Source of the DNA: Rubrivivax sp.
GTDB lineage: Bacteria; Pseudomonadota; Gammaproteobacteria; Burkholderiales; Burkholderiaceae_C
DNA: 64,000 bases
Direction of reading: 5' to 3'
NCBI GenBank assembly: GCA_020248915.1
Contig: JADCGP010000017.1
Span: 124,001 to 188,000 of the forward strand
Position 1 is the first letter of the stretch. Each line of letters begins with the position of its first letter. The translations under genes and the position numbers were made by a program. Below, piece by piece: positions 1-64,000 of the stretch. Below the pieces are notes generated by a model. It ran no database searches and was not told the DNA's origin. It saw only the letters and a list, made by a program, of their open reading frames with translations.

Positions 1-2345
<2,345 letters not shown>

Positions 2346-2351
<6 letters not shown>

Positions 2352-2374
2352 CATTCCCCAGGGTCGGGGATCAT
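2346..2374 (+). promoter_or_regulatory. Candidate promoter for the ppaA-ppsR-bchG-bchP group
   Basis: On the plus strand a perfect TTGACA is followed after 17 bases by GATCAT (4 of 6 to TATAAT). This would give a long leader of about 290 bases before ppaA. The -35 lies inside the second PpsR-like site, which fits repression of this group under aerobic conditions. Confidence 0.4.
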
Positions 2375-2670
2375 CGACTCAAGCCCAGGCTGTGTCGGGC
2401 GAGGGTTTCTTGGTCGCCAGCGTTTCATCTTCCGGGAACAGCGCGTCGATTTGCTTTGACGCCGACTCGACACAGGGGTAGAACCTTGTGGCCCGGGTGG
2501 GGGAGCGCGAGGGGTCCGAGCGGACGAGCCATCGGGGTTGCCGACTGCAGTGGGACCGTCGGCGTGGAGGCCGGGTGCGGCCGTCCGCGCGGATGTCGGG
2601 CTTTCATGCAGCCGCCGGTTCCAGCAGGCACGCGACGGGGCGTCGCGCTGCGGCAGGAGGGAGGCGAGCG

Positions 2671-3513
2671 ATGCGGGACGATTCGCGACGAGGTGGGCCA
2701 ACAGGCGGGCGCCGCGTTGATGTGCAGGCGCTCGCGCGCACGATCGACGACGACGTGATTCCGCGCCTGGCGCTGCGCCACCGCCAGGAGGCCGCGCCGG
2801 CGGAGCCGAACCCGCGGGCGCCTGCGGCCCGTTCCGGCGAGGCCTTGCCGGGCGAGCGCGAGGTGCGTGCCTACACCAAGCTGGTGCTCGACGGCGCCGA
2901 TGCGCAAGCCGCATCGATGCTGGATGCGCTGCGCGCGCGCGGCTGCCCGGTCGAGACGATCTTCCTGCACCTGCTGCAGCCAGCAGCGCGCCTTCTGGGC
3001 GAGCTCTGGTGCGACGACCGGATCGACTTCGCCCAGTGCACGCTGGCGGTCGGCCGCATGCAGCGGGTCATGCGCGAGCTGAGCCAGGCCTTCGCCGCCG
3101 AGTGCGAGCCCGCGGCACGCGCGCACCGCGCGCTGTTCGTGCAGGCCTCCGGGGAGCAGCACGGATTCGGCCTGTCGATGCTGGCCGAGTTCTTCCGCCG
3201 TGCCGGCTGGGACGTCGTGGGCGCGGTGGGCGGGGCGGCTGGCGAGGCCGCCGAGCGCGTGCGCCGAGAGTGGATCGACGTGGTGGGCTTCTCGGTGGGC
3301 AGCGAGGTGCAGCTCGACCGGTTGCGCAGCGCGATCGCCGGTGTGCGCGCGGCCTCGCAGAACCCCCGCGTCGTCGTGATGCTGGGCGGCCCGCTGTTCG
3401 TCGAGCGGCCCGAGCTGCTCGCGGCGTGCGGCGCCGACGGCGGCGCCGTCGACGCGAACCAGGCGCTCCTCCAGGCCGCGCGGTTGGTGGCCGAGCGCAA
3501 CGCATCCCACTGA
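2671..3513 (+). CDS. ppaA: PpaA/AerR-family B12-binding photosynthesis regulator
   Basis: A 280-aa regulator of the PpaA/AerR family, which modulates the PpsR/CrtJ repressor and in studied members binds cobalamin. Residues about 60-140 form the helical cap, with the LLGELWCDDRIDFAQCT block typical of B12-binding modules. Residues about 150-275 form a Rossmann-like B12 domain, with His164 in QASGEQHGFG as the likely cobalt ligand, followed by GFSVGSE and GGPLF loops. I choose the ATG preceded by AGGAGG; an open frame extends about 60 codons upstream but has arginine/glycine-rich composition and no clear start signal. It lies just before ppsR, the usual pairing. Function is inferred from family and neighbourhood. 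Confidence 0.87.
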   Translation: MRDDSRRGGPTGGRRVDVQALARTIDDDVIPRLALRHRQEAAPAEPNPRAPAARSGEALPGEREVRAYTKLVLDGADAQAASMLDALRARGCPVETIFLHLLQPAARLLGELWCDDRIDFAQCTLAVGRMQRVMRELSQAFAAECEPAARAHRALFVQASGEQHGFGLSMLAEFFRRAGWDVVGAVGGAAGEAAERVRREWIDVVGFSVGSEVQLDRLRSAIAGVRAASQNPRVVVMLGGPLFVERPELLAACGADGGAVDANQALLQAARLVAERNASH

Positions 3514-3604
3514 CGGCGACGTCGCGGGCGGGGCGGGCACGGGACGGTCGCCATTCCCGAAAGACAATCACTAGCTCGTCCCGATAGCTCCCCGCCTACT
3601 GCCA

Positions 3605-5089
3605 ATGCCCCGCGCGACTGCCGGCACCCCGCCCTTGGGAGAACTGGATGCCGCCTCGGCGGCGCGACTGGCCGGAACGGCCGGCGACGTGGCCTTGGTG
3701 CTGGACGACCAGGGGGCCGTCCTCGACGTGATGGCCGGTGGCATCGAGCTGCCCGAGCGCGAACTGCGCCGCTGGCGCGGCCAGGCCTGGGCCGACACCG
3801 TCACGGCGGAAAGCCGCCCGAAGATCGAGCAGCTGCTCGCGGATGCGCGCGACTCCGGCGATCCTGCGCCGCCGCGCTGGCGCCAGGTCAATCACACGCT
3901 GCCCGGCCACGAGGACGTGCCCGTGCTGTACACGACGGTGCGCCTGCCGGTGCGCAGCGGGGGCACCGGCACCCACCCGGGGATCGTCGCGATCGGGCGC
4001 GACCTGCGTGCAGTCGTGACGCTGCAGCGGCGCCTCGTCGAGGCCCAGCAGGCCCTGGAGCGCGAGTACTGGCGCTTTCGCGAGGCAGAGACCCGCTACC
4101 GGCACCTTTTCGACGTCTCCAGCGAGCCGGTGCTGATCATCGACGCCGCGACGCAGCGCATCGTCGAGGCCAACCCGGCGGCACGTGCGCTGTGCGCGGG
4201 CGCCCGTTCGCGGCTGGTCGGCTCGCCGATCGGGAGCCTGTTCGATGCCGCGCACGGCCCGCGCGTCCAGGACCTGCTGGCCGCCGCCCGCTCCATCGGC
4301 CGGCAGGCGCCGGTGCCGCTGCAGCTGGCGGCCGGCAGCGCGGTGCAGGTGTCGGCATCGATGTACCGGCAGGACGACGCCTCGTTCGTGCTGTTGCGGC
4401 TGCTCCCACCCCCCCAGGTCGCGGGGGTCGGCGGGCGCGGCTTTGCGGCAGCGGCGGCGCCCGGCGCGGCCGAGCCCCCGACCGCCCTGCTGCAGGGTTT
4501 CGTCGAGCACTCGCCCGACGGGCTGGTGTTCTGCGACCACGCCGGGGTCGTGCTGTCGGCCAACCCAGCCTTCCTGACACTCGTGCAGATGGGCAGCGAG
4601 AGCCAGGTGCGCGGGCAGCCGCTGGACCGCTGGGTGGGACGGACCGGGGTCGAGATCGGGGTGCTGATCGGTAACCTGCGCCAGCGTGGCACGGTCGGCC
4701 TGTTCCAGACCTCCATTCGCGGCGAGTTCGGTGCCCGGACCGAGGTGGAAGTCACCGGCGCGGTGGTGCCCACGGCGGAAGGCGGCGTGCTCGCCTTCGC
4801 GGTGCGCGACATCGAGCGCCGGCTGCGGCCCGAGGCCGCCGGCAGCCCGCCGACGCTGCAGCGCTCGGCGGCAGAGCTGGCGGAGCTCGTCGGACGCACT
4901 CCGCTCAAGGAGATCGTGGCCGAGACGACCGACCTGATCGAGCAGCTGTGCATCCAGACCGCGCTGCAGATGACGGGCGACAACCGCGCCTCGGCCGCGC
5001 AGTTGCTCGGGCTGTCGCGCCAGAGCCTGTACGTCAAGCTGCGGCGCTACGGCCTCAGCGACTCGCCCGAGCCCGCCGAGACTCCCTGA
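3605..5089 (+). CDS. ppsR: PpsR/CrtJ transcriptional repressor of photosynthesis genes
   Basis: A 494-aa PpsR/CrtJ repressor, slightly longer than the usual 465-470. Layout: N-terminal PAS-like domain at about 20-125, a glutamine/arginine-rich helix (about 135-165, REYWRFREAETRYRHLF), two PAS domains at about 167-275 and 295-405, and a C-terminal Fis-type helix-turn-helix ending AAQLLGLSRQSLYVKLRRYG. Cys449, just before the HTH, matches the redox-active cysteine described in this family; Cys310 lies in the last PAS domain. The Shine-Dalgarno sequence is weak. It follows ppaA and precedes bchG, and PpsR-like sites lie before both bchF/ppaA and bchG, implying autoregulation of the cluster. Confidence 0.93.
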   Translation: MPRATAGTPPLGELDAASAARLAGTAGDVALVLDDQGAVLDVMAGGIELPERELRRWRGQAWADTVTAESRPKIEQLLADARDSGDPAPPRWRQVNHTLPGHEDVPVLYTTVRLPVRSGGTGTHPGIVAIGRDLRAVVTLQRRLVEAQQALEREYWRFREAETRYRHLFDVSSEPVLIIDAATQRIVEANPAARALCAGARSRLVGSPIGSLFDAAHGPRVQDLLAAARSIGRQAPVPLQLAAGSAVQVSASMYRQDDASFVLLRLLPPPQVAGVGGRGFAAAAAPGAAEPPTALLQGFVEHSPDGLVFCDHAGVVLSANPAFLTLVQMGSESQVRGQPLDRWVGRTGVEIGVLIGNLRQRGTVGLFQTSIRGEFGARTEVEVTGAVVPTAEGGVLAFAVRDIERRLRPEAAGSPPTLQRSAAELAELVGRTPLKEIVAETTDLIEQLCIQTALQMTGDNRASAAQLLGLSRQSLYVKLRRYGLSDSPEPAETP

Positions 5090-5203
5090 GGCGCCCCTGG
5101 CCGGCCGGGCCCGCCGATGGCGCCCGTCGGCCGTCCCGGGCGCGCACAGCCGACCCGACGGCGGATCCCGGGCCTCACGGGCCTGGCGCAGGACGGCACG
5201 GTG

Positions 5204-5221
5204 TGTAAATCCGAGTTGACT
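5204..5221 (+). promoter_or_regulatory. PpsR-type site upstream of bchG
   Basis: TGTAAATCCGAGTTGACT fits TGT-N12-ACA except for the last base and lies 29 bases before the bchG start. A TTGACT hexamer overlaps its right half and could act as a -35, but no good -10 follows. Supported by position as well as motif; unproven. Confidence 0.45.
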
Positions 5222-5250
5222 CTATTGAGTGTCAGGCGCACCATGCGCTG

Positions 5251-6165
5251 ATGGCACTGACGGCGCGCACGCCGCCCCCGGCACGGACTTCGTGGCCGGC
5301 CCCCTCGGCCGTGGCCGAGCTGCTCAAGCCCATCACGTGGTTCCCGCCGATGTGGGCTTTCCTGTGCGGCGTCGTCGCATCGGGGGTCCCGCTCGCCGGG
5401 AACTGGGGCCTCGCGCTGGTGGGCATCGTGCTGGCGGGCCCGATGGTCTGCGCCACCAGCCAGGCCGTCAACGACTGGTTCGACCGTCACGTCGATGCGA
5501 TCAACGAGCCGCAGCGCCCGATCCCGTCGGGCCGCATGCCGGGCCGTTGGGGGCTGTACGTGGCCGTCGCGTGGACGCTGCTGTCGCTGGCGGTGGCCAC
5601 CGCGCTCGGTCCCTGGGGTTTCGGGGCGGCGGTGCTGGGGCTGGTGCTCGCCTGGCTGTACAGCGCGCCGCCGGTGCGCCTGAAAGCCAACGGCTGGTGG
5701 GGCAACGCCGCCTGCGGCCTGAGCTACGAGACGCTGGCCTGGGTCACCGGCGCCGCCGTGATGGCCGGCGGCGCGATGCCGGCGCCCTCCTCGCTGCTGG
5801 TGGCCCTGCTCTACGGTCTGGGCGCCCACGGCATCATGACGCTCAACGACTTCAAGGCCGTCGCGGGCGACCGCCGGATGGGCGTGCGCTCGCTGCCGGT
5901 GCAGCTCGGCGTGCCGCGCGCCGCCCGCGTGGCCTGCGCGACCATGCTGGCCGCGCAGGCGGTGGTCGTCGGTCTGCTCGCCTCCTGGGACCGCCCGCTG
6001 CATGCGCTGGTCGTGCTCGCGCTGGTCGCCGGCCAGGCGCTGATGATGCGGCGCTTCCTGCGCGATCCGGCGCGCCACGCGCTGTGGCTCAGCGGCCTCG
6101 GCGTGCCGCTGTACGTGCTCGGCATGCTGGCCGCCGCGTTCGCGCTGCGCGCGCCCGGCGGCTGA
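5251..6165 (+). CDS. bchG: BchG, bacteriochlorophyll synthase
   Basis: BchG (304 aa) is a membrane prenyltransferase of the UbiA family that esterifies bacteriochlorophyllide a with a geranylgeranyl or phytyl diphosphate tail. The first aspartate-rich motif is N74-D-W-F-D78-R-H-V-D82 followed by AINEPQRPIPSGR, a BchG/ChlG signature. The second is at about 199-207 (LNDFKAVAGD). Eight or nine hydrophobic segments are visible. The stop is followed directly by the pucC-like gene, which with bchP forms the bchG-bch2-bchP order known from purple bacteria. A PpsR-like site lies just upstream. Confidence 0.95.
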   Translation: MALTARTPPPARTSWPAPSAVAELLKPITWFPPMWAFLCGVVASGVPLAGNWGLALVGIVLAGPMVCATSQAVNDWFDRHVDAINEPQRPIPSGRMPGRWGLYVAVAWTLLSLAVATALGPWGFGAAVLGLVLAWLYSAPPVRLKANGWWGNAACGLSYETLAWVTGAAVMAGGAMPAPSSLLVALLYGLGAHGIMTLNDFKAVAGDRRMGVRSLPVQLGVPRAARVACATMLAAQAVVVGLLASWDRPLHALVVLALVAGQALMMRRFLRDPARHALWLSGLGVPLYVLGMLAAAFALRAPGG

Positions 6166-6180
6166 GTGCAGGGCGCACCG

Positions 6181-7524
6181 ATGTCGTCCGGCCAAGCCCT
6201 GCCCGCCCGGCCCGGCGCCGGACTGGGCCTGATCCTACGGCTCGGCCTGGTGCAGGCGATGCTCGGGTCGATCGTCGTGCTCACCACGTCGACGATCAAC
6301 CGGGTGATGGTCGTCGAGCTGGCGCTGCCGGCCCTGGTGCCCGGCCTGCTGGTGGCGCTGCACCACGCGGTGCAGGCCACGCGGCCGCGGATGGGCTACG
6401 GTTCCGACGTCGGCAGGCGCCGCACGCCATGGATCCTCGGCGGTCTGGCCGTGCTGGGCCTGGGCGGCTTCGGCGCGGCGCTGGGCACCGCCTGGGCGGC
6501 CTCGGATCCCTCCGCCGGACTGGCTCTCGCCGCGGTGTCCTTCGTCGCCGTGGGCCTGGGCGTCAGCGCGGCGGGCACCTCGCTGCTGGCCCTGCTGGCG
6601 CGCCAGGTCGAGCCGCCGAAGCGCGCCACGGCAGCCGCCGTCGTCTGGGTGATGATGATCGTCGGCTTCGCGGTCACCGCCGGGCTGGCCGGCCGCTTCC
6701 TCGACCCCTTCACGCCGGCCCGCCTGGTGGCGGTGTCGGGCACCGTGTCGCTGCTGGCCGTGACGATCGCCGCCGCCGCGCTGTGGCGCCTGGAAACCGC
6801 GGCGCCGGCCGCCGCCGCACCCGAAGCCCACCGGCAGGCTTTCCTGCCCGCGCTGCGGCAGGTGTGGGCCGAGCCCGAGGCGCGGCGCTTCACGATCTTC
6901 GTCTTCGTCTCGATGCTGGCCTACAGCACGCAGGACCTGATCCTCGAGCCCTTCGCCGGCCTGCTGTTCGGGATGACGCCGGGCCAGACGACCCAGCTGG
7001 CGGGCGTGCAGCACGGCGGCACCCTGGCCGGCATGCTGCTGGCGGCTCTGGCCGGGCGGCGCATCGGCGGTGTATGGATGGGCTCACTGCAGACCTGGAC
7101 CGTGGGCGGGTGCCTCGCCTCGGGCGTGGCCCTGCTCGGGCTGGTGCTCGCCGGGGCGCTGGCGCCGAACTGGCCGCTGCACGCCAACGTGTTCATGCTC
7201 GGGGCGGCCAACGGCGCGTTCTCGATCGCCGCGATCGGCTCGATGATGGGCCTGGCCGGCCACGGCCGCGAGCGGCGCGAGGGCACCCGACTCGGCCTGT
7301 GGGGCGCGGCGCAGGCCATCGGCTTTGCCGCCGGTGGCCTGTTCGGCGCCGCGGCCAGCGACGTGGCGCGGGCGCTGCTCGGCTCGCCCGGCGCGGGTTA
7401 TGCGGCGGTCTTCCTGCTCGAAGCCACGATGTTCGTCGCGGCGGCGGCGCTGGCCGCGCGCATCGCCCTGGTCCGCCACGACACCCCGCCCGCCGCAGCC
7501 GTGTTCGGCGGCCTGCAACGATGA
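6181..7524 (+). CDS. PucC/LhaA-family light-harvesting assembly protein (Bch2)
   Basis: A 447-aa, roughly 12-helix membrane protein of the BCH2/PucC/LhaA branch of the major facilitator superfamily, thought to help deliver bacteriochlorophyll or assemble antenna complexes. The family signature ALHHAVQATRPRMGYGSDVG followed by RRRTPWILGG lies between the first helices, with YSTQDLILEPF mid-protein. The chosen ATG has AGGG seven bases upstream; a GTG directly after the bchG stop would add five residues. Its stop overlaps a bchP ATG (ATGA). The bchG/bchP context points to the gene called bch2 or orf428 in relatives; which antenna it serves cannot be told. Confidence 0.88.
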   Translation: MSSGQALPARPGAGLGLILRLGLVQAMLGSIVVLTTSTINRVMVVELALPALVPGLLVALHHAVQATRPRMGYGSDVGRRRTPWILGGLAVLGLGGFGAALGTAWAASDPSAGLALAAVSFVAVGLGVSAAGTSLLALLARQVEPPKRATAAAVVWVMMIVGFAVTAGLAGRFLDPFTPARLVAVSGTVSLLAVTIAAAALWRLETAAPAAAAPEAHRQAFLPALRQVWAEPEARRFTIFVFVSMLAYSTQDLILEPFAGLLFGMTPGQTTQLAGVQHGGTLAGMLLAALAGRRIGGVWMGSLQTWTVGGCLASGVALLGLVLAGALAPNWPLHANVFMLGAANGAFSIAAIGSMMGLAGHGRERREGTRLGLWGAAQAIGFAAGGLFGAAASDVARALLGSPGAGYAAVFLLEATMFVAAAALAARIALVRHDTPPAAAVFGGLQR

Positions 7525-7532
7525 GGTCCACG

Positions 7533-8741
7533 ATGAAGCAGCCAGCCCAGAACGAACCCTATGACGTCGTCGTCGTCGGCGGCGGCCCGGCAGGCGCCAC
7601 GGCGGCGCACGACCTGGCCGGCGTCGGCGTCCGCGTGCTGCTGCTCGACCGCGGCGGGCGCATCAAGCCCTGCGGCGGGGCGATCCCGCCGCGGCTGATC
7701 CGCGATTTCGGGATCCCGGACCACCTGCTGGTAGCCAAGGCGCGCTGCGCTCGGATGATCGCGCCTTCGGACCAGCGCGTGGACATCCCGATCGAGAACG
7801 GCTTCGTCGGCCTCGTCGATCGCGAGGTGTTCGACGAGTGGCTGCGCGCGCGCGCGGTCGAGGCCGGCGCCGTGCGCTGCACCGGCACCTTCGAGCGCAT
7901 CGAGCGCACCGACGACGGGCTCGCGGTGATCCACTTCCGGCACCGGCTCGACGACGGCGCCGAGCGCACGGCTTCGGTGCGCGCACGCTGCGTGATCGGC
8001 GCCGACGGCGCGCGCTCCGAGGTCGCGCGCCAGGCGGTGCCCGGATCCGACCGCGGCCGGTTCGTGTTCGCCTACCACGAGATCGTGCGCGCACCGGAGC
8101 AGCCGGGCCCGGACTACGACGGGTCGCGCTGCGACGTCTACTACCGCGGCGAGCTGTCGCCCGACTTCTACGGCTGGGTGTTCCCGCACGGTGCCACGCT
8201 CAGCGTGGGCACCGGCAGCGCCGACAAGGGCTTCTCGCTGCGCCACGCCACCAGCGCACTGCGCCGCGCCGCCGGGCTCGACGGTCTGCCCACCGTGCGC
8301 CGCGAGGGCGCCCCGATCCCGCTCAAGCCGCTGCCGCGCTGGGACGATGGGCGCAACGTCGTGCTGGCCGGCGACGCCGCGGGCGTCGTGGCCCCGGCCT
8401 CGGGCGAGGGCATCTACTACGCGATGGCGGGCGGCCGCTTCGCGGCCGAGGCTGCTCGCGAGTTCCTCGCCACCGACAACGTCCGCGCGCTGGCACAGGC
8501 CCGCAAGCGCTTCATGCGCGAGCACGGCCGCGTCTTCTGGGTGCTGGGCGTGATGCAGCACTTCTGGTACAGCAGCGACAAGCGGCGCGAGCGCTTCGTC
8601 AGCATCTGCCGAGACAAGGACGTGCAGACGCTGACCTTCGATGCCTACATGAACAAGCGACTGGTGCGCAAGAGGCCGATGGCCCATGTGCGCATCTTCG
8701 TCAAGGACATGGCGCACCTGCTCGGCCTGGCACGCGTCTGA
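7533..8741 (+). CDS. bchP: BchP, geranylgeranyl (bacterio)chlorophyll reductase
   Basis: BchP (402 aa from this start) is a FAD/NADPH enzyme that reduces the geranylgeranyl tail of bacteriochlorophyll to phytyl. The N-terminal dinucleotide fold is YDVVVVGGGPAGATAA (GxGxxG at 16-21). The second FAD motif GDAAGVV starts at 280 and is followed by SGEGIYYAM. RGGRIKPCGGAIPP near the N-terminus is typical of geranylgeranyl reductases. This ATG follows GAGG by six bases; an alternative ATG 12 bases upstream overlaps the previous stop (ATGA) and would add four residues. Last of the pigment genes in the rightward group. Confidence 0.95.
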   Translation: MKQPAQNEPYDVVVVGGGPAGATAAHDLAGVGVRVLLLDRGGRIKPCGGAIPPRLIRDFGIPDHLLVAKARCARMIAPSDQRVDIPIENGFVGLVDREVFDEWLRARAVEAGAVRCTGTFERIERTDDGLAVIHFRHRLDDGAERTASVRARCVIGADGARSEVARQAVPGSDRGRFVFAYHEIVRAPEQPGPDYDGSRCDVYYRGELSPDFYGWVFPHGATLSVGTGSADKGFSLRHATSALRRAAGLDGLPTVRREGAPIPLKPLPRWDDGRNVVLAGDAAGVVAPASGEGIYYAMAGGRFAAEAAREFLATDNVRALAQARKRFMREHGRVFWVLGVMQHFWYSSDKRRERFVSICRDKDVQTLTFDAYMNKRLVRKRPMAHVRIFVKDMAHLLGLARV

Positions 8742-8849
8742 ACACCGCGTCCGGTCGAGGCCCTGTCCTCGACACGCCGCCCGGAGCGAGGACCCTCTGG
8801 GCAGGGAGAACGGGAGACGGTCCATGGATGCCGCTGCCAGGACGGGCCA

Positions 8850-10304
8850 GTGAACGGCCGCGCCGCACGAACCGCCGACCTCGGCGCGCTCTCCGACTGC
8901 GCGCACGAGGTCGCGGCTGCCTTCGTGTCGCTGGCCTCCGACATCGCGGTCGTGGTCGACGGCAAGGGTGTCGTCACCGGCGTCGCGCTGAGCGCGGCCG
9001 CGCCGCTGCCGGCCGGTGCCGAGGACTGGGTCGGCAGGCCGTGGACCGACACGGTCACCGGGGGCACACGCCGCAAGATCGAGCTGATGCTGGCCGACGT
9101 CGCGCTGACCGGCGTCGCGCGCCGCCGCGAGGTCAACCTGCCGGCCGACGAGGGCGAGATCCCCGTGGCCTACACCGCGCTGCGCCTCGGCTCCCGCGGC
9201 CCGGTGATCGCCGTCGGGCGCGACCTGCGCGAGGTCGCCGCCAGCCAGCAGCGCTTCCTCGACGTGCAGCAGCAGATGGAACGCAGCTACTGGCGCGCGC
9301 GCCAACTCGAGTCGCGCTACCGGCAGCTGTTCCAGCTGGCCAGCGACGCGGCGATGACGGTCGAGGCGCAGTCGCAGCGGGTGGTCGAGGCCAACCACGC
9401 GGCCGCCCGACTGTTCGACAGCCACGACGGGCCGCTGGCCGGCGCGGTGACGCTGGCGCTGTTCGAGCCCGCCTCGCGGCCCGGCATCCAGCAACTGCTC
9501 GACGAGGTGCTCGCAGGCGGACGGCCCGGCGAAGCCGCGGCGCTGACGGCCTCCGGCGAGCCGGTGTCGGTGTCGGCGACGCCGTTCCGCGCGCGCGACG
9601 GCATGCGGCTGCTGCTGCGGCTGCGGGCGCTGTCGGGCGGGGCAAAGGCATCGGGCGACCTGAGTCTTGCCCTCGCGCGGCTGGTCGACACCACGCGCGA
9701 CGGGATCGTCGTCACTGGCCCGGACGGCCACATCGCGGTGGCCAACCCGGCCTTCGTGGCCATGGTCGGCGTGGCGTCGGATTCGCAGCTGCGCGGCAGG
9801 GCGCTGTCCGACTGGCTGGGCCGCATCCCGGGCGACGTGCCGGCGTTGATCGCCGGGGTCCACGGTCACGGTCTGGCACAGCTGGTGCGCACGCAACTGC
9901 GCCCGGAGTCGGGCCACGCCCCGATCGATGTCGACGTGGCGGCGGCGCTGATCTCCGACGGCGATCCCGAGTGCTTCGGATTCACGCTGAGGGAGTGCGC
10001 GCCGGCAACACCCGCCGCCGAGCGCAGACGCCGGCGCCTCGACGACGCCATGGCCGCCCTCGAGACGAGCCTCGACGACCCGGATGTGCCGCGTGCCGAC
10101 CTGCTGCTGCAGGCCCAGCGCCTGGCGCAAGGGCACCTCGCCGAGTGCGCGCTCGACCGCTGCGGCAGCGACGTGCAGGCCGCGGCTGCGCTGCTCGGCA
10201 TCGACGCGAAGGAACTGGCAGACCTGCAGAACCTGCCCGACCTGAAGTCGCCCCGGCGCGAACCGGCGCCCGCACCGCCCGCGACCGACACCCCCGACGC
10301 CTGA
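8850..10304 (+). CDS. PpsR-like PAS protein lacking a functional HTH
   Basis: A 484-aa protein that matches the ppsR product of this window along its length. It has the same N-terminal block (WVGRPWTDTVTGGTRRKIEL versus WRGQAWADTVTAESRPKIEQ), the same central helix (SYWRARQLESRYRQLF) and two further PAS regions with VEANHAAARLF and VANPAFVAMVG. The C-terminus keeps the frame of the Fis-type HTH (AAALLGIDAKELADLQNL), but the recognition helix SRQSLYVKLRRYG is replaced. Cys433 and Cys438 lie near the place of the redox cysteine. GTG start, overlapping the stop of a nine-codon reading frame. I infer a co-regulator or sensor that cannot bind the PpsR operator alone. Confidence 0.8.
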   Translation: MNGRAARTADLGALSDCAHEVAAAFVSLASDIAVVVDGKGVVTGVALSAAAPLPAGAEDWVGRPWTDTVTGGTRRKIELMLADVALTGVARRREVNLPADEGEIPVAYTALRLGSRGPVIAVGRDLREVAASQQRFLDVQQQMERSYWRARQLESRYRQLFQLASDAAMTVEAQSQRVVEANHAAARLFDSHDGPLAGAVTLALFEPASRPGIQQLLDEVLAGGRPGEAAALTASGEPVSVSATPFRARDGMRLLLRLRALSGGAKASGDLSLALARLVDTTRDGIVVTGPDGHIAVANPAFVAMVGVASDSQLRGRALSDWLGRIPGDVPALIAGVHGHGLAQLVRTQLRPESGHAPIDVDVAAALISDGDPECFGFTLRECAPATPAAERRRRRLDDAMAALETSLDDPDVPRADLLLQAQRLAQGHLAECALDRCGSDVQAAAALLGIDAKELADLQNLPDLKSPRREPAPAPPATDTPDA

Positions 10305-10433
10305 GCGCGTGCGTGCGGCCGCGGAGGCCGCGGATGTCGCGGCGACAGCGCCGCTGGCGCCCCGGGCTTGCCGACCGGCCGGGCCGCGCGCAGCAAGCGC
10401 AAGCGACCGGCAAACAAATGGGCAAGCACAAGG

Positions 10434-10470
10434 AAAAGGGCTGCGGCACCTGGATGCCGCAGCCCTTTCG
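10434..10470 (-). terminator. Strong intrinsic terminator after the tRNA cluster
   Basis: A perfect 14-bp stem (AAAGGGCTGCGGCA and its complement) closes a six-base loop and is followed on the minus strand by TTTT. It lies five bases after the 3' end of tRNA-Asp, so it ends the gltX/tRNA transcript. On the plus strand the stem is followed by TTT only and could also stop the ppsR-like transcript. Confidence 0.88.
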
Positions 10471-10474
10471 ATCT

Positions 10475-10551
10475 TGGCGGAGTGGACGGGACTCGAACCC
10501 GCGACCCCCGGCGTGACAGGCCGGTATTCTAACCGACTGAACTACCACTCC
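10475..10551 (-). tRNA. tRNA-Asp(GTC)
   Basis: A complete 77-base cloverleaf with encoded CCA. Acceptor GGAGTGG pairs with CCACTCC, the anticodon loop is CTGTCAC (anticodon GTC), and the T-arm contains GGTTCGAGTCC. Sequence closely follows the E. coli tRNA-Asp. Third of three tRNAs on the minus strand. Confidence 0.98.
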
Positions 10552-10607
10552 GCGTCGGTGCCGGCGTCCGGGCCTCACAGCCCCAAGTGCCGGCGCACTT
10601 GTCTCTT

Positions 10608-10683
10608 TGGCGTCCCCTAGGGGATTCGAACCCCTGTTACAACCGTGAAAGGGTCGTGTCCTGGGCCTCTAGACGAAGGGGAC
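10608..10683 (-). tRNA. tRNA-Glu(TTC)
   Basis: A complete 76-base tRNA with encoded CCA. Acceptor GTCCCCT pairs with AGGGGAC, the anticodon loop is CTTTCAC (anticodon TTC), and the T-arm is GGTTCGAATCC. It lies downstream of gltX, the gene for its own synthetase, on the same strand. Confidence 0.98.
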
Positions 10684-10727
10684 CCCGGCAATCTCTCTCT
10701 CTCGCGAACGGCGCCCGGCGCTGCGGT

Positions 10728-10803
<76 letters not shown>

Positions 10804-10858
10804 ATCGCACCCGGTGGCCCAGTCGCCGTCCAAGCGAGCCCTAAAGTATAGCCCGGAA

Positions 10859-12295
10859 TCAGGCGGCGGCCAAGCGGCCCAGCACCGTGTCGCGATCGAA
10901 CAGCGCCAGCACGGCGTCGATCGAGGGGGTCTGGGTGCGGCCGCACACCAGCACGCGCAGCGCCGGCGCCAATTGAGGCATCCGCAGCCGGTGCGCCGCC
11001 AGCGTCTGCTGCATCGCCGCGGCGATTGCCGGCGCGGTCCACTCCACGGCGGCCAGCCTCTCGCGCAGGTCGCGCAGCCCGGCACGCGCAGCCTCGGTGA
11101 GGTGGGTGGCGAGATCCTCCGGCCTCGGCTGCACCTCGGCGCGGAGCATCGCGGCCCAGTCGGCCAGTTCGACCACCGTCGTGCAGCGGTCCTTGAACAG
11201 GGCGCAGGCGCGCGCGAGCACCGTCCCGTCGCCGGCGACGACACCCCGCCCGGCAAGCTGGTCGCCCACGAGCGCCGCGAGCCGGGCGTCGTCGGCCCGG
11301 CGCAGCCACTGCGCATTGACCCAGGCGAGCTTGGCCGGGTCCCACTGCGCGGGGCTGCGCGCCAGGTGGCTGCCGTCGAACCAATGCACCATCTGCTCGC
11401 GCGAGAACAGCTCCTCGTCGCCGTGGCTCCAGCCCAGCCGCGCCAGGTAGTTCAGCATCGCCTCGGGCAGGTAGCCGAGGTCGCGGTAGGCGGTCACGCT
11501 GACCGCGCCACGCCGCTTGCTCAGCTTCAGGCCGTCGTCGCCGAGGATGATCGGGCAATGGCCGTACTGCGGCGGCTGCGCGCCGAGAGCGCGGAAGATG
11601 TTGATCTGCCACGGCGTGTTGTTGATGTGCTCGTCGCCACGGTAGACGTGGGTGATGCGCATGTCGAGGTCGTCGACCACGACCGCGAAGTTGTAGGTCG
11701 GCACGCCGAAGGCGCCGTCGGCCGTGGCGCCCTCGGGCGCCGGGCGCAGGATGATCAGATCGTCGATCTCCTCGTTGTCGATCGCGATCGGGCCCTTGAC
11801 CAGGTCGTCCCAGCGCACCACGCCCGAGGGCGGGTTGGCGAAGCGGACCACCGGCTGCACGCCGGCCGGCGGCTCGGGCAGAACCTTGCCGGGCGCCGGG
11901 CGCCAGCGACCGTCGTAGCGCGTCTTCTCGCCGCGCGCGCGCTGCGCCTCGCGCATCGCATCGAGCTCCTCCGGCGTGCACCAGCACCGGTACGCGGTGC
12001 CGGCGCCGATCATCTGCTCGACCACCTCGTGGTAGCGCGCCAGCCGCTGCATCTGGAAGAACGGGCCCTCGTCCCAATCCAGGCCGAGCCAGCGCATCGC
12101 CTCGATGATCTGCCCGGTGGCCTCGGCGGTGGAGCGCGCGACGTCGGTGTCCTCGATGCGCAGGATGAACTGCCCGCCGTGGTGGCGCGCGAAGGCCCAC
12201 GAGTACAGCGCGGTGCGCGCGGTGCCCAGGTGCAGGAAGCCGGTAGGCGACGGTGCGATGCGCGTGCGCACTGGCGAGGCAGGCGGGCCGCTCAT
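10859..12295 (-). CDS. gltX: Glutamyl-tRNA synthetase
   Basis: GltX (478 aa) charges tRNA-Glu with glutamate in the cytoplasm. The class I signatures are present: [14 protein letters not shown] (HIGH equivalent, His22) and KLSKR at 257-261. [13 protein letters not shown] and [13 protein letters not shown] are also family blocks. The start is the ATG overlapping the metZ stop (ATGA); a longer frame upstream is metZ read out of frame. It ends the purF-metZ-gltX run and is followed on the same strand by tRNA-Ala, tRNA-Glu and tRNA-Asp. Confidence 0.97.
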
Positions 12296-13497
12296 GTGCC
12301 GATCCGATCCAGGCCGCGCGCCAGGTCGGCCTTCAGGTCCTCGGCGTCCTCCAGCCCAACGCCCAGCCGGATCATGCTCTGCCCGATGCCCGCGGCCTGG
12401 CGCTGCGCCTCGGTCAGCCGGCCGTGCGTGGTGCTGGCGGGGTGCGTGATGATCGAGCGCACGTCGCCGAAGTTGGCCGCGATGCTGCACACGCGGGTGG
12501 CGTCGACGACGCCGAAGGCCTGCTCGCGGCCGCCGCGCACGTTGAAGGCCAGCACCGCCCCGCCGCGACCGCCCTGCTGGCGCATCGCCAGCGCGTGCTG
12601 GGGGTGCGAAGGCAGCCCCGGGTGGAACACGCGCTCGACGGCCGGGTGCTGCTCGAGCCAGTGAGCGACCTGCAACGCGCGGTCGCTCTGCGCGTGCACG
12701 CGCACGGCCAGCGTCTCCAGGCCCTTGGCGACGATCCAGGCGTTGAAGGGCGACAGCGTCATGCCGGCACAGCGCAGCACCGGGGCGAAGCGCTCCTCCA
12801 CCAGTTCCTCGCTCGCGCACAGCGCGCCCGCGTTGACGCGACCCTGGCCGTCGAGGAACTTGGTGCCCGAGTGGATGATCACGTCGGCGCCGAACCGCGC
12901 CGGCTGCTGCAGCGCCGGCGAGCACATGCAGTTGTCCACGGCGAGCAGCGCGCCGGCGGCGTGCGCGACATCGGCCAGCGCGGCGATGTCGCAGACCTCG
13001 GTCATCGGGTTGGTGGGCGTCTCGGCCAGCAGCAGCCGCGTAGACGGCCGCACAGCGGCCCGCCACGCATCGACGTCGGTCTGGCTGACGAAGCTCGTCT
13101 CGACGCCGAACTTGCCGAACTCCGACTGCAGCAGCCGGATCGTCGCGCCGAACACGCTCTGCGAGCAGATCACGTGGTCGCCAGCGCGCAGCAGGCCCAT
13201 CACCAGCAGCAGGATCGCGCCCATGCCGCTCGCGGTACCGATGCAGCCGGTCGTGCCCTCCAGCGCCGCCAGCCGCCGCTCCATGATCGTGACGTTCGGG
13301 TTCGAGAAGCGGCTGTAGACGAACGCGTCCTCCTCGTTGGCGAAGCGCCGCGCCGCGGTGGCGGCGTCCGGATGCACGAAGCAGCTGGTCAGGAACAGCG
13401 CCTCGGAGTTCTCGCCCCAGGGCGATGCCGGCAGCCCCTCGCGCACCGCGAGCGTGTCGGGCCGCGCGTCGGCGGGCAGGTCCTTGCGCGGGATCAT
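12292..13497 (-). CDS. metZ: O-succinylhomoserine sulfhydrylase
   Basis: MetZ (401 aa) is a PLP enzyme of the Cys/Met-metabolism family that makes homocysteine from O-succinylhomoserine and sulfide. The PLP lysine is Lys213 in [19 protein letters not shown] (start of the substrate loop), YSRFSNP and [14 protein letters not shown] are also visible. The last of these and the purF context favour MetZ over cystathionine gamma-synthase. Both ends overlap neighbours by ATGA: its start with the purF stop and its stop with the gltX start. The purF-metZ pair is conserved in many beta- and gammaproteobacteria. Confidence 0.94.
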
Positions 13498-15008
13498 GCC
13501 GCCGCCCCGCTGCCCTGCAGCGCCAGCCGCGAGCGGCCCTCGCCCTCGTCGTCCTCGAACTGCAGCCGCTGCTGCGCCTGCAGCGCGGCCTGCTCGCCGT
13601 CGCCGAACCCGCCCGCGACGTAGCGGCCGTCGAAGCAGCTCGCCTCGAAGCCGTCCAGCGCCGGGTTCAGCGCCCCGACGACGCGCTTCATCGCGTCGAC
13701 GTCCTGGTAGACCAGCGCGTCGGCGCCGATGAACTCGCGGATCTCCTCGACGCTGCGACCGTGCGCGACCAGCTCCTCGCGGGTCGGCATGTCGATGCCG
13801 TAGATGTTGGGGAAGCGCACCGGCGGCGCGGCGCTGGCCATGTAGACGCGCCGCGCGCCGGCCTCGCGCGCCATCTGCACGATCTCCTTGCTCGTCGTGC
13901 CGCGCACGATGCTGTCGTCCACCAGCAGCACGTTGCGGCCGCGGAACTCCATGCCGATCGCGTTGAGCTTCTGGCGCACGCTGCGCCGGCGCGCCGACTG
14001 GCCCGGCATGATGAAGGTGCGGCCGACGTAGCGGTTCTTCACGAAACCCTCGCGGTAAGGCTTGCCGATCTTCAGCGCCAGCTGCATCGCGCTCGGCCGG
14101 CTGCTCTCGGGGATCGGGATCACGACGTCGATCTGCGACGGCGGCATCGTCGAGATGACCCGCTGCGCGAGCGTCTCGCCGAGGTTCAGCCGCGCCTGGT
14201 AGACGCTGATGCCGTCGAGCACCGAGTCGGGACGGGCCAGGTAGACATACTCGAACATGCAGGGGTTGAGCGTGGGCACCTCGGCGCACTGGCGCGCGTG
14301 CACCTGCCCGTCGAGGTCGACGAACAGCGCCTCGCCGGGCGCGACGTCGCGCACCAGGCGGTGGCCGGTGCCCTCGAGCGCCACCGACTCGCTGGCCACC
14401 ATCACGTCGCCCTCGCCGCCGGTGCCGAAGCACAGCGGGCGGATGCCGTAGGGGTCGCGGAACGCGAGGAGCCCGTGGCCCGCGATCAGCGCGACGACCG
14501 CGTAGCTGCCGCGCACGCGCCGGTGCACCGCCGCCACCGCGCCGAACACGGCGTCGGGCGTCAGCGGCAGATCGCGCACGGCCAGCTCGAGCTCGTGCGC
14601 GAGCACGTTGATCAGCACCTCGGTGTCGCTGCCGGTGTTGATGTGGCGGCGGTCGACGTCGTAGAGCTCGGCCTTCAGCGCCTGCGCGTTGGTCAGGTTG
14701 CCGTTGTGCACGAGCACGAGGCCGAAGGGCGCGTTGACGTAGAACGGCTGCGCCTCCTCCTCGCTGTAGGCGTTGCCCGCCGTCGGGTAACGCACCTGGC
14801 CGAGGCCCACGCTGCCGGGCAGCGCCCGCATGTTGCGGGTGCGGAACACGTCGCGCACCATGCCGCGCGCCTTGTGCATGAAGCAGCGCGTGCCCTGCAT
14901 CGTCACGATGCCGGCGGCGTCCTGGCCGCGGTGCTGCAGCAACAGCAGCGCGTCGTAGATCAGCTGGTTGACGGGCGCCTTCGAGATGACGCCGACGATG
15001 CCGCACAT
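13494..15008 (-). CDS. purF: Amidophosphoribosyltransferase (glutamine PRPP amidotransferase)
   Basis: PurF (504 aa) makes phosphoribosylamine from PRPP and glutamine, the first committed step of purine synthesis. Met1 is followed by Cys2, which becomes the N-terminal nucleophile of the glutaminase domain (MCGIVGVIS, then [12 protein letters not shown]). The PRPP loop [16 protein letters not shown] lies near 360-375. No iron-sulfur cluster cysteine pattern of the Bacillus type is evident. It lies 21 bases downstream of cvpA and overlaps metZ (ATGA), the classic cvpA-purF arrangement. Confidence 0.97.
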
Positions 15009-15029
15009 GGACCTGGGTCGCTCCGCAGT

Positions 15030-15563
15030 TCAGGGCCCGAGCCACCGCCGCGCCGTGGCGGGCAGAAGCGGAGCGAGCCACCGTATTCCTTCACCGAGCC
15101 AGCGCGCACCGTGCGACTGCCGCCAGCCTTCCGATTGTGCCGCGGGAGTCAGCCCGACCACGGTGGCCAGCGCCAGCCCCAGCACGCCCGCGCGCAGCGC
15201 GCCGAAGCCGGCTCCCAGCAGCCGGTCGGGCACCGACAGCGGCGTCGCGTGCACCAGCAGCTTCACCAGGCGCGCCAGCAGCGACCACAGCAGCAGCGCG
15301 AGCGCGAACGCGGCCGCGAACGCCACGGCGAGGTTCAGGCCGCCGCCGGGGACGCCGACAGGGATCCAGCGCGCGAGGGCCGGGGCCGCCCACTGGGCCG
15401 CGAACCAGGCGGCCGCCCACCCCGCCAGGGACATCACCTCGAACACGAAGCCGCGCAGCAGGCCGACGCCGACCGAGCCCGCGAGCACCAGCAGCAGCAC
15501 CGCGTCGACCCAGCCCAGGCGGGCCAGCGCGCCCAGCCCGCCGTCGAGTGCCGCATCCGGCAT
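15030..15563 (-). CDS. cvpA: CvpA family inner-membrane protein
   Basis: CvpA family protein (177 aa) with about four hydrophobic segments (roughly 18-35, 40-58, 78-100 and 120-140). The family was named for colicin V production; its molecular function is not settled. Family hallmarks are the N-terminal WVDAVLLLVLAGSVGVGLLR and FEVMSLAGWAAAWF. Its start overlaps the stop of the SPOR-domain gene (TGATG), and purF follows after 21 bases. Confidence 0.92.
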   Translation of the reverse strand: MPDAALDGGLGALARLGWVDAVLLLVLAGSVGVGLLRGFVFEVMSLAGWAAAWFAAQWAAPALARWIPVGVPGGGLNLAVAFAAAFALALLLWSLLARLVKLLVHATPLSVPDRLLGAGFGALRAGVLGLALATVVGLTPAAQSEGWRQSHGARWLGEGIRWLAPLLPATARRWLGP

Positions 15564-16477
15564 CAGAGGGCGAGCACGCTGCCCGGCAGGCCGGCGGCCT
15601 TCAGGCGCGCCGCGACCGCGTTGGCCTCCTCGCGCGTGGTGAACGGACCCACCCGCACGCGCGTGCGCTTGCCGGAGTCGCCCTCGATGACCTGGGTGTA
15701 GGTCTTGAGGCCGAGCCTCTCGACGCGCGCGCGGGTCTCGCGCAGGGTCGCCGCGTCGGTGAAGGCGCCCACCTGCACGACGAAGCGCGATGCCGCGGGG
15801 GCGCTGGCGGGCGCGGGCGGCAGGGCCGTCGCGGTCGCGGCGGGTGTCGCGGCGGGTGTCGCGGACGGTGCGGCGGGCGGCGTGGTGGCCTGCGCCGCCG
15901 TCGGCCCCTGTCCTGGCGGCTTGGCTGGCGGGGCGGCGGGCGCCTTGGGCGGCGTCGCCGAGGGTGTCGCTGCCGCCGTTGTCGCGGTCGTTGTCGTGGC
16001 CGCCTGAGGAGTCGGCCTCGCGGCCGCAGGCGCCGGCGCGGCCGACGGCCCGGACGTCGTGGCGGACGTCGTGGCGGACGTCGTGGTGGGCGTGGTGGCG
16101 GCCGGCTGCGACGCGGCGACCGCCCCCGCCCCCTGCAGGACCGCGCCCACTGCACTGGCCGGCCGTGCCGGCGCGATGCCAGCCGCGCCGCGCGCGTCGG
16201 CACGGGCCTCGACGCTGGCGTCGGGCGGCAGCGCCCGCGGCGTCTCGGCAGCGGGCTGCCGCGGCGGCGCACCGAGGTCGCGCGCGGTGACGATCGGCGT
16301 ATCGGGCGACAGCGGTCGCGGTTGGCTCTCGAACAGCAGGGGGAAGACCACGACGCCCACCAGCAGCAGGACGAGCGCGCCAACGACGCGACGGCGGGCC
16401 TGGGTGCGCGCCGTCGCGACCGCGTCGTCGCCGGCCGGGGCCTCGGGGTCTGGCGGGCTGAGGAAGGGCAGGCGCAT
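15563..16477 (-). CDS. SPOR-domain protein (DedD-like)
   Basis: A 304-aa bitopic envelope protein. A short cytoplasmic N-terminus leads to a transmembrane helix at about 30-50 (VVGALVLLLVGVVVFPLLF). Then come a long, low-complexity Pro/Ala/Thr periplasmic linker (about 60-230) and a C-terminal SPOR domain (about 235-304: FVVQVGAFTDAATLRETRAR to [19 protein letters not shown]). SPOR domains bind denuded septal peptidoglycan. The position between folC and cvpA is that of dedD in proteobacteria. The linker contains short tandem repeats and varies freely in this family. Confidence 0.88.
   Translation of the reverse strand: MRLPFLSPPDPEAPAGDDAVATARTQARRRVVGALVLLLVGVVVFPLLFESQPRPLSPDTPIVTARDLGAPPRQPAAETPRALPPDASVEARADARGAAGIAPARPASAVGAVLQGAGAVAASQPAATTPTTTSATTSATTSGPSAAPAPAAARPTPQAATTTTATTAAATPSATPPKAPAAPPAKPPGQGPTAAQATTPPAAPSATPAATPAATATALPPAPASAPAASRFVVQVGAFTDAATLRETRARVERLGLKTYTQVIEGDSGKRTRVRVGPFTTREEANAVAARLKAAGLPGSVLAL
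16052..16087 (+). repeat. Three 12-bp tandem repeats in the SPOR-protein linker
   Basis: GGACGTCGTGGC occurs three times head to tail (last base of the third copy differs). In the protein, on the other strand, this gives Ala-Thr-Thr-Ser repeats in the periplasmic linker. The unit is a multiple of three, so copy changes alter only linker length. Confidence 0.8.
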
Positions 16478-16543
16478 GCAGGCGGCGGGGCGGACCGCTC
16501 AGGTCAGAGGGCGAGCGGCCATCACGGATTGCCTCTCACCCTC

Positions 16544-17839
16544 TCAGCCGAGATGCGGCGCGGACAGGCGCGGCAACCCCTCCTTCAGCACTCCGCCGAC
16601 CGTGTAGAAGGAACCGAAGACCACGATTCTATCGGCCGGGTCGGCTATGGCTATCGCCGCGGCCAGTGCCGCGCCGGGTCCGGCGTGCTCGCGGACGTCG
16701 GGTGCACGCGCCGCCGCGGCGGCGCGCAGCGCGGCGGCCAGCTCCGCGGCCGCCGCGGCCCGCGGCGTCGGCAGGTCGCAGGTGTGCCAGGTGTCCACCA
16801 GCGGCAGCATCGGCGCCAGCAGGCCGGCGATGTCCTTGTCCCGCATCGCGCCGAACACGGCGTGCGTGCGCGGGTGGAAACCCATCGCGTCGAGGTTGCG
16901 CGCCAGCGTGGCTACGCTGTGCGGGTTGTGCGCCACGTCGAGCACCAGCGTCGGCTGGCCGGGCACGATCTGGAAGCGGCCCTCCAGCTCCACCAGCGCG
17001 AGCCCGGTGCGCACGGCCTGCGCGGTGATCGGCAGCCGGTCGCGCAGCGACTCGAGCGCGGCGATCGCGCCGCTGGCGTTGAGCAGCTGGTTCGCCCCGC
17101 GAAGGGCCGGGTAGGCCATGCCGCTGTAGCGGCGGCCGCGCCCGGCCCAGCTCCACTGCTGGCGGTCGCCGGCGTGGTTGAAGTCGCGGCCCGCCAGCCA
17201 CAGGTCGGCGCCGATCTCCAGGCCGTAGTCCAGCAACCGCTGCGGGGGCATCGGGTCGCTGACGATCGCCGGGCGCCCGGTGCGCATCACGTGCGCCTTC
17301 TCCCAGCCGATGCTCTCGCGGTCCGGGCCGAGGTACTCCATGTGGTCGAGGTCGATGCTGGTGATCACCGCGCAGTCGCCGTCGATCACGTTGACGGCGT
17401 CGAGCCGGCCGCCCAGCCCGACCTCCAGGATCGCGACATCGATCGGCACGCGGCTCAGGGCGCGCAGCACCGCCAGCGTCGTGAACTCGAACCAGGTCAG
17501 CGGCGTGTCACCGCGTGCGGCCTCCACGGCCTCGAAGTGGGGCACCAGCTCGGCGGCCGGCAGCGGCGCGCCGGCCACGCGGCAGCGCTCCTCGAAGCTC
17601 ACCAGGTGCGGCTTGATGTAGAGCCCGGTCCGGTAGCCGGCATGCCGCGCGATCGACTCCAGCATCGCACAGGTGCTGCCCTTGCCGTTGGTGCCGGCCA
17701 CGATGATCACGGGGCAGCCGAAGCGCAGGCCCAGGCGGTCGCGCACGGCGGCCACCCGCTCCAGCCCCATGTCGATGGACTTCGTGTGCTGGCGCTCGCA
17801 ATGGGCAAGCCAGTCGTCGAGCGAACGGGGCGTGGTCAT
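16544..17839 (-). CDS. folC: Bifunctional folylpolyglutamate/dihydrofolate synthase
   Basis: FolC (431 aa) adds glutamate to dihydropteroate and to folates, a Mur-ligase-type ATP enzyme. The P-loop is GTNGKGST at 49-56, preceded by KSIDMGLERV. Other family blocks are YIKPHLVSFEER, ILEVGLGGRLDAVN, DLDHMEYLG and LDVAHNPHS. I use the ATG giving MTTPRSLDDWL; a 27-codon upstream extension of the frame looks random. It follows accD, as in many proteobacteria, and precedes the SPOR-domain gene. Confidence 0.95.
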   Translation of the reverse strand: MTTPRSLDDWLAHCERQHTKSIDMGLERVAAVRDRLGLRFGCPVIIVAGTNGKGSTCAMLESIARHAGYRTGLYIKPHLVSFEERCRVAGAPLPAAELVPHFEAVEAARGDTPLTWFEFTTLAVLRALSRVPIDVAILEVGLGGRLDAVNVIDGDCAVITSIDLDHMEYLGPDRESIGWEKAHVMRTGRPAIVSDPMPPQRLLDYGLEIGADLWLAGRDFNHAGDRQQWSWAGRGRRYSGMAYPALRGANQLLNASGAIAALESLRDRLPITAQAVRTGLALVELEGRFQIVPGQPTLVLDVAHNPHSVATLARNLDAMGFHPRTHAVFGAMRDKDIAGLLAPMLPLVDTWHTCDLPTPRAAAAAELAAALRAAAAARAPDVREHAGPGAALAAAIAIADPADRIVVFGSFYTVGGVLKEGLPRLSAPHLG

Positions 17840-17974
17840 GGGTTGGAGGTCAAGCGGTGTCTGGCCGGACCGGGTTCCGTCTCGGGGGCGCCGGTCCGGC
17901 GTCGAGGACCGCGGCCGCACGGCCGCACGGCGGGCACCGCAGGCGCCAGGCCGTCGGCCGCAGCGGGCCCGCCG

Positions 17975-18847
17975 TCAGGCCACGGCGTCGGCGCTCTGCC
18001 GCTGCAGCAGCGCGAGCAGCCGCGCGATGGTCGGACGCAGCTGGCGCCGGTCGCAGATCATGTCGAGCGAGCCGGTGCGGAGCAGGAACTCGCTGCGCTG
18101 GAAGCCCTCGGGCAGCTTCTCGCGCACGGTGTTCTCGATCACGCGCGGCCCGGCGAAGCCGATCAGCGCCTTGGGCTCGGCAAGCACGACGTCGCCGACG
18201 AAGGCGAAGCTGGCCGACACGCCGCCCATCGTCGGGTCGGTCAGCACGCTGACGTAGGGCAGCCGCCGCTGCGCCAGTTGCGTCAGCGCGGCATTGGTCT
18301 TGGCCATCTGCAGCAGCGACAGCAGGCCCTCCTGCATCCGTGCGCCGCCCGTGGCGGCGAAGCTGACGAACGGCACCTTCTGCTCCATCGCGGCCTCGAC
18401 TCCGCGGACGAAACGCTCGCCCACCACCGAGCCCATCGAGCCGCCCATGAAGTCGAACTCGAAGCAGGCCGCCACGACCGGTACGCTCATCACGGCCCCG
18501 CCGACGACGACCAGGGCGTCCGTCTCGCCGGTGGCCTCCAGCGCGTCCTTCAGGCGCTGCGGGTACTTGCGGCTGTCCTTGAACTTCAGCGCATCGACCG
18601 GCATCACCTCCTGGCCGATCTCCCAGCGGCCCTCGGGGTCGAGGAAGGCGTCGAGCCGCGCGCGCGCGCCGATGCGGTGGTGGTGGTCGCACTTCGGGCA
18701 GACGTTGAGGTTCTTCTCGAGGTCGGTCTTGTAGAGCACCGTCTCGCAGGCCGGGCACTTGATCCAAAGGCCTTCGGGGACGTTGCGGCGCTGTTCCGGA
18801 TCGGTGGGCTGGATCTTCGGCGGAAGCAACTTCTCCAACCAGCTCAT
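17975..18847 (-). CDS. accD: Acetyl-CoA carboxylase carboxyltransferase subunit beta
   Basis: AccD (290 aa) is the beta subunit of the carboxyltransferase that makes malonyl-CoA for fatty acid synthesis. The N-terminal zinc ribbon is complete: Cys31-x2-Cys34 and Cys50-x2-Cys53. [28 protein letters not shown] and [15 protein letters not shown] are conserved carboxyltransferase motifs. The chosen ATG has AGGAG just upstream. The gene lies 55 bases after trpA and before folC, the usual trpBA-accD-folC order. Confidence 0.97.
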
Positions 18848-18902
18848 CGGGGCACTCCTCGGTGTTCGGGGCGTTGCGGCGCGGGACGGGCGCGGCGTGG
18901 GC

Positions 18903-19723
18903 TCAGCCGGCGACGGCCGGGCCGTCGAGCGCGGCGCGGATGCCGGCGACGAAGGCGCGGGCAGCGGCCGGCGCATTGTCGCGGGTTTCGGATTCCACGA
19001 TCTGGATCAGGCGCGAGCCGATCACCACCGCATCGGCCGCGGCGCCGACGGCCCGCGCCGTGGCGGCGTCGCGGATGCCGAAGCCCACGCCCACCGGGAC
19101 CCGGACGTGGCGGCGGATGCGGGGGATCATCGCCGCCACCGCTTCGGTGTCGAGATGGCCGGCGCCGGTCACGCCCTTCAGCGACACGTAGTAGACGTAG
19201 CCGCTGGCGACGCGGCCGACCTGGGCCATGCGCTCGTCGGTGGAGGTGGGCGCAAGCAGGAAGATCAGGTCGAGGCCGGCCGCCTTCAACCGCGCGGCGA
19301 AGGCCTCGCACTCCTCCGGCGGGTAGTCGACCACCAGCACGCCGTCCACGCCCGCGGCCGCGGCGTCGCGGATGAAGGCGCCCTCGCCCTCGCGCCGGTC
19401 GTAGCGCTCCACGGGGTTGGCGTAGCCCATCAGCACCACCGGGGTCGCGGCGTCGCGCTCGCGGAACGTGCGCACCATCGCGAGCACCTGCGGCAGCCCG
19501 ATGCCGAGCGCGAGTGCGGCCTCGCCGGCCTTCTGGATCACCGGGCCGTCGGCCATCGGGTCGCTGAAGGGCACGCCGAGCTCGAGGATGTCGGCGCCCC
19601 CCTCGACCAGCGCGTGCATCAGCGAGGGCGTGACGTCGGCCTGCGGGAAGCCGGCGGTGATGTACGGGATCAGCGCCTTGCGGCCGGCGCGCTGCAGCGC
19701 CGACAGCGTCGATGCGATGCGGC

Positions 19724-19727
<4 letters not shown>
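18903..19727 (-). CDS. trpA: Tryptophan synthase alpha subunit
   Basis: TrpA (274 aa) cleaves indole-3-glycerol phosphate and passes indole to TrpB. Catalytic residues fall exactly where expected: Glu49 in [12 protein letters not shown] and Asp60 in PMADGP. ITAGFP and the C-terminal phosphate-site loop [12 protein letters not shown] complete the TIM barrel. The start overlaps the trpB stop (ATGA), so the two subunits are coupled. Confidence 0.97.
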
Positions 19728-20998
<1,271 letters not shown>

Positions 20999-21009
20999 CG
21001 GGGAGGCTT

Positions 21010-21681
21010 TCAGGTGTCGCGGGACGCGGGGATCGATCGCGCGAGCCGTTCGTCGGCTTCGCGGACCGCTTCGCAGAACCGGCGGATCAAGGTGGCGTCC
21101 TTGATGCCCTTCCTCGGGGCATCGGGGCTCTCGACGCCGGAACTCACGTCAACGGCAAAGGGCCGGACGCGAAGCACGCCATCGATCACGTTGGCAGGAT
21201 TCAACCCACCAGACAAAACGACCGGACAGGGCACGCCGGCTGGAACTCGTGACCAATCGAAGACCTTCCCGGACCCGCCGTAGCCCTCGGCATGGGTGTC
21301 GAGCAGCAGGGCCTGCGCGCTGGAAAAACGCCGCGCAAAGTCTAGCAAATCGAGGCCCTCGGCCATCCGCGCGGCGCGCAGGTACGGCCGCCCCGCGGCC
21401 TCGCACTGCGTCGGCGTCTCGTTGCCGTGGAACTGCAGCAGCGCGCCCGGCACCGCGGCAACGCCGGCCGCGATCTCGTCGGGCGCGGCATCGACGAACA
21501 GCAGCACCGGCGTGACGAACGGGGGCAGCGCGCGCGCCAGCTCGCCCGCGCGGGCCGCGCTGACGTGGCGCCCACTGCCCGGCCACAAAACGAAGCCCAC
21601 CGCGTCGACCCCGGCGGCGACCGCGGCCGCCACGTCGGCCTCGCGCGTCAGGCCGCAGACCTTGATGCGCGTGCGGCTCAT
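21010..21681 (-). CDS. trpF: Phosphoribosylanthranilate isomerase
   Basis: TrpF (223 aa) isomerises phosphoribosylanthranilate in tryptophan synthesis. The general base Cys9 lies in KVCGLTRE, and the likely general acid Asp in [12 protein letters not shown] near 135. LQFHGNET and [10 protein letters not shown] are typical phosphate-barrel loops. It lies between truA and trpB on the minus strand, 27 bases after truA and 11 before trpB. Confidence 0.96.
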
Positions 21682-21708
21682 CGGCGCGGCGCGGCAGCGC
21701 CGCGCTCC

Positions 21709-22536
21709 TCAGGGCACCCAGTCGAGCGCCGGCACCTGCTCGGGGATCGCATGCGCCGGATCGTAGTACGGCCCGACGAAGTACAGCCCTTCGGGCGGGA
21801 AGGTCGGTGCCGCCGCGTCGCGGCTGCGGGCGGCGAGCACCTCGGCCATCCAGCCCGGCCGCTCGCGCCGCTGGCCGACGGCGACCAGGCAGCCCATGAT
21901 GTTGCGCACCATGTGATGCAGGAAGGCGCTGGCGTCGAAGTCGAAGCGCCAGTACGCGCCGTGGCGCGCGATCGCGAGCGCGCGCAGCGTCTTGACCGGC
22001 GTGCGCGACTGGCAGCCGGCGGCCCGGAACGAGCTGAAGTCGTGCTCGCCGACCAGGTACGACGCGGCCGCGCGCATGGCCTCGGCGTCCAGCGGCCTGA
22101 ACACCCAGCCGCAGGCGCCGTGCTCGAGCGCGGGCCGCACCGGCGACTCGAGGACGACGAAGCGGTAGCGGCGCCCGCGCGCGCTGTTGCGGGCGTGGAA
22201 GGTCGCCGCGACCGGTCGGCACCACTGCACGGCGATGTCCGTGGGCAGGTAGCGGTTGGTGCCGCGCACCCACGAGAAATGGGACCGCGCCACGGGTGCG
22301 TCGATGTGCACCACCTGGTTGAACGCATGCACGCCGGCATCGGTGCGACCGGCGCAGTGCGTGCGCACCGGGGTGGCCGCGAAGCGGGCCAGGGCCTGCT
22401 CGAGCCGGTCCTGCACGGTGCGTCCGCCCGGCTGCGACTGCCAGCCGTCGTAGGCTGTTCCGCGGTAGCCCACGCCCAGCGCGATGCGGCCGGACGCCAC
22501 GCGCGGCGTGGCCGTCACCGCGCTGACGCGCTGCAT
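21709..22536 (-). CDS. truA: tRNA pseudouridine synthase A
   Basis: TruA (275 aa) makes pseudouridine at positions 38-40 of tRNA anticodon stems. The catalytic aspartate is Asp66 in CAGRTDAGVHAFNQVVH. The N-terminal GVGYRGTAYDGWQSQ and the later FLHHMVRNIMG are family motifs. It lies between fimV and trpF, as in Pseudomonas and Burkholderiales. Start 30 bases after the fimV stop. Confidence 0.96.
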   Translation of the reverse strand: MQRVSAVTATPRVASGRIALGVGYRGTAYDGWQSQPGGRTVQDRLEQALARFAATPVRTHCAGRTDAGVHAFNQVVHIDAPVARSHFSWVRGTNRYLPTDIAVQWCRPVAATFHARNSARGRRYRFVVLESPVRPALEHGACGWVFRPLDAEAMRAAASYLVGEHDFSSFRAAGCQSRTPVKTLRALAIARHGAYWRFDFDASAFLHHMVRNIMGCLVAVGQRRERPGWMAEVLAARSRDAAAPTFPPEGLYFVGPYYDPAHAIPEQVPALDWVP

Positions 22537-22566
22537 CGGGGCGGGCCGGGCGTGCGGTGCAGGGTC

Positions 22567-25080
22567 TCAGGTCAGGCCGTCGAGCATCGACTGCGCCTTG
22601 CCGCGCAGCGCGCCGTCGGCCTTGGCGACCACCTCCTCGAGCAGGTCGCGCGCGCCCTCGAGGTCGCCGATGTGGCGGAACTCCTCGGCCAGTTCGAGCT
22701 TGCGCGCCAGCGGGTCGGCCTCGTCGGGCGGCGCGGCCGGGATCGACTCGCCACCGATCGTCAGGTCGCCGAACTGCGAGGTGCGCGACGCCGTAGGCAC
22801 CGGGGCGGTCCTGCGCGTGTCGCTTTCCAGGCCCGCGAGATCGAAGTCGATGCCCGCCGCGGCGGGCTGCGGCGCCGGCGGCACTGGCGGCGCTGCCGGC
22901 GGGACGTCGAGTTGGAAGTCGAGCGCCGATCCGGACGCCGTGGCCGCGCCCGCGGCCGGCGTCCCGCCGAGGTCGAGCACCAGATCGATGCCGCTGGCGG
23001 GACCGCTGTCCAGCGAGGCGCCGGCCTGCGGCTGGAACGCCGGCGGCGCCATGGGTGCGGTGTAGGGCAGCGTGGACGCCGACAGCACCTCGACAGGCCG
23101 GCCCTCGGAACCCTGCGCGTCCTCGCGCTGAGCGCCCGGCCGGTAGAGCGGGTTGTCGGGGTCGATCGACAGGCCGAGCTGCTGCGCCTTGGCCCAGTCC
23201 TCGCCCTGACCCCGGGTCAGGCTGTGCACCTGTGTGGCCAGCAGCTCGAAGCCCTTCGCATCGCGCCGTTTGGCGTAGACCTCGAGCAGCTTGATGCGGA
23301 TCGCCATCCGGTCGGGATTGGTCCGCATCGCTTCCTTCAGGATCTCCTCGGCCTGCAGGTCGCGTCCGTAGGCCAGGTAGACGTCGGCCTCGGCGACCGG
23401 ATCGACGTCGCCGATCGCGTCGAGCTGGCTCAGCGAGTAGCTGCTCGAAGCCGCGGCCGAGGCGCCCGTGCTGCCTTCGTGGGTGTCGATGCGCTGCCCG
23501 CCGGTGGCGCCGAAGAACGAGTCGGGCTGCAGCCGGCTCTCGAGGAAGGAGGTCTCGCCCCCCGCCTTGCGCCGGTTGCGCAGCCGGTAGATCCCCAGGC
23601 CCGCCAGCAATGCGACCAACACACCGGCTCCCGGCAGCAGCATCGGGTTCTCGAGGAGGGAGGAGAGCCAGCCAAGACCCGTATCGGGCGCGGGCGCCGC
23701 CGGTGCCGCGGCCACTGGCGCAGGCGCAGGTGCAGGTGCAGGTGCAGGTGCAGGTGCAGGTGCAGGTGCAGGTGCAGGTGCAGGTGCAGGTGCAGGTGCA
23801 GGTGCAGGCGCAGGTGCGGGCGCAGGCGCAGGCGCAGGCGCAGGTGCAGGCGCAGGCGCAGGCGCAGGTGCAGGTGCAGGTGCAGGTGCAGGCGCCACTG
23901 CGGGTGCGGGCGCCGGAGCAGGCGCCGTCGCACCCTGGAGCTTCTTCAGCGCCTCGACGTTGCGGTTCAACTCGGCGAGCCGCGTCTCGGCTTCCTTGCG
24001 CTCGGCCTCCTTGGACAGCTTGGCCTCCGCACCTCCCTGCTTCACGCTGCCCTGGCTCAGCTTGAGCTTGTCGGGCGAGGTCGCGACGGCCTCCTTGCGG
24101 TCCTCGACCCGGGTCTGCACCTGGCCCGCGGCCTGGCGCGGCGGCTGGCTGTCGGCGGTGCCGGTAGCGCCGACGGCGAGGCGCTGGCGGTAGGCCTCGA
24201 AGTCCGCGCTCTGGGCGACGATCACCTCGCGCGCCTGTTCCTGCGGGATCGCGCTGGCCTGACCGGCCGAGGGCACGGTCAGCACGACGCCGGACTTCAG
24301 GCGGTTCATGTTCTCGCCCATGAACGCGTCCGGGTTGACGCGGAACAGCGAGACCAGCATCTGGTCGAGCGACACCCCGGACGGCTGCACGCGCGTGGCA
24401 ATGCGGCTCAGGGTGTCACCGCGGCGCACGCGGACCTCGTCGCTGCCGGTCGTGCCGGGCGCCGCGGCCGGCGCTGCGGCCGTGGCGGGCGCAGGAGTGG
24501 CCTGCGGCAGGGGCGGCGCCGGGGGAGGCGGCGACACGGGCGAGGTCGCCGCCGCGACCGGCGGTGCGCCGGCAGCCGTTGGTGCGGGCGAAATCGACGG
24601 CGGCACTGCAGCCGTGACCGGCGCCTGGGCGGTCCGGTTGCTCGGCGGGTCGAGCAGCAGCGTGTACTCGCGCACCAGCCGGCCCGTGGCCCAGCTGGCC
24701 TCCACGATGACGTCGACGAAGGGCTCGAGCAGCGGGCGGTCGCTGGACAGCCGGAGGACGCTGCGGCCATCGGGACTCTGCTGCAGCACCACCTGGGCCG
24801 AAGTCAACGCCGGGTTGTACTCGACGCCGGCGGCCCGGTAGGCCTCGGGCGACGCCACGCGCAGGCGCAGCGAGCCGGCCTCCTCGGGCGTGATGCTGGT
24901 GACCTCGATCTCGGCGCGCAGGGTCTCGCCGAGCGAGGACTGCACCGTCAGCCGGCCGAGACCGAGCGCCCAGGCCTGCGTGCCCCAGAGGCAGCCGGCA
25001 GCCAGGGCCACGCCCGTCAGGGCGAATCGTGCGACGGCACCCGGGCGGGCCGTGTGGACGAAGGTCGAGCGGTGCTTCAA
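22567..25080 (-). CDS. fimV: FimV-type peptidoglycan-binding hub protein
   Basis: A FimV family protein (837 aa), a polar inner-membrane hub needed for type IV pili and related systems in relatives. Layout: signal or anchor segment at about 15-38, FimV N-terminal domain (LGLGRLTVQSSLGETLRAEI, about 38-145), Pro/Ala linker, LysM-like region at about 210-275 (RVRRGDTLSRIATR), a coiled stretch at 345-385, a very long Pro-Ala tract (about 390-465), a transmembrane helix at about 480-500, and a cytoplasmic tail ending in a FimV C-terminal domain (DEADPLARKLELAEEFRHIG). The start is TTG with GGGGGAG upstream. It precedes truA as in Pseudomonas. Confidence 0.88.
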   Translation of the reverse strand: MKHRSTFVHTARPGAVARFALTGVALAAGCLWGTQAWALGLGRLTVQSSLGETLRAEIEVTSITPEEAGSLRLRVASPEAYRAAGVEYNPALTSAQVVLQQSPDGRSVLRLSSDRPLLEPFVDVIVEASWATGRLVREYTLLLDPPSNRTAQAPVTAAVPPSISPAPTAAGAPPVAAATSPVSPPPPAPPLPQATPAPATAAAPAAAPGTTGSDEVRVRRGDTLSRIATRVQPSGVSLDQMLVSLFRVNPDAFMGENMNRLKSGVVLTVPSAGQASAIPQEQAREVIVAQSADFEAYRQRLAVGATGTADSQPPRQAAGQVQTRVEDRKEAVATSPDKLKLSQGSVKQGGAEAKLSKEAERKEAETRLAELNRNVEALKKLQGATAPAPAPAPAVAPAPAPAPAPAPAPAPAPAPAPAPAPAPAPAPAPAPAPAPAPAPAPAPAPAPAPAPAPAPVAAAPAAPAPDTGLGWLSSLLENPMLLPGAGVLVALLAGLGIYRLRNRRKAGGETSFLESRLQPDSFFGATGGQRIDTHEGSTGASAAASSSYSLSQLDAIGDVDPVAEADVYLAYGRDLQAEEILKEAMRTNPDRMAIRIKLLEVYAKRRDAKGFELLATQVHSLTRGQGEDWAKAQQLGLSIDPDNPLYRPGAQREDAQGSEGRPVEVLSASTLPYTAPMAPPAFQPQAGASLDSGPASGIDLVLDLGGTPAAGAATASGSALDFQLDVPPAAPPVPPAPQPAAAGIDFDLAGLESDTRRTAPVPTASRTSQFGDLTIGGESIPAAPPDEADPLARKLELAEEFRHIGDLEGARDLLEEVVAKADGALRGKAQSMLDGLT
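23716..23893. repeat. Hexanucleotide microsatellite in fimV
   Basis: About 29 consecutive six-base units of the form GCAGGT or GCAGGC on the plus strand, encoding the Pro-Ala tract of FimV on the minus strand. A run of pure GCAGGT units is followed by mixed T/C units. The unit is a multiple of three, so slippage changes length without breaking the frame. Confidence 0.95.
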
Positions 25081-25629
25081 GACGTCTCCCCCAGCGCAGC
25101 GCCGGTCAATCCCTCCCGTCGGGGGTTGGCACGTCGCTACAGGCTCATGGCCGCGGTGGGTCGACTCTGGAGAAGAGCAGAACCGCCGCGATAAATCACA
25201 GCAGTATCAAGCATATAGGAGCCGAAGCTCACGTAGCCGCTGATGTAGCCTGGCGAAAAGCCGAGATTCAGCCCGCAATTCGCGCAATGTTGCCAGTCCG
25301 CAACGCCCGCCAGGGCGGGGCGCACCGCCACCGAACCCACCACAGGCCTGCCCCGCGCAGCCGCCCACGCGTCGGCCCATGCCGCGGCACACGCGTCCGC
25401 CGTCCGCGGAGCCGGCCGCGAGGCCACCCGAGCCCGCCCCGGCCGGCAGGCCGGGACAAGGGCCCCGCTCGGCGCTGCGAATGAATCCGCCGCGTCCGAG
25501 CGGCGCGCCAGGCGTCGCTGGAACGAGGCGCAAACCGCAGCCATGCCCCGACGTATGGCGAGGATCTGCCACGAAGTGCCGGCGGCGCGCGGCGTGACGA
25601 GCGGGCGCGTCCGGCTCGTTCCCGGCTTC
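25081..25629. other. 549-bp gap between fimV and gspF
   Basis: No gene is recognised here. A 135-codon open frame on the minus strand (25137-25544) has arginine/alanine-rich composition typical of chance frames in the first half, and a less GC-biased second half around 25180-25300 that matches nothing I know. The stretch next to fimV should hold its promoter, but I could not find a convincing -35/-10 pair. Confidence 0.6.
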
Positions 25630-26844
25630 TCAGCGCACCCAGGTGTTGAGCTGGATGATCGGCAGCAACACGGCGAACATGATAAGCACGACGACGATGC
25701 CCATCGCGACGATCAGCAGTGGCTCGAGCAGCGTCGCCAGCGCCAGCGCGCGCCGCTGCACCTCGCCCGACAGCTGGGCCGCCGCGCGGCCCAGCATCGC
25801 GGGCAGCTGGCCGGTCTGCTCCCCGAGCCGCGCGAACATCGCCAGCAGCCCAGGCAGGCGGCGCTTGGCCGCCAGCGCGGCCGCCAGCGGCGCCCCCTCG
25901 CGGACCTGAACCAGTGCGTCCAGCGCGTCGGCCCGCAGAGCGCGGTTGCCCAGGGTCTCGGCAGCGGCCTGCAGCGCCTTCAGGATCGGCACGCCGGCGC
26001 CCGCCAGCATCGCCAGCGTGCCGGCGAAGCGCGCCGCGTTGTAGCCGCGCACCAGGCGACCCGCCAGTGGCAGCCGCAGCAGCAGCGCGTCGGTGCGTTC
26101 GCGGAAGGCCGTCCCGCGCCGAGCCAGCGCGAACGCGGCCAGCGCGAGGCCCAGCACCGCGACGACGATCCAGCCCCACTGCCGGGCAAAGGCGCTGATG
26201 CCCAGCATCGCCGTGGTCAGCATCGGCAGCGCACGCTTGGAGGTGCTGAAGACGCCGGCGATCTGGGGCACCACGTAGGTCACGAGAACGACCACGATCA
26301 CCAGCGCCACGACGCAGACGACGGCCGGGTAGAGCATCGCGCCCACGACCTTGGCCCGCAGCGCCTGACGCTGCTCCAGGTCCTCGGCCAGGCGCTCGAG
26401 CACGGCTCCCAGCGCGCCGCTCTGTTCGCCGGCGGCCACCACCGCGCGGTAGACATCGTCGAACTCGCGCGGCGCGGTGGCCAGCGCGCGGGCGAAGGTG
26501 CTGCCGGCGTTGACCTCGCTCTTCAGGTGCGCCACCAGTTCGCGCTGAGGCGGGGACTCGGCCTCGTCGGCAAGCGCGGTCAGCGCGCGCTCGAGCGGCA
26601 GGCCGGCCGCCACCAGCCCGGCCAGCTGGCGCGTCCACACCGCCAGGCCGGTGGCGTCGAACACGCGGCGGCGCCAGCGCACCGGACCGCCGGCGGCATC
26701 GGGTGCCGCGACCGGCTGCACGGCCAGGGGCACCAAGGCGCGCTGGCGCAGTAGCGAGCGCGCTGCGCGCGCGTTGTCGGCTTCGACCAGGCCGGTGCTC
26801 GACTTGCCGCCCGCGTCGAGGGCCTCGTACCGGTAGGCGGGCAT
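25630..26844 (-). CDS. gspF: Type II secretion inner-membrane platform protein GspF
   Basis: GspF (404 aa) is the polytopic platform protein that couples the GspE ATPase to pseudopilus assembly. Two repeated cytoplasmic domains are visible (about 65-165 and 268-370), each with the pattern around LERALTALADEAESP and LAMLAGAGVPILKALQ. Hydrophobic helices lie near 170-195, 215-240 and 375-400. It is the last gene of the gspG-to-gspF operon, two bases after gspE. Confidence 0.95.
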   Translation of the reverse strand: MPAYRYEALDAGGKSSTGLVEADNARAARSLLRQRALVPLAVQPVAAPDAAGGPVRWRRRVFDATGLAVWTRQLAGLVAAGLPLERALTALADEAESPPQRELVAHLKSEVNAGSTFARALATAPREFDDVYRAVVAAGEQSGALGAVLERLAEDLEQRQALRAKVVGAMLYPAVVCVVALVIVVVLVTYVVPQIAGVFSTSKRALPMLTTAMLGISAFARQWGWIVVAVLGLALAAFALARRGTAFRERTDALLLRLPLAGRLVRGYNAARFAGTLAMLAGAGVPILKALQAAAETLGNRALRADALDALVQVREGAPLAAALAAKRRLPGLLAMFARLGEQTGQLPAMLGRAAAQLSGEVQRRALALATLLEPLLIVAMGIVVVLIMFAVLLPIIQLNTWVR

Positions 26845-26846
26845 GC

Positions 26847-28346
<1,500 letters not shown>

Positions 28347-28368
28347 CGTCGCAGACGGGTTGCGTGCG

Positions 28369-30522
28369 TCAGGGCGCCATGGGCTGCGGGGCGCCGGCTT
28401 CCGGGCCCACGGTGGGCATCGGCGGCTTGGGGTTCGCAGGCAGGGTCGGCGCCTCGTTGATCGGCAGCACCACGCTCGGGGCCGGCTGGGCCTGCCCCTG
28501 CCGGGTGCGCAGCTGCTCGTAGCGGTCGAGCGAGAAGCGGTTGGCGCCGTCGGCGTCGCGCAGCACGATCGGGCGCAGGAAGACCATCAGGTTGGTGCGC
28601 CGGCGCTCGCGGCTCTCGCTGCGGAACAGGCCGCCCACGAGGGGCATGTCGCCGAGCAGCGGCACCTTGCTCTTGTTGGTGATGAAGCGGTCCTCGATCA
28701 GGCCGCCGAGCACCAGGATCTGCCCGTCGTCGATGGTGACGGTGCCCTCGATCGAGCGCTTGGTCGTGCTCGGCCCGGCATTGGTCGTGCCGGCCGCGGT
28801 GTCGCTCTTGACGCTGCTCTGCTCCTGGAAGATCGTCATCCGGATCGCACCGTTCTCCCCGATCTGCGGCCGGATCCGCAGCGTGATGCCGACGTCCTTG
28901 CGTTCGATGGTCTGGAACGGGTTGACCGCGCCCCCGCCGCCGCCGCTGCCGGTGCTGGTGAACTGGCCGGTGATGAAGGGGACGTTCTCGCCGACGACGA
29001 TCTTGGCTTCCTCGTTGTCCAGCGTCATCAGGTTGGGCGTGCTGACGATGTTGGTGTTGGCCTGGGTCTGCAGCATGCGCGCGATCGCGGCCAGGCCGAT
29101 CGAGCCGTTGAAGTCGCGCAGCAGGCCGATGTTCAGGCCCTGCCCGATGCTGACCGCGTTGCCCCCGCGCGCCGCCACGTTGATGTCGACGATGCTCGGG
29201 CCGCCCGGGTTGCTGAAGTTCTGTCCGCCGGCCAGGCCCCACTTGTCACCGCTCTGCCCGAGCAGGCCCAGCCACTGGAAGCCGAAGTCGGCGGCATCGC
29301 CACCCGAGACCTCGACGATCATGCTCTCGATGTAGACCTGGGCACGCCGCGAATCGAGCTGGTCGATCAGCGCGCGCACCTGACGGTACAGCGGTTCCGG
29401 CGCGGTGATGACGAGCGAGTTCGTCGCCGGGTCGGCCTGGATGAAGCCGCCGGTGGACGGTCCGGCGGACGCGGTGACCGGTGCCGTCGCGGGGGAGGCT
29501 CCCCCGGGCGTTGCGGGTGCCGCCGCGGCGGCGGGCGCGGGGGAGGCGCCCGCCGCGCCGCCGCCGCTGCCGCCGCCCAGGGCCGAGAAGGCCGCGCGCA
29601 CCACCGCCGCGAGCTTCACCGCGTCGGCGTTGCGCAGGTACACCACCCACATGCCGCCGCCGGGCCCGACCAGGTTGGCCGGGCGGTCCAGCCGGGCGAT
29701 CGTCGCGCGGATCTGCGCCATCCGCGCCGGGTTGGCCGCCCGCACCAGCAGCGCGTTGCTGCGCGAGTCGGCGATGACGGTCGTCGCCGCCCCGCCCAGC
29801 CCGGGCACCGCGCCCGGCACCACGGCGGCACCGCCGCCCTCGGACAGGCGCTGCACCAGCGGCGCCAGGTCGGCCGCCACGGCGTGCTGCAGCGGGATCA
29901 CCTCGACATCGGTGCCGGCCGGCATGTCGAGGGCTGCAATCATCCGCGCGATGCGCTGCAGGTTCTCGGCATAGTCGGTGATGACGAGCGCGTTGCTGCC
30001 GGGGCTCGCGTTGATCGTGTTGTTGGCACTGATCAGCGGGCGCAGCACGGCGATCAGGTTGTTCGGGTTCTCGTAGCGCAGCGGGAAGATCTGCGTGATG
30101 ACGGTGTCGCCGCGGATCGGCACCTCGCCCACCGCCACCGTGCCCGCCTGCAGCTTGGCGTCGGCCTCGGGCACCACCTTCAGCAAGCCCCCGCTCTCGA
30201 CGACCGCGAAGCCCAGGCCCCGCAGCGCGCTCTGGTAGCTGTTGAAGGCCTCGCGGATGCTCTGCGGCTGCTCGCTGTAGACCGTGATCTGGCCGCGCAC
30301 GCGCGGGTCGACGACGATCGGCCGCTCGATCATCGCGGCGAACGCGCGGCTCACCGCCTCGACGTCGGCGTTGACGAAGTTGACGGTCACCGGAGCGCGC
30401 GAGCGCGGATTGATGCTCTGGGCGGCGGCGGGCGCCACGCTGGACCAGGCCAGCAGCGCCGCCAGCACGGCAGCCGGCAGCGCGGTGCGCGGGCGGGGGT
30501 GATCCGGTCGGGTCATGGTCAT
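28369..30522 (-). CDS. gspD: Type II secretion outer-membrane secretin GspD
   Basis: GspD (717 aa) forms the outer-membrane channel. A signal peptide (about 1-37, ending PAAAQ) leads to the N0 domain ([20 protein letters not shown]), then N1-N3 ring domains with a Gly/Ala/Pro-rich insertion at about 315-355, and the secretin core (about 430-650: [38 protein letters not shown]). The tail is Pro-rich. The start overlaps the gspN stop (ATGA); a second ATG two codons later is possible. Distinct from the PilQ secretin at the end of the window. Confidence 0.96.
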
Positions 30523-31298
30523 CCGATCGCGATGAGGGCCTGCGCACCCTGGCGCCGGCCGATGATGTTCAGCAGATTGTTCAGCACCGCCTCCTGCCCC
30601 GGTTCCGCGCTGGCGGAACCCCGGAAGCGCAGCCCGCCGGCGCCGAGCTCGCCGCTGCCTGACAGCAGCAGCGGGCCGTGTGACGTTCGCAGCGTCAGCG
30701 TTGCCGCCTCGGCACCGGCACCGGCCACGCTCAGCCGGTAGCTGCCCAGCACCTCCAGCGTCGACAGGCGCGACGAGAACGCATCCAGCGACAGCTCGGC
30801 GCGGCCCGACAACCGCCACCGGCCCTGCGCCGACTCGAGCGTCAGCCCCGGGCTGGCGAGCTGCAGCGCGCCGCCCGGCTGCAGCGTGTTCCAGGGCGTA
30901 CCCAGCCCGGCCAGCCACGACGCGGGCCACTGGCCCTGCGCGCCACCCGCCGCACCAGGCAGCAGGTCGATGCGCACCGTGCCGACCCCGGGCGCGACGC
31001 GCAACTGCAGCGTCCCATTCAGGCAGCAGGCGTGGCGTGCGGCCACCTGCAGCGCCAGGCCCTGCGGCCGGATGCGCCAGTCCATGCGCCCGGGCAAGGC
31101 GCTCGCGTCGCGGCTGCCGGGGCCGCCGGTCAGCACGAGCACCGCGCTGCCGTTCCAGACCGTGCCGCGGGCGTCGGCCAGCAGCAGCCGCTCGCCGCTC
31201 GCGGCAGACACCCAGCCGGCCAGCCACGCGGCAGGCACGTACCCGACCCCCCCGAGCAGCGCGCCGAGCGCCACCGCGACGACCAGCCAGCGCGTCAC
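30519..31298 (-). CDS. gspN: Type II secretion protein GspN
   Basis: GspN (259 aa), an accessory inner-membrane component. One N-terminal transmembrane helix (VTRWLVVAVALGALLGGVGY) is followed by a beta-rich periplasmic domain with GTVWNGSAVL and PGGALQLASPGLTLES, typical of the family. I use the GTG that overlaps the gspM stop (GTGA); the longer frame upstream is gspM out of frame. Two cysteines in tandem (HACCLNG) could form a disulfide. Confidence 0.86.
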   Translation of the reverse strand: MTRWLVVAVALGALLGGVGYVPAAWLAGWVSAASGERLLLADARGTVWNGSAVLVLTGGPGSRDASALPGRMDWRIRPQGLALQVAARHACCLNGTLQLRVAPGVGTVRIDLLPGAAGGAQGQWPASWLAGLGTPWNTLQPGGALQLASPGLTLESAQGRWRLSGRAELSLDAFSSRLSTLEVLGSYRLSVAGAGAEAATLTLRTSHGPLLLSGSGELGAGGLRFRGSASAEPGQEAVLNNLLNIIGRRQGAQALIAIG

Positions 31299-31852
31299 GG
31301 GCGTCCCCCAATCGCCAGCACGAGAGAGCCCGACAGCCCCGTCGCGCCGCGCGTCAGGCTGGCCTCGAGCGGCAGCGCGCGCGCGCCCTGGCGCACCTCG
31401 GAAAGCCAGTCGCGCAGTGCAGGGCTCGGGAGATTGGTCACCGTCAGCACCGCGCGCTCGCCCTGGATCGTCAGGCGGGCGCGCTCGCCGAGGCGGTCTG
31501 TGGCGGCCTTCAGGGCCGCCTGCGCCTGCTCCGGCGTCACGGTGGGCGCGGCGCGCAAGGCCTGTGCCTCCGCCGCCAGCCGCTGCATCTCCTGCCACTG
31601 CAACTCGACCCGGACCAGCTCAGCGGGCGCCCGCGCGAGCGTGCGCAGGGCCGGCGCCAGCGCCAGCAGCCACAGCAGCGCCAGCGCCAGCAGCGCGCCA
31701 GTGACGCCGAGCATCCAGCGCTCGCGCTCGGACAGCGCCCGCACGAATGCAGCCGCCCGCGCAGAAACATCGCCGCCTGCGGTGGCCGCCAGGGATGCGG
31801 TGCCGGCGCCCGCCGGACTGCCGCCGTCCTGACCGGTGCCGCCGACGCTCAT
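31295..31852 (-). CDS. gspM: Type II secretion protein GspM
   Basis: GspM (185 aa) is a bitopic inner-membrane protein that pairs with GspL. A low-complexity cytoplasmic N-terminus precedes SERERWMLGVTGALLALALLW (transmembrane helix about 45-68). A short coiled segment and a small ferredoxin-like periplasmic domain follow (LTVTNLPSPALRDWLSEV). The start overlaps gspL (ATGA) and the stop overlaps gspN (GTGA). Confidence 0.9.
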   Translation of the reverse strand: MSVGGTGQDGGSPAGAGTASLAATAGGDVSARAAAFVRALSERERWMLGVTGALLALALLWLLALAPALRTLARAPAELVRVELQWQEMQRLAAEAQALRAAPTVTPEQAQAALKAATDRLGERARLTIQGERAVLTVTNLPSPALRDWLSEVRQGARALPLEASLTRGATGLSGSLVLAIGGRP

Positions 31853-33087
31853 GAACCCCCCCGCGCTCGCGACACGCTGACGCGCCCGTCGGCCGCCTCG
31901 ACCGCGAACCCGGCCCCGCGCAGCCGCTCGGTGAACTGGCGCAGTTGTGCCTCACCCCATCCCGGCGCCGCGACGGTCAGCCGGCCGGGCTCGAAACGCA
32001 ACGTCGGCGCCGGCCCGGCGCCCTCGGGCCAGGCTGCCGCCGCGGCGCCCAGCAGCACCTCGAAGTCACCGTCGGCAGGCTTGCCCGCCGCAGCCCGCAG
32101 CCGTTCGGTCTCGCGCTGCATCTGCAGCGGGGCGTCGAGCACGCTGCGCACGCCCGGGTGCGTGGTGCGCAGCAGCTCGTTCATCGCCTGGCGCCGCTCC
32201 ACCAGCGTCTGTTCCTGGCGCCACGCCCAGGCATTGAGGCCGACCAGTTGCACCACGACCAGGGCCACCACGCCGCGCCGGGCCCAGCGCCAGTGCGGGC
32301 CCTGCAGCCGGCGCCAGACATCGCGCAGCGCGCGCAGCCCGCGGTGGCGCGGCGCAAGGTCGAACTGCCGCAGGTCGATCGCATCGCGGCAGGCCGCAAC
32401 GCGGCGCTCGGCCTCGGTCAGCACCGCGACGGGCTGCCCGAGCCAGCGCTCGGCAGCGGCGGCAACGGCCGGCGTGGCGGTCCAGCGCACCGGCTCGCCG
32501 GCATCGGGCAGCAGCGCCCGCGCCAGGGTGCCCTCGGTGCGCAGGCAGGCCACGCCCTCGCGGCGTTCGAGCACCAGGGACGGCGCGTCGTCGGGCGCGT
32601 CCGGGTCGTCGACGAAGTGCCCGCTCGCCGGCTCGCGCGGCCGGCTCGAAGGCACGACCGCGTCGACCTCGACGCCGGCGGTCTCCAGCGCCGTCAGCGT
32701 CGAGGCGAGCCAGCCGCGGTGCAGCACCGCCACCCAGCCCGGCCGGCCGGGCACCGCCTCGGGCCCGAGCGCGTGGTGCAGCGCCGGCTCGTCGTCGAGC
32801 AGCAGCTCCTCCATCGCGCCGGCCAGCGCTGCGCGCAGCCGCGCCGGCGGCGCCTTGGGCACGTCGATCCGGTGCCAGCCGACGTCGGCGTCGTCGAGCA
32901 CCAGCACCGTGCGGTCGGCGCGGGGGAGCGCGGTCGCGGGCGCGACGCCAGTGGCAGCCACGCCGACGCCGTCCGGGCTCAGCACCCACCCGAAGGCCGC
33001 CGGCGCCTGCGCTACCGACCCAAGGTCGGCGCCCGAGCGGGTGCCCAGTCGTGGGCGCGGGGGCGGATGCAGGGCCAGCAGGGACAT
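31849..33087 (-). CDS. gspL: Type II secretion protein GspL
   Basis: GspL (412 aa) recruits the GspE ATPase to the membrane. A cytoplasmic actin-like domain (about 1-265) precedes one transmembrane helix (about 276-295, VVALVVVQLVGLNAWAW) and a periplasmic domain related to GspM. The heptad-like segment after the membrane (RQEQTLVERRQAMNELLRTT) is typical. A 124-bp gap separates it from gspK; its stop overlaps gspM. N-terminal sequence is weakly conserved, so identity rests on domain order and position. Confidence 0.9.
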   Translation of the reverse strand: MSLLALHPPPRPRLGTRSGADLGSVAQAPAAFGWVLSPDGVGVAATGVAPATALPRADRTVLVLDDADVGWHRIDVPKAPPARLRAALAGAMEELLLDDEPALHHALGPEAVPGRPGWVAVLHRGWLASTLTALETAGVEVDAVVPSSRPREPASGHFVDDPDAPDDAPSLVLERREGVACLRTEGTLARALLPDAGEPVRWTATPAVAAAAERWLGQPVAVLTEAERRVAACRDAIDLRQFDLAPRHRGLRALRDVWRRLQGPHWRWARRGVVALVVVQLVGLNAWAWRQEQTLVERRQAMNELLRTTHPGVRSVLDAPLQMQRETERLRAAAGKPADGDFEVLLGAAAAAWPEGAGPAPTLRFEPGRLTVAAPGWGEAQLRQFTERLRGAGFAVEAADGRVSVSRARGGS

Positions 33088-33211
33088 CGCGGGTCGGGAT
33101 TCGGGTCGGCACCGCGCCAGCAGAGGCGGACGGCGTCGTATTGTGGGGTGTCGGGGACCGAGGCCGCGCCGCCATCCCCGCGAGCGGGCGTGGCGGAATG
33201 CCTCGCCGGCC

Positions 33212-34237
33212 TCAGCGCAGGTCGATCAGGTTGACTCGCTCGCGGCTCCAGACGACGACCTCGTTGTCGCGGCGCTCGACGAGCGAGCGTTCCTCGAGCA
33301 CGCGCTCGTCCAGGCGCAGCCGCCCGCGCACCTCGAAGAACGCGGTCGCCACGCCGACGCGCTGCGGGTCGGGCTCGGCGCCGGGCGGCAGCAGGTCCTT
33401 GATCTCGCCGAGGTTGTCGAGCGCGCCCAGGCTCTTGCGCTTGCGGGCCTGCACGATGCGCTCGGCGCTGCCGAGGTCGATGTTGTCGATGGCGGCCACC
33501 AGCACCTCGGCCGACGCGGTGTTGGCGTTGACCGGCGTGCGGACCGGAAGCAGCGTGACCAGGGGCGCGAGCCGCAGCAGCGTGGCCTCGTCGATCCCGA
33601 GCCAGCGGAGATCACCGAGCCGCCGCGGCGCGAGCGGCACCTCGGCGCGTGCGCCCGCGCCCGCGCCCGCCGGCTCCGGCGGACCCCAGGCCGCTGCCAG
33701 CCCGCGTTCCAGCCGCTCGGCCGTGTCGGACGGCGCGCCCGCCTGGTCGACCAGCCGGCGCAGCGCCGCCCGCTCGGCCGCCACCGGCTTGCCGTCGGGG
33801 CCGATCAGGTTGCGCAGGTTCCAGCGCGCCTGCGCGTCCTCGATCGCGCCGCTCAGGAAGACCTCGAGGTCCGAGTCGGCGCTGCGGTCGCGGTCGGCGG
33901 CCAGGAAACTCGACAGCCGTGCCTCGGCCAGGGGCTGCGCCCAGGTCTCGCCGAGCGCGTCGACCGGGGACCGCCCGCCGTCGCCGCGCTGGCGCTCGCG
34001 GTCGGCCCGCAGGTCCTCGCGCAGGATCAGGCGGGCCCAGTCGAGCGCGCCGCTCAGCATCCACGCCGCCTGCGCCCGCGCCCGCTCGGCGGCCTCCACG
34101 CGCACCGAGCGGTCCTGCTGCCAGACCATGCCGGCCGCGGTGGTGGCCACCAGCACCAGGATGACCAGCGCCAGCAGCAGCGCGGCGCCGCGGCGCCGCG
34201 GCCGCGCGAACGGGCGACTTCGGACCTTCACGATCAC
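33212..34237 (-). CDS. gspK: Type II secretion minor pseudopilin GspK
   Basis: GspK (341 aa), the large minor pseudopilin at the pseudopilus tip. The prepilin-like leader RPRRRG precedes AALLLALVILVLVATTAAG; the mature part lacks Glu5, as is usual for GspK. The globular part contains ARWNLRNLIGPDGKP and a helix-hairpin-helix-like block (NANTASAEVLVAAI). I take the GTG overlapping the gspJ stop (GTGA); another GTG lies two codons later. Confidence 0.93.
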   Translation of the reverse strand: MIVKVRSRPFARPRRRGAALLLALVILVLVATTAAGMVWQQDRSVRVEAAERARAQAAWMLSGALDWARLILREDLRADRERQRGDGGRSPVDALGETWAQPLAEARLSSFLAADRDRSADSDLEVFLSGAIEDAQARWNLRNLIGPDGKPVAAERAALRRLVDQAGAPSDTAERLERGLAAAWGPPEPAGAGAGARAEVPLAPRRLGDLRWLGIDEATLLRLAPLVTLLPVRTPVNANTASAEVLVAAIDNIDLGSAERIVQARKRKSLGALDNLGEIKDLLPPGAEPDPQRVGVATAFFEVRGRLRLDERVLEERSLVERRDNEVVVWSRERVNLIDLR

Positions 34238-34914
34238 GACCCCGCCGGACCGAGGCCGATCACGCGCGTCAGCGATCGGCCTTCGATCGTGAGCTGCAGC
34301 TCCACCGCCTCCGGCAACGCCTCGCGCGCCACCGCCGCCGGCGAGGCAGGCACGCTGTCGCCGGAGGCCGGCGCCGCAGGCTGGCCCGGCCGCGACAGCA
34401 CGACATCGCCGCTGCTCTGCATGTTGGCCTTGCGTCCCCCGACGTACTTGTAGAGCAGCCAGCCCTCTGCGTCTGCGGCCACCGTCACGTGGCCCGGCTC
34501 GTTGCCGAGCAGACCCTGGGCGCGCAGCCAGCCCTGCTGCAGCTCGAGCACGCCGGACAGGGGCGGGCCGCTCCAGCGGCTCCAGCGGCCGCCCCGCAGC
34601 GCCCAGGCCACCAGCGCGACGCCACCGCCCGAACGCCGCGTCAGCACCAGCTTCTGGCCGGTGAACAGCAGCGGCGGGACGGCGCCCACGTCCACCACCG
34701 CCTGCAGGTCCTGCTCCCACTGCACGAGCGCCGTGTTCAGGCGCAGCGTGCGGTCGAGCGACGCCGCGCTGCCGTCGCGCACGCGCAGCATGCCGTCCAT
34801 GCCCTGCCAGGCCAGCGTGGCCAGCACCGCCATCACCAGCAGCGCGACCAGCAGCTCGACCAGCGTGAAGCCGCGGCCGCGCCGCCGGGCCGTGTGCGCG
34901 CGGGACGTCCTCAC
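34234..34914 (-). CDS. gspJ: Type II secretion minor pseudopilin GspJ
   Basis: GspJ (226 aa), a minor pseudopilin of the tip complex with GspI and GspK. The leader ends RRRGRG with cleavage before Phe16, and Glu20 is the conserved Glu5 of the mature protein (GFTLVELLVALLVMAVLATL). The GTG start overlaps the gspI stop (GTGA). A frame extending upstream is gspI read out of frame. Confidence 0.93.
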   Translation of the reverse strand: MRTSRAHTARRRGRGFTLVELLVALLVMAVLATLAWQGMDGMLRVRDGSAASLDRTLRLNTALVQWEQDLQAVVDVGAVPPLLFTGQKLVLTRRSGGGVALVAWALRGGRWSRWSGPPLSGVLELQQGWLRAQGLLGNEPGHVTVAADAEGWLLYKYVGGRKANMQSSGDVVLSRPGQPAAPASGDSVPASPAAVAREALPEAVELQLTIEGRSLTRVIGLGPAGS

Positions 34915-35300
34915 GAGCGGCCGATCACCGTCGACAGCGTCACGAGCGGCCGGCCCTGCTCGTCGGAGATCACGGCGTCGACGCGGTTGAAGGAGGGGTT
35001 CGGGGTCGGCCGCGTGACGAGCTTGCCGCGGTAGCTTCGGCCCAGCTGCTCGCAGGAGAAGTCGCTCTCGCCCGGCCCCGGGAACACGCGCGACAGGCGC
35101 AGCGTCGTCAGCTGGTTGTCGGCACACCACTGCGCCGCGATCACCTGGCTCAGCCGCTCGGCGTTGTCGGTCAGCGCACCGGCGGCGCGCAGCCCGGCGC
35201 CGAGCGCGATGGCGACGATGGCCAGCGCCACCAGCACCTCCAGCAGCGTGAAACCGCGGCCATGGCGCTGCGGCAGGGCATCGGCGCGGACGGCACGCAT
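34911..35300 (-). CDS. gspI: Type II secretion minor pseudopilin GspI
   Basis: GspI (129 aa). The prepilin site is RHGRG-FTLLEVLVALAIVAIAL, with cleavage after Gly16 and Glu21 as Glu5. The family block AERLSQVIAAQWCADNQL follows, and two cysteines (WCADN, FSCEQ) could pair. It lies 10 bases after gspH and overlaps gspJ. Confidence 0.93.
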   Translation of the reverse strand: MRAVRADALPQRHGRGFTLLEVLVALAIVAIALGAGLRAAGALTDNAERLSQVIAAQWCADNQLTTLRLSRVFPGPGESDFSCEQLGRSYRGKLVTRPTPNPSFNRVDAVISDEQGRPLVTLSTVIGRS

Positions 35301-35310
35301 CGCGGCAGAC

Positions 35311-35832
35311 TCAGCGCGCCGGGTCCGAGGCCACTGCCGGCAGCACGGCGAACGGGCCCAGCCCGTCGGTGCCGACGTCGATGCGGTGCTCGTCCAGGCT
35401 CAGCGTGACGCGCTGCGGCGGCAGGATCGCGTCGGGCCCGAGTTGCAGCGCCGGGGCGCCGACGACCTGGGCGCTGGTGCGCGCGTCGAGCCAGCGCCGG
35501 GCCGGCTGCAGCCGCTCCGGCAGGCCGACGAAGCGGAACGCGTCCTGCTCCGCCCCGGCCGCCCGGTTCGCCGAGGGCACCCACAGCACCGCCAGGCCCG
35601 CCGCCCGCGCCTCGGCACGGGCACCCTCGAGCAGCGCCGCCAGTCGGGCGCCCTCCTCCTCGAGGCGGCCCGCTCCGCGATCGCGCAGCGCGAGGGCGAC
35701 GACGCCGGTGCCCAGCGCCACCAGCGCGATCACGACCAGCAGCTCGATCAGGGTCAGGCCGCGCGGGCGCTTGCCGTGGGCGACCGCGCCGGCGCGGCCG
35801 GCCGCGTCACTGCCACGACCCGATGTCGGCAT
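35311..35832 (-). CDS. gspH: Type II secretion minor pseudopilin GspH
   Basis: GspH (173 aa). The prepilin site is KRPRG-LTLIELLVVIALVAL, with cleavage after Gly25 and Glu30 as Glu5. The C-terminal domain follows the GspH pattern (RLAALLEGARAEARAAG). Its start lies inside the end of gspG, overlapping by 26 bases; no better downstream start is visible before the prepilin motif. Confidence 0.9.
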   Translation of the reverse strand: MPTSGRGSDAAGRAGAVAHGKRPRGLTLIELLVVIALVALGTGVVALALRDRGAGRLEEEGARLAALLEGARAEARAAGLAVLWVPSANRAAGAEQDAFRFVGLPERLQPARRWLDARTSAQVVGAPALQLGPDAILPPQRVTLSLDEHRIDVGTDGLGPFAVLPAVASDPAR

Positions 35833-36271
35833 CCTTGCCCTCGCCGCCGGGCTGGCTGTCGGCGCCGAAGCTGAAGACGTCGATCTCGCCCTTCACCCCG
35901 GGGTTGACATACTGGTAGGGACGGCCCCAAGGGTCGTTGGGCAACTTGTCGAGGTAAGGCTTCCAGCTGGGCGGCACGGCACCGGTCGTCGGCTTGCGCA
36001 CCAGCGCCTCGAGCCCCTGCTCGGCGCTCGGGTAGCGCTGGTTGTCGAGCCGGTACAGCTTCAGCGCCTGCATCAGGTTGCCGACGTCGGTGCGCGCCGC
36101 GGTGACGCGCGCGTCGTCGGCGCGGTCGATCAGGTTGGGCACGATCAGCGCACCGAGGATGCCGATGATGACCAGCACGACCATCAGCTCGATCAGCGTG
36201 AAGCCGCGGCGCCGCCGGGCGGCCGCGGGTCGGCGGAAGGCCCCGAGGGGGGACGATTGCGGATTGCTCAT
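35807..36271 (-). CDS. gspG: Type II secretion major pseudopilin GspG
   Basis: GspG (154 aa) is the main subunit of the pseudopilus. The prepilin site is ARRRRG-FTLIELMVVLVIIG with cleavage after Gly23 and Glu28 as Glu5. DVGNLMQALKLYRLDNQRYP and LPNDPWGRPYQYVNPG are GspG signatures, the latter around the calcium site. It heads the leftward gspG-H-I-J-K-L-M-N-D-E-F operon and diverges from gspC. Confidence 0.97.
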   Translation of the reverse strand: MSNPQSSPLGAFRRPAAARRRRGFTLIELMVVLVIIGILGALIVPNLIDRADDARVTAARTDVGNLMQALKLYRLDNQRYPSAEQGLEALVRKPTTGAVPPSWKPYLDKLPNDPWGRPYQYVNPGVKGEIDVFSFGADSQPGGEGKDADIGSWQ

Positions 36272-36328
36272 CGCGGATGGGGCCGCCGTGGCGGCCGCCT
36301 GGGGCAGCGGCTGAAACATAATGATCGC

Positions 36329-36964
36329 ATGGTGGCACGCTGGGCGACCCTGATCGTCTGGACCGCAGCGGCGGCCAGCGTCGTGGCCTGGGCGCTGCAG
36401 CTGCTGGTCGCGGCGCCGCAGGCGCCGCGCGGCACCCTGGCGGCCGACGCCGCGCGCTCGCTGAGCGGCGACGTGACGCGCGTGCTCGGGACCGACGCGG
36501 CGCCCGCCGTCGCGGCGGCTCCGGTGGCCGAGGCGCCGGCGGCCGATGCGCGCTTCCAGCTCGTGGGCGTGGCCGCCCCGCGCTCGGCCCGGGCCGGCAG
36601 CCGGGAGGGCGTGGCGCTGATCGCCATCGACGGGAAGCCAGCCCGCGCCTACCGGGTCGGCGCCATCGTCGAGGCACCGGACCTGGTGCTGAAGCGGGTC
36701 GGCGCGCGCGCCGCCGAGCTCGGCCGCTCCGGCGGCGGCCCGTCGATCGCGCTGGAACTGCCGGCTCTCGCCCCCGCCGCCACCGGGCAGCTGGCAGCAG
36801 CCGAACCCGCGGCCGTTTCCGTGGGCGACGCACGCGCCCGGCCGCAGCTGCGGCCGCCGGCGGCCGCGCTCCCGGCTCCATCGCCGCCGGCCGTCGCGCC
36901 GCAAGGCACGCCCGATCCTCCCGCGCAGAGCCCGTCGCTCCGCGCGGGCCAGCAGACCCGCTGA
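36329..36964 (+). CDS. gspC: Type II secretion protein GspC (short form)
   Basis: GspC (211 aa) links the inner-membrane platform to the secretin. One transmembrane helix (about 5-25) is followed by a linker and a homology region at about 72-125 (FQLVGVAAPRSARAGSREGV, ALIAIDGKPARAYRVG) that contacts GspD. The rest is Pro/Ala-rich and no PDZ domain is present, so this is the short form. It is transcribed away from gspG. A CATAAT hexamer ends six bases before the ATG and there is no Shine-Dalgarno sequence, so a leaderless mRNA is possible. Confidence 0.85.
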   Translation: MVARWATLIVWTAAAASVVAWALQLLVAAPQAPRGTLAADAARSLSGDVTRVLGTDAAPAVAAAPVAEAPAADARFQLVGVAAPRSARAGSREGVALIAIDGKPARAYRVGAIVEAPDLVLKRVGARAAELGRSGGGPSIALELPALAPAATGQLAAAEPAAVSVGDARARPQLRPPAAALPAPSPPAVAPQGTPDPPAQSPSLRAGQQTR

Positions 36965-37096
36965 CGCGCACCCGGGCGTCGACGCGAGGCCCCCTCTCGT
37001 GGTGACAACCCCGACCCGCAGCCAGCCCGGCGCCAGCTGCTTCTCTGCCGAAGCGCACCCGCCGCAGCCGCTGCGCAGCGCTCGTACCGTCACGCG

Positions 37097-38992
37097 ATGA
37101 CAGCCGGCCCGTTCACGCCCTCGGGCGGCCTGATCGCGCCGATGGTCGCCGAGCTCCGGCGACACGAACCGTTCGCGCGCATGGCCGAGGCCGACGTCGC
37201 GCGTTTCGTGACGGCTGCCGAGCAGACCTACCACGCGCCAGGCGAGACGGTGACCGGGCCGCAGGACGGCCCCGCGCCGCGCCTGTACTACGTTCGCCGC
37301 GGCACGGTGGACGCGCGCGGCGGCGTCGCCGAGCTGGCCGCGGGCGGGGTGCAGCATGAGCCCGGCGACCTGTTCCCTGCCGCGGCGGTGGCCGGCGAGC
37401 GCGCGGCAACCTCCACCTACGAGGCCGTCGACGACCTGTTCTGCCTGGCGGTGGACGCCGCCTTCGCACGCGACCTGGCCACGCGCAGCGCGCCGTGGGC
37501 GGACTTCCTGGTGCGCCGCGTGCAGCGCCTGCTGTCGCTGTCGCGCGCGGCGCTGCAGGCCGAGCAGGGCGCACTCGCGCTCGCCGAGCAGTCGCTGGAG
37601 GCGCCGCTGTCGCGCCTGCCGCGCAAGACGCCGGTGGCGGTGCCCCCCGGCACGCCGCTCGTGCAGGCGCTGCGCCTGATGCAAGAGCGGCGCGTCGGCT
37701 CCGTGCTGGTGATGGACGCGGAGGGCCAGGCCACCGGCATCCTGACGCGGCACGACGTGCTCGAGCGCGTCGCGCTGGCCCGGCCGCCCGACGACACGCC
37801 GATCGAGCGCGTCGCGTCGGCACCGGTGGCCACGCTGCCGCTCGCGAGCTCGGCCCAGGATGCAGCGCTGGCGATGTCGCGGCTGGGCATCCGGCATCTT
37901 CCACTCACCGAGGACGGCCGCGTCGTCGGCATCGTCTCCGAGCGCGACCTGTTCGGCCTGCAGCGGCTGTCGCTCAAGCACGTGGGCAGCCGCATCCGCG
38001 CGGCCACCGACCGCGGAGCGCTCGTGGCCGCCGCCGCGGACATCCGGCGCTTCGCTCGCCACCTGCTCGCCCAGGGCCTGGCGGCCCGCGCGCTGACCGA
38101 GCTGCTGAGCCACCTGAACGACCTGCTCACCGAGCGGCTGCTGCAGCTCACGGCACAGGCCCACGGCCTCGACCTCGGCCGCGCCTGCTGGCTGGCGTTC
38201 GGCTCGGAGGGCCGCTCCGAGCAGACGATCGCCACCGATCAGGACAACGGCCTCGTGCTCGACGACGCGGTCGACGACGCCGAGCGCGCGCGCTGGCTCG
38301 CGCTGGCGCGCGAGGTCAACGTCGCGCTCGATGAGTGCGGCTACCCGCTGTGCAAGGGCGGCGTGATGGCAGGCAACCCCGAGTGCTGCCTGCCCGTCCG
38401 CGGCTGGGTCGACCGCTTCGAGCACTGGATGGAGGCCGGCGCGCCCGACGACCTGCTCAAGGCCAGCATCTACTTCGACCTGCGCCCGCTGGCCGGCGCG
38501 CGGGCGCTGGCCGACCCGTTGCGCGAGGCGATCACGCGGCGTGCCCGCGAGCTGCCGCGCTTTCGCAAGCAGATGGCCGACAACGCGCTGCGCTCCGGCC
38601 CGGCGCTGAACTGGCGCGGCGCGCTCGACCCCACCGAGGACGACGACGGGGCGTGGATCGACCTCAAGCTCGGAGGCACCGCGGTCTTCGTCGATGCGGC
38701 ACGGCTGTTCGCCCTGGCCCACGGCGTGGCCGCGACCGGAACCCGCGAGCGGCTGCTCGCGGTGGCGGCGCCGATGCGCGTGCCGCCCGACGAGCTCGAG
38801 GGCTGGACCGGCGCCTTCGACGTGCTGCAGATGATGCGGCTGCGCCAGCAGGTGCGCGAAGATGCCGACGCGGCCGCGCCGAACCGGGTCGACGTGCGGC
38901 GCCTGGGGCCGATCGACCGCCGCCTGCTGAAGGAGGCGCTGCGCGTCGCGCGCACGCTGCAGCAGCGCATCGGCCTCGATTACGCCGCATGA
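37097..38992 (+). CDS. Cyclic-nucleotide-binding/CBS/DUF294 nucleotidyltransferase-like protein
   Basis: A 631-aa multidomain cytoplasmic protein. In order: a cNMP-binding-like domain (about 20-140), a pair of CBS domains (about 175-290: RRVGSVLVMDAEGQATGILT, LGIRHLPLTEDGRVVGIVSE), a DUF294 putative nucleotidyltransferase (about 320-470, with GSEGRSEQTIATDQDNGLV) and DUF294_C (about 480-620). The motif resembles the GlnD-type nucleotidyltransferase active site, with Asp in TDQDN. Substrate is unknown. The next gene, an exonuclease, overlaps it (ATGA), a pairing seen in other proteobacteria, so the two probably act together. Confidence 0.85.
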   Translation: MTAGPFTPSGGLIAPMVAELRRHEPFARMAEADVARFVTAAEQTYHAPGETVTGPQDGPAPRLYYVRRGTVDARGGVAELAAGGVQHEPGDLFPAAAVAGERAATSTYEAVDDLFCLAVDAAFARDLATRSAPWADFLVRRVQRLLSLSRAALQAEQGALALAEQSLEAPLSRLPRKTPVAVPPGTPLVQALRLMQERRVGSVLVMDAEGQATGILTRHDVLERVALARPPDDTPIERVASAPVATLPLASSAQDAALAMSRLGIRHLPLTEDGRVVGIVSERDLFGLQRLSLKHVGSRIRAATDRGALVAAAADIRRFARHLLAQGLAARALTELLSHLNDLLTERLLQLTAQAHGLDLGRACWLAFGSEGRSEQTIATDQDNGLVLDDAVDDAERARWLALAREVNVALDECGYPLCKGGVMAGNPECCLPVRGWVDRFEHWMEAGAPDDLLKASIYFDLRPLAGARALADPLREAITRRARELPRFRKQMADNALRSGPALNWRGALDPTEDDDGAWIDLKLGGTAVFVDAARLFALAHGVAATGTRERLLAVAAPMRVPPDELEGWTGAFDVLQMMRLRQQVREDADAAAPNRVDVRRLGPIDRRLLKEALRVARTLQQRIGLDYAA

Positions 38993-39642
38993 GCTGGCTC
39001 GGCCGCCTGCTGGGAGACCGGGGCCGCGGAGCCGACGAGCCCGGGCGCTGGGTCGTGCTCGACGTCGAGAGCAGCGGGCTGGACCCGCGCGCCGACCGGC
39101 TGCTGGCGATCGCCGCGGTGGCCGTGCACCGGGAAGGCGACCGCCTCCGCGTCGCGCTGGCCGACAGTTTCGAGGCCGTGCTGCGGCACGACCCGGCCAC
39201 GGTGGCCCCGGCCGACCGCGCCAACATCCTGGTGCACGGCATCGGCGTCGGCGCGATGCGCGCCGGCGCCGACCCGGCCGAGGTGCTGCGGGCCTTCGCC
39301 GGCTGGGCGGGCGACGCGCCGCGGCTGGGGTTCCACGTCGCGTTCGACCGCGCACTGATCGAGCGCTTCGAGCGCAGCGCGCTCGGCCGCGCGAGCCCGG
39401 CGCGCTGGATCGACCTCGAGCCGCTGGCGGCGATCGCACACCCCGAGGTCAGGGCCCGGGCGCTGGACGAGTGGATGGCGCAGTTCGGCATCGAGTGCCT
39501 GCAGCGCCACCAGGCGGCCGCCGATGCGCTCGCCACGGCCGAGCTGCTGCTGCGGCTGTGGCCGCGGCTGCTGCGGGATTGCGGCGGCCGCGTCGACGCC
39601 CTGGCGCGCCTGGCCGCAGCGCGGCGCTGGGTCGCGCCCTAG
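38989..39642 (+). CDS. DnaQ-like 3'-5' exonuclease (DEDDh)
   Basis: A 217-aa exonuclease of the DnaQ/PolC-epsilon fold. The DEDDh residues are all visible: Asp25 and Glu27 in VLDVESSGLDP, Asp120 in FHVAFDRALI, His174 and Asp179 in RHQAAADALATAE. Translation is coupled to the upstream DUF294 gene (ATGA). It is too short and divergent to be the replicative epsilon subunit and lacks its polymerase-binding tail; a repair or nucleotide-turnover role is inferred. Confidence 0.88.
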   Translation: MSWLGRLLGDRGRGADEPGRWVVLDVESSGLDPRADRLLAIAAVAVHREGDRLRVALADSFEAVLRHDPATVAPADRANILVHGIGVGAMRAGADPAEVLRAFAGWAGDAPRLGFHVAFDRALIERFERSALGRASPARWIDLEPLAAIAHPEVRARALDEWMAQFGIECLQRHQAAADALATAELLLRLWPRLLRDCGGRVDALARLAAARRWVAP

Positions 39643-39756
39643 CTCCCGATCGGCCGGGCGCGGCGGTGGGCGGCGCGCCGCGGTCGGCCCGGCTCAGCGC
39701 AGTGGTTCGAGTCGGTCCACGGCCGTTCGCATCGCCTGGCGGCCGCCAGTCGCCTG

Positions 39757-40893
39757 TCAGGGGATCGATCCAGCGAGCGCAGGCGGGATCGCCGCTGGCT
39801 CCGGCTCGGACAGGAAGGGCTCGGGCTCGCCGCCCAGGTCGCCCGGGTGCGTCGGGCCGGGGTCCTCGCCGTCGGCCACCTCGGTCAGGAGCGCGGCGGC
39901 GCTGCGCAGCATCGGCCAGGCGAGCGTGGCGCCGGTGCCGTCGGTCGAGTCCATGCCCAGCTCCAGCAGCGCCGAGGCATGGAACAGGTTCAGCGCCTGG
40001 TCGAGGCCGCGGTGGACGTGGCTGCGGCAGAACACGCTGTAGTCGGTGACCGGGGGTGCGATCTGGGCGGCGACCATCAGGGCGGCGCAGGCCGGCAGGC
40101 CGTCGACCATCATCAGGTGGCGCTTGCTGGCCGCCATCAGCATCACACCGACCATCACTGCGACTTCGAAGCCGCCGAACGCGGCGAGCACCTCGACCGG
40201 CTCGGACACATCGCGGTGTCGATGCTGCGCGGCGGCGAGCACGCGGTGCACGCGCTCGAGGTGGGCCGGATCGGACCGCGGGCCGGCGACGATCAGGTCG
40301 CGCACCGGGGTGCCGGTCAGGCGCGCGATCACGAGGGCCGCGCTCTCCAGCGCGCCGACGCCGATGCCGGCCAGCGCGGTGGCATTGCCGCGCAGCTTGT
40401 CGCCAATCTCCATGCCGGCGCGCATCGCTGCGTGCGCCTGCTCGACGCTCATGGCCATCTTCACGCGGCAGTTGCGGGTGCCGTGGGCGATCTTGCGCGC
40501 GAGCAGCCGCTCATGGCCCGGAAGGTCGTCGGCCAGACCGCAATCGACGACCGTGAGCGCCATCTGCTGGGCGCGCGCAAACACGGTGACGGGAAGCTGG
40601 TTGCCCAGCAGCTGGCGCACGGTCTCGTGGGTCCGGCGGGCACGCGGGCCGCCCGCCGGCTCGCGACCGAGCACGCCCTCCACCGCAAGCCCGTGGTCGG
40701 CAGCCAGCAGCAGCAGCTGCGGCTCGCGGAAGCGCGGCTTGAGGCTGTTCTGAAGCAGGCCCAGCCGCACGGCCAGCGGCTCGAGCTCGCCGAGGCTGCC
40801 GCCGACCTCGTGGCGCCGCATGAGCTTGGCCCGCAGTGCCTTCTCCAGCAAGGCATTGGAGGTGGGGCTGACCAGCGAGCGTGCCGCGACCAT
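39757..40893 (-). CDS. CobT-like nicotinate-nucleotide:base phosphoribosyltransferase
   Basis: A 378-aa protein of the CobT family, which activates the lower ligand base of cobalamin with nicotinate mononucleotide. Family blocks are ADHGLAVEGV, GIGVGALESAALV, MVDGLPACAALMVAA and the C-terminal LLELGMDSTDGTGATLAWPM. In typical CobT the last block reads GEGTGA, with the catalytic Glu; here the equivalent residue is Asp318. No other cobalamin gene is nearby, so it may be a paralogue with a different base. It is convergent with the exonuclease gene. Family clear, substrate uncertain. Confidence 0.8.
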   Translation of the reverse strand: MVAARSLVSPTSNALLEKALRAKLMRRHEVGGSLGELEPLAVRLGLLQNSLKPRFREPQLLLLAADHGLAVEGVLGREPAGGPRARRTHETVRQLLGNQLPVTVFARAQQMALTVVDCGLADDLPGHERLLARKIAHGTRNCRVKMAMSVEQAHAAMRAGMEIGDKLRGNATALAGIGVGALESAALVIARLTGTPVRDLIVAGPRSDPAHLERVHRVLAAAQHRHRDVSEPVEVLAAFGGFEVAVMVGVMLMAASKRHLMMVDGLPACAALMVAAQIAPPVTDYSVFCRSHVHRGLDQALNLFHASALLELGMDSTDGTGATLAWPMLRSAAALLTEVADGEDPGPTHPGDLGGEPEPFLSEPEPAAIPPALAGSIP

Positions 40894-40953
40894 GGAAACG
40901 GAGTGTATCTGCCGGCGCCCGGCGGTCGAAGCCCGGCCCCACCGCCCCGGCCC

Positions 40954-42570
40954 TCAGCGAAGGAACAGCGAGTACACCGGGTTGGCCGTCTCCTCGACGC
41001 AGGGATAGGCCAGCGTGCGCAGGAACTCCTCGAACGCGCGCTCGTCGCCGCGCGGCACCTGCAGCCCCACCAGGATGCGTCCGAAGTCCGCGCCCTGGTT
41101 GCGGTAGTGGAACAGGCTGATGTTCCAGCCCGGGTGCATGGCGGCCAGGAAGCGCATCAGCGCGCCCGGGCGCTCGGGGAACTGGAAGCGGAACAGCCGC
41201 TCCTCGCGGGCCAGCTCGCTGCGGCCGCCGACCATGTGGCGCACGTGCTCCTTGGCCAGCTCGTCGTCGGTCAGGTTCACGGTGGCGAAGCCGTGACGGA
41301 CGAAGTGGCGCCCGATGCGCTCGGCCTCGTCGCGGCGCGCGATAGACAGGCCGACGAACACATGCGCCACACGCTCGTCGCTGATGCGGTAGTTGAACTC
41401 GGTCACCGAGCGCGGCCCGACCAGCTCGCAGAAGCGGCGGAAGGAGCCGCGCTCCTCGGGGATCGTGACGGCGAACAGCGCCTCGCGCCGCTCGCCGAAC
41501 TCCGCGCGCTCGGCGACGAAGCGCAGCCGGTCGAAGTTCATGTTGGCGCCGCAGGTGATGGCGACGAAGGTCTGGCCGCGCACCCGGTGCCGCTCCACGT
41601 ACTGCTTGATCGCCGCCACCGGCAGCGCGCCAGCCGGCTCGAGCACGGTGCGCGTGTCCTGGAACATGTCCTTGATCGCGGCGCAGACGGCGTCGGTGTC
41701 GACCAGCACGTAGTCGTCGACCAGTTCGCGCACGACGCGGAAGGTCTCGGCGCCGACCTGCTTGACCGCGGTGCCGTCGGAGAACAGGCCCACGTCGGCC
41801 AGCATGACCCGCCGGCCGCGCGCCACCGACTGCCGCATCGCGTCGGAGTCGACCGTCTGCACGCCGATGACGCGCACCTCGGGCCGCACGGCCTTGACGT
41901 AGGCGGCCACGCCCGCCGCGAGCCCGCCGCCGCCGATGGCGACGAACACGGCGTCCAGCGGACCCTGGTGCTGGCGCAGGATCTCCATCGCGATCGTGCC
42001 CTGGCCGGCGATGACGTCGGGATCGTCGAACGGGTGCACGAAGGTCAGGCCCTGCTCGCGCTGCAGCTCGAGCGCGCGGCCGAAGGCGTCGGTGTAGCTG
42101 TCGCCGTGCAGGATGACCTCGCCGCCCAGCGCCTGCACGGCGTCGATCTTCAGTCGCGGCGTCGTCACCGGCATCACGATCACGGCCTTGGCCGACAGGC
42201 GCCGCGCCGCGAGCGCCACGCCCTGCGCGTGATTGCCGGCCGAGGCGCAGATGACCCCGCGCGCCAGGGCCTCCGGGGCGAGCCTCGACATCTTGTTGTA
42301 GGCGCCGCGCAGCTTGAAGCTGAACACGGGCTGCTGGTCCTCGCGCTTGAGCAGCACGTGGTTGCCGATCCGACGCGACAGCGTGCGGGCGGGGTCGAGC
42401 GCAGTCTCGCGCGCAACGTCGTAGACCCGGGCGGTCAGGATGCGCTTCAGGTACTCGGCCGCGATGCGGCGGCCTTTCGGTCCGGGCAACGCGGCCGGCG
42501 CGGCGCCGTGGGCGGTGGACGTGGTGGCGCCTTCGGGCATCGGCTGGGCTCGGTTGGCGCGGCTGCGCAT
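40954..42570 (-). CDS. ilvA: Threonine ammonia-lyase (biosynthetic)
   Basis: IlvA (538 aa) makes 2-oxobutanoate from threonine for isoleucine synthesis. The PLP lysine is Lys86 in PVFSFKLRGAYNK. SAGNHAQGVAL, the phosphate-binding GGGGLAAGVA and the C-terminal pair of ACT-like regulatory regions (about 355-440 and 450-535) are present. The two regulatory modules indicate the long, isoleucine-sensitive biosynthetic form. A second ATG at codon 11 (MPEGATT) is an alternative start. Upstream on the same strand lies a promoter-plus-terminator unit that is either a small RNA or an ilvA attenuator. Confidence 0.95.
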   Translation of the reverse strand: MRSRANRAQPMPEGATTSTAHGAAPAALPGPKGRRIAAEYLKRILTARVYDVARETALDPARTLSRRIGNHVLLKREDQQPVFSFKLRGAYNKMSRLAPEALARGVICASAGNHAQGVALAARRLSAKAVIVMPVTTPRLKIDAVQALGGEVILHGDSYTDAFGRALELQREQGLTFVHPFDDPDVIAGQGTIAMEILRQHQGPLDAVFVAIGGGGLAAGVAAYVKAVRPEVRVIGVQTVDSDAMRQSVARGRRVMLADVGLFSDGTAVKQVGAETFRVVRELVDDYVLVDTDAVCAAIKDMFQDTRTVLEPAGALPVAAIKQYVERHRVRGQTFVAITCGANMNFDRLRFVAERAEFGERREALFAVTIPEERGSFRRFCELVGPRSVTEFNYRISDERVAHVFVGLSIARRDEAERIGRHFVRHGFATVNLTDDELAKEHVRHMVGGRSELAREERLFRFQFPERPGALMRFLAAMHPGWNISLFHYRNQGADFGRILVGLQVPRGDERAFEEFLRTLAYPCVEETANPVYSLFLR

Positions 42571-42640
42571 GGCCGCGGGGCGCGCATCCTAGCGCAGCAG
42601 CCACGCGGGACCGCGGCTTCGCCGCGCTCCGCGCGGAGCC

Positions 42641-42676
42641 GAAAAAAGAGGGCCCGGAGCCTTTCGGTCCGGGCCC
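42641..42676 (-). terminator. Intrinsic terminator of the small-RNA candidate
   Basis: A perfect 9-bp stem GGGCCCGGA/TCCGGGCCC with a nine-base loop is followed on the minus strand by TC and six T residues. It lies upstream of ilvA and cannot serve any annotated gene end, since the plus-strand neighbour starts later and points away. Confidence 0.85.
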
Positions 42677-42735
42677 AATCCACCAAGTTGGAGGTGGAGG
42701 AGACAATCGGCGGAGCGTCGCTGCAACGCCCCTCG
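42641..42735 (-). ncRNA. Candidate small RNA with anti-Shine-Dalgarno segment
   Basis: A transcription unit of about 95 bases with no gene. It starts about seven bases after a good promoter and ends at a strong intrinsic terminator. Between them lies a pyrimidine run CTCCTCCACCTCC, complementary to Shine-Dalgarno sequences, partly closed by a small hairpin (TCCACC with GGTGGA). From memory this resembles the stand-alone betaproteobacterial small RNAs with CCUCC loops (a toxic small RNA family is described in Burkholderiales), but I could not test this. An attenuator for ilvA, 71 bases downstream, is the alternative. Confidence 0.5.
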
Positions 42736-42741
42736 CGAAGC

Positions 42742-42769
42742 AGTCTATCACCGGCGTGCTGCACTGCAA
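42742..42769 (-). promoter_or_regulatory. Sigma-70 promoter for the small-RNA candidate
   Basis: TTGCAG (4 of 6 to TTGACA) and TAGACT (4 of 6 to TATAAT) are separated by 16 bases on the minus strand in otherwise GC-rich DNA. Spacing and order fit a housekeeping promoter that fires toward the terminator 70-100 bases away. Confidence 0.5.
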
Positions 42770-42865
42770 TATGCAAGTGGGCCGCGCCGCACATGGTCTC
42801 TTCGCGCAGCACGCGGCGCCGCATCCCGAACGCACACCGAAGGGGCTCGAAAGGACCTGCGCACC

Positions 42866-43288
42866 ATGCAATGCACCATCCACTGGACCCCGGGCACCGG
42901 CATGGGGCTCGTTGCCGAGACCGGCAGCGGCCACATCCTGACCATGGACGGCGCGCCCGACGGCGGTGGCCGCAACCTGGCGCCGCGCCCGATGGAGACC
43001 GTGCTGGCCGGCACGGGCGGCTGCACGGCCTACGACGTCGTGCTGATCCTCAAGCGCGGCCGCCACGACGTGCGCGGCTGCCAGGTCAGGCTCGAGGCCG
43101 AGCGTGCCGAGGAGGACCCGAAGGTCTTCACCCGCATCCGGATGCACTTCGTCGTGACCGGGCGCGGCGTGCCCGCGGCCGCGGTGGAGCGCGCGATCCG
43201 GCTGTCGCACGACAAGTACTGCTCGGCCAGCATCATGATCGGCAAGACGGCGGCCATCGAGACCAGCTTCGAGGTCGTCGAGGCCTGA
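42866..43288 (+). CDS. OsmC/Ohr family protein (YhfA-like)
   Basis: A 140-aa protein of the OsmC family. The two redox cysteines are Cys53 (GTGGCTAYDVV) and Cys119 (DKYCSASIM), the peroxidatic and resolving positions in hydroperoxide-reducing members. Length and the MDGAPDGGGRNLAPRPME motif are nearer to the YhfA-type subgroup than to Ohr. Likely a cytoplasmic thiol peroxidase or stress protein; substrate not known. It stands alone and is convergent with coq7. Confidence 0.88.
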   Translation: MQCTIHWTPGTGMGLVAETGSGHILTMDGAPDGGGRNLAPRPMETVLAGTGGCTAYDVVLILKRGRHDVRGCQVRLEAERAEEDPKVFTRIRMHFVVTGRGVPAAAVERAIRLSHDKYCSASIMIGKTAAIETSFEVVEA

Positions 43289-43297
43289 GCCCCGGGT

Positions 43298-43319
43298 TGC
43301 CGAGGCCCGGGCCTCGGCA
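43298..43319. terminator. Bidirectional hairpin between the OsmC-like gene and coq7
   Basis: A perfect 22-base palindrome (11-base arms, TGCCGAGGCCC and its complement) lies between two convergent genes. There is no T tract, so it is a probable but not classical terminator. Confidence 0.45.
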
Positions 43320-43326
43320 GGCGCGG

Positions 43327-43977
43327 TCAGATCCGGTGGGCCGTGGCCGTCATCACGCGCGCAGCGGCGCGCATCATCCAGCGCACCGGCGGCGGCAGGT
43401 CGACGCCGCCGGCAGCCTGCGCCTCGTCGGCGTGGCGCGCCTCGTCGGCCTTCATCTGCGCGACGATCGCCCGCGAGCGTTGGTCCGACTCGGGCAGCCG
43501 GTCCAGGTGGCCGGCCAGGTGCTCCTCGACCTGACGCTCCGTCTCGACCACGAAGCCCAGGCTGGCGGGATCGCCGAGCCGCCCGGCCAGCAGGCCGATG
43601 CCGAAGGCCCCGGCGTACCACAGCGGGTTGAGCCGGCTCGGCCGGTCGCCGAGTTCATCCAGCCGCTGGCGGGTCCAGGCCAGATGGTCGGTCTCCTCGC
43701 GAGCAGCCCGATCCATCTGCCGTCGCAGTCCGTCGGACCGCGCTGTCAGCGCCTGCGCCTGATACAAGGCCTGGGCGCAGATCTCGCCGACGTGATTGAC
43801 GCGCATCAGGGCGCCCGACAGCCTGCGCTCGGGCTCGGGCAGCGGTTCCTGATCGGCGTGCACCTGCCGCGCGGGGTAGGGGCGGCCGGCGTGGGCCACG
43901 CCGGCCAGCGTGCGTAGCGCATTGTCGGCCGCCACCAGCCAGGCGTCGATCGGTAGGGCGGGGTCGGGCAGCCTCAT
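43327..43977 (-). CDS. coq7: 2-polyprenyl-3-methyl-6-methoxy-benzoquinone hydroxylase Coq7
   Basis: Coq7 (216 aa) hydroxylates the ubiquinone precursor demethoxyubiquinone. It is a di-iron membrane-associated enzyme with four ligand-bearing helices: [37 protein letters not shown] and [12 protein letters not shown] together supply the Glu/His ligands. A hydrophobic stretch [13 protein letters not shown] sits between. Single gene, convergent with the OsmC-like gene. Confidence 0.95.
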
Positions 43978-44028
43978 TCCCGAGGAGGATAGCGGACCGG
44001 GGTTTCCCGAGGGCGGAGGGCTCCCGTT

Positions 44029-44076
44029 GTTGCCAAGCCACAGCCGGGAGGCTTTTCACCCCCAATTCTTGGCAAC
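44029..44076. repeat. 9-bp inverted repeat upstream of the porin
   Basis: GTTGCCAAG and CTTGGCAAC are perfect inverted copies 30 bases apart. The right copy overlaps the candidate -35 of the porin promoter, so this could be an operator. Confidence 0.5.
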
Positions 44077-44098
44077 GTCGCGGCGGCTCTGGTGCAAT
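44069..44098 (+). promoter_or_regulatory. Candidate porin promoter
   Basis: TTGGCA (5 of 6) and TGCAAT (4 of 6) are separated by 18 bases, about 100 bases before the porin start. It is the best promoter-like pair in the 224-base gap. Confidence 0.4.
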
Positions 44099-44201
44099 AC
44101 GTGCAACTTCCGCTGAGGAGGTTGGCTCGATCGGTTCGCTGTCGCCAGCGGATGATCTTCCCGGATCGGGACCTCTCGCTTCAACCTAGGAGATAGTCGC
44201 A

Positions 44202-45344
44202 ATGAAGAAATCCCTGCTCGCCTTGGCCGCGCTCACCGCGTTTGCCGGCGTGGCCTCGGCCCAGTCGTCGGTCACCCTGTTCGGTGTGGTCGACCTGAAC
44301 GCCCGCAACGTCAAGAACGGCTCGGCCGGGTCGCTGAAGACTTTGAGCACGGACGGGCTGGCCTCCACCCGTTTTGGCGTTCGCGGCGTGGAAGATCTGG
44401 GCGGCGGCCTCCGTGCCGGGTTCTGGCTCGAGGCCGGCTTCGGCGCAGACACGGCAGCTGGTGCCTCTGCGGGCGCCGACGCCAGCGGAAACCGCATCGG
44501 CACCGGCGGATTGGTGTTCAATCGCCGCGCGACCCTGAGCCTGCTGGGCGGGTTCGGCGAGGTCCGCCTCGGGCGCGACTACACGCCGACTTTCTGGAAC
44601 CACACGATCTTCGATCCGTTTGGTACCAACGGCGTGGCTTCGCAGACCAACCTGATCACCCCCGCCTCCGGCGCTTCGGGCAGCAACACGACGCGCGTGC
44701 TGGGGTACACCTCCAACGGGGTGAACTCGGGCACCACCACCGGCACGGTGGTGCGGGCCGACAACTCCATCGGGTACTTCCTGCCGACGATGGGCGGCCT
44801 GTACGGTCAAGTGATGATCGCCGCGGGCGAGGGCTTCACGGGCGCCAAGTACGTTGGCGGCCGGTTTGGGTATTCCGCCGGCCCGATCAACGTCGCTGTC
44901 GCGGTTGGCAGGACGGAAGTCACCTCCTCGGCCGACCTGTCGGCGGTGAACTTCGGTGGTTCCTGGAACCTCGGCTTCGCGACCTTGATGGCCCAGTACC
45001 ACAGCTACGAGGCAGACCGGACGGGCGCCGCCGGCTTCACCCTTGACCGTTCGCTGAAGAACTGGCTGGTCGGCGCTGTCATGCCGATGGGCGCGAGCAG
45101 CTTCAAGTTCTCGTATGCCAAGTCGTCGGGTGAGTTCAGCGACACGGTTCGGGATGGCGATGCGACCCAGCTGGGCCTGGGCTACCAGTACGACCTGTCC
45201 AAACGCACGGCGCTGTACGCGAACTACAGCAGGGTCAAGAACAACAAGGGTGCCCGGTTCTACGCGTCTGGCTCCGGTCCGCTGAATGCGGGGACGGACT
45301 TCACGTCGACCGGCTACGAGTTCGGCGTCCGCCACTCGTTCTGA
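44202..45344 (+). CDS. Gram-negative trimeric porin
   Basis: A general porin (380 aa) of the betaproteobacterial OmpC/Omp32 type, forming an outer-membrane trimer of beta barrels. The signal peptide MKKSLLALAALTAFAGVASA is cleaved before QSSVTLFGVVD. STRFGVRGVEDLGGGLRAGF and FGEVRLGRDYTP are typical first-strand and loop-3 motifs. The protein ends in Phe after YEFGVRHS, the signal for outer-membrane insertion. AGGAG precedes the ATG by nine bases. Codon use is less GC-biased than neighbours, usual for a highly expressed porin. Confidence 0.95.
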   Translation: MKKSLLALAALTAFAGVASAQSSVTLFGVVDLNARNVKNGSAGSLKTLSTDGLASTRFGVRGVEDLGGGLRAGFWLEAGFGADTAAGASAGADASGNRIGTGGLVFNRRATLSLLGGFGEVRLGRDYTPTFWNHTIFDPFGTNGVASQTNLITPASGASGSNTTRVLGYTSNGVNSGTTTGTVVRADNSIGYFLPTMGGLYGQVMIAAGEGFTGAKYVGGRFGYSAGPINVAVAVGRTEVTSSADLSAVNFGGSWNLGFATLMAQYHSYEADRTGAAGFTLDRSLKNWLVGAVMPMGASSFKFSYAKSSGEFSDTVRDGDATQLGLGYQYDLSKRTALYANYSRVKNNKGARFYASGSGPLNAGTDFTSTGYEFGVRHSF

Positions 45345-45370
45345 TCGTCGGGGTCTAGGCTCCATCGGAC

Positions 45371-45399
45371 GAGGCCGCCGCGAGGCGGTCTCGCCGTTT
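45371..45399 (+). terminator. Candidate terminator after the porin
   Basis: GAGGCCGCC pairs with GGCGGTCTC (one G-T pair) around a GCGA tetraloop, followed by GCCGTTTG. It lies 27 bases after the porin stop. The T tract is short. Confidence 0.4.
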
Positions 45400-45414
45400 G
45401 TGGAGCACCGATCC

Positions 45415-46113
45415 GTGCCGCGCCCTGCTGCCCTCGTGTTCCGCACCCTATCGGCCGCCGCGGTCGTGGCACTGGTGCTCGGCGGTTGCGCCTCGACGCC
45501 GCCCGCCGGCCAGCAAGGCTGGCACGCCGTACCGCTGCCCGGCAAGACGCCCACGCGCTACGCCTGGACGCAGAAAGACGGCCGCGCGGCAGTGGCTGCG
45601 GTCTCCGAACGATCCGCCAGCATGTGGCGGCGTCGCGTGGAGCTCGATCCGTCGCTGCTGGGTGCGGTCAGTTTCTCCTGGTGGGTCGAGGACCTGATCG
45701 CCGAGGCGAGCGTGGCCGACGCCGACCGAGAGGACGCTCCGGCCCGCATCCTGTTCGGCTTCGGCGGCGACACCGCGAGACTGCCACCGCGCACCCGGAT
45801 GATGTTCGACCTCGCGCAGGCGCTGACCGGCGAGGCCCCGCCCTACGCGACGCTGATGTACGTGTGGGACCCGGTGGCGCCGGTCGGCACGGTCATCGTC
45901 AACCCCCGCATCGACCGCATCCGCAAGATCGTCGTCGACTCGGGCCCCGCGCAGCTGCGCCGCTGGCGCGACCACCACCGCGACCTCGCCGCCGACTTCC
46001 GGCTGGCGTTCGGCGAGGACCCGGGACCGCTGGTGTCGATCGCCGTGATGACCGACAGCGACAACACGCGCTCCCAGGCCCGCACCTGGTACGGGCCGGT
46101 CACCCTGCACTAG
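45415..46113 (+). CDS. DUF3047 lipoprotein
   Basis: A 232-aa predicted lipoprotein of the DUF3047 family, whose function is unknown. The lipobox LVLGGC places the lipidated cysteine at 25. Family blocks follow: SFSWWVEDLIAEASVADADRE, RILFGFGGD, PPYATLMYVWDP and the C-terminal VSIAVMTDSDNTRSQARTWYG. I use a GTG start; the open frame extends 43 codons upstream into the porin end without a signal peptide. The predicted beta-rich fold suggests ligand or surface binding, but this is inference. A permease gene follows after 71 bases. Confidence 0.82.
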   Translation: MPRPAALVFRTLSAAAVVALVLGGCASTPPAGQQGWHAVPLPGKTPTRYAWTQKDGRAAVAAVSERSASMWRRRVELDPSLLGAVSFSWWVEDLIAEASVADADREDAPARILFGFGGDTARLPPRTRMMFDLAQALTGEAPPYATLMYVWDPVAPVGTVIVNPRIDRIRKIVVDSGPAQLRRWRDHHRDLAADFRLAFGEDPGPLVSIAVMTDSDNTRSQARTWYGPVTLH

Positions 46114-46184
46114 CGCAAAGCGGCACAATCGCGCGTTTCGCGTCGCCCGCACGGCGCCGCGCGATCCCTTCCCGCCCCACCCCG

Positions 46185-47168
46185 ATGTTCGCCTTCGTCC
46201 TCCGCCGGCTGATGCAGGCCGTCGTCGTGATGGCCACGGTGGGGTTCCTCGCCTTCATGCTGTTCCAGTACGTCGGCGACCCGGTGACGAGCCTGCTCGG
46301 CCAGGACGCCACTCAGGAGCAGCGAGAGGCCCTGCGCAAGGACCTCGGCCTCGACCAGCCGTTCCCGGTGCAGTTCGCGCGCTTCGCGGCCAACGCGGTG
46401 CAAGGCGAGTTCGGCCTCAGCCTGCGCCAGGGCCGCAAGGTGTCGTCGCTGATCGCCGAGCGCCTCCCGGCCACGCTCGAGCTGGCGCTGGCCGCCGCGG
46501 TGATCGCGCTCGTGGTCGGCGTGCCGCTCGGCGTGTACGCAGCGCTGCGCCGCGGCACGTTCGGGTCCCAGGCGGTGATGACGCTGTCTCTGCTGGGCGT
46601 GAGCCTGCCCACCTTCCTGATCGGAATCCTGCTGATCCTGGTGTTCTCGGTGCAGCTGAAGTGGCTGCCCAGCTTCGGGCGCGGCGACACGGTCAGCCTC
46701 GGCGGCTGGACCACCGGGCTGCTGACGGCCGACGGCTGGAAGCACCTGATCCTGCCTTCCATCACCCTCGCGGTGTTCCAGCTCGCGCTGATCCTGCGCC
46801 TGGTGCGCGCGGAGATGCTCGAGGTGCTGCGCACCGACTACATCAAGTTCGCGCGCGCGCGCGGCCTCACCGACCGCGCGGTGCACTTCGGCCACGCGCT
46901 GAAGAACACGCTGGTGCCGGTGATCACGATCACCGGGCTGCAGCTCGGCTCGCTGATCGCCTTCGCCATCATCACCGAGACCGTGTTCCAGTGGCCCGGC
47001 ATGGGCTTCCTGTTCATCCAGGCGGTGCAGTTCGCCGACATCCCCGTGATGGCGGCCTACCTGTGCCTGATCGCGCTGATCTTCGTCGTCGTCAACCTCG
47101 TCGTCGACCTGCTGTACTTCGCGGTCGACCCGCGCCTGCGCATCGAGCGCGCGGTGTCGGCCCACTGA
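46185..47168 (+). CDS. Dipeptide/oligopeptide ABC transporter permease (DppB type)
   Basis: A 327-aa inner-membrane permease, first of two in a peptide-type ABC importer. The N-terminal MFAFVLRRLMQAVVVMATVGF and the DPVTSLLG stretch are typical of DppB/OppB. Six helices are visible, and the EAA loop is RTDYIKFARARGLTDRAVHF. It starts a four-gene run (permease, permease, ATPase, ATPase) with no substrate-binding protein in the window, so the substrate cannot be named. Confidence 0.93.
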   Translation: MFAFVLRRLMQAVVVMATVGFLAFMLFQYVGDPVTSLLGQDATQEQREALRKDLGLDQPFPVQFARFAANAVQGEFGLSLRQGRKVSSLIAERLPATLELALAAAVIALVVGVPLGVYAALRRGTFGSQAVMTLSLLGVSLPTFLIGILLILVFSVQLKWLPSFGRGDTVSLGGWTTGLLTADGWKHLILPSITLAVFQLALILRLVRAEMLEVLRTDYIKFARARGLTDRAVHFGHALKNTLVPVITITGLQLGSLIAFAIITETVFQWPGMGFLFIQAVQFADIPVMAAYLCLIALIFVVVNLVVDLLYFAVDPRLRIERAVSAH

Positions 47169-47186
47169 GCCGCTGGCCACCCGCAC

Positions 47187-48134
47187 GTGTCCTCCAAAGC
47201 CCCGCCCTCGCCCACCGTCGCGCCCGCAGGCGCCTGGGCGCGCTTCCTCGACAGCGACGTCTGGCACAGCTTCCGCACCTCGCCGATGGCGATCGCCGCG
47301 GCGGCGATCGCCTTCGTCTGCGTGTTCTGCGCCGTGTTCGCACCCTGGGTGGCCCCGCACGACCCGTTCGACCTCGCCACGCTGAACCTCGCCGACGCGC
47401 GGCTGCCGCCGGCCTGGGAGCCCGAGGGCAGCACCACCTACCTGCTCGGCACCGACGACCAGGGCCGCTGCATCCTGTCGGCGCTGATGTACGGCGCGCG
47501 GATCTCGCTGGCGGTCGGCCTGGCCTCGGTGCTGCTGTCGGTGGTGGTGGGCGTCGGGCTCGGGCTGCTGTCGGGCTTTGCCGGCGGCCGGGTCGACGCC
47601 TTCATCATGCGCGTGTGCGACGTGATGCTGTCGTTCCCGTCGATCCTGATCGCATTGCTGATCGACGGCGTCGGGCGCGCGATGTTCCCCAACGCCCACG
47701 AGACGCTGGCCTTCGGTGTGCTGATCTTCGCGATCGCGCTGTCGGGCTGGGTGCAGTACGCGCGCACGGTGCGCGGCAGCACGCTGGTCGAGCGCAACAA
47801 GGAGTACGTTCAGGCCGCACGCGTGATCGGCGTGGCACCCTGGCGCATCATGGCCCGCCACGTGCTGCCCAACGTGCTCGGCCCGGTACTCGTTCTGGCC
47901 ACGATCCAGGTCGCGGCGGCGATCCTGACCGAGGCGACGCTGTCCTTCCTGGGGGTGGGCGTGCCGCCGACCTCGCCATCGTTGGGCACGCTGATCCGCA
48001 TCGGCAACGACTTCCTGTTCTCCGGCGAGTGGTGGATCACGATCTTCCCCGGCGTGATGCTGGTGTTGATCGCCCTGTCGGTGAACCTGCTGGGCGACTG
48101 GCTGCGCGACGCGCTGAACCCGAGGCTGCGCTGA
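47187..48134 (+). CDS. Dipeptide/oligopeptide ABC transporter permease (DppC type)
   Basis: A 315-aa permease, the DppC/OppC partner. A cytoplasmic N-terminus precedes the first helix (SPMAIAAAAIAFVCVFCAVF). TDDQGRCILSALMYGARISL follows, and the EAA loop is NKEYVQAARVIGVAPWRIMAR. GTG start 18 bases after the first permease. It ends one base before the first ATPase gene. Confidence 0.93.
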   Translation: MSSKAPPSPTVAPAGAWARFLDSDVWHSFRTSPMAIAAAAIAFVCVFCAVFAPWVAPHDPFDLATLNLADARLPPAWEPEGSTTYLLGTDDQGRCILSALMYGARISLAVGLASVLLSVVVGVGLGLLSGFAGGRVDAFIMRVCDVMLSFPSILIALLIDGVGRAMFPNAHETLAFGVLIFAIALSGWVQYARTVRGSTLVERNKEYVQAARVIGVAPWRIMARHVLPNVLGPVLVLATIQVAAAILTEATLSFLGVGVPPTSPSLGTLIRIGNDFLFSGEWWITIFPGVMLVLIALSVNLLGDWLRDALNPRLR

Positions 48135-48135
48135 G

Positions 48136-49167
48136 ATGGCGACGACCCCGGCTCCCGCGCCGCCCGTGAGCGCCGCCGCGACCCCGTTGCTCGAGGTGCG
48201 GCATCTGCGCGTGGAGTTCCCGACGCGCCGCGGCACGCTGCTGGCCATCGACGACGTCAGCTTCTCGATCGCCCCCGGCGAGATCCTCGGCGTCGTCGGC
48301 GAGAGCGGCGCCGGCAAGTCGCTCACCGGCGCGGCGATCATCGGCCTGCTGGAGCCGCCGGGCCGCATCGCCGGCGGCGAGATCCTGCTCGAGGGCCGGC
48401 GCATCGACGACCTGCCCTACGAGCAGATGCGCCGCCTGCGCGGGCGCCGCATCGGGGCCATCTTCCAGGACCCGCTGACCTCGCTGAACCCGCTGTACAC
48501 GATCGGTCGCCAGCTGACCGAGACGATCCAGACCCACCTCGACGTCGACGCCGCCGAGGCGCGCCGGCGCGCGATCGGCCTGCTGCAGGCCACCGGCATC
48601 CCGGCCGCCGAGCAGCGCATCGACCAGTACCCGCACCAGTTCAGCGGCGGCATGCGCCAGCGTGTCGTGATCGCGCTGGCGCTCGCGGCCGAGCCTAGGC
48701 TGATCGTCGCCGACGAGCCGACCACCGCGCTCGACGTCTCGATCCAGGCCCAGATCATCGCGCTGCTCAAGCGCCTGGCGCGCGAGCACGGCGCCTCGGT
48801 GATGCTGGTCACCCACGACATGGGCGTGATCGCCGAGACCTGCGACCGGGTGGCCGTGATGTACGCCGGCCGCATCGTCGAGGTCGGCCCGGTGCACGAC
48901 GTGATCCACGCGCCCGCGCATCCCTACACCGCGGGCCTGATGGGCTCGATCCCGGCCATGGACGGCGAGCGCGAGCGGCTGGCCCAGATCGAGGGCGCGA
49001 TGCCGCGCCTGAACGCGATCCCCCCGGGCTGCGCCTACCACCCGCGCTGCCCGCACGTGGAGCCGCGCTGCCGGGCCGAGCGCCCCGAACTGATGGACGC
49101 CGGGGCGACCCACGCCGCCTGCTGGCGGGTCGCTGCCGTGGCGCCGGCACGCGAGGGCACGGCATGA
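48136..49167 (+). CDS. Peptide ABC transporter ATP-binding protein (DppD type)
   Basis: A 343-aa ATPase of the DppD/OppD branch. Walker A is GESGAGKS (55-62), the signature motif [15 protein letters not shown], and Walker [14 protein letters not shown]. The C-terminal extension has the cysteine-rich [19 protein letters not shown] block that in this branch can hold an iron-sulfur cluster. Its stop overlaps the next gene (ATGA). Confidence 0.95.
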
Positions 49168-50159
49168 GCGCGCTGGTCGAGGTGCGCGACCTCGCGCGGG
49201 TCTTCGACGTCTCGGCGCCGTGGCTCAACCGCCTCGTCGAGCGCAAGCCGCGCCAGTTCGTGCACGCGGTGGACGGCGTGTCGTTCGCGATCGAGCGTGG
49301 CCGCACGCTGGCGCTGGTGGGCGAGTCGGGCTGCGGCAAGAGCACGGTGGCGCGGCTGCTGGTCGGTCTGCATGCGCCCTCGCGCGGCGAGGTGCACTTC
49401 GACGGGCAGCGCATCGACTCGATGGCCGCGGGCGCGGCGCTGCGCGCGCTGCGCCGGCGCATGCAGATGATCTTCCAGGACCCCTACGCCAGCCTCAACC
49501 CGCGCTGGCGCGTGCTCGACATCGTCGCCGAGCCGCTGCGCGAGCACGGTCTCGTGCAGGGCGCCGCGGCCCAGGCGGCGCGCGTGGGCGAGCTGCTGCG
49601 CTCGGTGGGCCTGGCCGAGGCCGACGCACAGAAGTTCCCGCACCAGTTCAGCGGCGGGCAGCGCCAGCGGATCAGCATCGCGCGGGCGCTGGCCACCGAG
49701 CCCGAGTTCCTGGTCTGCGACGAGCCGACCTCGGCGCTGGACGTCAGCGTGCAGGCGCAGGTCCTGAACATCATGAAGGACCTGCAGAAGGCGCGCGGCC
49801 TGACGTATCTGTTCATCTCGCACAACCTGGCGGTCGTTCGCCACGTCTCGGACGAGGTCGGCGTGATGTACCTCGGGCGGCTCGTCGAGCAGGCGCCGAA
49901 GGCCGCGCTGTTCTCGCAGCCGCGGCACCCGTACACGCGGATGCTGCTGGACGCGATCCCCGACATCGGCATGAGCGGCCGTGCCCGCACGCCGGTGCAG
50001 GGCGAAGTGCCCAACCCGCTCGATCCGCCGCGCGGCTGCGCCTTCCACCCGCGCTGCCCGCACGCCAACGAGCGCTGCAGCCGCGAGCGGCCCGCGCTCG
50101 CCACCTTCCAGGGCATCCGCGTGGCCTGCCACGCGGTGGAGGAAGGCCGGATCCGTTGA
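49164..50159 (+). CDS. Peptide ABC transporter ATP-binding protein (DppF type)
   Basis: A 331-aa ATPase, the DppF/OppF partner. Walker A is GESGCGKS (53-60), the signature [14 protein letters not shown], and Walker [14 protein letters not shown]. The C-terminal [19 protein letters not shown] block parallels that of the partner ATPase. Last gene of the transporter; a decayed transposase begins 21 bases after its stop. Confidence 0.95.
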
Positions 50160-50179
50160 GCTGTCCCTGAGCCATTACA

Positions 50180-50888
50180 TCACCACAGCTCGGCTTGCTT
50201 CCAGCGTGCGGCGATGATCGACTTGCGCTTCTGGTCACCCTCGAGCTTGCGCCGCGCGGTGCCCTTCAGCTCGGCCAAGTTGTCCGGGTGGAAGTTGGCG
50301 AGGGCATGACGCTTGAGCCAGGCCCACAGTTACTCGACGGGGCTGAGGTCTGGCGCGTGGCATGGTAGCAGCGCCATCTGGGCCGCTCCGCGCGTGCTGT
50401 CCAAGTACTGGCGCACGATTCGGCTCCTGTGCTTGGCGGCGGCCTTCCGACCGATCAGCAGCTTGCGCCGCAGCTGCTTGCGAAGTGCCTCCGCGGACTC
50501 CGCGATCTGTGCGCTCTTGATCGCGCGGTCGTGCAGCCGTCAGACGGAGTTCGTGTTCATTGGGCCGGCGATGGCCCAGACATGCTTCCAGTTGAAGTGG
50601 AATTGGATGCACGGCGTGCGGTCCTTTGGGCGCCCAGGCCTTGACGCGGGTGGGGCGCTCGCTCAGCCGGACTTGTCGTGTCGAGCTGACTGCCGTCGAG
50701 CTGCGCCGGCCGGCATTTGGCCATCGCGCGCAGCTCCTCGATCCCGCCTTCATCGAGCCGCGCCGTCCACTTCTAGGCCGTCCGCCGCGCAACGCCCACC
50801 ACAGGGACGGCGTCCGCCGGCGCCTTGCCTACGCGCATCAGCCGACCGGCACGTACTCGCTTGGTGTGGCCTCGTCCATTCGCGCCAT
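50180..50888 (-). pseudogene. Decayed IS630-type transposase
   Basis: Remnant of an IS630-family transposase on the minus strand. The C-terminal part reads CHAPDLSPVE, a TAA stop (50330-50332), then LWAWLKRHALANF and KRKSIIAACWKQAELW. A second in-frame TGA stands at 50540-50542. A frameshift lies near WAPKG, and the middle of the gene is missing: an N-terminal helix block (WTARLDEGGIEELRAMAK) runs almost directly into the RPTRVKAWAPKG region. I could not define terminal inverted repeats. The protein is certainly inactive. It sits between the transporter and the decarboxylase cassette. Confidence 0.85.
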
Positions 50889-50982
50889 GACTGCATTCTC
50901 CGGTCCACCCGATGATGGGATACTGCACACGTCGGTCGCCATGATTCAGGTGGATATCACTGGACGGGGTGGAGGGTGTCTC

Positions 50983-52569
50983 ATGGGCCTGAGAACCGTT
51001 GAAGCGGCGGGCCGTGGAAGTCCGGACCAGGCTCGGCCAGCAGGGCCGGACGATTGCCTTTCCGTCAGAGAAGGGCGACTGCATGTCGAAGAACTGGACG
51101 TCGTCGACCTGGCTGCGCGGTTCGGGACGCCTTTGTTCGTACTGTCAGAGACGCAGCTGCGGCGCAATGTCCGCCGTTTCCGCGCGGCGTTCGCCGCCGA
51201 GTGGCAGGGTCCGGTGGACGTGATGCCGGCGTTCAAGGCCAACACCACGCTGGCCAGCCGTAGCGTTCTCACCGACGAAGGCGCTGGCGCCGACGTCTAT
51301 TCACCCGGGGAACTCGCGGGCGTCCTGAGCACGCCGGTGGATCGGACGCTCGTATCGGTGAACGGCGGGGGCAAGAGCCGGGACTATCTGGCGCGCTGCG
51401 TCAGCGAGGGTGTGCGTATCACGGTCGAAGACGTTGACGAGATCGACCTCATCCAGGCGGTGTCTGCCGAGCAAGGCCGCACCGCGAAGATCCGCCTTCG
51501 CGTCAAGCCGACCGTACCCAACCTGTGGCGCCCGACCGATTTCTCTCAGCTGACCTTGCCGATCGATCTGGCAATCCAGGTCTACAAGTCTGGCATTCCC
51601 TCCGAGTACCTGGTCTCCATGGGACGGCGCGCCATCGCCGCGCCGAACATCGATCTGGTCGGCCTGCACGTGCATCAGGGACGACACCACGCCAGCCTCT
51701 GGTTCTGGGAGGGACTGATGTCCCGCTTCGGCAAGCTGGCGGGAGAGCTGGTCGCCGCCTGGGACGGCTGGCGGCCCCAGGAGATCGACATAGGCGGCGG
51801 CTGGCCCAGTCCGCGGGATCCGCTCAACGAGGAACTTCCGCGTAGGGATTTCGTCGTCACCGCCTTGGGTTTCCCCTTCCTTGCGGGCCTGCGCGCGCTG
51901 GGCGCCGGCATGTATCACCGGGTGACGTCCCGATTGCTGCCGGTGCTGTCCTCGCATCGGTTCCGTGAAGCGCCCCCGTCCATCGAACAGTACGCCGCCG
52001 CTGCGGTGCGCACGCTTCTTCGCGAACTGAAGGCGGCGAGTGTCCCCACGGAGGGCGTGCGGCTGCAGATCGAACCTGGCCGGTCGCTCTACGGCGACAC
52101 GGGCATTCACCTTACGCGGGTGAAAACCATCAAGAGGCAGAGCCAGCCCTTCCCCTACAGCTGGGTGCTGACGGACACCACCACCTTCTTTCTCGCAGGC
52201 GGACACTTCGAACGCAGTCGCTTCCGGCATGTGGTCGCGAACAAGGCCGATCGGCCCGCAACAATGACCGCCGATCTTGTCGGGCACTCGTGCTTCGCCG
52301 ACCAGATCGTTCTAGGCGCACGGCTCCCGGAGGTGGTCGCGGGTGACGTGATCGCCCTTCTGGAGACCGGGGCCTATCAGGAGTCGAGCGCATCAAACTT
52401 CAATGCGCTTGCCCGACCCGCGACGGTGATGGTGTGCGGCGATCAGGCCGATGTGGTGCGTCGGGCCGAAACCATGGAGGACGTCTACAGCCGCGATCGG
52501 GTGCCCCCGCGGATGCTCCTGTTCCGGGACGCGCAAGGTGATCCGATCGCCATGGAAACCCGCCCGTGA
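50983..52569 (+). CDS. Fold-III PLP-dependent amino-acid decarboxylase
   Basis: A 528-aa decarboxylase of the ornithine/diaminopimelate/arginine decarboxylase-2 family (alanine-racemase-like barrel plus beta domain). The PLP lysine is Lys85 (VMPAFKANTT); GLHVHQGRHH replaces the HIGSQ of LysA; DIGGGWP, EPGRSLYGDTG and the catalytic-site Cys437 (VGHSCFADQ) are kept, and the C-terminal LLETGAYQESSASNFNAL matches LysA. It is about 90 residues longer than the LysA 400 bases downstream of the cassette, so it is not a simple duplicate. GGAGGG lies six bases before the chosen ATG. Substrate unknown. The next gene overlaps it (GTGA). Confidence 0.85.
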   Translation: MGLRTVEAAGRGSPDQARPAGPDDCLSVREGRLHVEELDVVDLAARFGTPLFVLSETQLRRNVRRFRAAFAAEWQGPVDVMPAFKANTTLASRSVLTDEGAGADVYSPGELAGVLSTPVDRTLVSVNGGGKSRDYLARCVSEGVRITVEDVDEIDLIQAVSAEQGRTAKIRLRVKPTVPNLWRPTDFSQLTLPIDLAIQVYKSGIPSEYLVSMGRRAIAAPNIDLVGLHVHQGRHHASLWFWEGLMSRFGKLAGELVAAWDGWRPQEIDIGGGWPSPRDPLNEELPRRDFVVTALGFPFLAGLRALGAGMYHRVTSRLLPVLSSHRFREAPPSIEQYAAAAVRTLLRELKAASVPTEGVRLQIEPGRSLYGDTGIHLTRVKTIKRQSQPFPYSWVLTDTTTFFLAGGHFERSRFRHVVANKADRPATMTADLVGHSCFADQIVLGARLPEVVAGDVIALLETGAYQESSASNFNALARPATVMVCGDQADVVRRAETMEDVYSRDRVPPRMLLFRDAQGDPIAMETRP

Positions 52570-52958
52570 GCAGCCATGCATCGAACCTCGTGCTGATTGG
52601 GTTGCAGCTAGCGACAGCGCTGGGAATTCTCGTGTTCTGGATCCGGTGGTTTCGCGCTGAGCACGATGAGTCGGCATGGCCTCCGGGCTTCAGGCGGCAT
52701 GAGCAGGCCTTCGTTGTGCCAGACGTGATACTGGCGATGCTGCTGCTCGCTTCATCCTTGACCAGTATCGGAAATCCGTCTCTCGGTTCACCGCTCGCTC
52801 TGGTCGCGGCGGGCATGATGCTCTTTCTCGCCCTCATCGACCTTGCTTATTTCGCCCAGCAGGGGATGTTCGCTGTTGAACGAGGAGGGGTGGGTAACGC
52901 GCTCGTGGTCGGCTGGTTGCTCGCGCTGTCGCTGTCCATGATCCTGCATCACCTGTGA
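52566..52958 (+). CDS. Small four-helix membrane protein
   Basis: A 130-aa hydrophobic protein I do not recognise. Four helices are visible: about 8-27, 51-67, 75-100 and 108-126. A polar loop with Trp/His (AEHDESAWPPGFRRHEQ) lies between helices one and two. The GTG start overlaps the decarboxylase stop, so the two genes are coupled. A role in moving the decarboxylase substrate or product, or in anchoring it, is a guess. Convergent with lysA. Confidence 0.75.
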   Translation: MSSHASNLVLIGLQLATALGILVFWIRWFRAEHDESAWPPGFRRHEQAFVVPDVILAMLLLASSLTSIGNPSLGSPLALVAAGMMLFLALIDLAYFAQQGMFAVERGGVGNALVVGWLLALSLSMILHHL

Positions 52959-53015
52959 TGCCTGGGTTATCGAGGCCGGCGAGGCCTGCCCGGCAGGAGC
53001 CTGCCGCGCGCTGAC

Positions 53016-54332
53016 CTAGCGGCCCGCGGGCGCCGGCACGAGCCGCTCGTGCGCGAACAGCCCGCGCGCCGGCTCGCGCTCGCGGATCAGGTGCACCGCA
53101 TCGCCGTCGAGCATCAGCTCGGCCGCGCGCGACCGCGTGTTGTAGTTGCTCGCCATCGCCATGCCGTAGGCGCCGGCCGACAGCACGGCCAGGACGTCGC
53201 CCGGCTCGAGGGCCAGATCGCGGTCGCGCCCCAGCCAGTCGCCCGACTCGCACACCGGGCCGACGACGTCCCAGCGCACGGGCGGCGTGTCGCGCAGCGT
53301 GCACGGCTCGATGGCCATCCAGGCCCCGTACATCGCCGGGCGCACGAGGTCGTTCATCGCCGCGTCGACGATGCAGAAGTTCTTCGCCTCCCCCGGCTTC
53401 AGGTACTGCACCTCGGCCAGCAGCACGCCGGCGTTGCCCACCAGCGAGCGACCCGGCTCGAACAGGATCTCCCGGTGCCCGTGGCCGCGCGCGTCCAGCC
53501 GCTCGAGCAGTCGCGACACCAGCACGGCCGCATCGGGCGGGCGCTCGTCGGTGTAGGTGATGCCGAGGCCGCCGCCGACATCGACGTGGTGCAGCGCGAT
53601 GCCTGCCGCCTCGACGGCGTCCACCAGGTCGAGCAGGCGGTCGAGCGCGTCCAGGTAGGGCTCGACCTGGGTGATCTGCGAGCCGATGTGGCAGTCGATG
53701 CCCACCACCTGCAGGCCGGGCAGCGCGGCGGCGCGGCGGTATGCGTCGAGCGCCTCGGCGTGCGCAATGCCGAACTTGTTGTCGCGCAGCCCGGTGGAGA
53801 TGTAGGGGTGGGTGCGGGCGTCGACGTCGGGGTTGATGCGCAGGCTGACCCGTGCGCGACGCCCCACGGCGCGCGCCTCGGCGTCGAGCCGCTCGAGCTC
53901 GGGCACGCTCTCGACGTTGAAGCAGCGCACGCCGTCGGTGCCCGCCTCGAGCGCCTGGCGCATCTCCGCGCGTGTCTTGCCCACGCCGGAGAACACGACC
54001 TTGGAGGCGCTGCCGCCGGCGGCCAGCACGCGCTCGAGCTCGCCGCCGGAGACGATGTCGAAGCCGCAGCCCGCCTCGGCAAAGGTCTGCAGCACCGCGA
54101 GGCTGGAGTTGGCCTTCATCGCGTAGCACACCAGGTGCCGGCGACCGGCCAGCGCGCGCTGGTACGACGCCAGCGCCGCGCGCATCGCGCCGCGGGAATA
54201 GACGAACAGCGGCGTGCCGAAGCGTCGCGCCAGCGGCGCCAGCGCGTGGCCTTCGAGGTGGAGCTCGGTGCCCCGCCGCTCCAGCCAGGGCGCCCCAGGC
54301 AGTGCGCCGGAGGCAGCGCCGGGCGCGCTCAT
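53016..54332 (-). CDS. lysA: Diaminopimelate decarboxylase
   Basis: LysA (438 aa) makes lysine from meso-diaminopimelate. The PLP lysine is Lys73 (CYAMKANSS); DCHIGSQ, DVGGGLGITY, EPGRSLVGNAG and Cys361 (GPVCESGDW) are all present. The start overlaps the upstream lipoprotein gene (ATGA); a 40-codon upstream extension is that gene out of frame. The lptM-lysA order, divergent from cyaY, is widely conserved in proteobacteria. Confidence 0.96.
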   Translation of the reverse strand: MSAPGAASGALPGAPWLERRGTELHLEGHALAPLARRFGTPLFVYSRGAMRAALASYQRALAGRRHLVCYAMKANSSLAVLQTFAEAGCGFDIVSGGELERVLAAGGSASKVVFSGVGKTRAEMRQALEAGTDGVRCFNVESVPELERLDAEARAVGRRARVSLRINPDVDARTHPYISTGLRDNKFGIAHAEALDAYRRAAALPGLQVVGIDCHIGSQITQVEPYLDALDRLLDLVDAVEAAGIALHHVDVGGGLGITYTDERPPDAAVLVSRLLERLDARGHGHREILFEPGRSLVGNAGVLLAEVQYLKPGEAKNFCIVDAAMNDLVRPAMYGAWMAIEPCTLRDTPPVRWDVVGPVCESGDWLGRDRDLALEPGDVLAVLSAGAYGMAMASNYNTRSRAAELMLDGDAVHLIREREPARGLFAHERLVPAPAGR

Positions 54333-54550
54333 CGCGGCGCGGGCGCGGAGGCCGCGCGGGCGGATGGCGGCGGCGCGCCTGCCGGCACGGCGCGAGCGTC
54401 CGCGGCCGGCGCGGCCTGTGCAGGCAGCACGAGCGGGCCCTTCTGGCCACATCCGGCCAGCGCCGCGGGCACGACACCCCCGGCTGCGATGGCCATGCAG
54501 GCAGCAGCCATGCGCGCGCTGGCTACACTCGTCCGCATCGGGCTCTTCAT
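54329..54550 (-). CDS. lptM: Small LptM/YifL-type lipoprotein
   Basis: A 73-aa lipoprotein of the LptM (YifL) family, which in E. coli helps the LptD/E LPS translocon mature. The lipobox is LAGC with the lipidated Cys34, followed by the hallmark GQKGPLVLP. The rest is Pro/Ala-rich. Its stop overlaps the lysA start. Two in-frame ATGs (12 bases apart) are possible; with the first, only 12 bases separate it from the divergent cyaY start. Confidence 0.88.
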   Translation of the reverse strand: MKSPMRTSVASARMAAACMAIAAGGVVPAALAGCGQKGPLVLPAQAAPAADARAVPAGAPPPSARAASAPAPR

Positions 54551-54562
54551 GCAGAGGATTCT

Positions 54563-54913
54563 ATGGGCACCCCTCCGGCTGCCTCGACGCTGACCGACAC
54601 CGAGTACGAGCGCCTCACCGGCGAACTGCTGGCCCGCATCGAGGGCACCTGCGACCGCTGGCTTCAGCAGGACGTGATCGACATCGACACGCACCGCACC
54701 GGCGGCCTGCTCGAGCTGGTGTTCCCGGACGGCAGCAAGATCGTCGTCAACACCCAGCCGCCGCTGCACGAGGTGTGGCTCGCGGCGCGCCGCGGGGGCT
54801 ACCACTACCGGTTCGACGGCACCGCGTGGCGCGACACGCGCGACGGCAGCGAGTTCATCGAGTCGCTGTCGCAGCGGGCCAGCGACCAGGCCGGCCGCGC
54901 GCTGCGGTTCTGA
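54563..54913 (+). CDS. cyaY: CyaY (frataxin homologue)
   Basis: CyaY (116 aa) is the bacterial frataxin, an iron-binding regulator of iron-sulfur cluster assembly. TDTEYERLTGELLARIEGTCD is the acidic first helix. Then come LELVFPDGSKIVVNTQPPLHEVWLA and GYHYRFDGTAWRDTRDG, the conserved beta-sheet with its tryptophans. GAGG precedes the ATG by six bases. Divergent from lptM-lysA. Confidence 0.95.
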   Translation: MGTPPAASTLTDTEYERLTGELLARIEGTCDRWLQQDVIDIDTHRTGGLLELVFPDGSKIVVNTQPPLHEVWLAARRGGYHYRFDGTAWRDTRDGSEFIESLSQRASDQAGRALRF

Positions 54914-54920
54914 GCGTCCG

Positions 54921-54940
54921 CCCCGGCGCAGGCGCCGGGG
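54921..54940. terminator. GC hairpin between cyaY and mrcA
   Basis: CCCCGGCGC and GCGCCGGGG flank two bases in the 43-base gap between convergent genes. No T tract follows on either strand, so terminator function is only likely by position. Confidence 0.35.
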
Positions 54941-54956
54941 CACGTCCGCGGCGCGC

Positions 54957-57329
54957 TCAGCGCCGGAACAAGTCGAGGATGCTTCCCCGCTCCTCGGCGC
55001 TCGGAGTCTGCGGCACCTTGTCCTCCAGGCCCAGGCTGTGCACGCCGGCGCCGCCGGCGAGATCGCTGTAGACGAAGCGCCCCGCCTCCTCGACAACCCC
55101 CTCCGGAGGCTCCAGCGGCGCCACGGGCACGCCGCGCAGCGCGTGCTGCATGTACTGGATCCAGACCGGCAGCGCCAGGCCGCCGCCCGTCTCGCGGTCG
55201 CCCAGCTTGCGCGGCGTGTCGTAGCCGATCCAGACCACCGCGACGACCGAGGGGTGCCAACCCGCGAACCAGGTGTCCATCGAATCGTTGGTGGTGCCGG
55301 TCTTGCCGTAGATGTCGGTCCGCTTGAGCGTGGCCTGCGCCCGCGCGGCGGTGCCGGACCGGGTGACTTCCTGCAGCAGCGAGGTCATCAGGAACGCGTT
55401 GCGTTCCGGCAGCGTGCGTGTGCCCTCGTCCAGCACGGGCGGCGGCACGTCCAGCAGCACCCGGCCCTTGTGGTCGGTGATCCGGGTGATGAGGCGCGGC
55501 GGCACCAGGTGGCCGCCGGTGGCGAAAGTGCCGTAGGCGCTGGCCATCTGCAGCGGCGTCACCGAGCCGGCGCCGAGCGCCATCGTCAGGTAGGGCGGGT
55601 GCTTGTCGAGGTCGAACCCGAAGCGGGCCAGCCACTGCTGCGCGAACTCGGGCCCCACCGCCTGCAGCACGCGGATCGACACCATGTTCTTCGAGCGTGC
55701 CAGCGCCGTCTGCAGCGGCATCGGGCCCTCGAACTTGCCGTCGTAGTTCTTCGGCTCCCAGGGCTGGCTGCCGGTGGCGTCGGCGTCGAAGAACAGCGGC
55801 GCGTCGTTGACCACCGTGCCCGGCCAGAAGCCGCGCTCGAGCGCTGCGGAGTAGATGAAGGGCTTGAAGCTCGAGCCGGGCTGCCGCCAGCCCTGCGTGA
55901 CGCGGTTGAACTTGTTGCGGCCGAAATCGAAGCCGCCCACCATCGCGCGGATGGTCCCGGTGCGCGGGTCCAGCGACACGAGCGCGCCCTCGACCTCGGG
56001 CAGCTGCGTCAGCGTCCAGTCTCCCTTGGCCGACTTCAGGGCCCGTACGACCGCGCCGCGGCGGATCTGCACCTTCGGCGGCGCCTTGGGCGACAGGCCC
56101 GACGTGACCGGGCGCAGCCCGTCGCCGGTGACGGTGATGGCGTCTCCGCTCTGCAGCATCGCGACCACCCTGCGCGGCCCGGCCTCGAGCACGACGGCCG
56201 CCTTCAGCTCGTCGTTGTCGGGGTGCTCGGCAAGTGCTTCGGCCACCCTCGCGTCGACCAGGCGGTCGTCGGCGGGCAGGTCGACGAAGGCCTCCGGGCC
56301 GCGGTAGACCTGCCGCAGCTCGAAGTCGATCAGCCCGCTGCGCAGCGCCCGGTAGGCGACGGCCTGGTCGCGCGCGTCGACGCCGACGACCACGTCGAGC
56401 CCGCGCGTGTAGGTCTCCTCGCCGTACTGCGCGAAGACCAGCTGACGCGCCGTCTCGGCCACGAACTCCGCATGCACCGGGCTGTCCGAGGGCTGCCGGT
56501 AGCGCAGCACCGCGGCCAGCGCCTCGTCGTGCTGGGCCTCGGTGATGAAGCCCGTCTCGTACATCCGGCCGATGATGTAGCGCTGGCGCACGGTGGCGCG
56601 GCGCGGGTTGCTGATCGGGTTGTAGGCCGACGGCGCCTTCGGCAGCCCGGCCAGCATCGCGGCCTCGGCCACGTTGATGTCCTGGATCCGCTTGCCGAAG
56701 TAGATCTCCGCAGCCGCGGCGAACCCGTACGCGCGCTGGCCCAGGAAGATCTGGTTCATGTAGAGCTCGAGGATCTGGTCCTTCGTCAGCATGCTCTCGA
56801 TCTTGAGGGCGAGCAGGATCTCGTAGATCTTCCGGGTGAAGGTCTTCTCGGTGCTGAGGTAGAAGTTGCGCGCGACCTGCATCGTGATCGTGCTCGCGCC
56901 CTGGCTGCGCGCGTCGCGCAGGTTCTCGAACGCGGCGCGGACGATCCCCTTGTAGTCGACGCCGTCGTGCTGGTAGAACCGGGCGTCCTCCGCGGCCAGC
57001 ACGGCGTCCTTCATCACCTGCGGAATCTGCCGGATCGGCATGAAGTTGCGCCGCTCCTCGCCGAACTCGCCGAGGGGCACGCCGTCGGCGGAGATCACGC
57101 GCAGCGGCAGCTTGGGCCGGTAGTCGGCCAGGGCGTCGATGTCGGGCAGGTTCGGGTAGGCCACGGCCAGCGCCACGGCCACCAGCAGCAGGATCGCCAC
57201 CAGCCCGGCCACCGCCAGACCGGCCAGCAGGCCGCCAGCGCGGCCCACGGCGCGAAGCCAGGCCGGGGCGCCGCCGCCAAGGCGCCGCCTGTCGTGCGAA
57301 TCGGCGCGGGGGGGATCGGCGGCGACCAT
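54957..57329 (-). CDS. mrcA: Penicillin-binding protein 1A
   Basis: PBP1A (790 aa) is a bifunctional peptidoglycan glycosyltransferase/transpeptidase. After a short cytoplasmic tail and one transmembrane helix (about 32-57) come the glycosyltransferase domain (AAEDARFYQHDGVD, STITMQVARNF, KIYEILLALKIE), an OB-like insert, and the transpeptidase domain: QPGSSFKPF (SxxK serine), ARSKNMVS (SxN) and YGKTGTTND (KTG). I use the ATG giving MVAADPPRAD; an upstream ATG would add 39 unlikely residues. Divergent from pilM, a conserved pairing. Confidence 0.95.
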   Translation of the reverse strand: MVAADPPRADSHDRRRLGGGAPAWLRAVGRAGGLLAGLAVAGLVAILLLVAVALAVAYPNLPDIDALADYRPKLPLRVISADGVPLGEFGEERRNFMPIRQIPQVMKDAVLAAEDARFYQHDGVDYKGIVRAAFENLRDARSQGASTITMQVARNFYLSTEKTFTRKIYEILLALKIESMLTKDQILELYMNQIFLGQRAYGFAAAAEIYFGKRIQDINVAEAAMLAGLPKAPSAYNPISNPRRATVRQRYIIGRMYETGFITEAQHDEALAAVLRYRQPSDSPVHAEFVAETARQLVFAQYGEETYTRGLDVVVGVDARDQAVAYRALRSGLIDFELRQVYRGPEAFVDLPADDRLVDARVAEALAEHPDNDELKAAVVLEAGPRRVVAMLQSGDAITVTGDGLRPVTSGLSPKAPPKVQIRRGAVVRALKSAKGDWTLTQLPEVEGALVSLDPRTGTIRAMVGGFDFGRNKFNRVTQGWRQPGSSFKPFIYSAALERGFWPGTVVNDAPLFFDADATGSQPWEPKNYDGKFEGPMPLQTALARSKNMVSIRVLQAVGPEFAQQWLARFGFDLDKHPPYLTMALGAGSVTPLQMASAYGTFATGGHLVPPRLITRITDHKGRVLLDVPPPVLDEGTRTLPERNAFLMTSLLQEVTRSGTAARAQATLKRTDIYGKTGTTNDSMDTWFAGWHPSVVAVVWIGYDTPRKLGDRETGGGLALPVWIQYMQHALRGVPVAPLEPPEGVVEEAGRFVYSDLAGGAGVHSLGLEDKVPQTPSAEERGSILDLFRR

Positions 57330-57603
57330 CAAGGAATGCCGGCAATCGGCCGATGGATTATAGGAAGCAGCTCCTGAGACCCGCCGGGCGTTAACTGCCG
57401 CACGATCCGGGCAACCGCGCCCCCAGCTCGTAACGCGACGTTTCAAAAGCGCCTTCTGCGTCGGCTTCAGGCAACGGGAAGTAGCGGGAGTTGGGGCGCT
57501 TTTTCATTGGTGCACAAGGGCTTTACTGCTAGCATTGAAGTAACTCTTTAACAAGCCTGCGGGTGAGTGACTGCTCAGTTCCCCGGGCCGAGGAGCGAAC
57601 GTC
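57330..57603. other. Divergent control region between mrcA and pilM
   Basis: A 274-base, relatively AT-rich gap. It contains a pilM promoter candidate and a 9-bp inverted repeat (AAAAGCGCC at 57445-57453, GGCGCTTTT at 57495-57503) with a 41-base loop that could form a long hairpin ending in TTTTT. No coding region is supported. Confidence 0.6.
57507..57535 (+). promoter_or_regulatory. Candidate pilMNOPQ promoter
   Basis: TTGGTG and TAGCAT are separated by 17 bases, about 70 bases before the pilM start. The -10 matches 4 of 6; the -35 keeps TTG only. The best pair in the gap. Confidence 0.4.
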
Positions 57604-58683
57604 TTGAGTCTTCTGGATAGCCTGCTGGGGCGCAAGCACCCGCCGATGATCGGGCTGGACATCAGCTCGTCCAGCGCAAAGCTGGTCGAGCTTGGCCGCA
57701 CCGGCAGCGGCGAGTACGTGCTGGAGCGTTTCGCCGCCGAGCCGTTCGAGAAGGGCTGGATCACCGACGGCCAGATCGAGAAGTTCGACGAGGTCGCCGC
57801 GGCGGTGAAGCGGGTGGTCGACAAGAGCGGCACCAAGACCAAGAACGTGGTGATGGCGATGCCGCAGTCGGCCGTGATCACCAAGAAGATCATGCTGCCG
57901 GCCGGCCTGCGCGAGGAGGAGATGGAGCTTCAGGTCGAGAGCGAGGCCAACCAGTACATCCCGTTCTCGCTCGACGAGGTGAGCCTCGACTTCTTCGTCA
58001 TCGGGCCGAGCCCGACGTCGGCCGGCGACGTGGAGGTCATGCTCGCCGCGAGCCGCAAGGACCGGGTCCAGGACCGTCAGGGACTGGCCGAGGCGGCCGG
58101 CCTGAAGCCGGTCGTGCTGGACATCGAGAGCCACGCCTCGCGCCTGGCCATGAGCCGCGTGATCGCCGGTCTCCCCAACGAGGGCCGCGACGCGCTCGTC
58201 GCGCTCTTCGAGATCGGGGCCGACACCACCAGCCTGAAGGTCCTGCGCGACGACGAGCTGCTGTACGACCGCGACCAGGCCTTCGGTGGGGCGCAGCTCA
58301 CCCAGCTGATCAGCCGCCAGTACGGCTTCTCGTTCGAGGAGGCCGAGGGCAAGAAGCTGGCCGGCGACCTGCCCGAGGACTACGAGAGCGTGATCCTCAA
58401 CCCGTTCGTCGACAGCCTGTCGCAGGAGATCGGGCGTGCGCTGCAGTACTTCTTCACCAGCACGCCGCACCACAAGGTGCACTACGTGATGCTCGCCGGC
58501 GGCACGGCCACGCTCGCCGGCCTGAAGGAGCGCGTGACCGACCTGACCGGCTTTGCCTCGAGCGTGGTGAACCCGTTCGACCAGATGCGACACGGATCCA
58601 GCGTGCGCGAGAGCCGGGTGCGGCGCGAGGCGCCGTCCTATCTGACGGCCTGCGGGCTGGCGATGCGGAGGTTCGTGCAGTGA
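57604..58683 (+). CDS. pilM: Type IV pilus assembly protein PilM
   Basis: PilM (359 aa) is the cytoplasmic actin-like protein that binds the PilN tail. MIGLDISSSSAKLVEL is the phosphate-1 motif, FEIGADTTSLKVL the phosphate-2, and YVMLAGGTATLAGL the adenosine loop. TTG start with AGGAG upstream. Its stop overlaps pilN (GTGA). First of pilM-N-O-P-Q, divergent from mrcA. Confidence 0.96.
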   Translation: MSLLDSLLGRKHPPMIGLDISSSSAKLVELGRTGSGEYVLERFAAEPFEKGWITDGQIEKFDEVAAAVKRVVDKSGTKTKNVVMAMPQSAVITKKIMLPAGLREEEMELQVESEANQYIPFSLDEVSLDFFVIGPSPTSAGDVEVMLAASRKDRVQDRQGLAEAAGLKPVVLDIESHASRLAMSRVIAGLPNEGRDALVALFEIGADTTSLKVLRDDELLYDRDQAFGGAQLTQLISRQYGFSFEEAEGKKLAGDLPEDYESVILNPFVDSLSQEIGRALQYFFTSTPHHKVHYVMLAGGTATLAGLKERVTDLTGFASSVVNPFDQMRHGSSVRESRVRREAPSYLTACGLAMRRFVQ

Positions 58684-59309
58684 TCCTGATCAACCTGCTG
58701 CCGCACCGGGCGGAGAAACGCCGCCAGCGTCGGCAAGCGTTCTTCGTCGGCGTCGGCATGGCGGCGGGCGTCGGGCTGGCGGTCGTCGCGGTGTGGTTCT
58801 CGGTGGTGCAGAAGCTGATCTCCGACCAGGAGTCGCGCAACGCGATGCTGAAGGCCGAGATCACGCGCGTGGACGCCCAGATCAAGGACGTGGCCAACCT
58901 CCGCGCCGAGATCGAGACCCTGAAGGCCCGCCAACGCGCCGTGGAGGACCTGCAGGCCGACCGCAACATGCCGGTGCACCTGCTGGGCGAGCTGGTCCGT
59001 CAGACACCGGAAGGCGTCTACCTGACCGCCATGCGCCAGAACAGCGAGGTCGTCACGCTGACGGGCATCGCGCAGACCAACGAGCGGGTGTCGGAGTTCC
59101 TGCGCAACGTGCAGAACAACTCGCCCTGGCTCGAGAAGCCCGATCTGGTCGAGATCAAGTCCGTTTCGTCGACCGGGGCCAACCGCGAGCAGCGCCGCCT
59201 GTTCGACTTCACGATGCGGGTGACGCTCAAGCGCGCCCCGGCCCCGAGTCCCGCGATCCCTGCCGCCGCCGGCGCCCCTGCGCCGGCAGCCGCGGCGAAG
59301 TCCCCCTGA
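58680..59309 (+). CDS. pilN: Type IV pilus assembly protein PilN
   Basis: PilN (209 aa), a bitopic inner-membrane protein that pairs with PilO. The cytoplasmic ILINLLPHR motif binds PilM. A transmembrane helix (about 22-44) precedes a coiled coil (about 45-90, ITRVDAQIKDVANLRAEIET) and a ferredoxin-like domain (VYLTAMRQNSEVVTLTGIAQ). GTG start overlapping pilM. A Pro/Ala-rich tail ends the protein. Confidence 0.95.
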   Translation: MILINLLPHRAEKRRQRRQAFFVGVGMAAGVGLAVVAVWFSVVQKLISDQESRNAMLKAEITRVDAQIKDVANLRAEIETLKARQRAVEDLQADRNMPVHLLGELVRQTPEGVYLTAMRQNSEVVTLTGIAQTNERVSEFLRNVQNNSPWLEKPDLVEIKSVSSTGANREQRRLFDFTMRVTLKRAPAPSPAIPAAAGAPAPAAAAKSP

Positions 59310-59316
59310 GCGCGCC

Positions 59317-60000
59317 ATGGCCAAATCATTGCCGATCGGCTTCGAGCTCAGCGGCCTGTTCGAACAGGCCGCCGGGCAGTTCCGCAACCTCGACACCCGC
59401 GACCCCGGCCAGTGGCCGCTGCTGCCGCGGGCTGCCGCCTGGGCCGGTGTCGTCGCGATCGTCCTCTTCGCCGGCTACATGGCGCTGCTCAAGAGCGCGC
59501 ACGAGACGCTCGGCGAGGAGCGCAACCGCGAACCGCAGCTCAAGGCCGACTACCGCAGCCGGCTGGCGATGGCGGGCAACCTGGCCGAGCTGCGCAAGCA
59601 GAGGCTGCAGGTCCAGGAGTACGTGACCCAGCTGGAGAAGCAGCTGCCGAGCAAGGCCGACATGGACGCGCTGCTGTCCGACATCAACCAGGCCGGCCTC
59701 GGCCGCGGCCTGCTGTTCGAGCTGTTCCGGCCCGGGCAGCTTCTCGTTCGCGACTACTACGCCGAGCTGCCGATCTCCATCCGCGTCAGCGGCCGCTATC
59801 ACGACATCGGGGCGTTCGCCGCCGACGTGGCAAACCTGTCACGCATCGTGACCCTGCACAACCTGACCCTGACCCCGCCGCGCGACTCGAGCGGCCTGAT
59901 CGCGATGGACGCCACCGCGCGCACCTATCGCTACCTCGACAAGACCGAGATCGACGCCCAGCAGAAGGCCCAGCCGGCCGCGAAGGGGGAGCGCAAGTGA
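59317..60000 (+). CDS. pilO: Type IV pilus assembly protein PilO
   Basis: PilO (227 aa), partner of PilN. A cytoplasmic N-terminus leads to a transmembrane helix at about 40-62, a coiled coil at about 65-115 (QVQEYVTQLEKQLPSKADMD) and a periplasmic domain with LPISIRVSGRYHDIGAFAAD, the PilO signature. Seven bases after pilN; its stop overlaps pilP (GTGA). Confidence 0.95.
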   Translation: MAKSLPIGFELSGLFEQAAGQFRNLDTRDPGQWPLLPRAAAWAGVVAIVLFAGYMALLKSAHETLGEERNREPQLKADYRSRLAMAGNLAELRKQRLQVQEYVTQLEKQLPSKADMDALLSDINQAGLGRGLLFELFRPGQLLVRDYYAELPISIRVSGRYHDIGAFAADVANLSRIVTLHNLTLTPPRDSSGLIAMDATARTYRYLDKTEIDAQQKAQPAAKGERK

Positions 60001-60560
60001 GCGCGCCCTCGATGACCGCCGCGGCCGCGCGCAAGGCGCCAGCTGCACTCGCGCTGGCGCTCGCAGCGGGCCTGCTGGCCGGCTGCGCCGGCGAGTCCGA
60101 GGAACTGCAGGCCTGGATGGAGCGCCAGCGCAACCAGGTCACGCCGAGCGTGCCGCCTCTGGTTCCGCCCAAGCGCTTCGAACCCCAGCCGTACACCCAG
60201 GCGGAGGCCGTCGAGCCCTTCAGCACCCAGAAGCTGACGGTGGCGCTCAAGCAGGAGGCGCGGCAGCCGAACTCCCTGCTGGCGACCGAGCTGAACCGGC
60301 GCAAGGAACCGCTGGAGGCTTTCCCGTTGGACGGCATGGCGATGGTGGGCAGCGTGACCAAGCAGGGGGTGCCGTATGCACTGCTGCGCGTGGATGCCCT
60401 GCTCTACCAGGTCAAGGTGGGCGACCACCTCGGCCAGAACTACGGCCGCGTCACCCGGATCAGCGAGACCGAGATCGTGCTGCGCGAGGTGATCCAGGAT
60501 GCCGGGGGCGAGTGGATCGAGCGCCCGGCAACGCTGCAGCTGCAGGAGACGGCGCGATGA
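59997..60560 (+). CDS. pilP: Type IV pilus lipoprotein PilP
   Basis: PilP (187 aa) is the inner-membrane lipoprotein that connects PilN/PilO to PilQ. The lipobox GLLAGC gives lipidated Cys30. Then come EELQAWMERQRNQV (disordered PilN/O-binding segment) and a C-terminal beta domain with YALLRVDALLYQVKVGDHLG and RISETEIVLREV. GTG start overlaps pilO; a second start, ATG five codons on, is possible. Its stop overlaps pilQ (ATGA). Confidence 0.94.
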   Translation: MSAPSMTAAAARKAPAALALALAAGLLAGCAGESEELQAWMERQRNQVTPSVPPLVPPKRFEPQPYTQAEAVEPFSTQKLTVALKQEARQPNSLLATELNRRKEPLEAFPLDGMAMVGSVTKQGVPYALLRVDALLYQVKVGDHLGQNYGRVTRISETEIVLREVIQDAGGEWIERPATLQLQETAR

Positions 60561-62749
60561 GCACCAGAGTCGAGGAGTTCCAAACGATGTTTGCCCGATG
60601 GCGCGCCGCCGCCGCACTGGCCACGATCGCGCTGGCCGCGCCTGCGGGCGCGTGGGCCCAGAACGCGATCCAGTCGATCACGAGCATGCAGCAGGCCGGC
60701 ACCGAGGTCGTGCGGGTCGAGCTGTCCGAGCCGCTGGCCGCCGTGCCCAACGGGTTCTCCATCCAGCAGCCGCCGCGCATCGCGATCGACCTGCCCGGCG
60801 TCGGCAACGCCACGGGCCGCAGCAACCTCGAGATCAACCAGGGCAACCTGCGCTCGGCCAGCGTGGCCGTGGCCGGCGACCGCACCCGCCTGGTGCTGAA
60901 CCTGAAGCAGGCCTCCGGGTACCGGGCGCAGCTGCAGGGCAAGGCGCTGCTGATCGTTCTGGACGGTGCCAGCGGACCCGCCGTGGCCGCCGCCCCGTCC
61001 GCCGCCGCCGATGCCTCGGTGCACTTCGCACCTGCGCAGAACACGACACCCCAGGGCCTGCGCGACATCGACTTCCGGCGCGGCACGGACGGTGCCGGGC
61101 GCATCGTCGTCAGCCTGCCGAGCGCGCAGGTGGGCGTCGACATCCGGCAGCAGGGGCAGTCGCTGGTGGTGGAGTTCCTGCGCTCGACGCTGCCCGAGAA
61201 CCTCCGCCGCCGGCTCGACGTGACCGACTTCGGCACCCCGATCCGCACCGTGTCCACGTTCCCCAGCGGCGATCGCGTCCGCATGGTCGTCGAGCCGACC
61301 GGGGCCTGGGAGCACAGCGCCTACCAGACCGACAACCAGTTCGTGCTCGAGGTGCGGCCGGTCAAGGTCGACCCGAACAAGCTGACCCAGGGCGCCGGCT
61401 TCTCCGGAGAGAAGCTCAGCCTGAATTTCCAGAACATCGAGGTCCGGGCGCTGCTGCAGGTCATCGCCGACTTCACGAACTTCAACGTCGTGACCAGCGA
61501 CACCGTCACCGGCAGCGTCACGCTGCGGCTGAAGGACGTGCCCTGGGACCAGGCGCTCGACATCATCCTCCAGAGCAAGGGCCTGGGCGTGCGCAAGAAC
61601 GGCAACGTGCTGTGGATCGCGCCGAAGGACGAGCTGACGGCCAAGGAGCAGCTCGACCTGGAGGCCCGCAAGAAGGTCGCCGAGCTCGAGCCGCTGCGCA
61701 CGCAGGCCTTCCAGCTCAACTACACGAAGGCTGAGGAAGTGGCGCGCGGCCTGATCGGCAGCGGATCGGCCCAGGGCGGCGGCGGCGGCGCGACCTCGAC
61801 CCGCATCCTGTCGCCGCGCGGCAGCGTGATCTCGGAGTCGCGGACCAACCAGCTGTTCGTCAGCGACATCCCCTCCAAGCTCGAGGAGGTGCAGTCGCTG
61901 ATCCAGCGCATCGACATCCCGGTGCGCCAGGTGCTGATCGAGGCCCGCATCGTCGAGGCCGATGACAGCTTCGGGCGTGCGCTCGGTGTCAAGCTCGGCG
62001 CCGTAGACGCCCGCGGCATCCGGGGCGGCGTGCCGGGCTACAACCTGGGCGGCAACAACTACGCGGCCATCGGCGGCAACTACAACGCGATCAACACCAC
62101 GGTGGGCCTGCTGCCGCCGCCGATCCCGGTGCCCGACTCTCAGTTCGTCAACCTGCCGGCCAACGTCAGCAACAGTGCCTTCGGCGGCTCGTCGGCGGCC
62201 ACCTTCGCGCTGTCCCTGTTCAGCGCCACGGCCAACCGCTTCCTGAACCTGGAGCTGTCGGCGCTGGAGAGCGAGGGCCGCGGCAAGATCATCTCGAGCC
62301 CGCGGGTGATCACGGCCGACCAGGTCAAGGCGCTGATCGAGCAGGGCGAGGAACTGCCCTACCAGGCCGCCACCTCCAGTGGCGCGACCTCGGTGCAGTT
62401 CCGCAAGGCCAACCTGAAGCTCGAAGTCGTGCCGCAGATCACGCCCGAGGGCAACGTGATCCTGGACGTGGACGTCAACAAGGACAGCGTCGGCCGCTCG
62501 ACGGTGGCGGGCTTTGCGATCGACACGAAGCACGTCAAGACCCAGGTGCTGGTGGAGAACGGCGGCACCGTGGTGATCGGTGGCATCTTCACGCAGACCG
62601 AGCGCGACACGCTCAACAAGGTGCCGCTGCTGGGCGACATCCCCTACCTGGGCCTGCTGTTCCAGAACAAGGTGCGCTCGACCAGCCGGACCGAACTGCT
62701 GGTGTTCATCACACCGAAGATCGTCACCGATCGCTCGGTCACGCGCTGA
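60557..62749 (+). CDS. pilQ: Type IV pilus secretin PilQ
   Basis: PilQ (730 aa) is the outer-membrane secretin of type IV pili. Signal peptide about 1-34 (cleavage AWA-QN). Two AMIN domains (about 40-140 and 170-265), an N0/STN domain (KLSLNFQNIEVRALLQVIAD, about 285-355), an N1 domain, and the secretin core (about 470-725: KIISSPRVITADQ, ASGATSVQFRKANLKLEVVP, VPLLGDIPYLGLLF). AGGAGA precedes the ATG, which overlaps the pilP stop. Last gene of the pil operon. Confidence 0.96.
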   Translation: MSTRVEEFQTMFARWRAAAALATIALAAPAGAWAQNAIQSITSMQQAGTEVVRVELSEPLAAVPNGFSIQQPPRIAIDLPGVGNATGRSNLEINQGNLRSASVAVAGDRTRLVLNLKQASGYRAQLQGKALLIVLDGASGPAVAAAPSAAADASVHFAPAQNTTPQGLRDIDFRRGTDGAGRIVVSLPSAQVGVDIRQQGQSLVVEFLRSTLPENLRRRLDVTDFGTPIRTVSTFPSGDRVRMVVEPTGAWEHSAYQTDNQFVLEVRPVKVDPNKLTQGAGFSGEKLSLNFQNIEVRALLQVIADFTNFNVVTSDTVTGSVTLRLKDVPWDQALDIILQSKGLGVRKNGNVLWIAPKDELTAKEQLDLEARKKVAELEPLRTQAFQLNYTKAEEVARGLIGSGSAQGGGGGATSTRILSPRGSVISESRTNQLFVSDIPSKLEEVQSLIQRIDIPVRQVLIEARIVEADDSFGRALGVKLGAVDARGIRGGVPGYNLGGNNYAAIGGNYNAINTTVGLLPPPIPVPDSQFVNLPANVSNSAFGGSSAATFALSLFSATANRFLNLELSALESEGRGKIISSPRVITADQVKALIEQGEELPYQAATSSGATSVQFRKANLKLEVVPQITPEGNVILDVDVNKDSVGRSTVAGFAIDTKHVKTQVLVENGGTVVIGGIFTQTERDTLNKVPLLGDIPYLGLLFQNKVRSTSRTELLVFITPKIVTDRSVTR

Positions 62750-62765
62750 GGGCGAGCCGGACCGG

Positions 62766-62813
62766 CATCGACAGGATGAAGCCGATGAACATCGACAGGA
62801 TGAAGCCGATGAA
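62766..62813 (+). repeat. Perfect tandem duplication of a 24-bp translation-start module
   Basis: Two identical 24-base units follow each other directly, each with AGGA, eight bases, then ATG. The second copy supplies the likely ribosome binding site and start of the Ig-like lipoprotein. The unit is in frame (8 codons), so initiation at the first copy would make a longer N-terminus. Confidence 0.95.
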
Positions 62814-64000
62814 ATTTCTGAATTGGACGATGGGTGCCGCGCTGGCCCTGGGCCTGGCGGCCTGCGGCGGCGGCGGCGGGAACAGCGGAACGCCGGCATT
62901 CGGCGGGGGTGGCGGCAGCGCCGCGGCGGCGGCCGACCTGGTGCTCGAGCCGAGCGCGACGCAGATCGCCAACACCGGTGCGGCCTCGGTCACGCTGACG
63001 GTCACCGCGGTGGACGACAAGCGCGTCGCCGTGGCGGGCGCTGCCGTGACGGTGCAGGCCGACAACGACGGCGTGCTGACCCAGAGCTCGGCCGTCACCG
63101 ACGGGAACGGCCGCGTCCAGGCCACGCTGACGATCGGCAGCAACCGCGCGAACCGCGTGATCACGCTGTCGGCCTCATCGGGCTCGGCGTCGCGCTCGCA
63201 GCAGATCCAGGTCACCGGGACGCGGATCACGACCACGCTGGTGCCGGCCGTGGTGGCGCCCAGCACAGCGGCCCAGATCCAGTACCGCGTGGTCGACCAG
63301 GGCGGCAACCCGATGGTCGGCCAGGCGATCACGGTCTCGGCCCCGGGCCTGACGCCGGCCTCGGCCTCGGGCACCACCGGCAGCAACGGCGACTACACGT
63401 TCGACTACACCTCGTCGGCCACCGTAGGCAACTACCCGGTCGCCGTCACCGTGGGCGGGTTGAGCGAGACGCAGACCGTCGTGGTCCAGACTGCCGCGAG
63501 CGTGCCACCCGTCACGACGACTATCGCGTCGGCCAGTGTGTCGATCAATCCGAGTGTCGTGGGCGTCAACCTCGCGGGCTCCACCACCAACCGGGCCGAG
63601 GTGCGCGCGCGCTTCCTTGGACCGAACAACCAGCCGGTGCCCAACGTACGCGTTCGCTTCGACCTCGGTGGCGACCCCAACAGCATCGGCGGCACCTTCT
63701 CGACCGGCAGCACGACGCTGTACTCCGATGCCAATGGTGTCGTCACCACCGCCTACATCCCTGGGACGCTTTCCAGTCCGACCAACGGGGTGACGGTCCG
63801 CGCCTGCTATGGAACGACTGACACCGACCCGAACCTGTTGAACTGCACCACTCAAGCCAACCGCAAGCTTACGGTCGTTTCCGAGCCTCTCGGCGTGTCG
63901 ATCGGCACCAACGAACTGATCGTCGTCGAGGAACTGACCTACACCAAGCGACTGCTGGTGACCGTGGCCAACTCGGCCGGCAATGCGATGGCGGACGTTG
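62809..64000 (+). CDS. Ig-like (Big_1) repeat lipoprotein, partial
   Basis: The start of a surface or periplasmic protein that runs off the right edge (397 codons seen). The signal peptide ends in the lipobox LAAC with Cys19, followed by a Gly-rich linker. Then come repeated Ig-like domains of the invasin/intimin type: VLEPSATQIANTGAASVTLT, AAVTVQADNDGVLTQSSAVT, QGGNPMVGQAITVSAPG, QPVPNVRVRFDLGG, YSDANGVVTTAYIPG. Earlier in-frame ATGs at 62776, 62785 and 62800 are possible because of a 24-bp duplication. It follows pilQ by 59 bases, where aroK is often found, and may be co-transcribed. An adhesive or pilus-related role is inference. Confidence 0.82.
   Translation, partial: MKFLNWTMGAALALGLAACGGGGGNSGTPAFGGGGGSAAAAADLVLEPSATQIANTGAASVTLTVTAVDDKRVAVAGAAVTVQADNDGVLTQSSAVTDGNGRVQATLTIGSNRANRVITLSASSGSASRSQQIQVTGTRITTTLVPAVVAPSTAAQIQYRVVDQGGNPMVGQAITVSAPGLTPASASGTTGSNGDYTFDYTSSATVGNYPVAVTVGGLSETQTVVVQTAASVPPVTTTIASASVSINPSVVGVNLAGSTTNRAEVRARFLGPNNQPVPNVRVRFDLGGDPNSIGGTFSTGSTTLYSDANGVVTTAYIPGTLSSPTNGVTVRACYGTTDTDPNLLNCTTQANRKLTVVSEPLGVSIGTNELIVVEELTYTKRLLVTVANSAGNAMADV

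Follow-up and report, generated by a model that had tools for sequence, protein, structure and literature searches.

What can be expected of a protein that keeps the architecture of the repressor PpsR and has an altered DNA-recognition helix? This question is raised by a gene found at 8850..10304, on the plus strand, of a 64,000-nucleotide stretch of a Rubrivivax sp. contig (hereafter the window), which lies after bchP and encodes a PpsR-like protein of 484 amino acids from a GTG start. A sequence-only reading had seen in it a PpsR paralogue able to pair through its PAS domains but not to bind DNA, which could be a built-in antirepressor and an alternative to AppA. The gene belongs to a clade of PpsR-like proteins from beta- and gammaproteobacteria for which the label PAR is used here.

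The PpsR-like gene after bchP

The window PAR shares 32% identity over most of its length with the canonical PpsR/CrtJ of the same window (3605..5089, plus strand; TIGR02040, HTH_8), which has an intact HTH and is its presumed partner. The E value of 4e-58 (BLASTP) rules out a chance resemblance and bears out the claim of paralogy. As the PpsR/CrtJ plan requires, the protein has an N-domain (residues 12-123, 8883..9218), a dimer module in Rhodobacter PpsR, a Q-linker helix (residues 124-158, 9219..9323, aligned with 4hh2) and two further PAS domains, PAS1 (residues 159-258, 9324..9623; Pfam PAS_4/PAS_9) and PAS2 (residues 272-382, 9663..9995); a remnant of the HTH follows (residues 415-464, 10092..10241), all of these features being on the plus strand. 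The frame is open and intact, without internal stop, and a pseudogene or a sequence error can be ruled out from this open frame, a start region common to the homologues and the 77 PAR sequences gathered. The TIGR02040 profile (PpsR-CrtJ) is matched over its positions 2-429 of 442 with 255 bits, under the equivalog cut-off of 275.4, and the window PpsR scores 454.6 bits.

When aligned with the window PpsR, the PAR retains the AAxLLG of the HTH while SRQSLYVKLRRYG has become DAKELADLQNLPD (recognition-helix segment at 10203-10241), exactly as had been described; DAKELADLQ occupies the place of the recognition-helix motif SRQSLY. The PAS domains are matched in Pfam but HTH_8 is not, up to E 1; the window PpsR matches HTH_8 at 1.7e-9. 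The statement that the recognition helix had been replaced stands for its residues only, since helices are still predicted at 415-437, 442-449 and 453-460 by AlphaFold2 (pLDDT 88 overall, 93-95 across residues 441-460). In this model, the recognition helix is still there, in a shorter and altered form. No BLUF or SCHIC domain (both up to E 1) and no B12-binding domain was matched in the protein with Pfam. A single BLUF match can be found in the window genome, in a 165-aa frame (G000:C10:6977-7252, L168), which is too short for an AppA-like fusion.

The pigment-gene block of the window reads on the plus strand. Just upstream of ppsR is a gene for a B12-binding protein (2488..3513; Pfam B12-binding and B12-binding_2), which we take from the usual gene order to be aerR/ppaA-like. 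After ppsR come bchG (5251..6165; PRK07566, TIGR01476), an ORF (6166..7524) matched by none of the NCBIfam families and presumably PucC/LhaA-like, which lies between bchG and bchP in most loci, and bchP itself (7536..8741; TIGR02023, 509 bits). Between the PAR gene and the tRNA genes, a hairpin with a T-rich tail (10434..10469) is terminator-like on the minus strand; tRNA-Asp (10475..10551, minus strand), then tRNA-Glu and tRNA-Ala, mark the end of the block. A nine-codon ATG frame (8824-8853, MDAAARTGQ), whose TGA overlaps the GTG start of PAR as GTGA, is a possible leader or a means of coupling to PAR. The TGT-N12-ACA pattern was matched five times in the window, vs 3.6 expected; one match (8926-8943) falls within the PAR coding sequence and the scan gave none directly upstream of PAR. 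Likewise, no promoter was found by scanning 8600-10700.

Distribution of the family and degeneration of its HTH

Homologues were searched in the own genome and 60 relatives, then in 81 genomes of the genus; a scan of 84,980 species genomes confirmed 87 loci, of which the best 80 were used. Most of these 80 carry PAR and some PpsR only. The gene is thus conserved and found repeatedly in relatives, the window PAR having its best match among the 60 other genomes at 53% identity, and the family extends to Methyloversatilis and to Nevskia-type gammaproteobacteria; Rubrivivax rivuli KYPY4, Methyloversatilis thermotolerans 3t and Roseateles puraquae are among its cultured carriers. On plasmids, ten records match, all at annotated ppsR genes, and none reaches 80% cover. 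Genomes of the genus were sorted into PAR and PpsR by score, and by sequence where retrieved, among the matches listed; eight PpsRs sorted by score were rechecked, seven of them having SRQSLY and the eighth (G084) being cut by a contig end and nearer PpsR than PAR.

From the extracted proteins (77 PAR and 64 PpsR rows), three of 144 were removed before trees were built, namely a ppsR end of 36 aa and two fragments of a frameshifted copy, and removal of near-duplicates above 93% reduced 141 rows to 129. In the tree made without the HTH columns, the PARs stand on one side of a fully supported branch (71 vs 58 rows). The same split was obtained, with a support of 100/100, in an 83-row tree also made without these columns, where 32 of the 77 PARs are set against 51 others (21 of the 64 PpsRs and 30 alphaproteobacterial rows). 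By these trees, PAR is a clade separate from PpsR. The free tree also sets PAR apart from the alphaproteobacterial PpsR2, and so suggests an independent origin of the two; this is not claimed, because the union of both was not rejected by an AU test (p 0.188), in which L203, a BphP-adjacent copy labelled aPpsR1 in the 83-row tree, was grouped with PpsR2.

Some loci show peculiarities of their own. The frameshifted copy is the PAR of Piscinibacter aquaticus (L144:8001-11559), in which the reading frame shifts behind residue 149 and the frame that follows continues into BphP; an assembly error is likely since further genes of that contig look truncated. The G034 bin holds two photosynthesis blocks (C23, L037, and C221, L048), with a long PAR in one block and a short PAR in the other, and is either a mixed bin or a genome with two clusters. 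G014 (L054, L065) and G102 (L162, L163) each have, in addition to PAR, a pair of canonical PpsR genes whose HTH is intact, and the paired copies fall in two separate clades.

At the sites of the HTH, PAR and PpsR are clearly distinct. SRQSLY is present in 63 of the 64 PpsRs and in none of the 77 PARs. The other site counts refer to 64 PARs, thirteen having been left out (ten without HTH, three cut by a contig end). Arg472, Gln473, Tyr476 and Lys478 are present in every PpsR (64/64); among PARs, Arg472 is retained in 8/64 and the position of Gln473 is acidic in 48/64 (Glu in 31, Asp in 17). The net charge over PpsR positions 457-484 goes from +3.9 in PpsR to +0.2 in PAR, and the HTH cysteine (449) is found in 59/64 PpsRs vs 0/64 PARs. 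The region is even completely absent from ten of the 77 PARs, i.e., two from Methyloversatilis (394 and 395 aa), two from gammaproteobacteria (402 and 404 aa), that of G100 (409 aa) and five short forms; on the seven of them present in the tree, complete loss requires at least two changes. The short PARs (207-271 aa; G036, G031, G028, G083 and the second G034 contig) occupy the same slot after bchP and consist only of the N-domain and half of the Q-linker, their homology stopping at residue 147. After the Q-linker they have in common a C-terminal peptide, EASRxAFAAWLxAE, up to DEASRAAFAAWLLAERQSG (L046:6302-6922, L047:10231-10851, L049:542-1186, L157:7391-8011, L048:1201-2013), which aligns with a PAS1 helix of long PARs and may be the remnant of an internal deletion or a new motif.

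In the group of the window gene, the bchP-slot group, none of the eight scanned PARs retaining the region reaches the HTH_8 cut-off. Across the family, sequence comparison indicates that the loss is graded: seven of ten PARs examined outside the window group pass the cut-off, and HTH_8 is still matched at E<=0.01 by 34 of 50 PARs, so that some of its members may have retained a degree of DNA binding. The selective regime was estimated as dN/dS (NG86) on closely related pairs within the family. All fifteen PAR pairs measured remain below 0.42 over the whole protein, with 0.07-0.37 in twelve full-length pairs and 0.30-0.41 in three short-form pairs, and six PpsR pairs give 0.07-0.23. For the HTH, the range is 0.04-0.51 in PAR vs 0.00-0.04 in PpsR, six of the twelve full-length PAR pairs lying at 0.04-0.15. 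Together with the HTH_8 matches outside the window group, these low values mean that the HTH may do something there.

A first rival explanation holds that PARs are mostly ordinary DNA-binding regulators of the PpsR2 type with an altered sequence preference, and that the window copy, having no BphP, is decaying from its C-terminus. We regard it as rather unlikely, though with a good deal to recommend it. It is favored by the HTH_8 still recognizable in 34 PARs, by the low HTH dN/dS of half of the full-length pairs, by a Methylibium PAR (L069) that is the only one to retain SRQS, and by the AU test, which leaves room for a clade with alphaproteobacterial PpsR2. The acidic residue at 473 speaks against it, being shared by BphP-linked PARs, as does the persistence of the short forms in five genomes with dN/dS values that stay below 0.42. 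The remaining evidence on this explanation comes from the phytochrome.

The adjacent bacteriophytochrome gene

Among the 72 testable PAR loci, i.e., those with at least 400 nt downstream, 61 have a BphP match that starts within 193 nt downstream of PAR on the same strand; in many cases a heme oxygenase gene in convergent orientation comes next. The PAR-BphP pair sits after bchP, pufC or puhE/acsF-type genes, or beside crt genes. Three PAR-linked phytochromes that were scanned have the organization PAS_2-GAF-PHY-PAS, without kinase; RpBphP1 is described as a PAS-GAF-PHY-PAS protein without kinase (passages of PMC6899989), and PpsR2 is reported beside BphP in Bradyrhizobium, R. palustris and Thiocapsa (passages of PMC5362033 and PMC12654162). 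Given this pairing, PAR can be viewed as the PpsR2-like half of a BphP-PpsR2 pair, and BphP1-PpsR2 as the nearest known system. It follows that the supposed alternative to AppA is too simple a description, considering both the AerR-like gene upstream of ppsR and the BphP pair in these 61 relatives. A second, divergent type of BphP is found beside PAR in L039, L096 and L156; it has about 38-47% identity and an unaligned stretch between the photosensory part and the C-terminus, and also occurs on the ppsR contig of three genomes in which PAR was not detected (G030:C74, G096:C114, G095:C180).

Within the genus, and among the matches listed, BphP1-type genes are present in 21 of 23 genomes with a long PAR vs 3 of 20 with PpsR only (Fisher 4e-7), a 207-aa C-terminal fragment in G010 having been left out that would make it 4/20, as well as shorter matches of about 32-39% identity ending near residue 540; they are present in none of the four genomes with only a short PAR. 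A search of the window genome gave no such phytochrome and no PHY domain; the window genome has lost the phytochrome. A relaxed selection after loss of the partner is therefore a real alternative for the window copy, whose present function is the least certain in the family.

In each of the eleven PARs that have no BphP next to them, the HTH is degenerate or missing (five short forms, one without HTH and five with remnants in which HTH_8 is lacking or under the cut-off), which again favors the explanation by DNA binding and decay; in two of these genomes, G019 and G032, BphP1-type genes lie at other loci. It is also favored by ten alphaproteobacterial genomes with two PpsR matches (among 297), in which the BphP-adjacent copy keeps SRQ[STAG]LY. 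However, loss of BphP is ruled out as a complete account of HTH decay, because BphP still adjoins an HTH-less PAR in two Methyloversatilis and one Nevskia, and is still linked to PARs whose HTH is under the cut-off in G022, G016 and G025. Furthermore, the N-domain and Q-linker of the BphP-less PARs stay close to those of the remaining PARs. Since the alphaproteobacterial copies beside BphP keep their motif, PAR is better seen as a partner of the PpsR2 type in which DNA recognition has been abandoned. The reading that we prefer, and to which we give an even chance, is that PAR is the partner of a kinase-less BphP and influences PpsR through protein pairing instead of DNA reading.

Conserved parts, relation to PpsR and known systems

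The mean pairwise identities of PAR and PpsR were compared in 19 genomes having both. PAR is the more conserved in the N-domain (0.55 vs 0.47 in PpsR) and equals PpsR in the first half of the Q-linker (0.73 vs 0.72). PpsR is the more conserved in the second half of the Q-linker (0.60 in PAR vs 0.82), PAS1 (0.42 vs 0.48), PAS2 (0.38 vs 0.59) and above all the HTH (0.38 vs 0.83). The earlier view that the rest of the protein had not decayed is thus correct for the N-domain and Q-linker; PAS1 and PAS2, by contrast, are more divergent than their counterparts in PpsR. Judged by identity, PAR has kept the parts that serve PpsR for pairing and has diverged in the part with which PpsR reads DNA. Two Q-linker residues, Q140 (75/77 PARs) and E144 (77/77), align in 4hh2 with Gln134 and Glu138 of Rb. 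sphaeroides PpsR, given an offset of five between chain index and published numbering deduced from two residues and consistent with the end of a residue range. According to passages of PMC3949515, Gln134 and Glu138 are in contact with the PAS2 domain of the other dimer, the Q-linker region is where AppA binds, and the N-terminal part of PpsR up to 141 is one dimeric unit followed by a hinge at 142-146; residue 147 of PAR, where homology of the short forms ends, corresponds to residue 141, at the edge before this hinge. Both the N-domain and the face of the Q-linker to which PAS2 or AppA docks in Rhodobacter PpsR are retained in PAR.

PpsR accompanies PAR almost everywhere. Among the matches listed for the genus, it is present in 27 of 27 PAR genomes, and PAR is missing from all 34 genomes that lack PpsR. 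In a further set sharing at least five genomes with these 27, PpsR is found in 49 of 50 PAR genomes (in G141 as two fragments only), the lone exception being a 2.8-Mb bin in which the contig ends before ppsR. The two genes are on one contig in 23 of the 50, and 4-54 kb apart in all 23, so that linkage alone can explain their co-occurrence. A further sign is a small co-variation of the N-domains: the identity between PAR and PpsR of one genome exceeds that across genomes by about 1.6% (z 5.8 in 68 genomes, 5.1 after composition correction), and this excess persists after thinning (39 genomes, z 3.7; 21 genomes, z 3.5, 15/21 positive). For PAS1, the excess (z 2.8 in the full set) disappears after thinning, and for PAS2 it goes from z 1.6 in the full set to 2.3 and 0.7 in the first and second thinning. 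Partial Mantel coefficients are positive for every part (N-domain.44, PAS1.25, PAS2.22; 25 genomes, 21 for PAS2). In the window genome itself, the value for the N-domain is slightly negative (-0.005). Such co-variation gives modest support to a contact between the N-domains of PAR and PpsR, and gene conversion may be another source of the own-genome likeness. With PpsR in nearly every PAR genome and the pairing parts conserved, the sequences are in line with the proposed role as a non-DNA-binding partner of PpsR.

It can also be imagined that PAR acts on BphP alone (or on AerR), e.g., as a sink or scaffold, and that it accompanies PpsR only by sharing the photosynthesis cluster. The tight PAR-BphP gene pair and the short distance to PpsR in the 23 same-contig genomes would agree with this, but five short PARs and six others are maintained with no BphP beside them, it is the oligomerization module, not PAS1, that is mainly conserved, and the N-domain co-varies with that of PpsR, which makes such a role improbable. 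Strengthened repression by a mixed PpsR/PAR tetramer or octamer, better or differently tuned and redox-insensitive for want of the HTH cysteine, is more doubtful still and in our view very unlikely. PpsR does form tetramers and octamers (passages of PMC3949515), and the cysteine common in PpsRs is found in none of the PARs; however, some HTHs of mixed oligomers could not read DNA, and the repeated disappearance of the entire HTH speaks for its being dispensable in such a complex.

The preferred reading, pairing with PpsR under a kinase-less BphP, combines a separate clade, replaced DNA-contact residues, repeated loss of the HTH, a retained N-domain and Q-linker, a BphP pair and the presence of PpsR, and pairing itself is proposed from the co-occurrence and the small N-domain co-variation. 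By way of its N-domain and Q-linker, PAR would form mixed dimers or tetramers with PpsR or, alternatively, fill PAS2 of PpsR by presenting the Q-linker face that is the target of AppA; fewer DNA-competent PpsR oligomers would result, as is the case for bHLH factors with Id proteins. In relatives, the phytochrome would bind PAR via Q-linker and PAS1, as BphP1 binds PpsR2, and far-red light would switch the action of PAR on PpsR through the bound phytochrome. A reduced BphP1 binder, QPAS1, consists of Q-linker and PAS1 (passages of PMC13058837); the short PARs are without PAS1 and found where no BphP1-type gene was detected. In the window strain, where the phytochrome is gone, PAR would be left as a probably light-independent modulator of PpsR. 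An antirepressor role is thus plausible and the phytochrome-linked PpsR paralogue the stronger frame, while a co-repressor role, or an action on BphP or AerR, is just as conceivable.

More tentatively, and with a chance we place below even, PAR may be a phytochrome-gated, Id-type antirepressor of PpsR widespread among beta- and gammaproteobacterial phototrophs, a DNA-blind duplicate stripped after loss of BphP to a mimic of the AppA site made of the N-domain and half of the Q-linker. The duplicated PpsR would have become a subunit that dilutes or unhinges PpsR oligomers, with charge reversal at the invariant Gln first and loss of the HTH afterwards, and the stripped short PAR would keep only the surface for PpsR pairing and PAS2 docking. 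If true, this would be a bacterial repressor paralogue turned inhibitor by losing its DNA contacts. PAR bears on the question of a far-red route to PpsR, and of a local antirepressor, in Burkholderiales-type phototrophs. The natural series from a full to an altered HTH, to none and finally to the N-domain with half of the Q-linker isolates the parts of PpsR needed for pairing; the short PARs are small candidate PpsR-binding modules, and PARs could supply new partners for BphP-based optogenetic tools.

With regard to the literature, passages of PMC4452267 report that Rvi. gelatinosus has a single ppsR homologue, and a Rubrivivax antirepressor is outside the scope of that paper. Among the papers listed by full-text search, titles, abstract beginnings and passages gave no description of a PpsR homologue without DNA-recognition helix, nor of a BphP-PpsR2 pair in Burkholderiales. 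A passage of PMC10037100 mentions a 'crtJ homologue (ORF350)' in the cluster of Roseateles depolymerans, possibly a PAR that has been recorded before as a crtJ homologue.

Compared with canonical PpsR/CrtJ (TIGR02040), the window PAR is below the cut-off of 275.4 and lacks HTH_8 and the HTH cysteine. With the BphP-PpsR2 pairs, i.e., RpBphP1-RpPpsR2 of Rhodopseudomonas palustris and those of Bradyrhizobium ORS278 and Thiocapsa, PAR shares the layout of N-domain, Q-linker, PAS1 and PAS2, the position beside a kinase-less phytochrome and the presence of an additional canonical PpsR in the phototroph. Known PpsR2 proteins, however, keep the HTH and are DNA-binding repressors, whereas PAR never has SRQSLY and in some lineages has no HTH, and the window genome departs further in that the phytochrome is absent. 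The antirepressors AppA, AerR/PpaA and LdaP have the same outcome as proposed for PAR, a weakened PpsR, and the Q-linker region bound by AppA is present in PAR; unlike them, PAR is a relative of PpsR and would use subunit mixing or docking-site mimicry. In animals, the Id proteins that inhibit bHLH factors are relatives of a dimeric DNA-binding factor in which pairing is kept and the DNA contacts are absent. Their fold is unrelated and the pairing of PAR with PpsR is here only inferred, but they offer a parallel to the action proposed for PAR.
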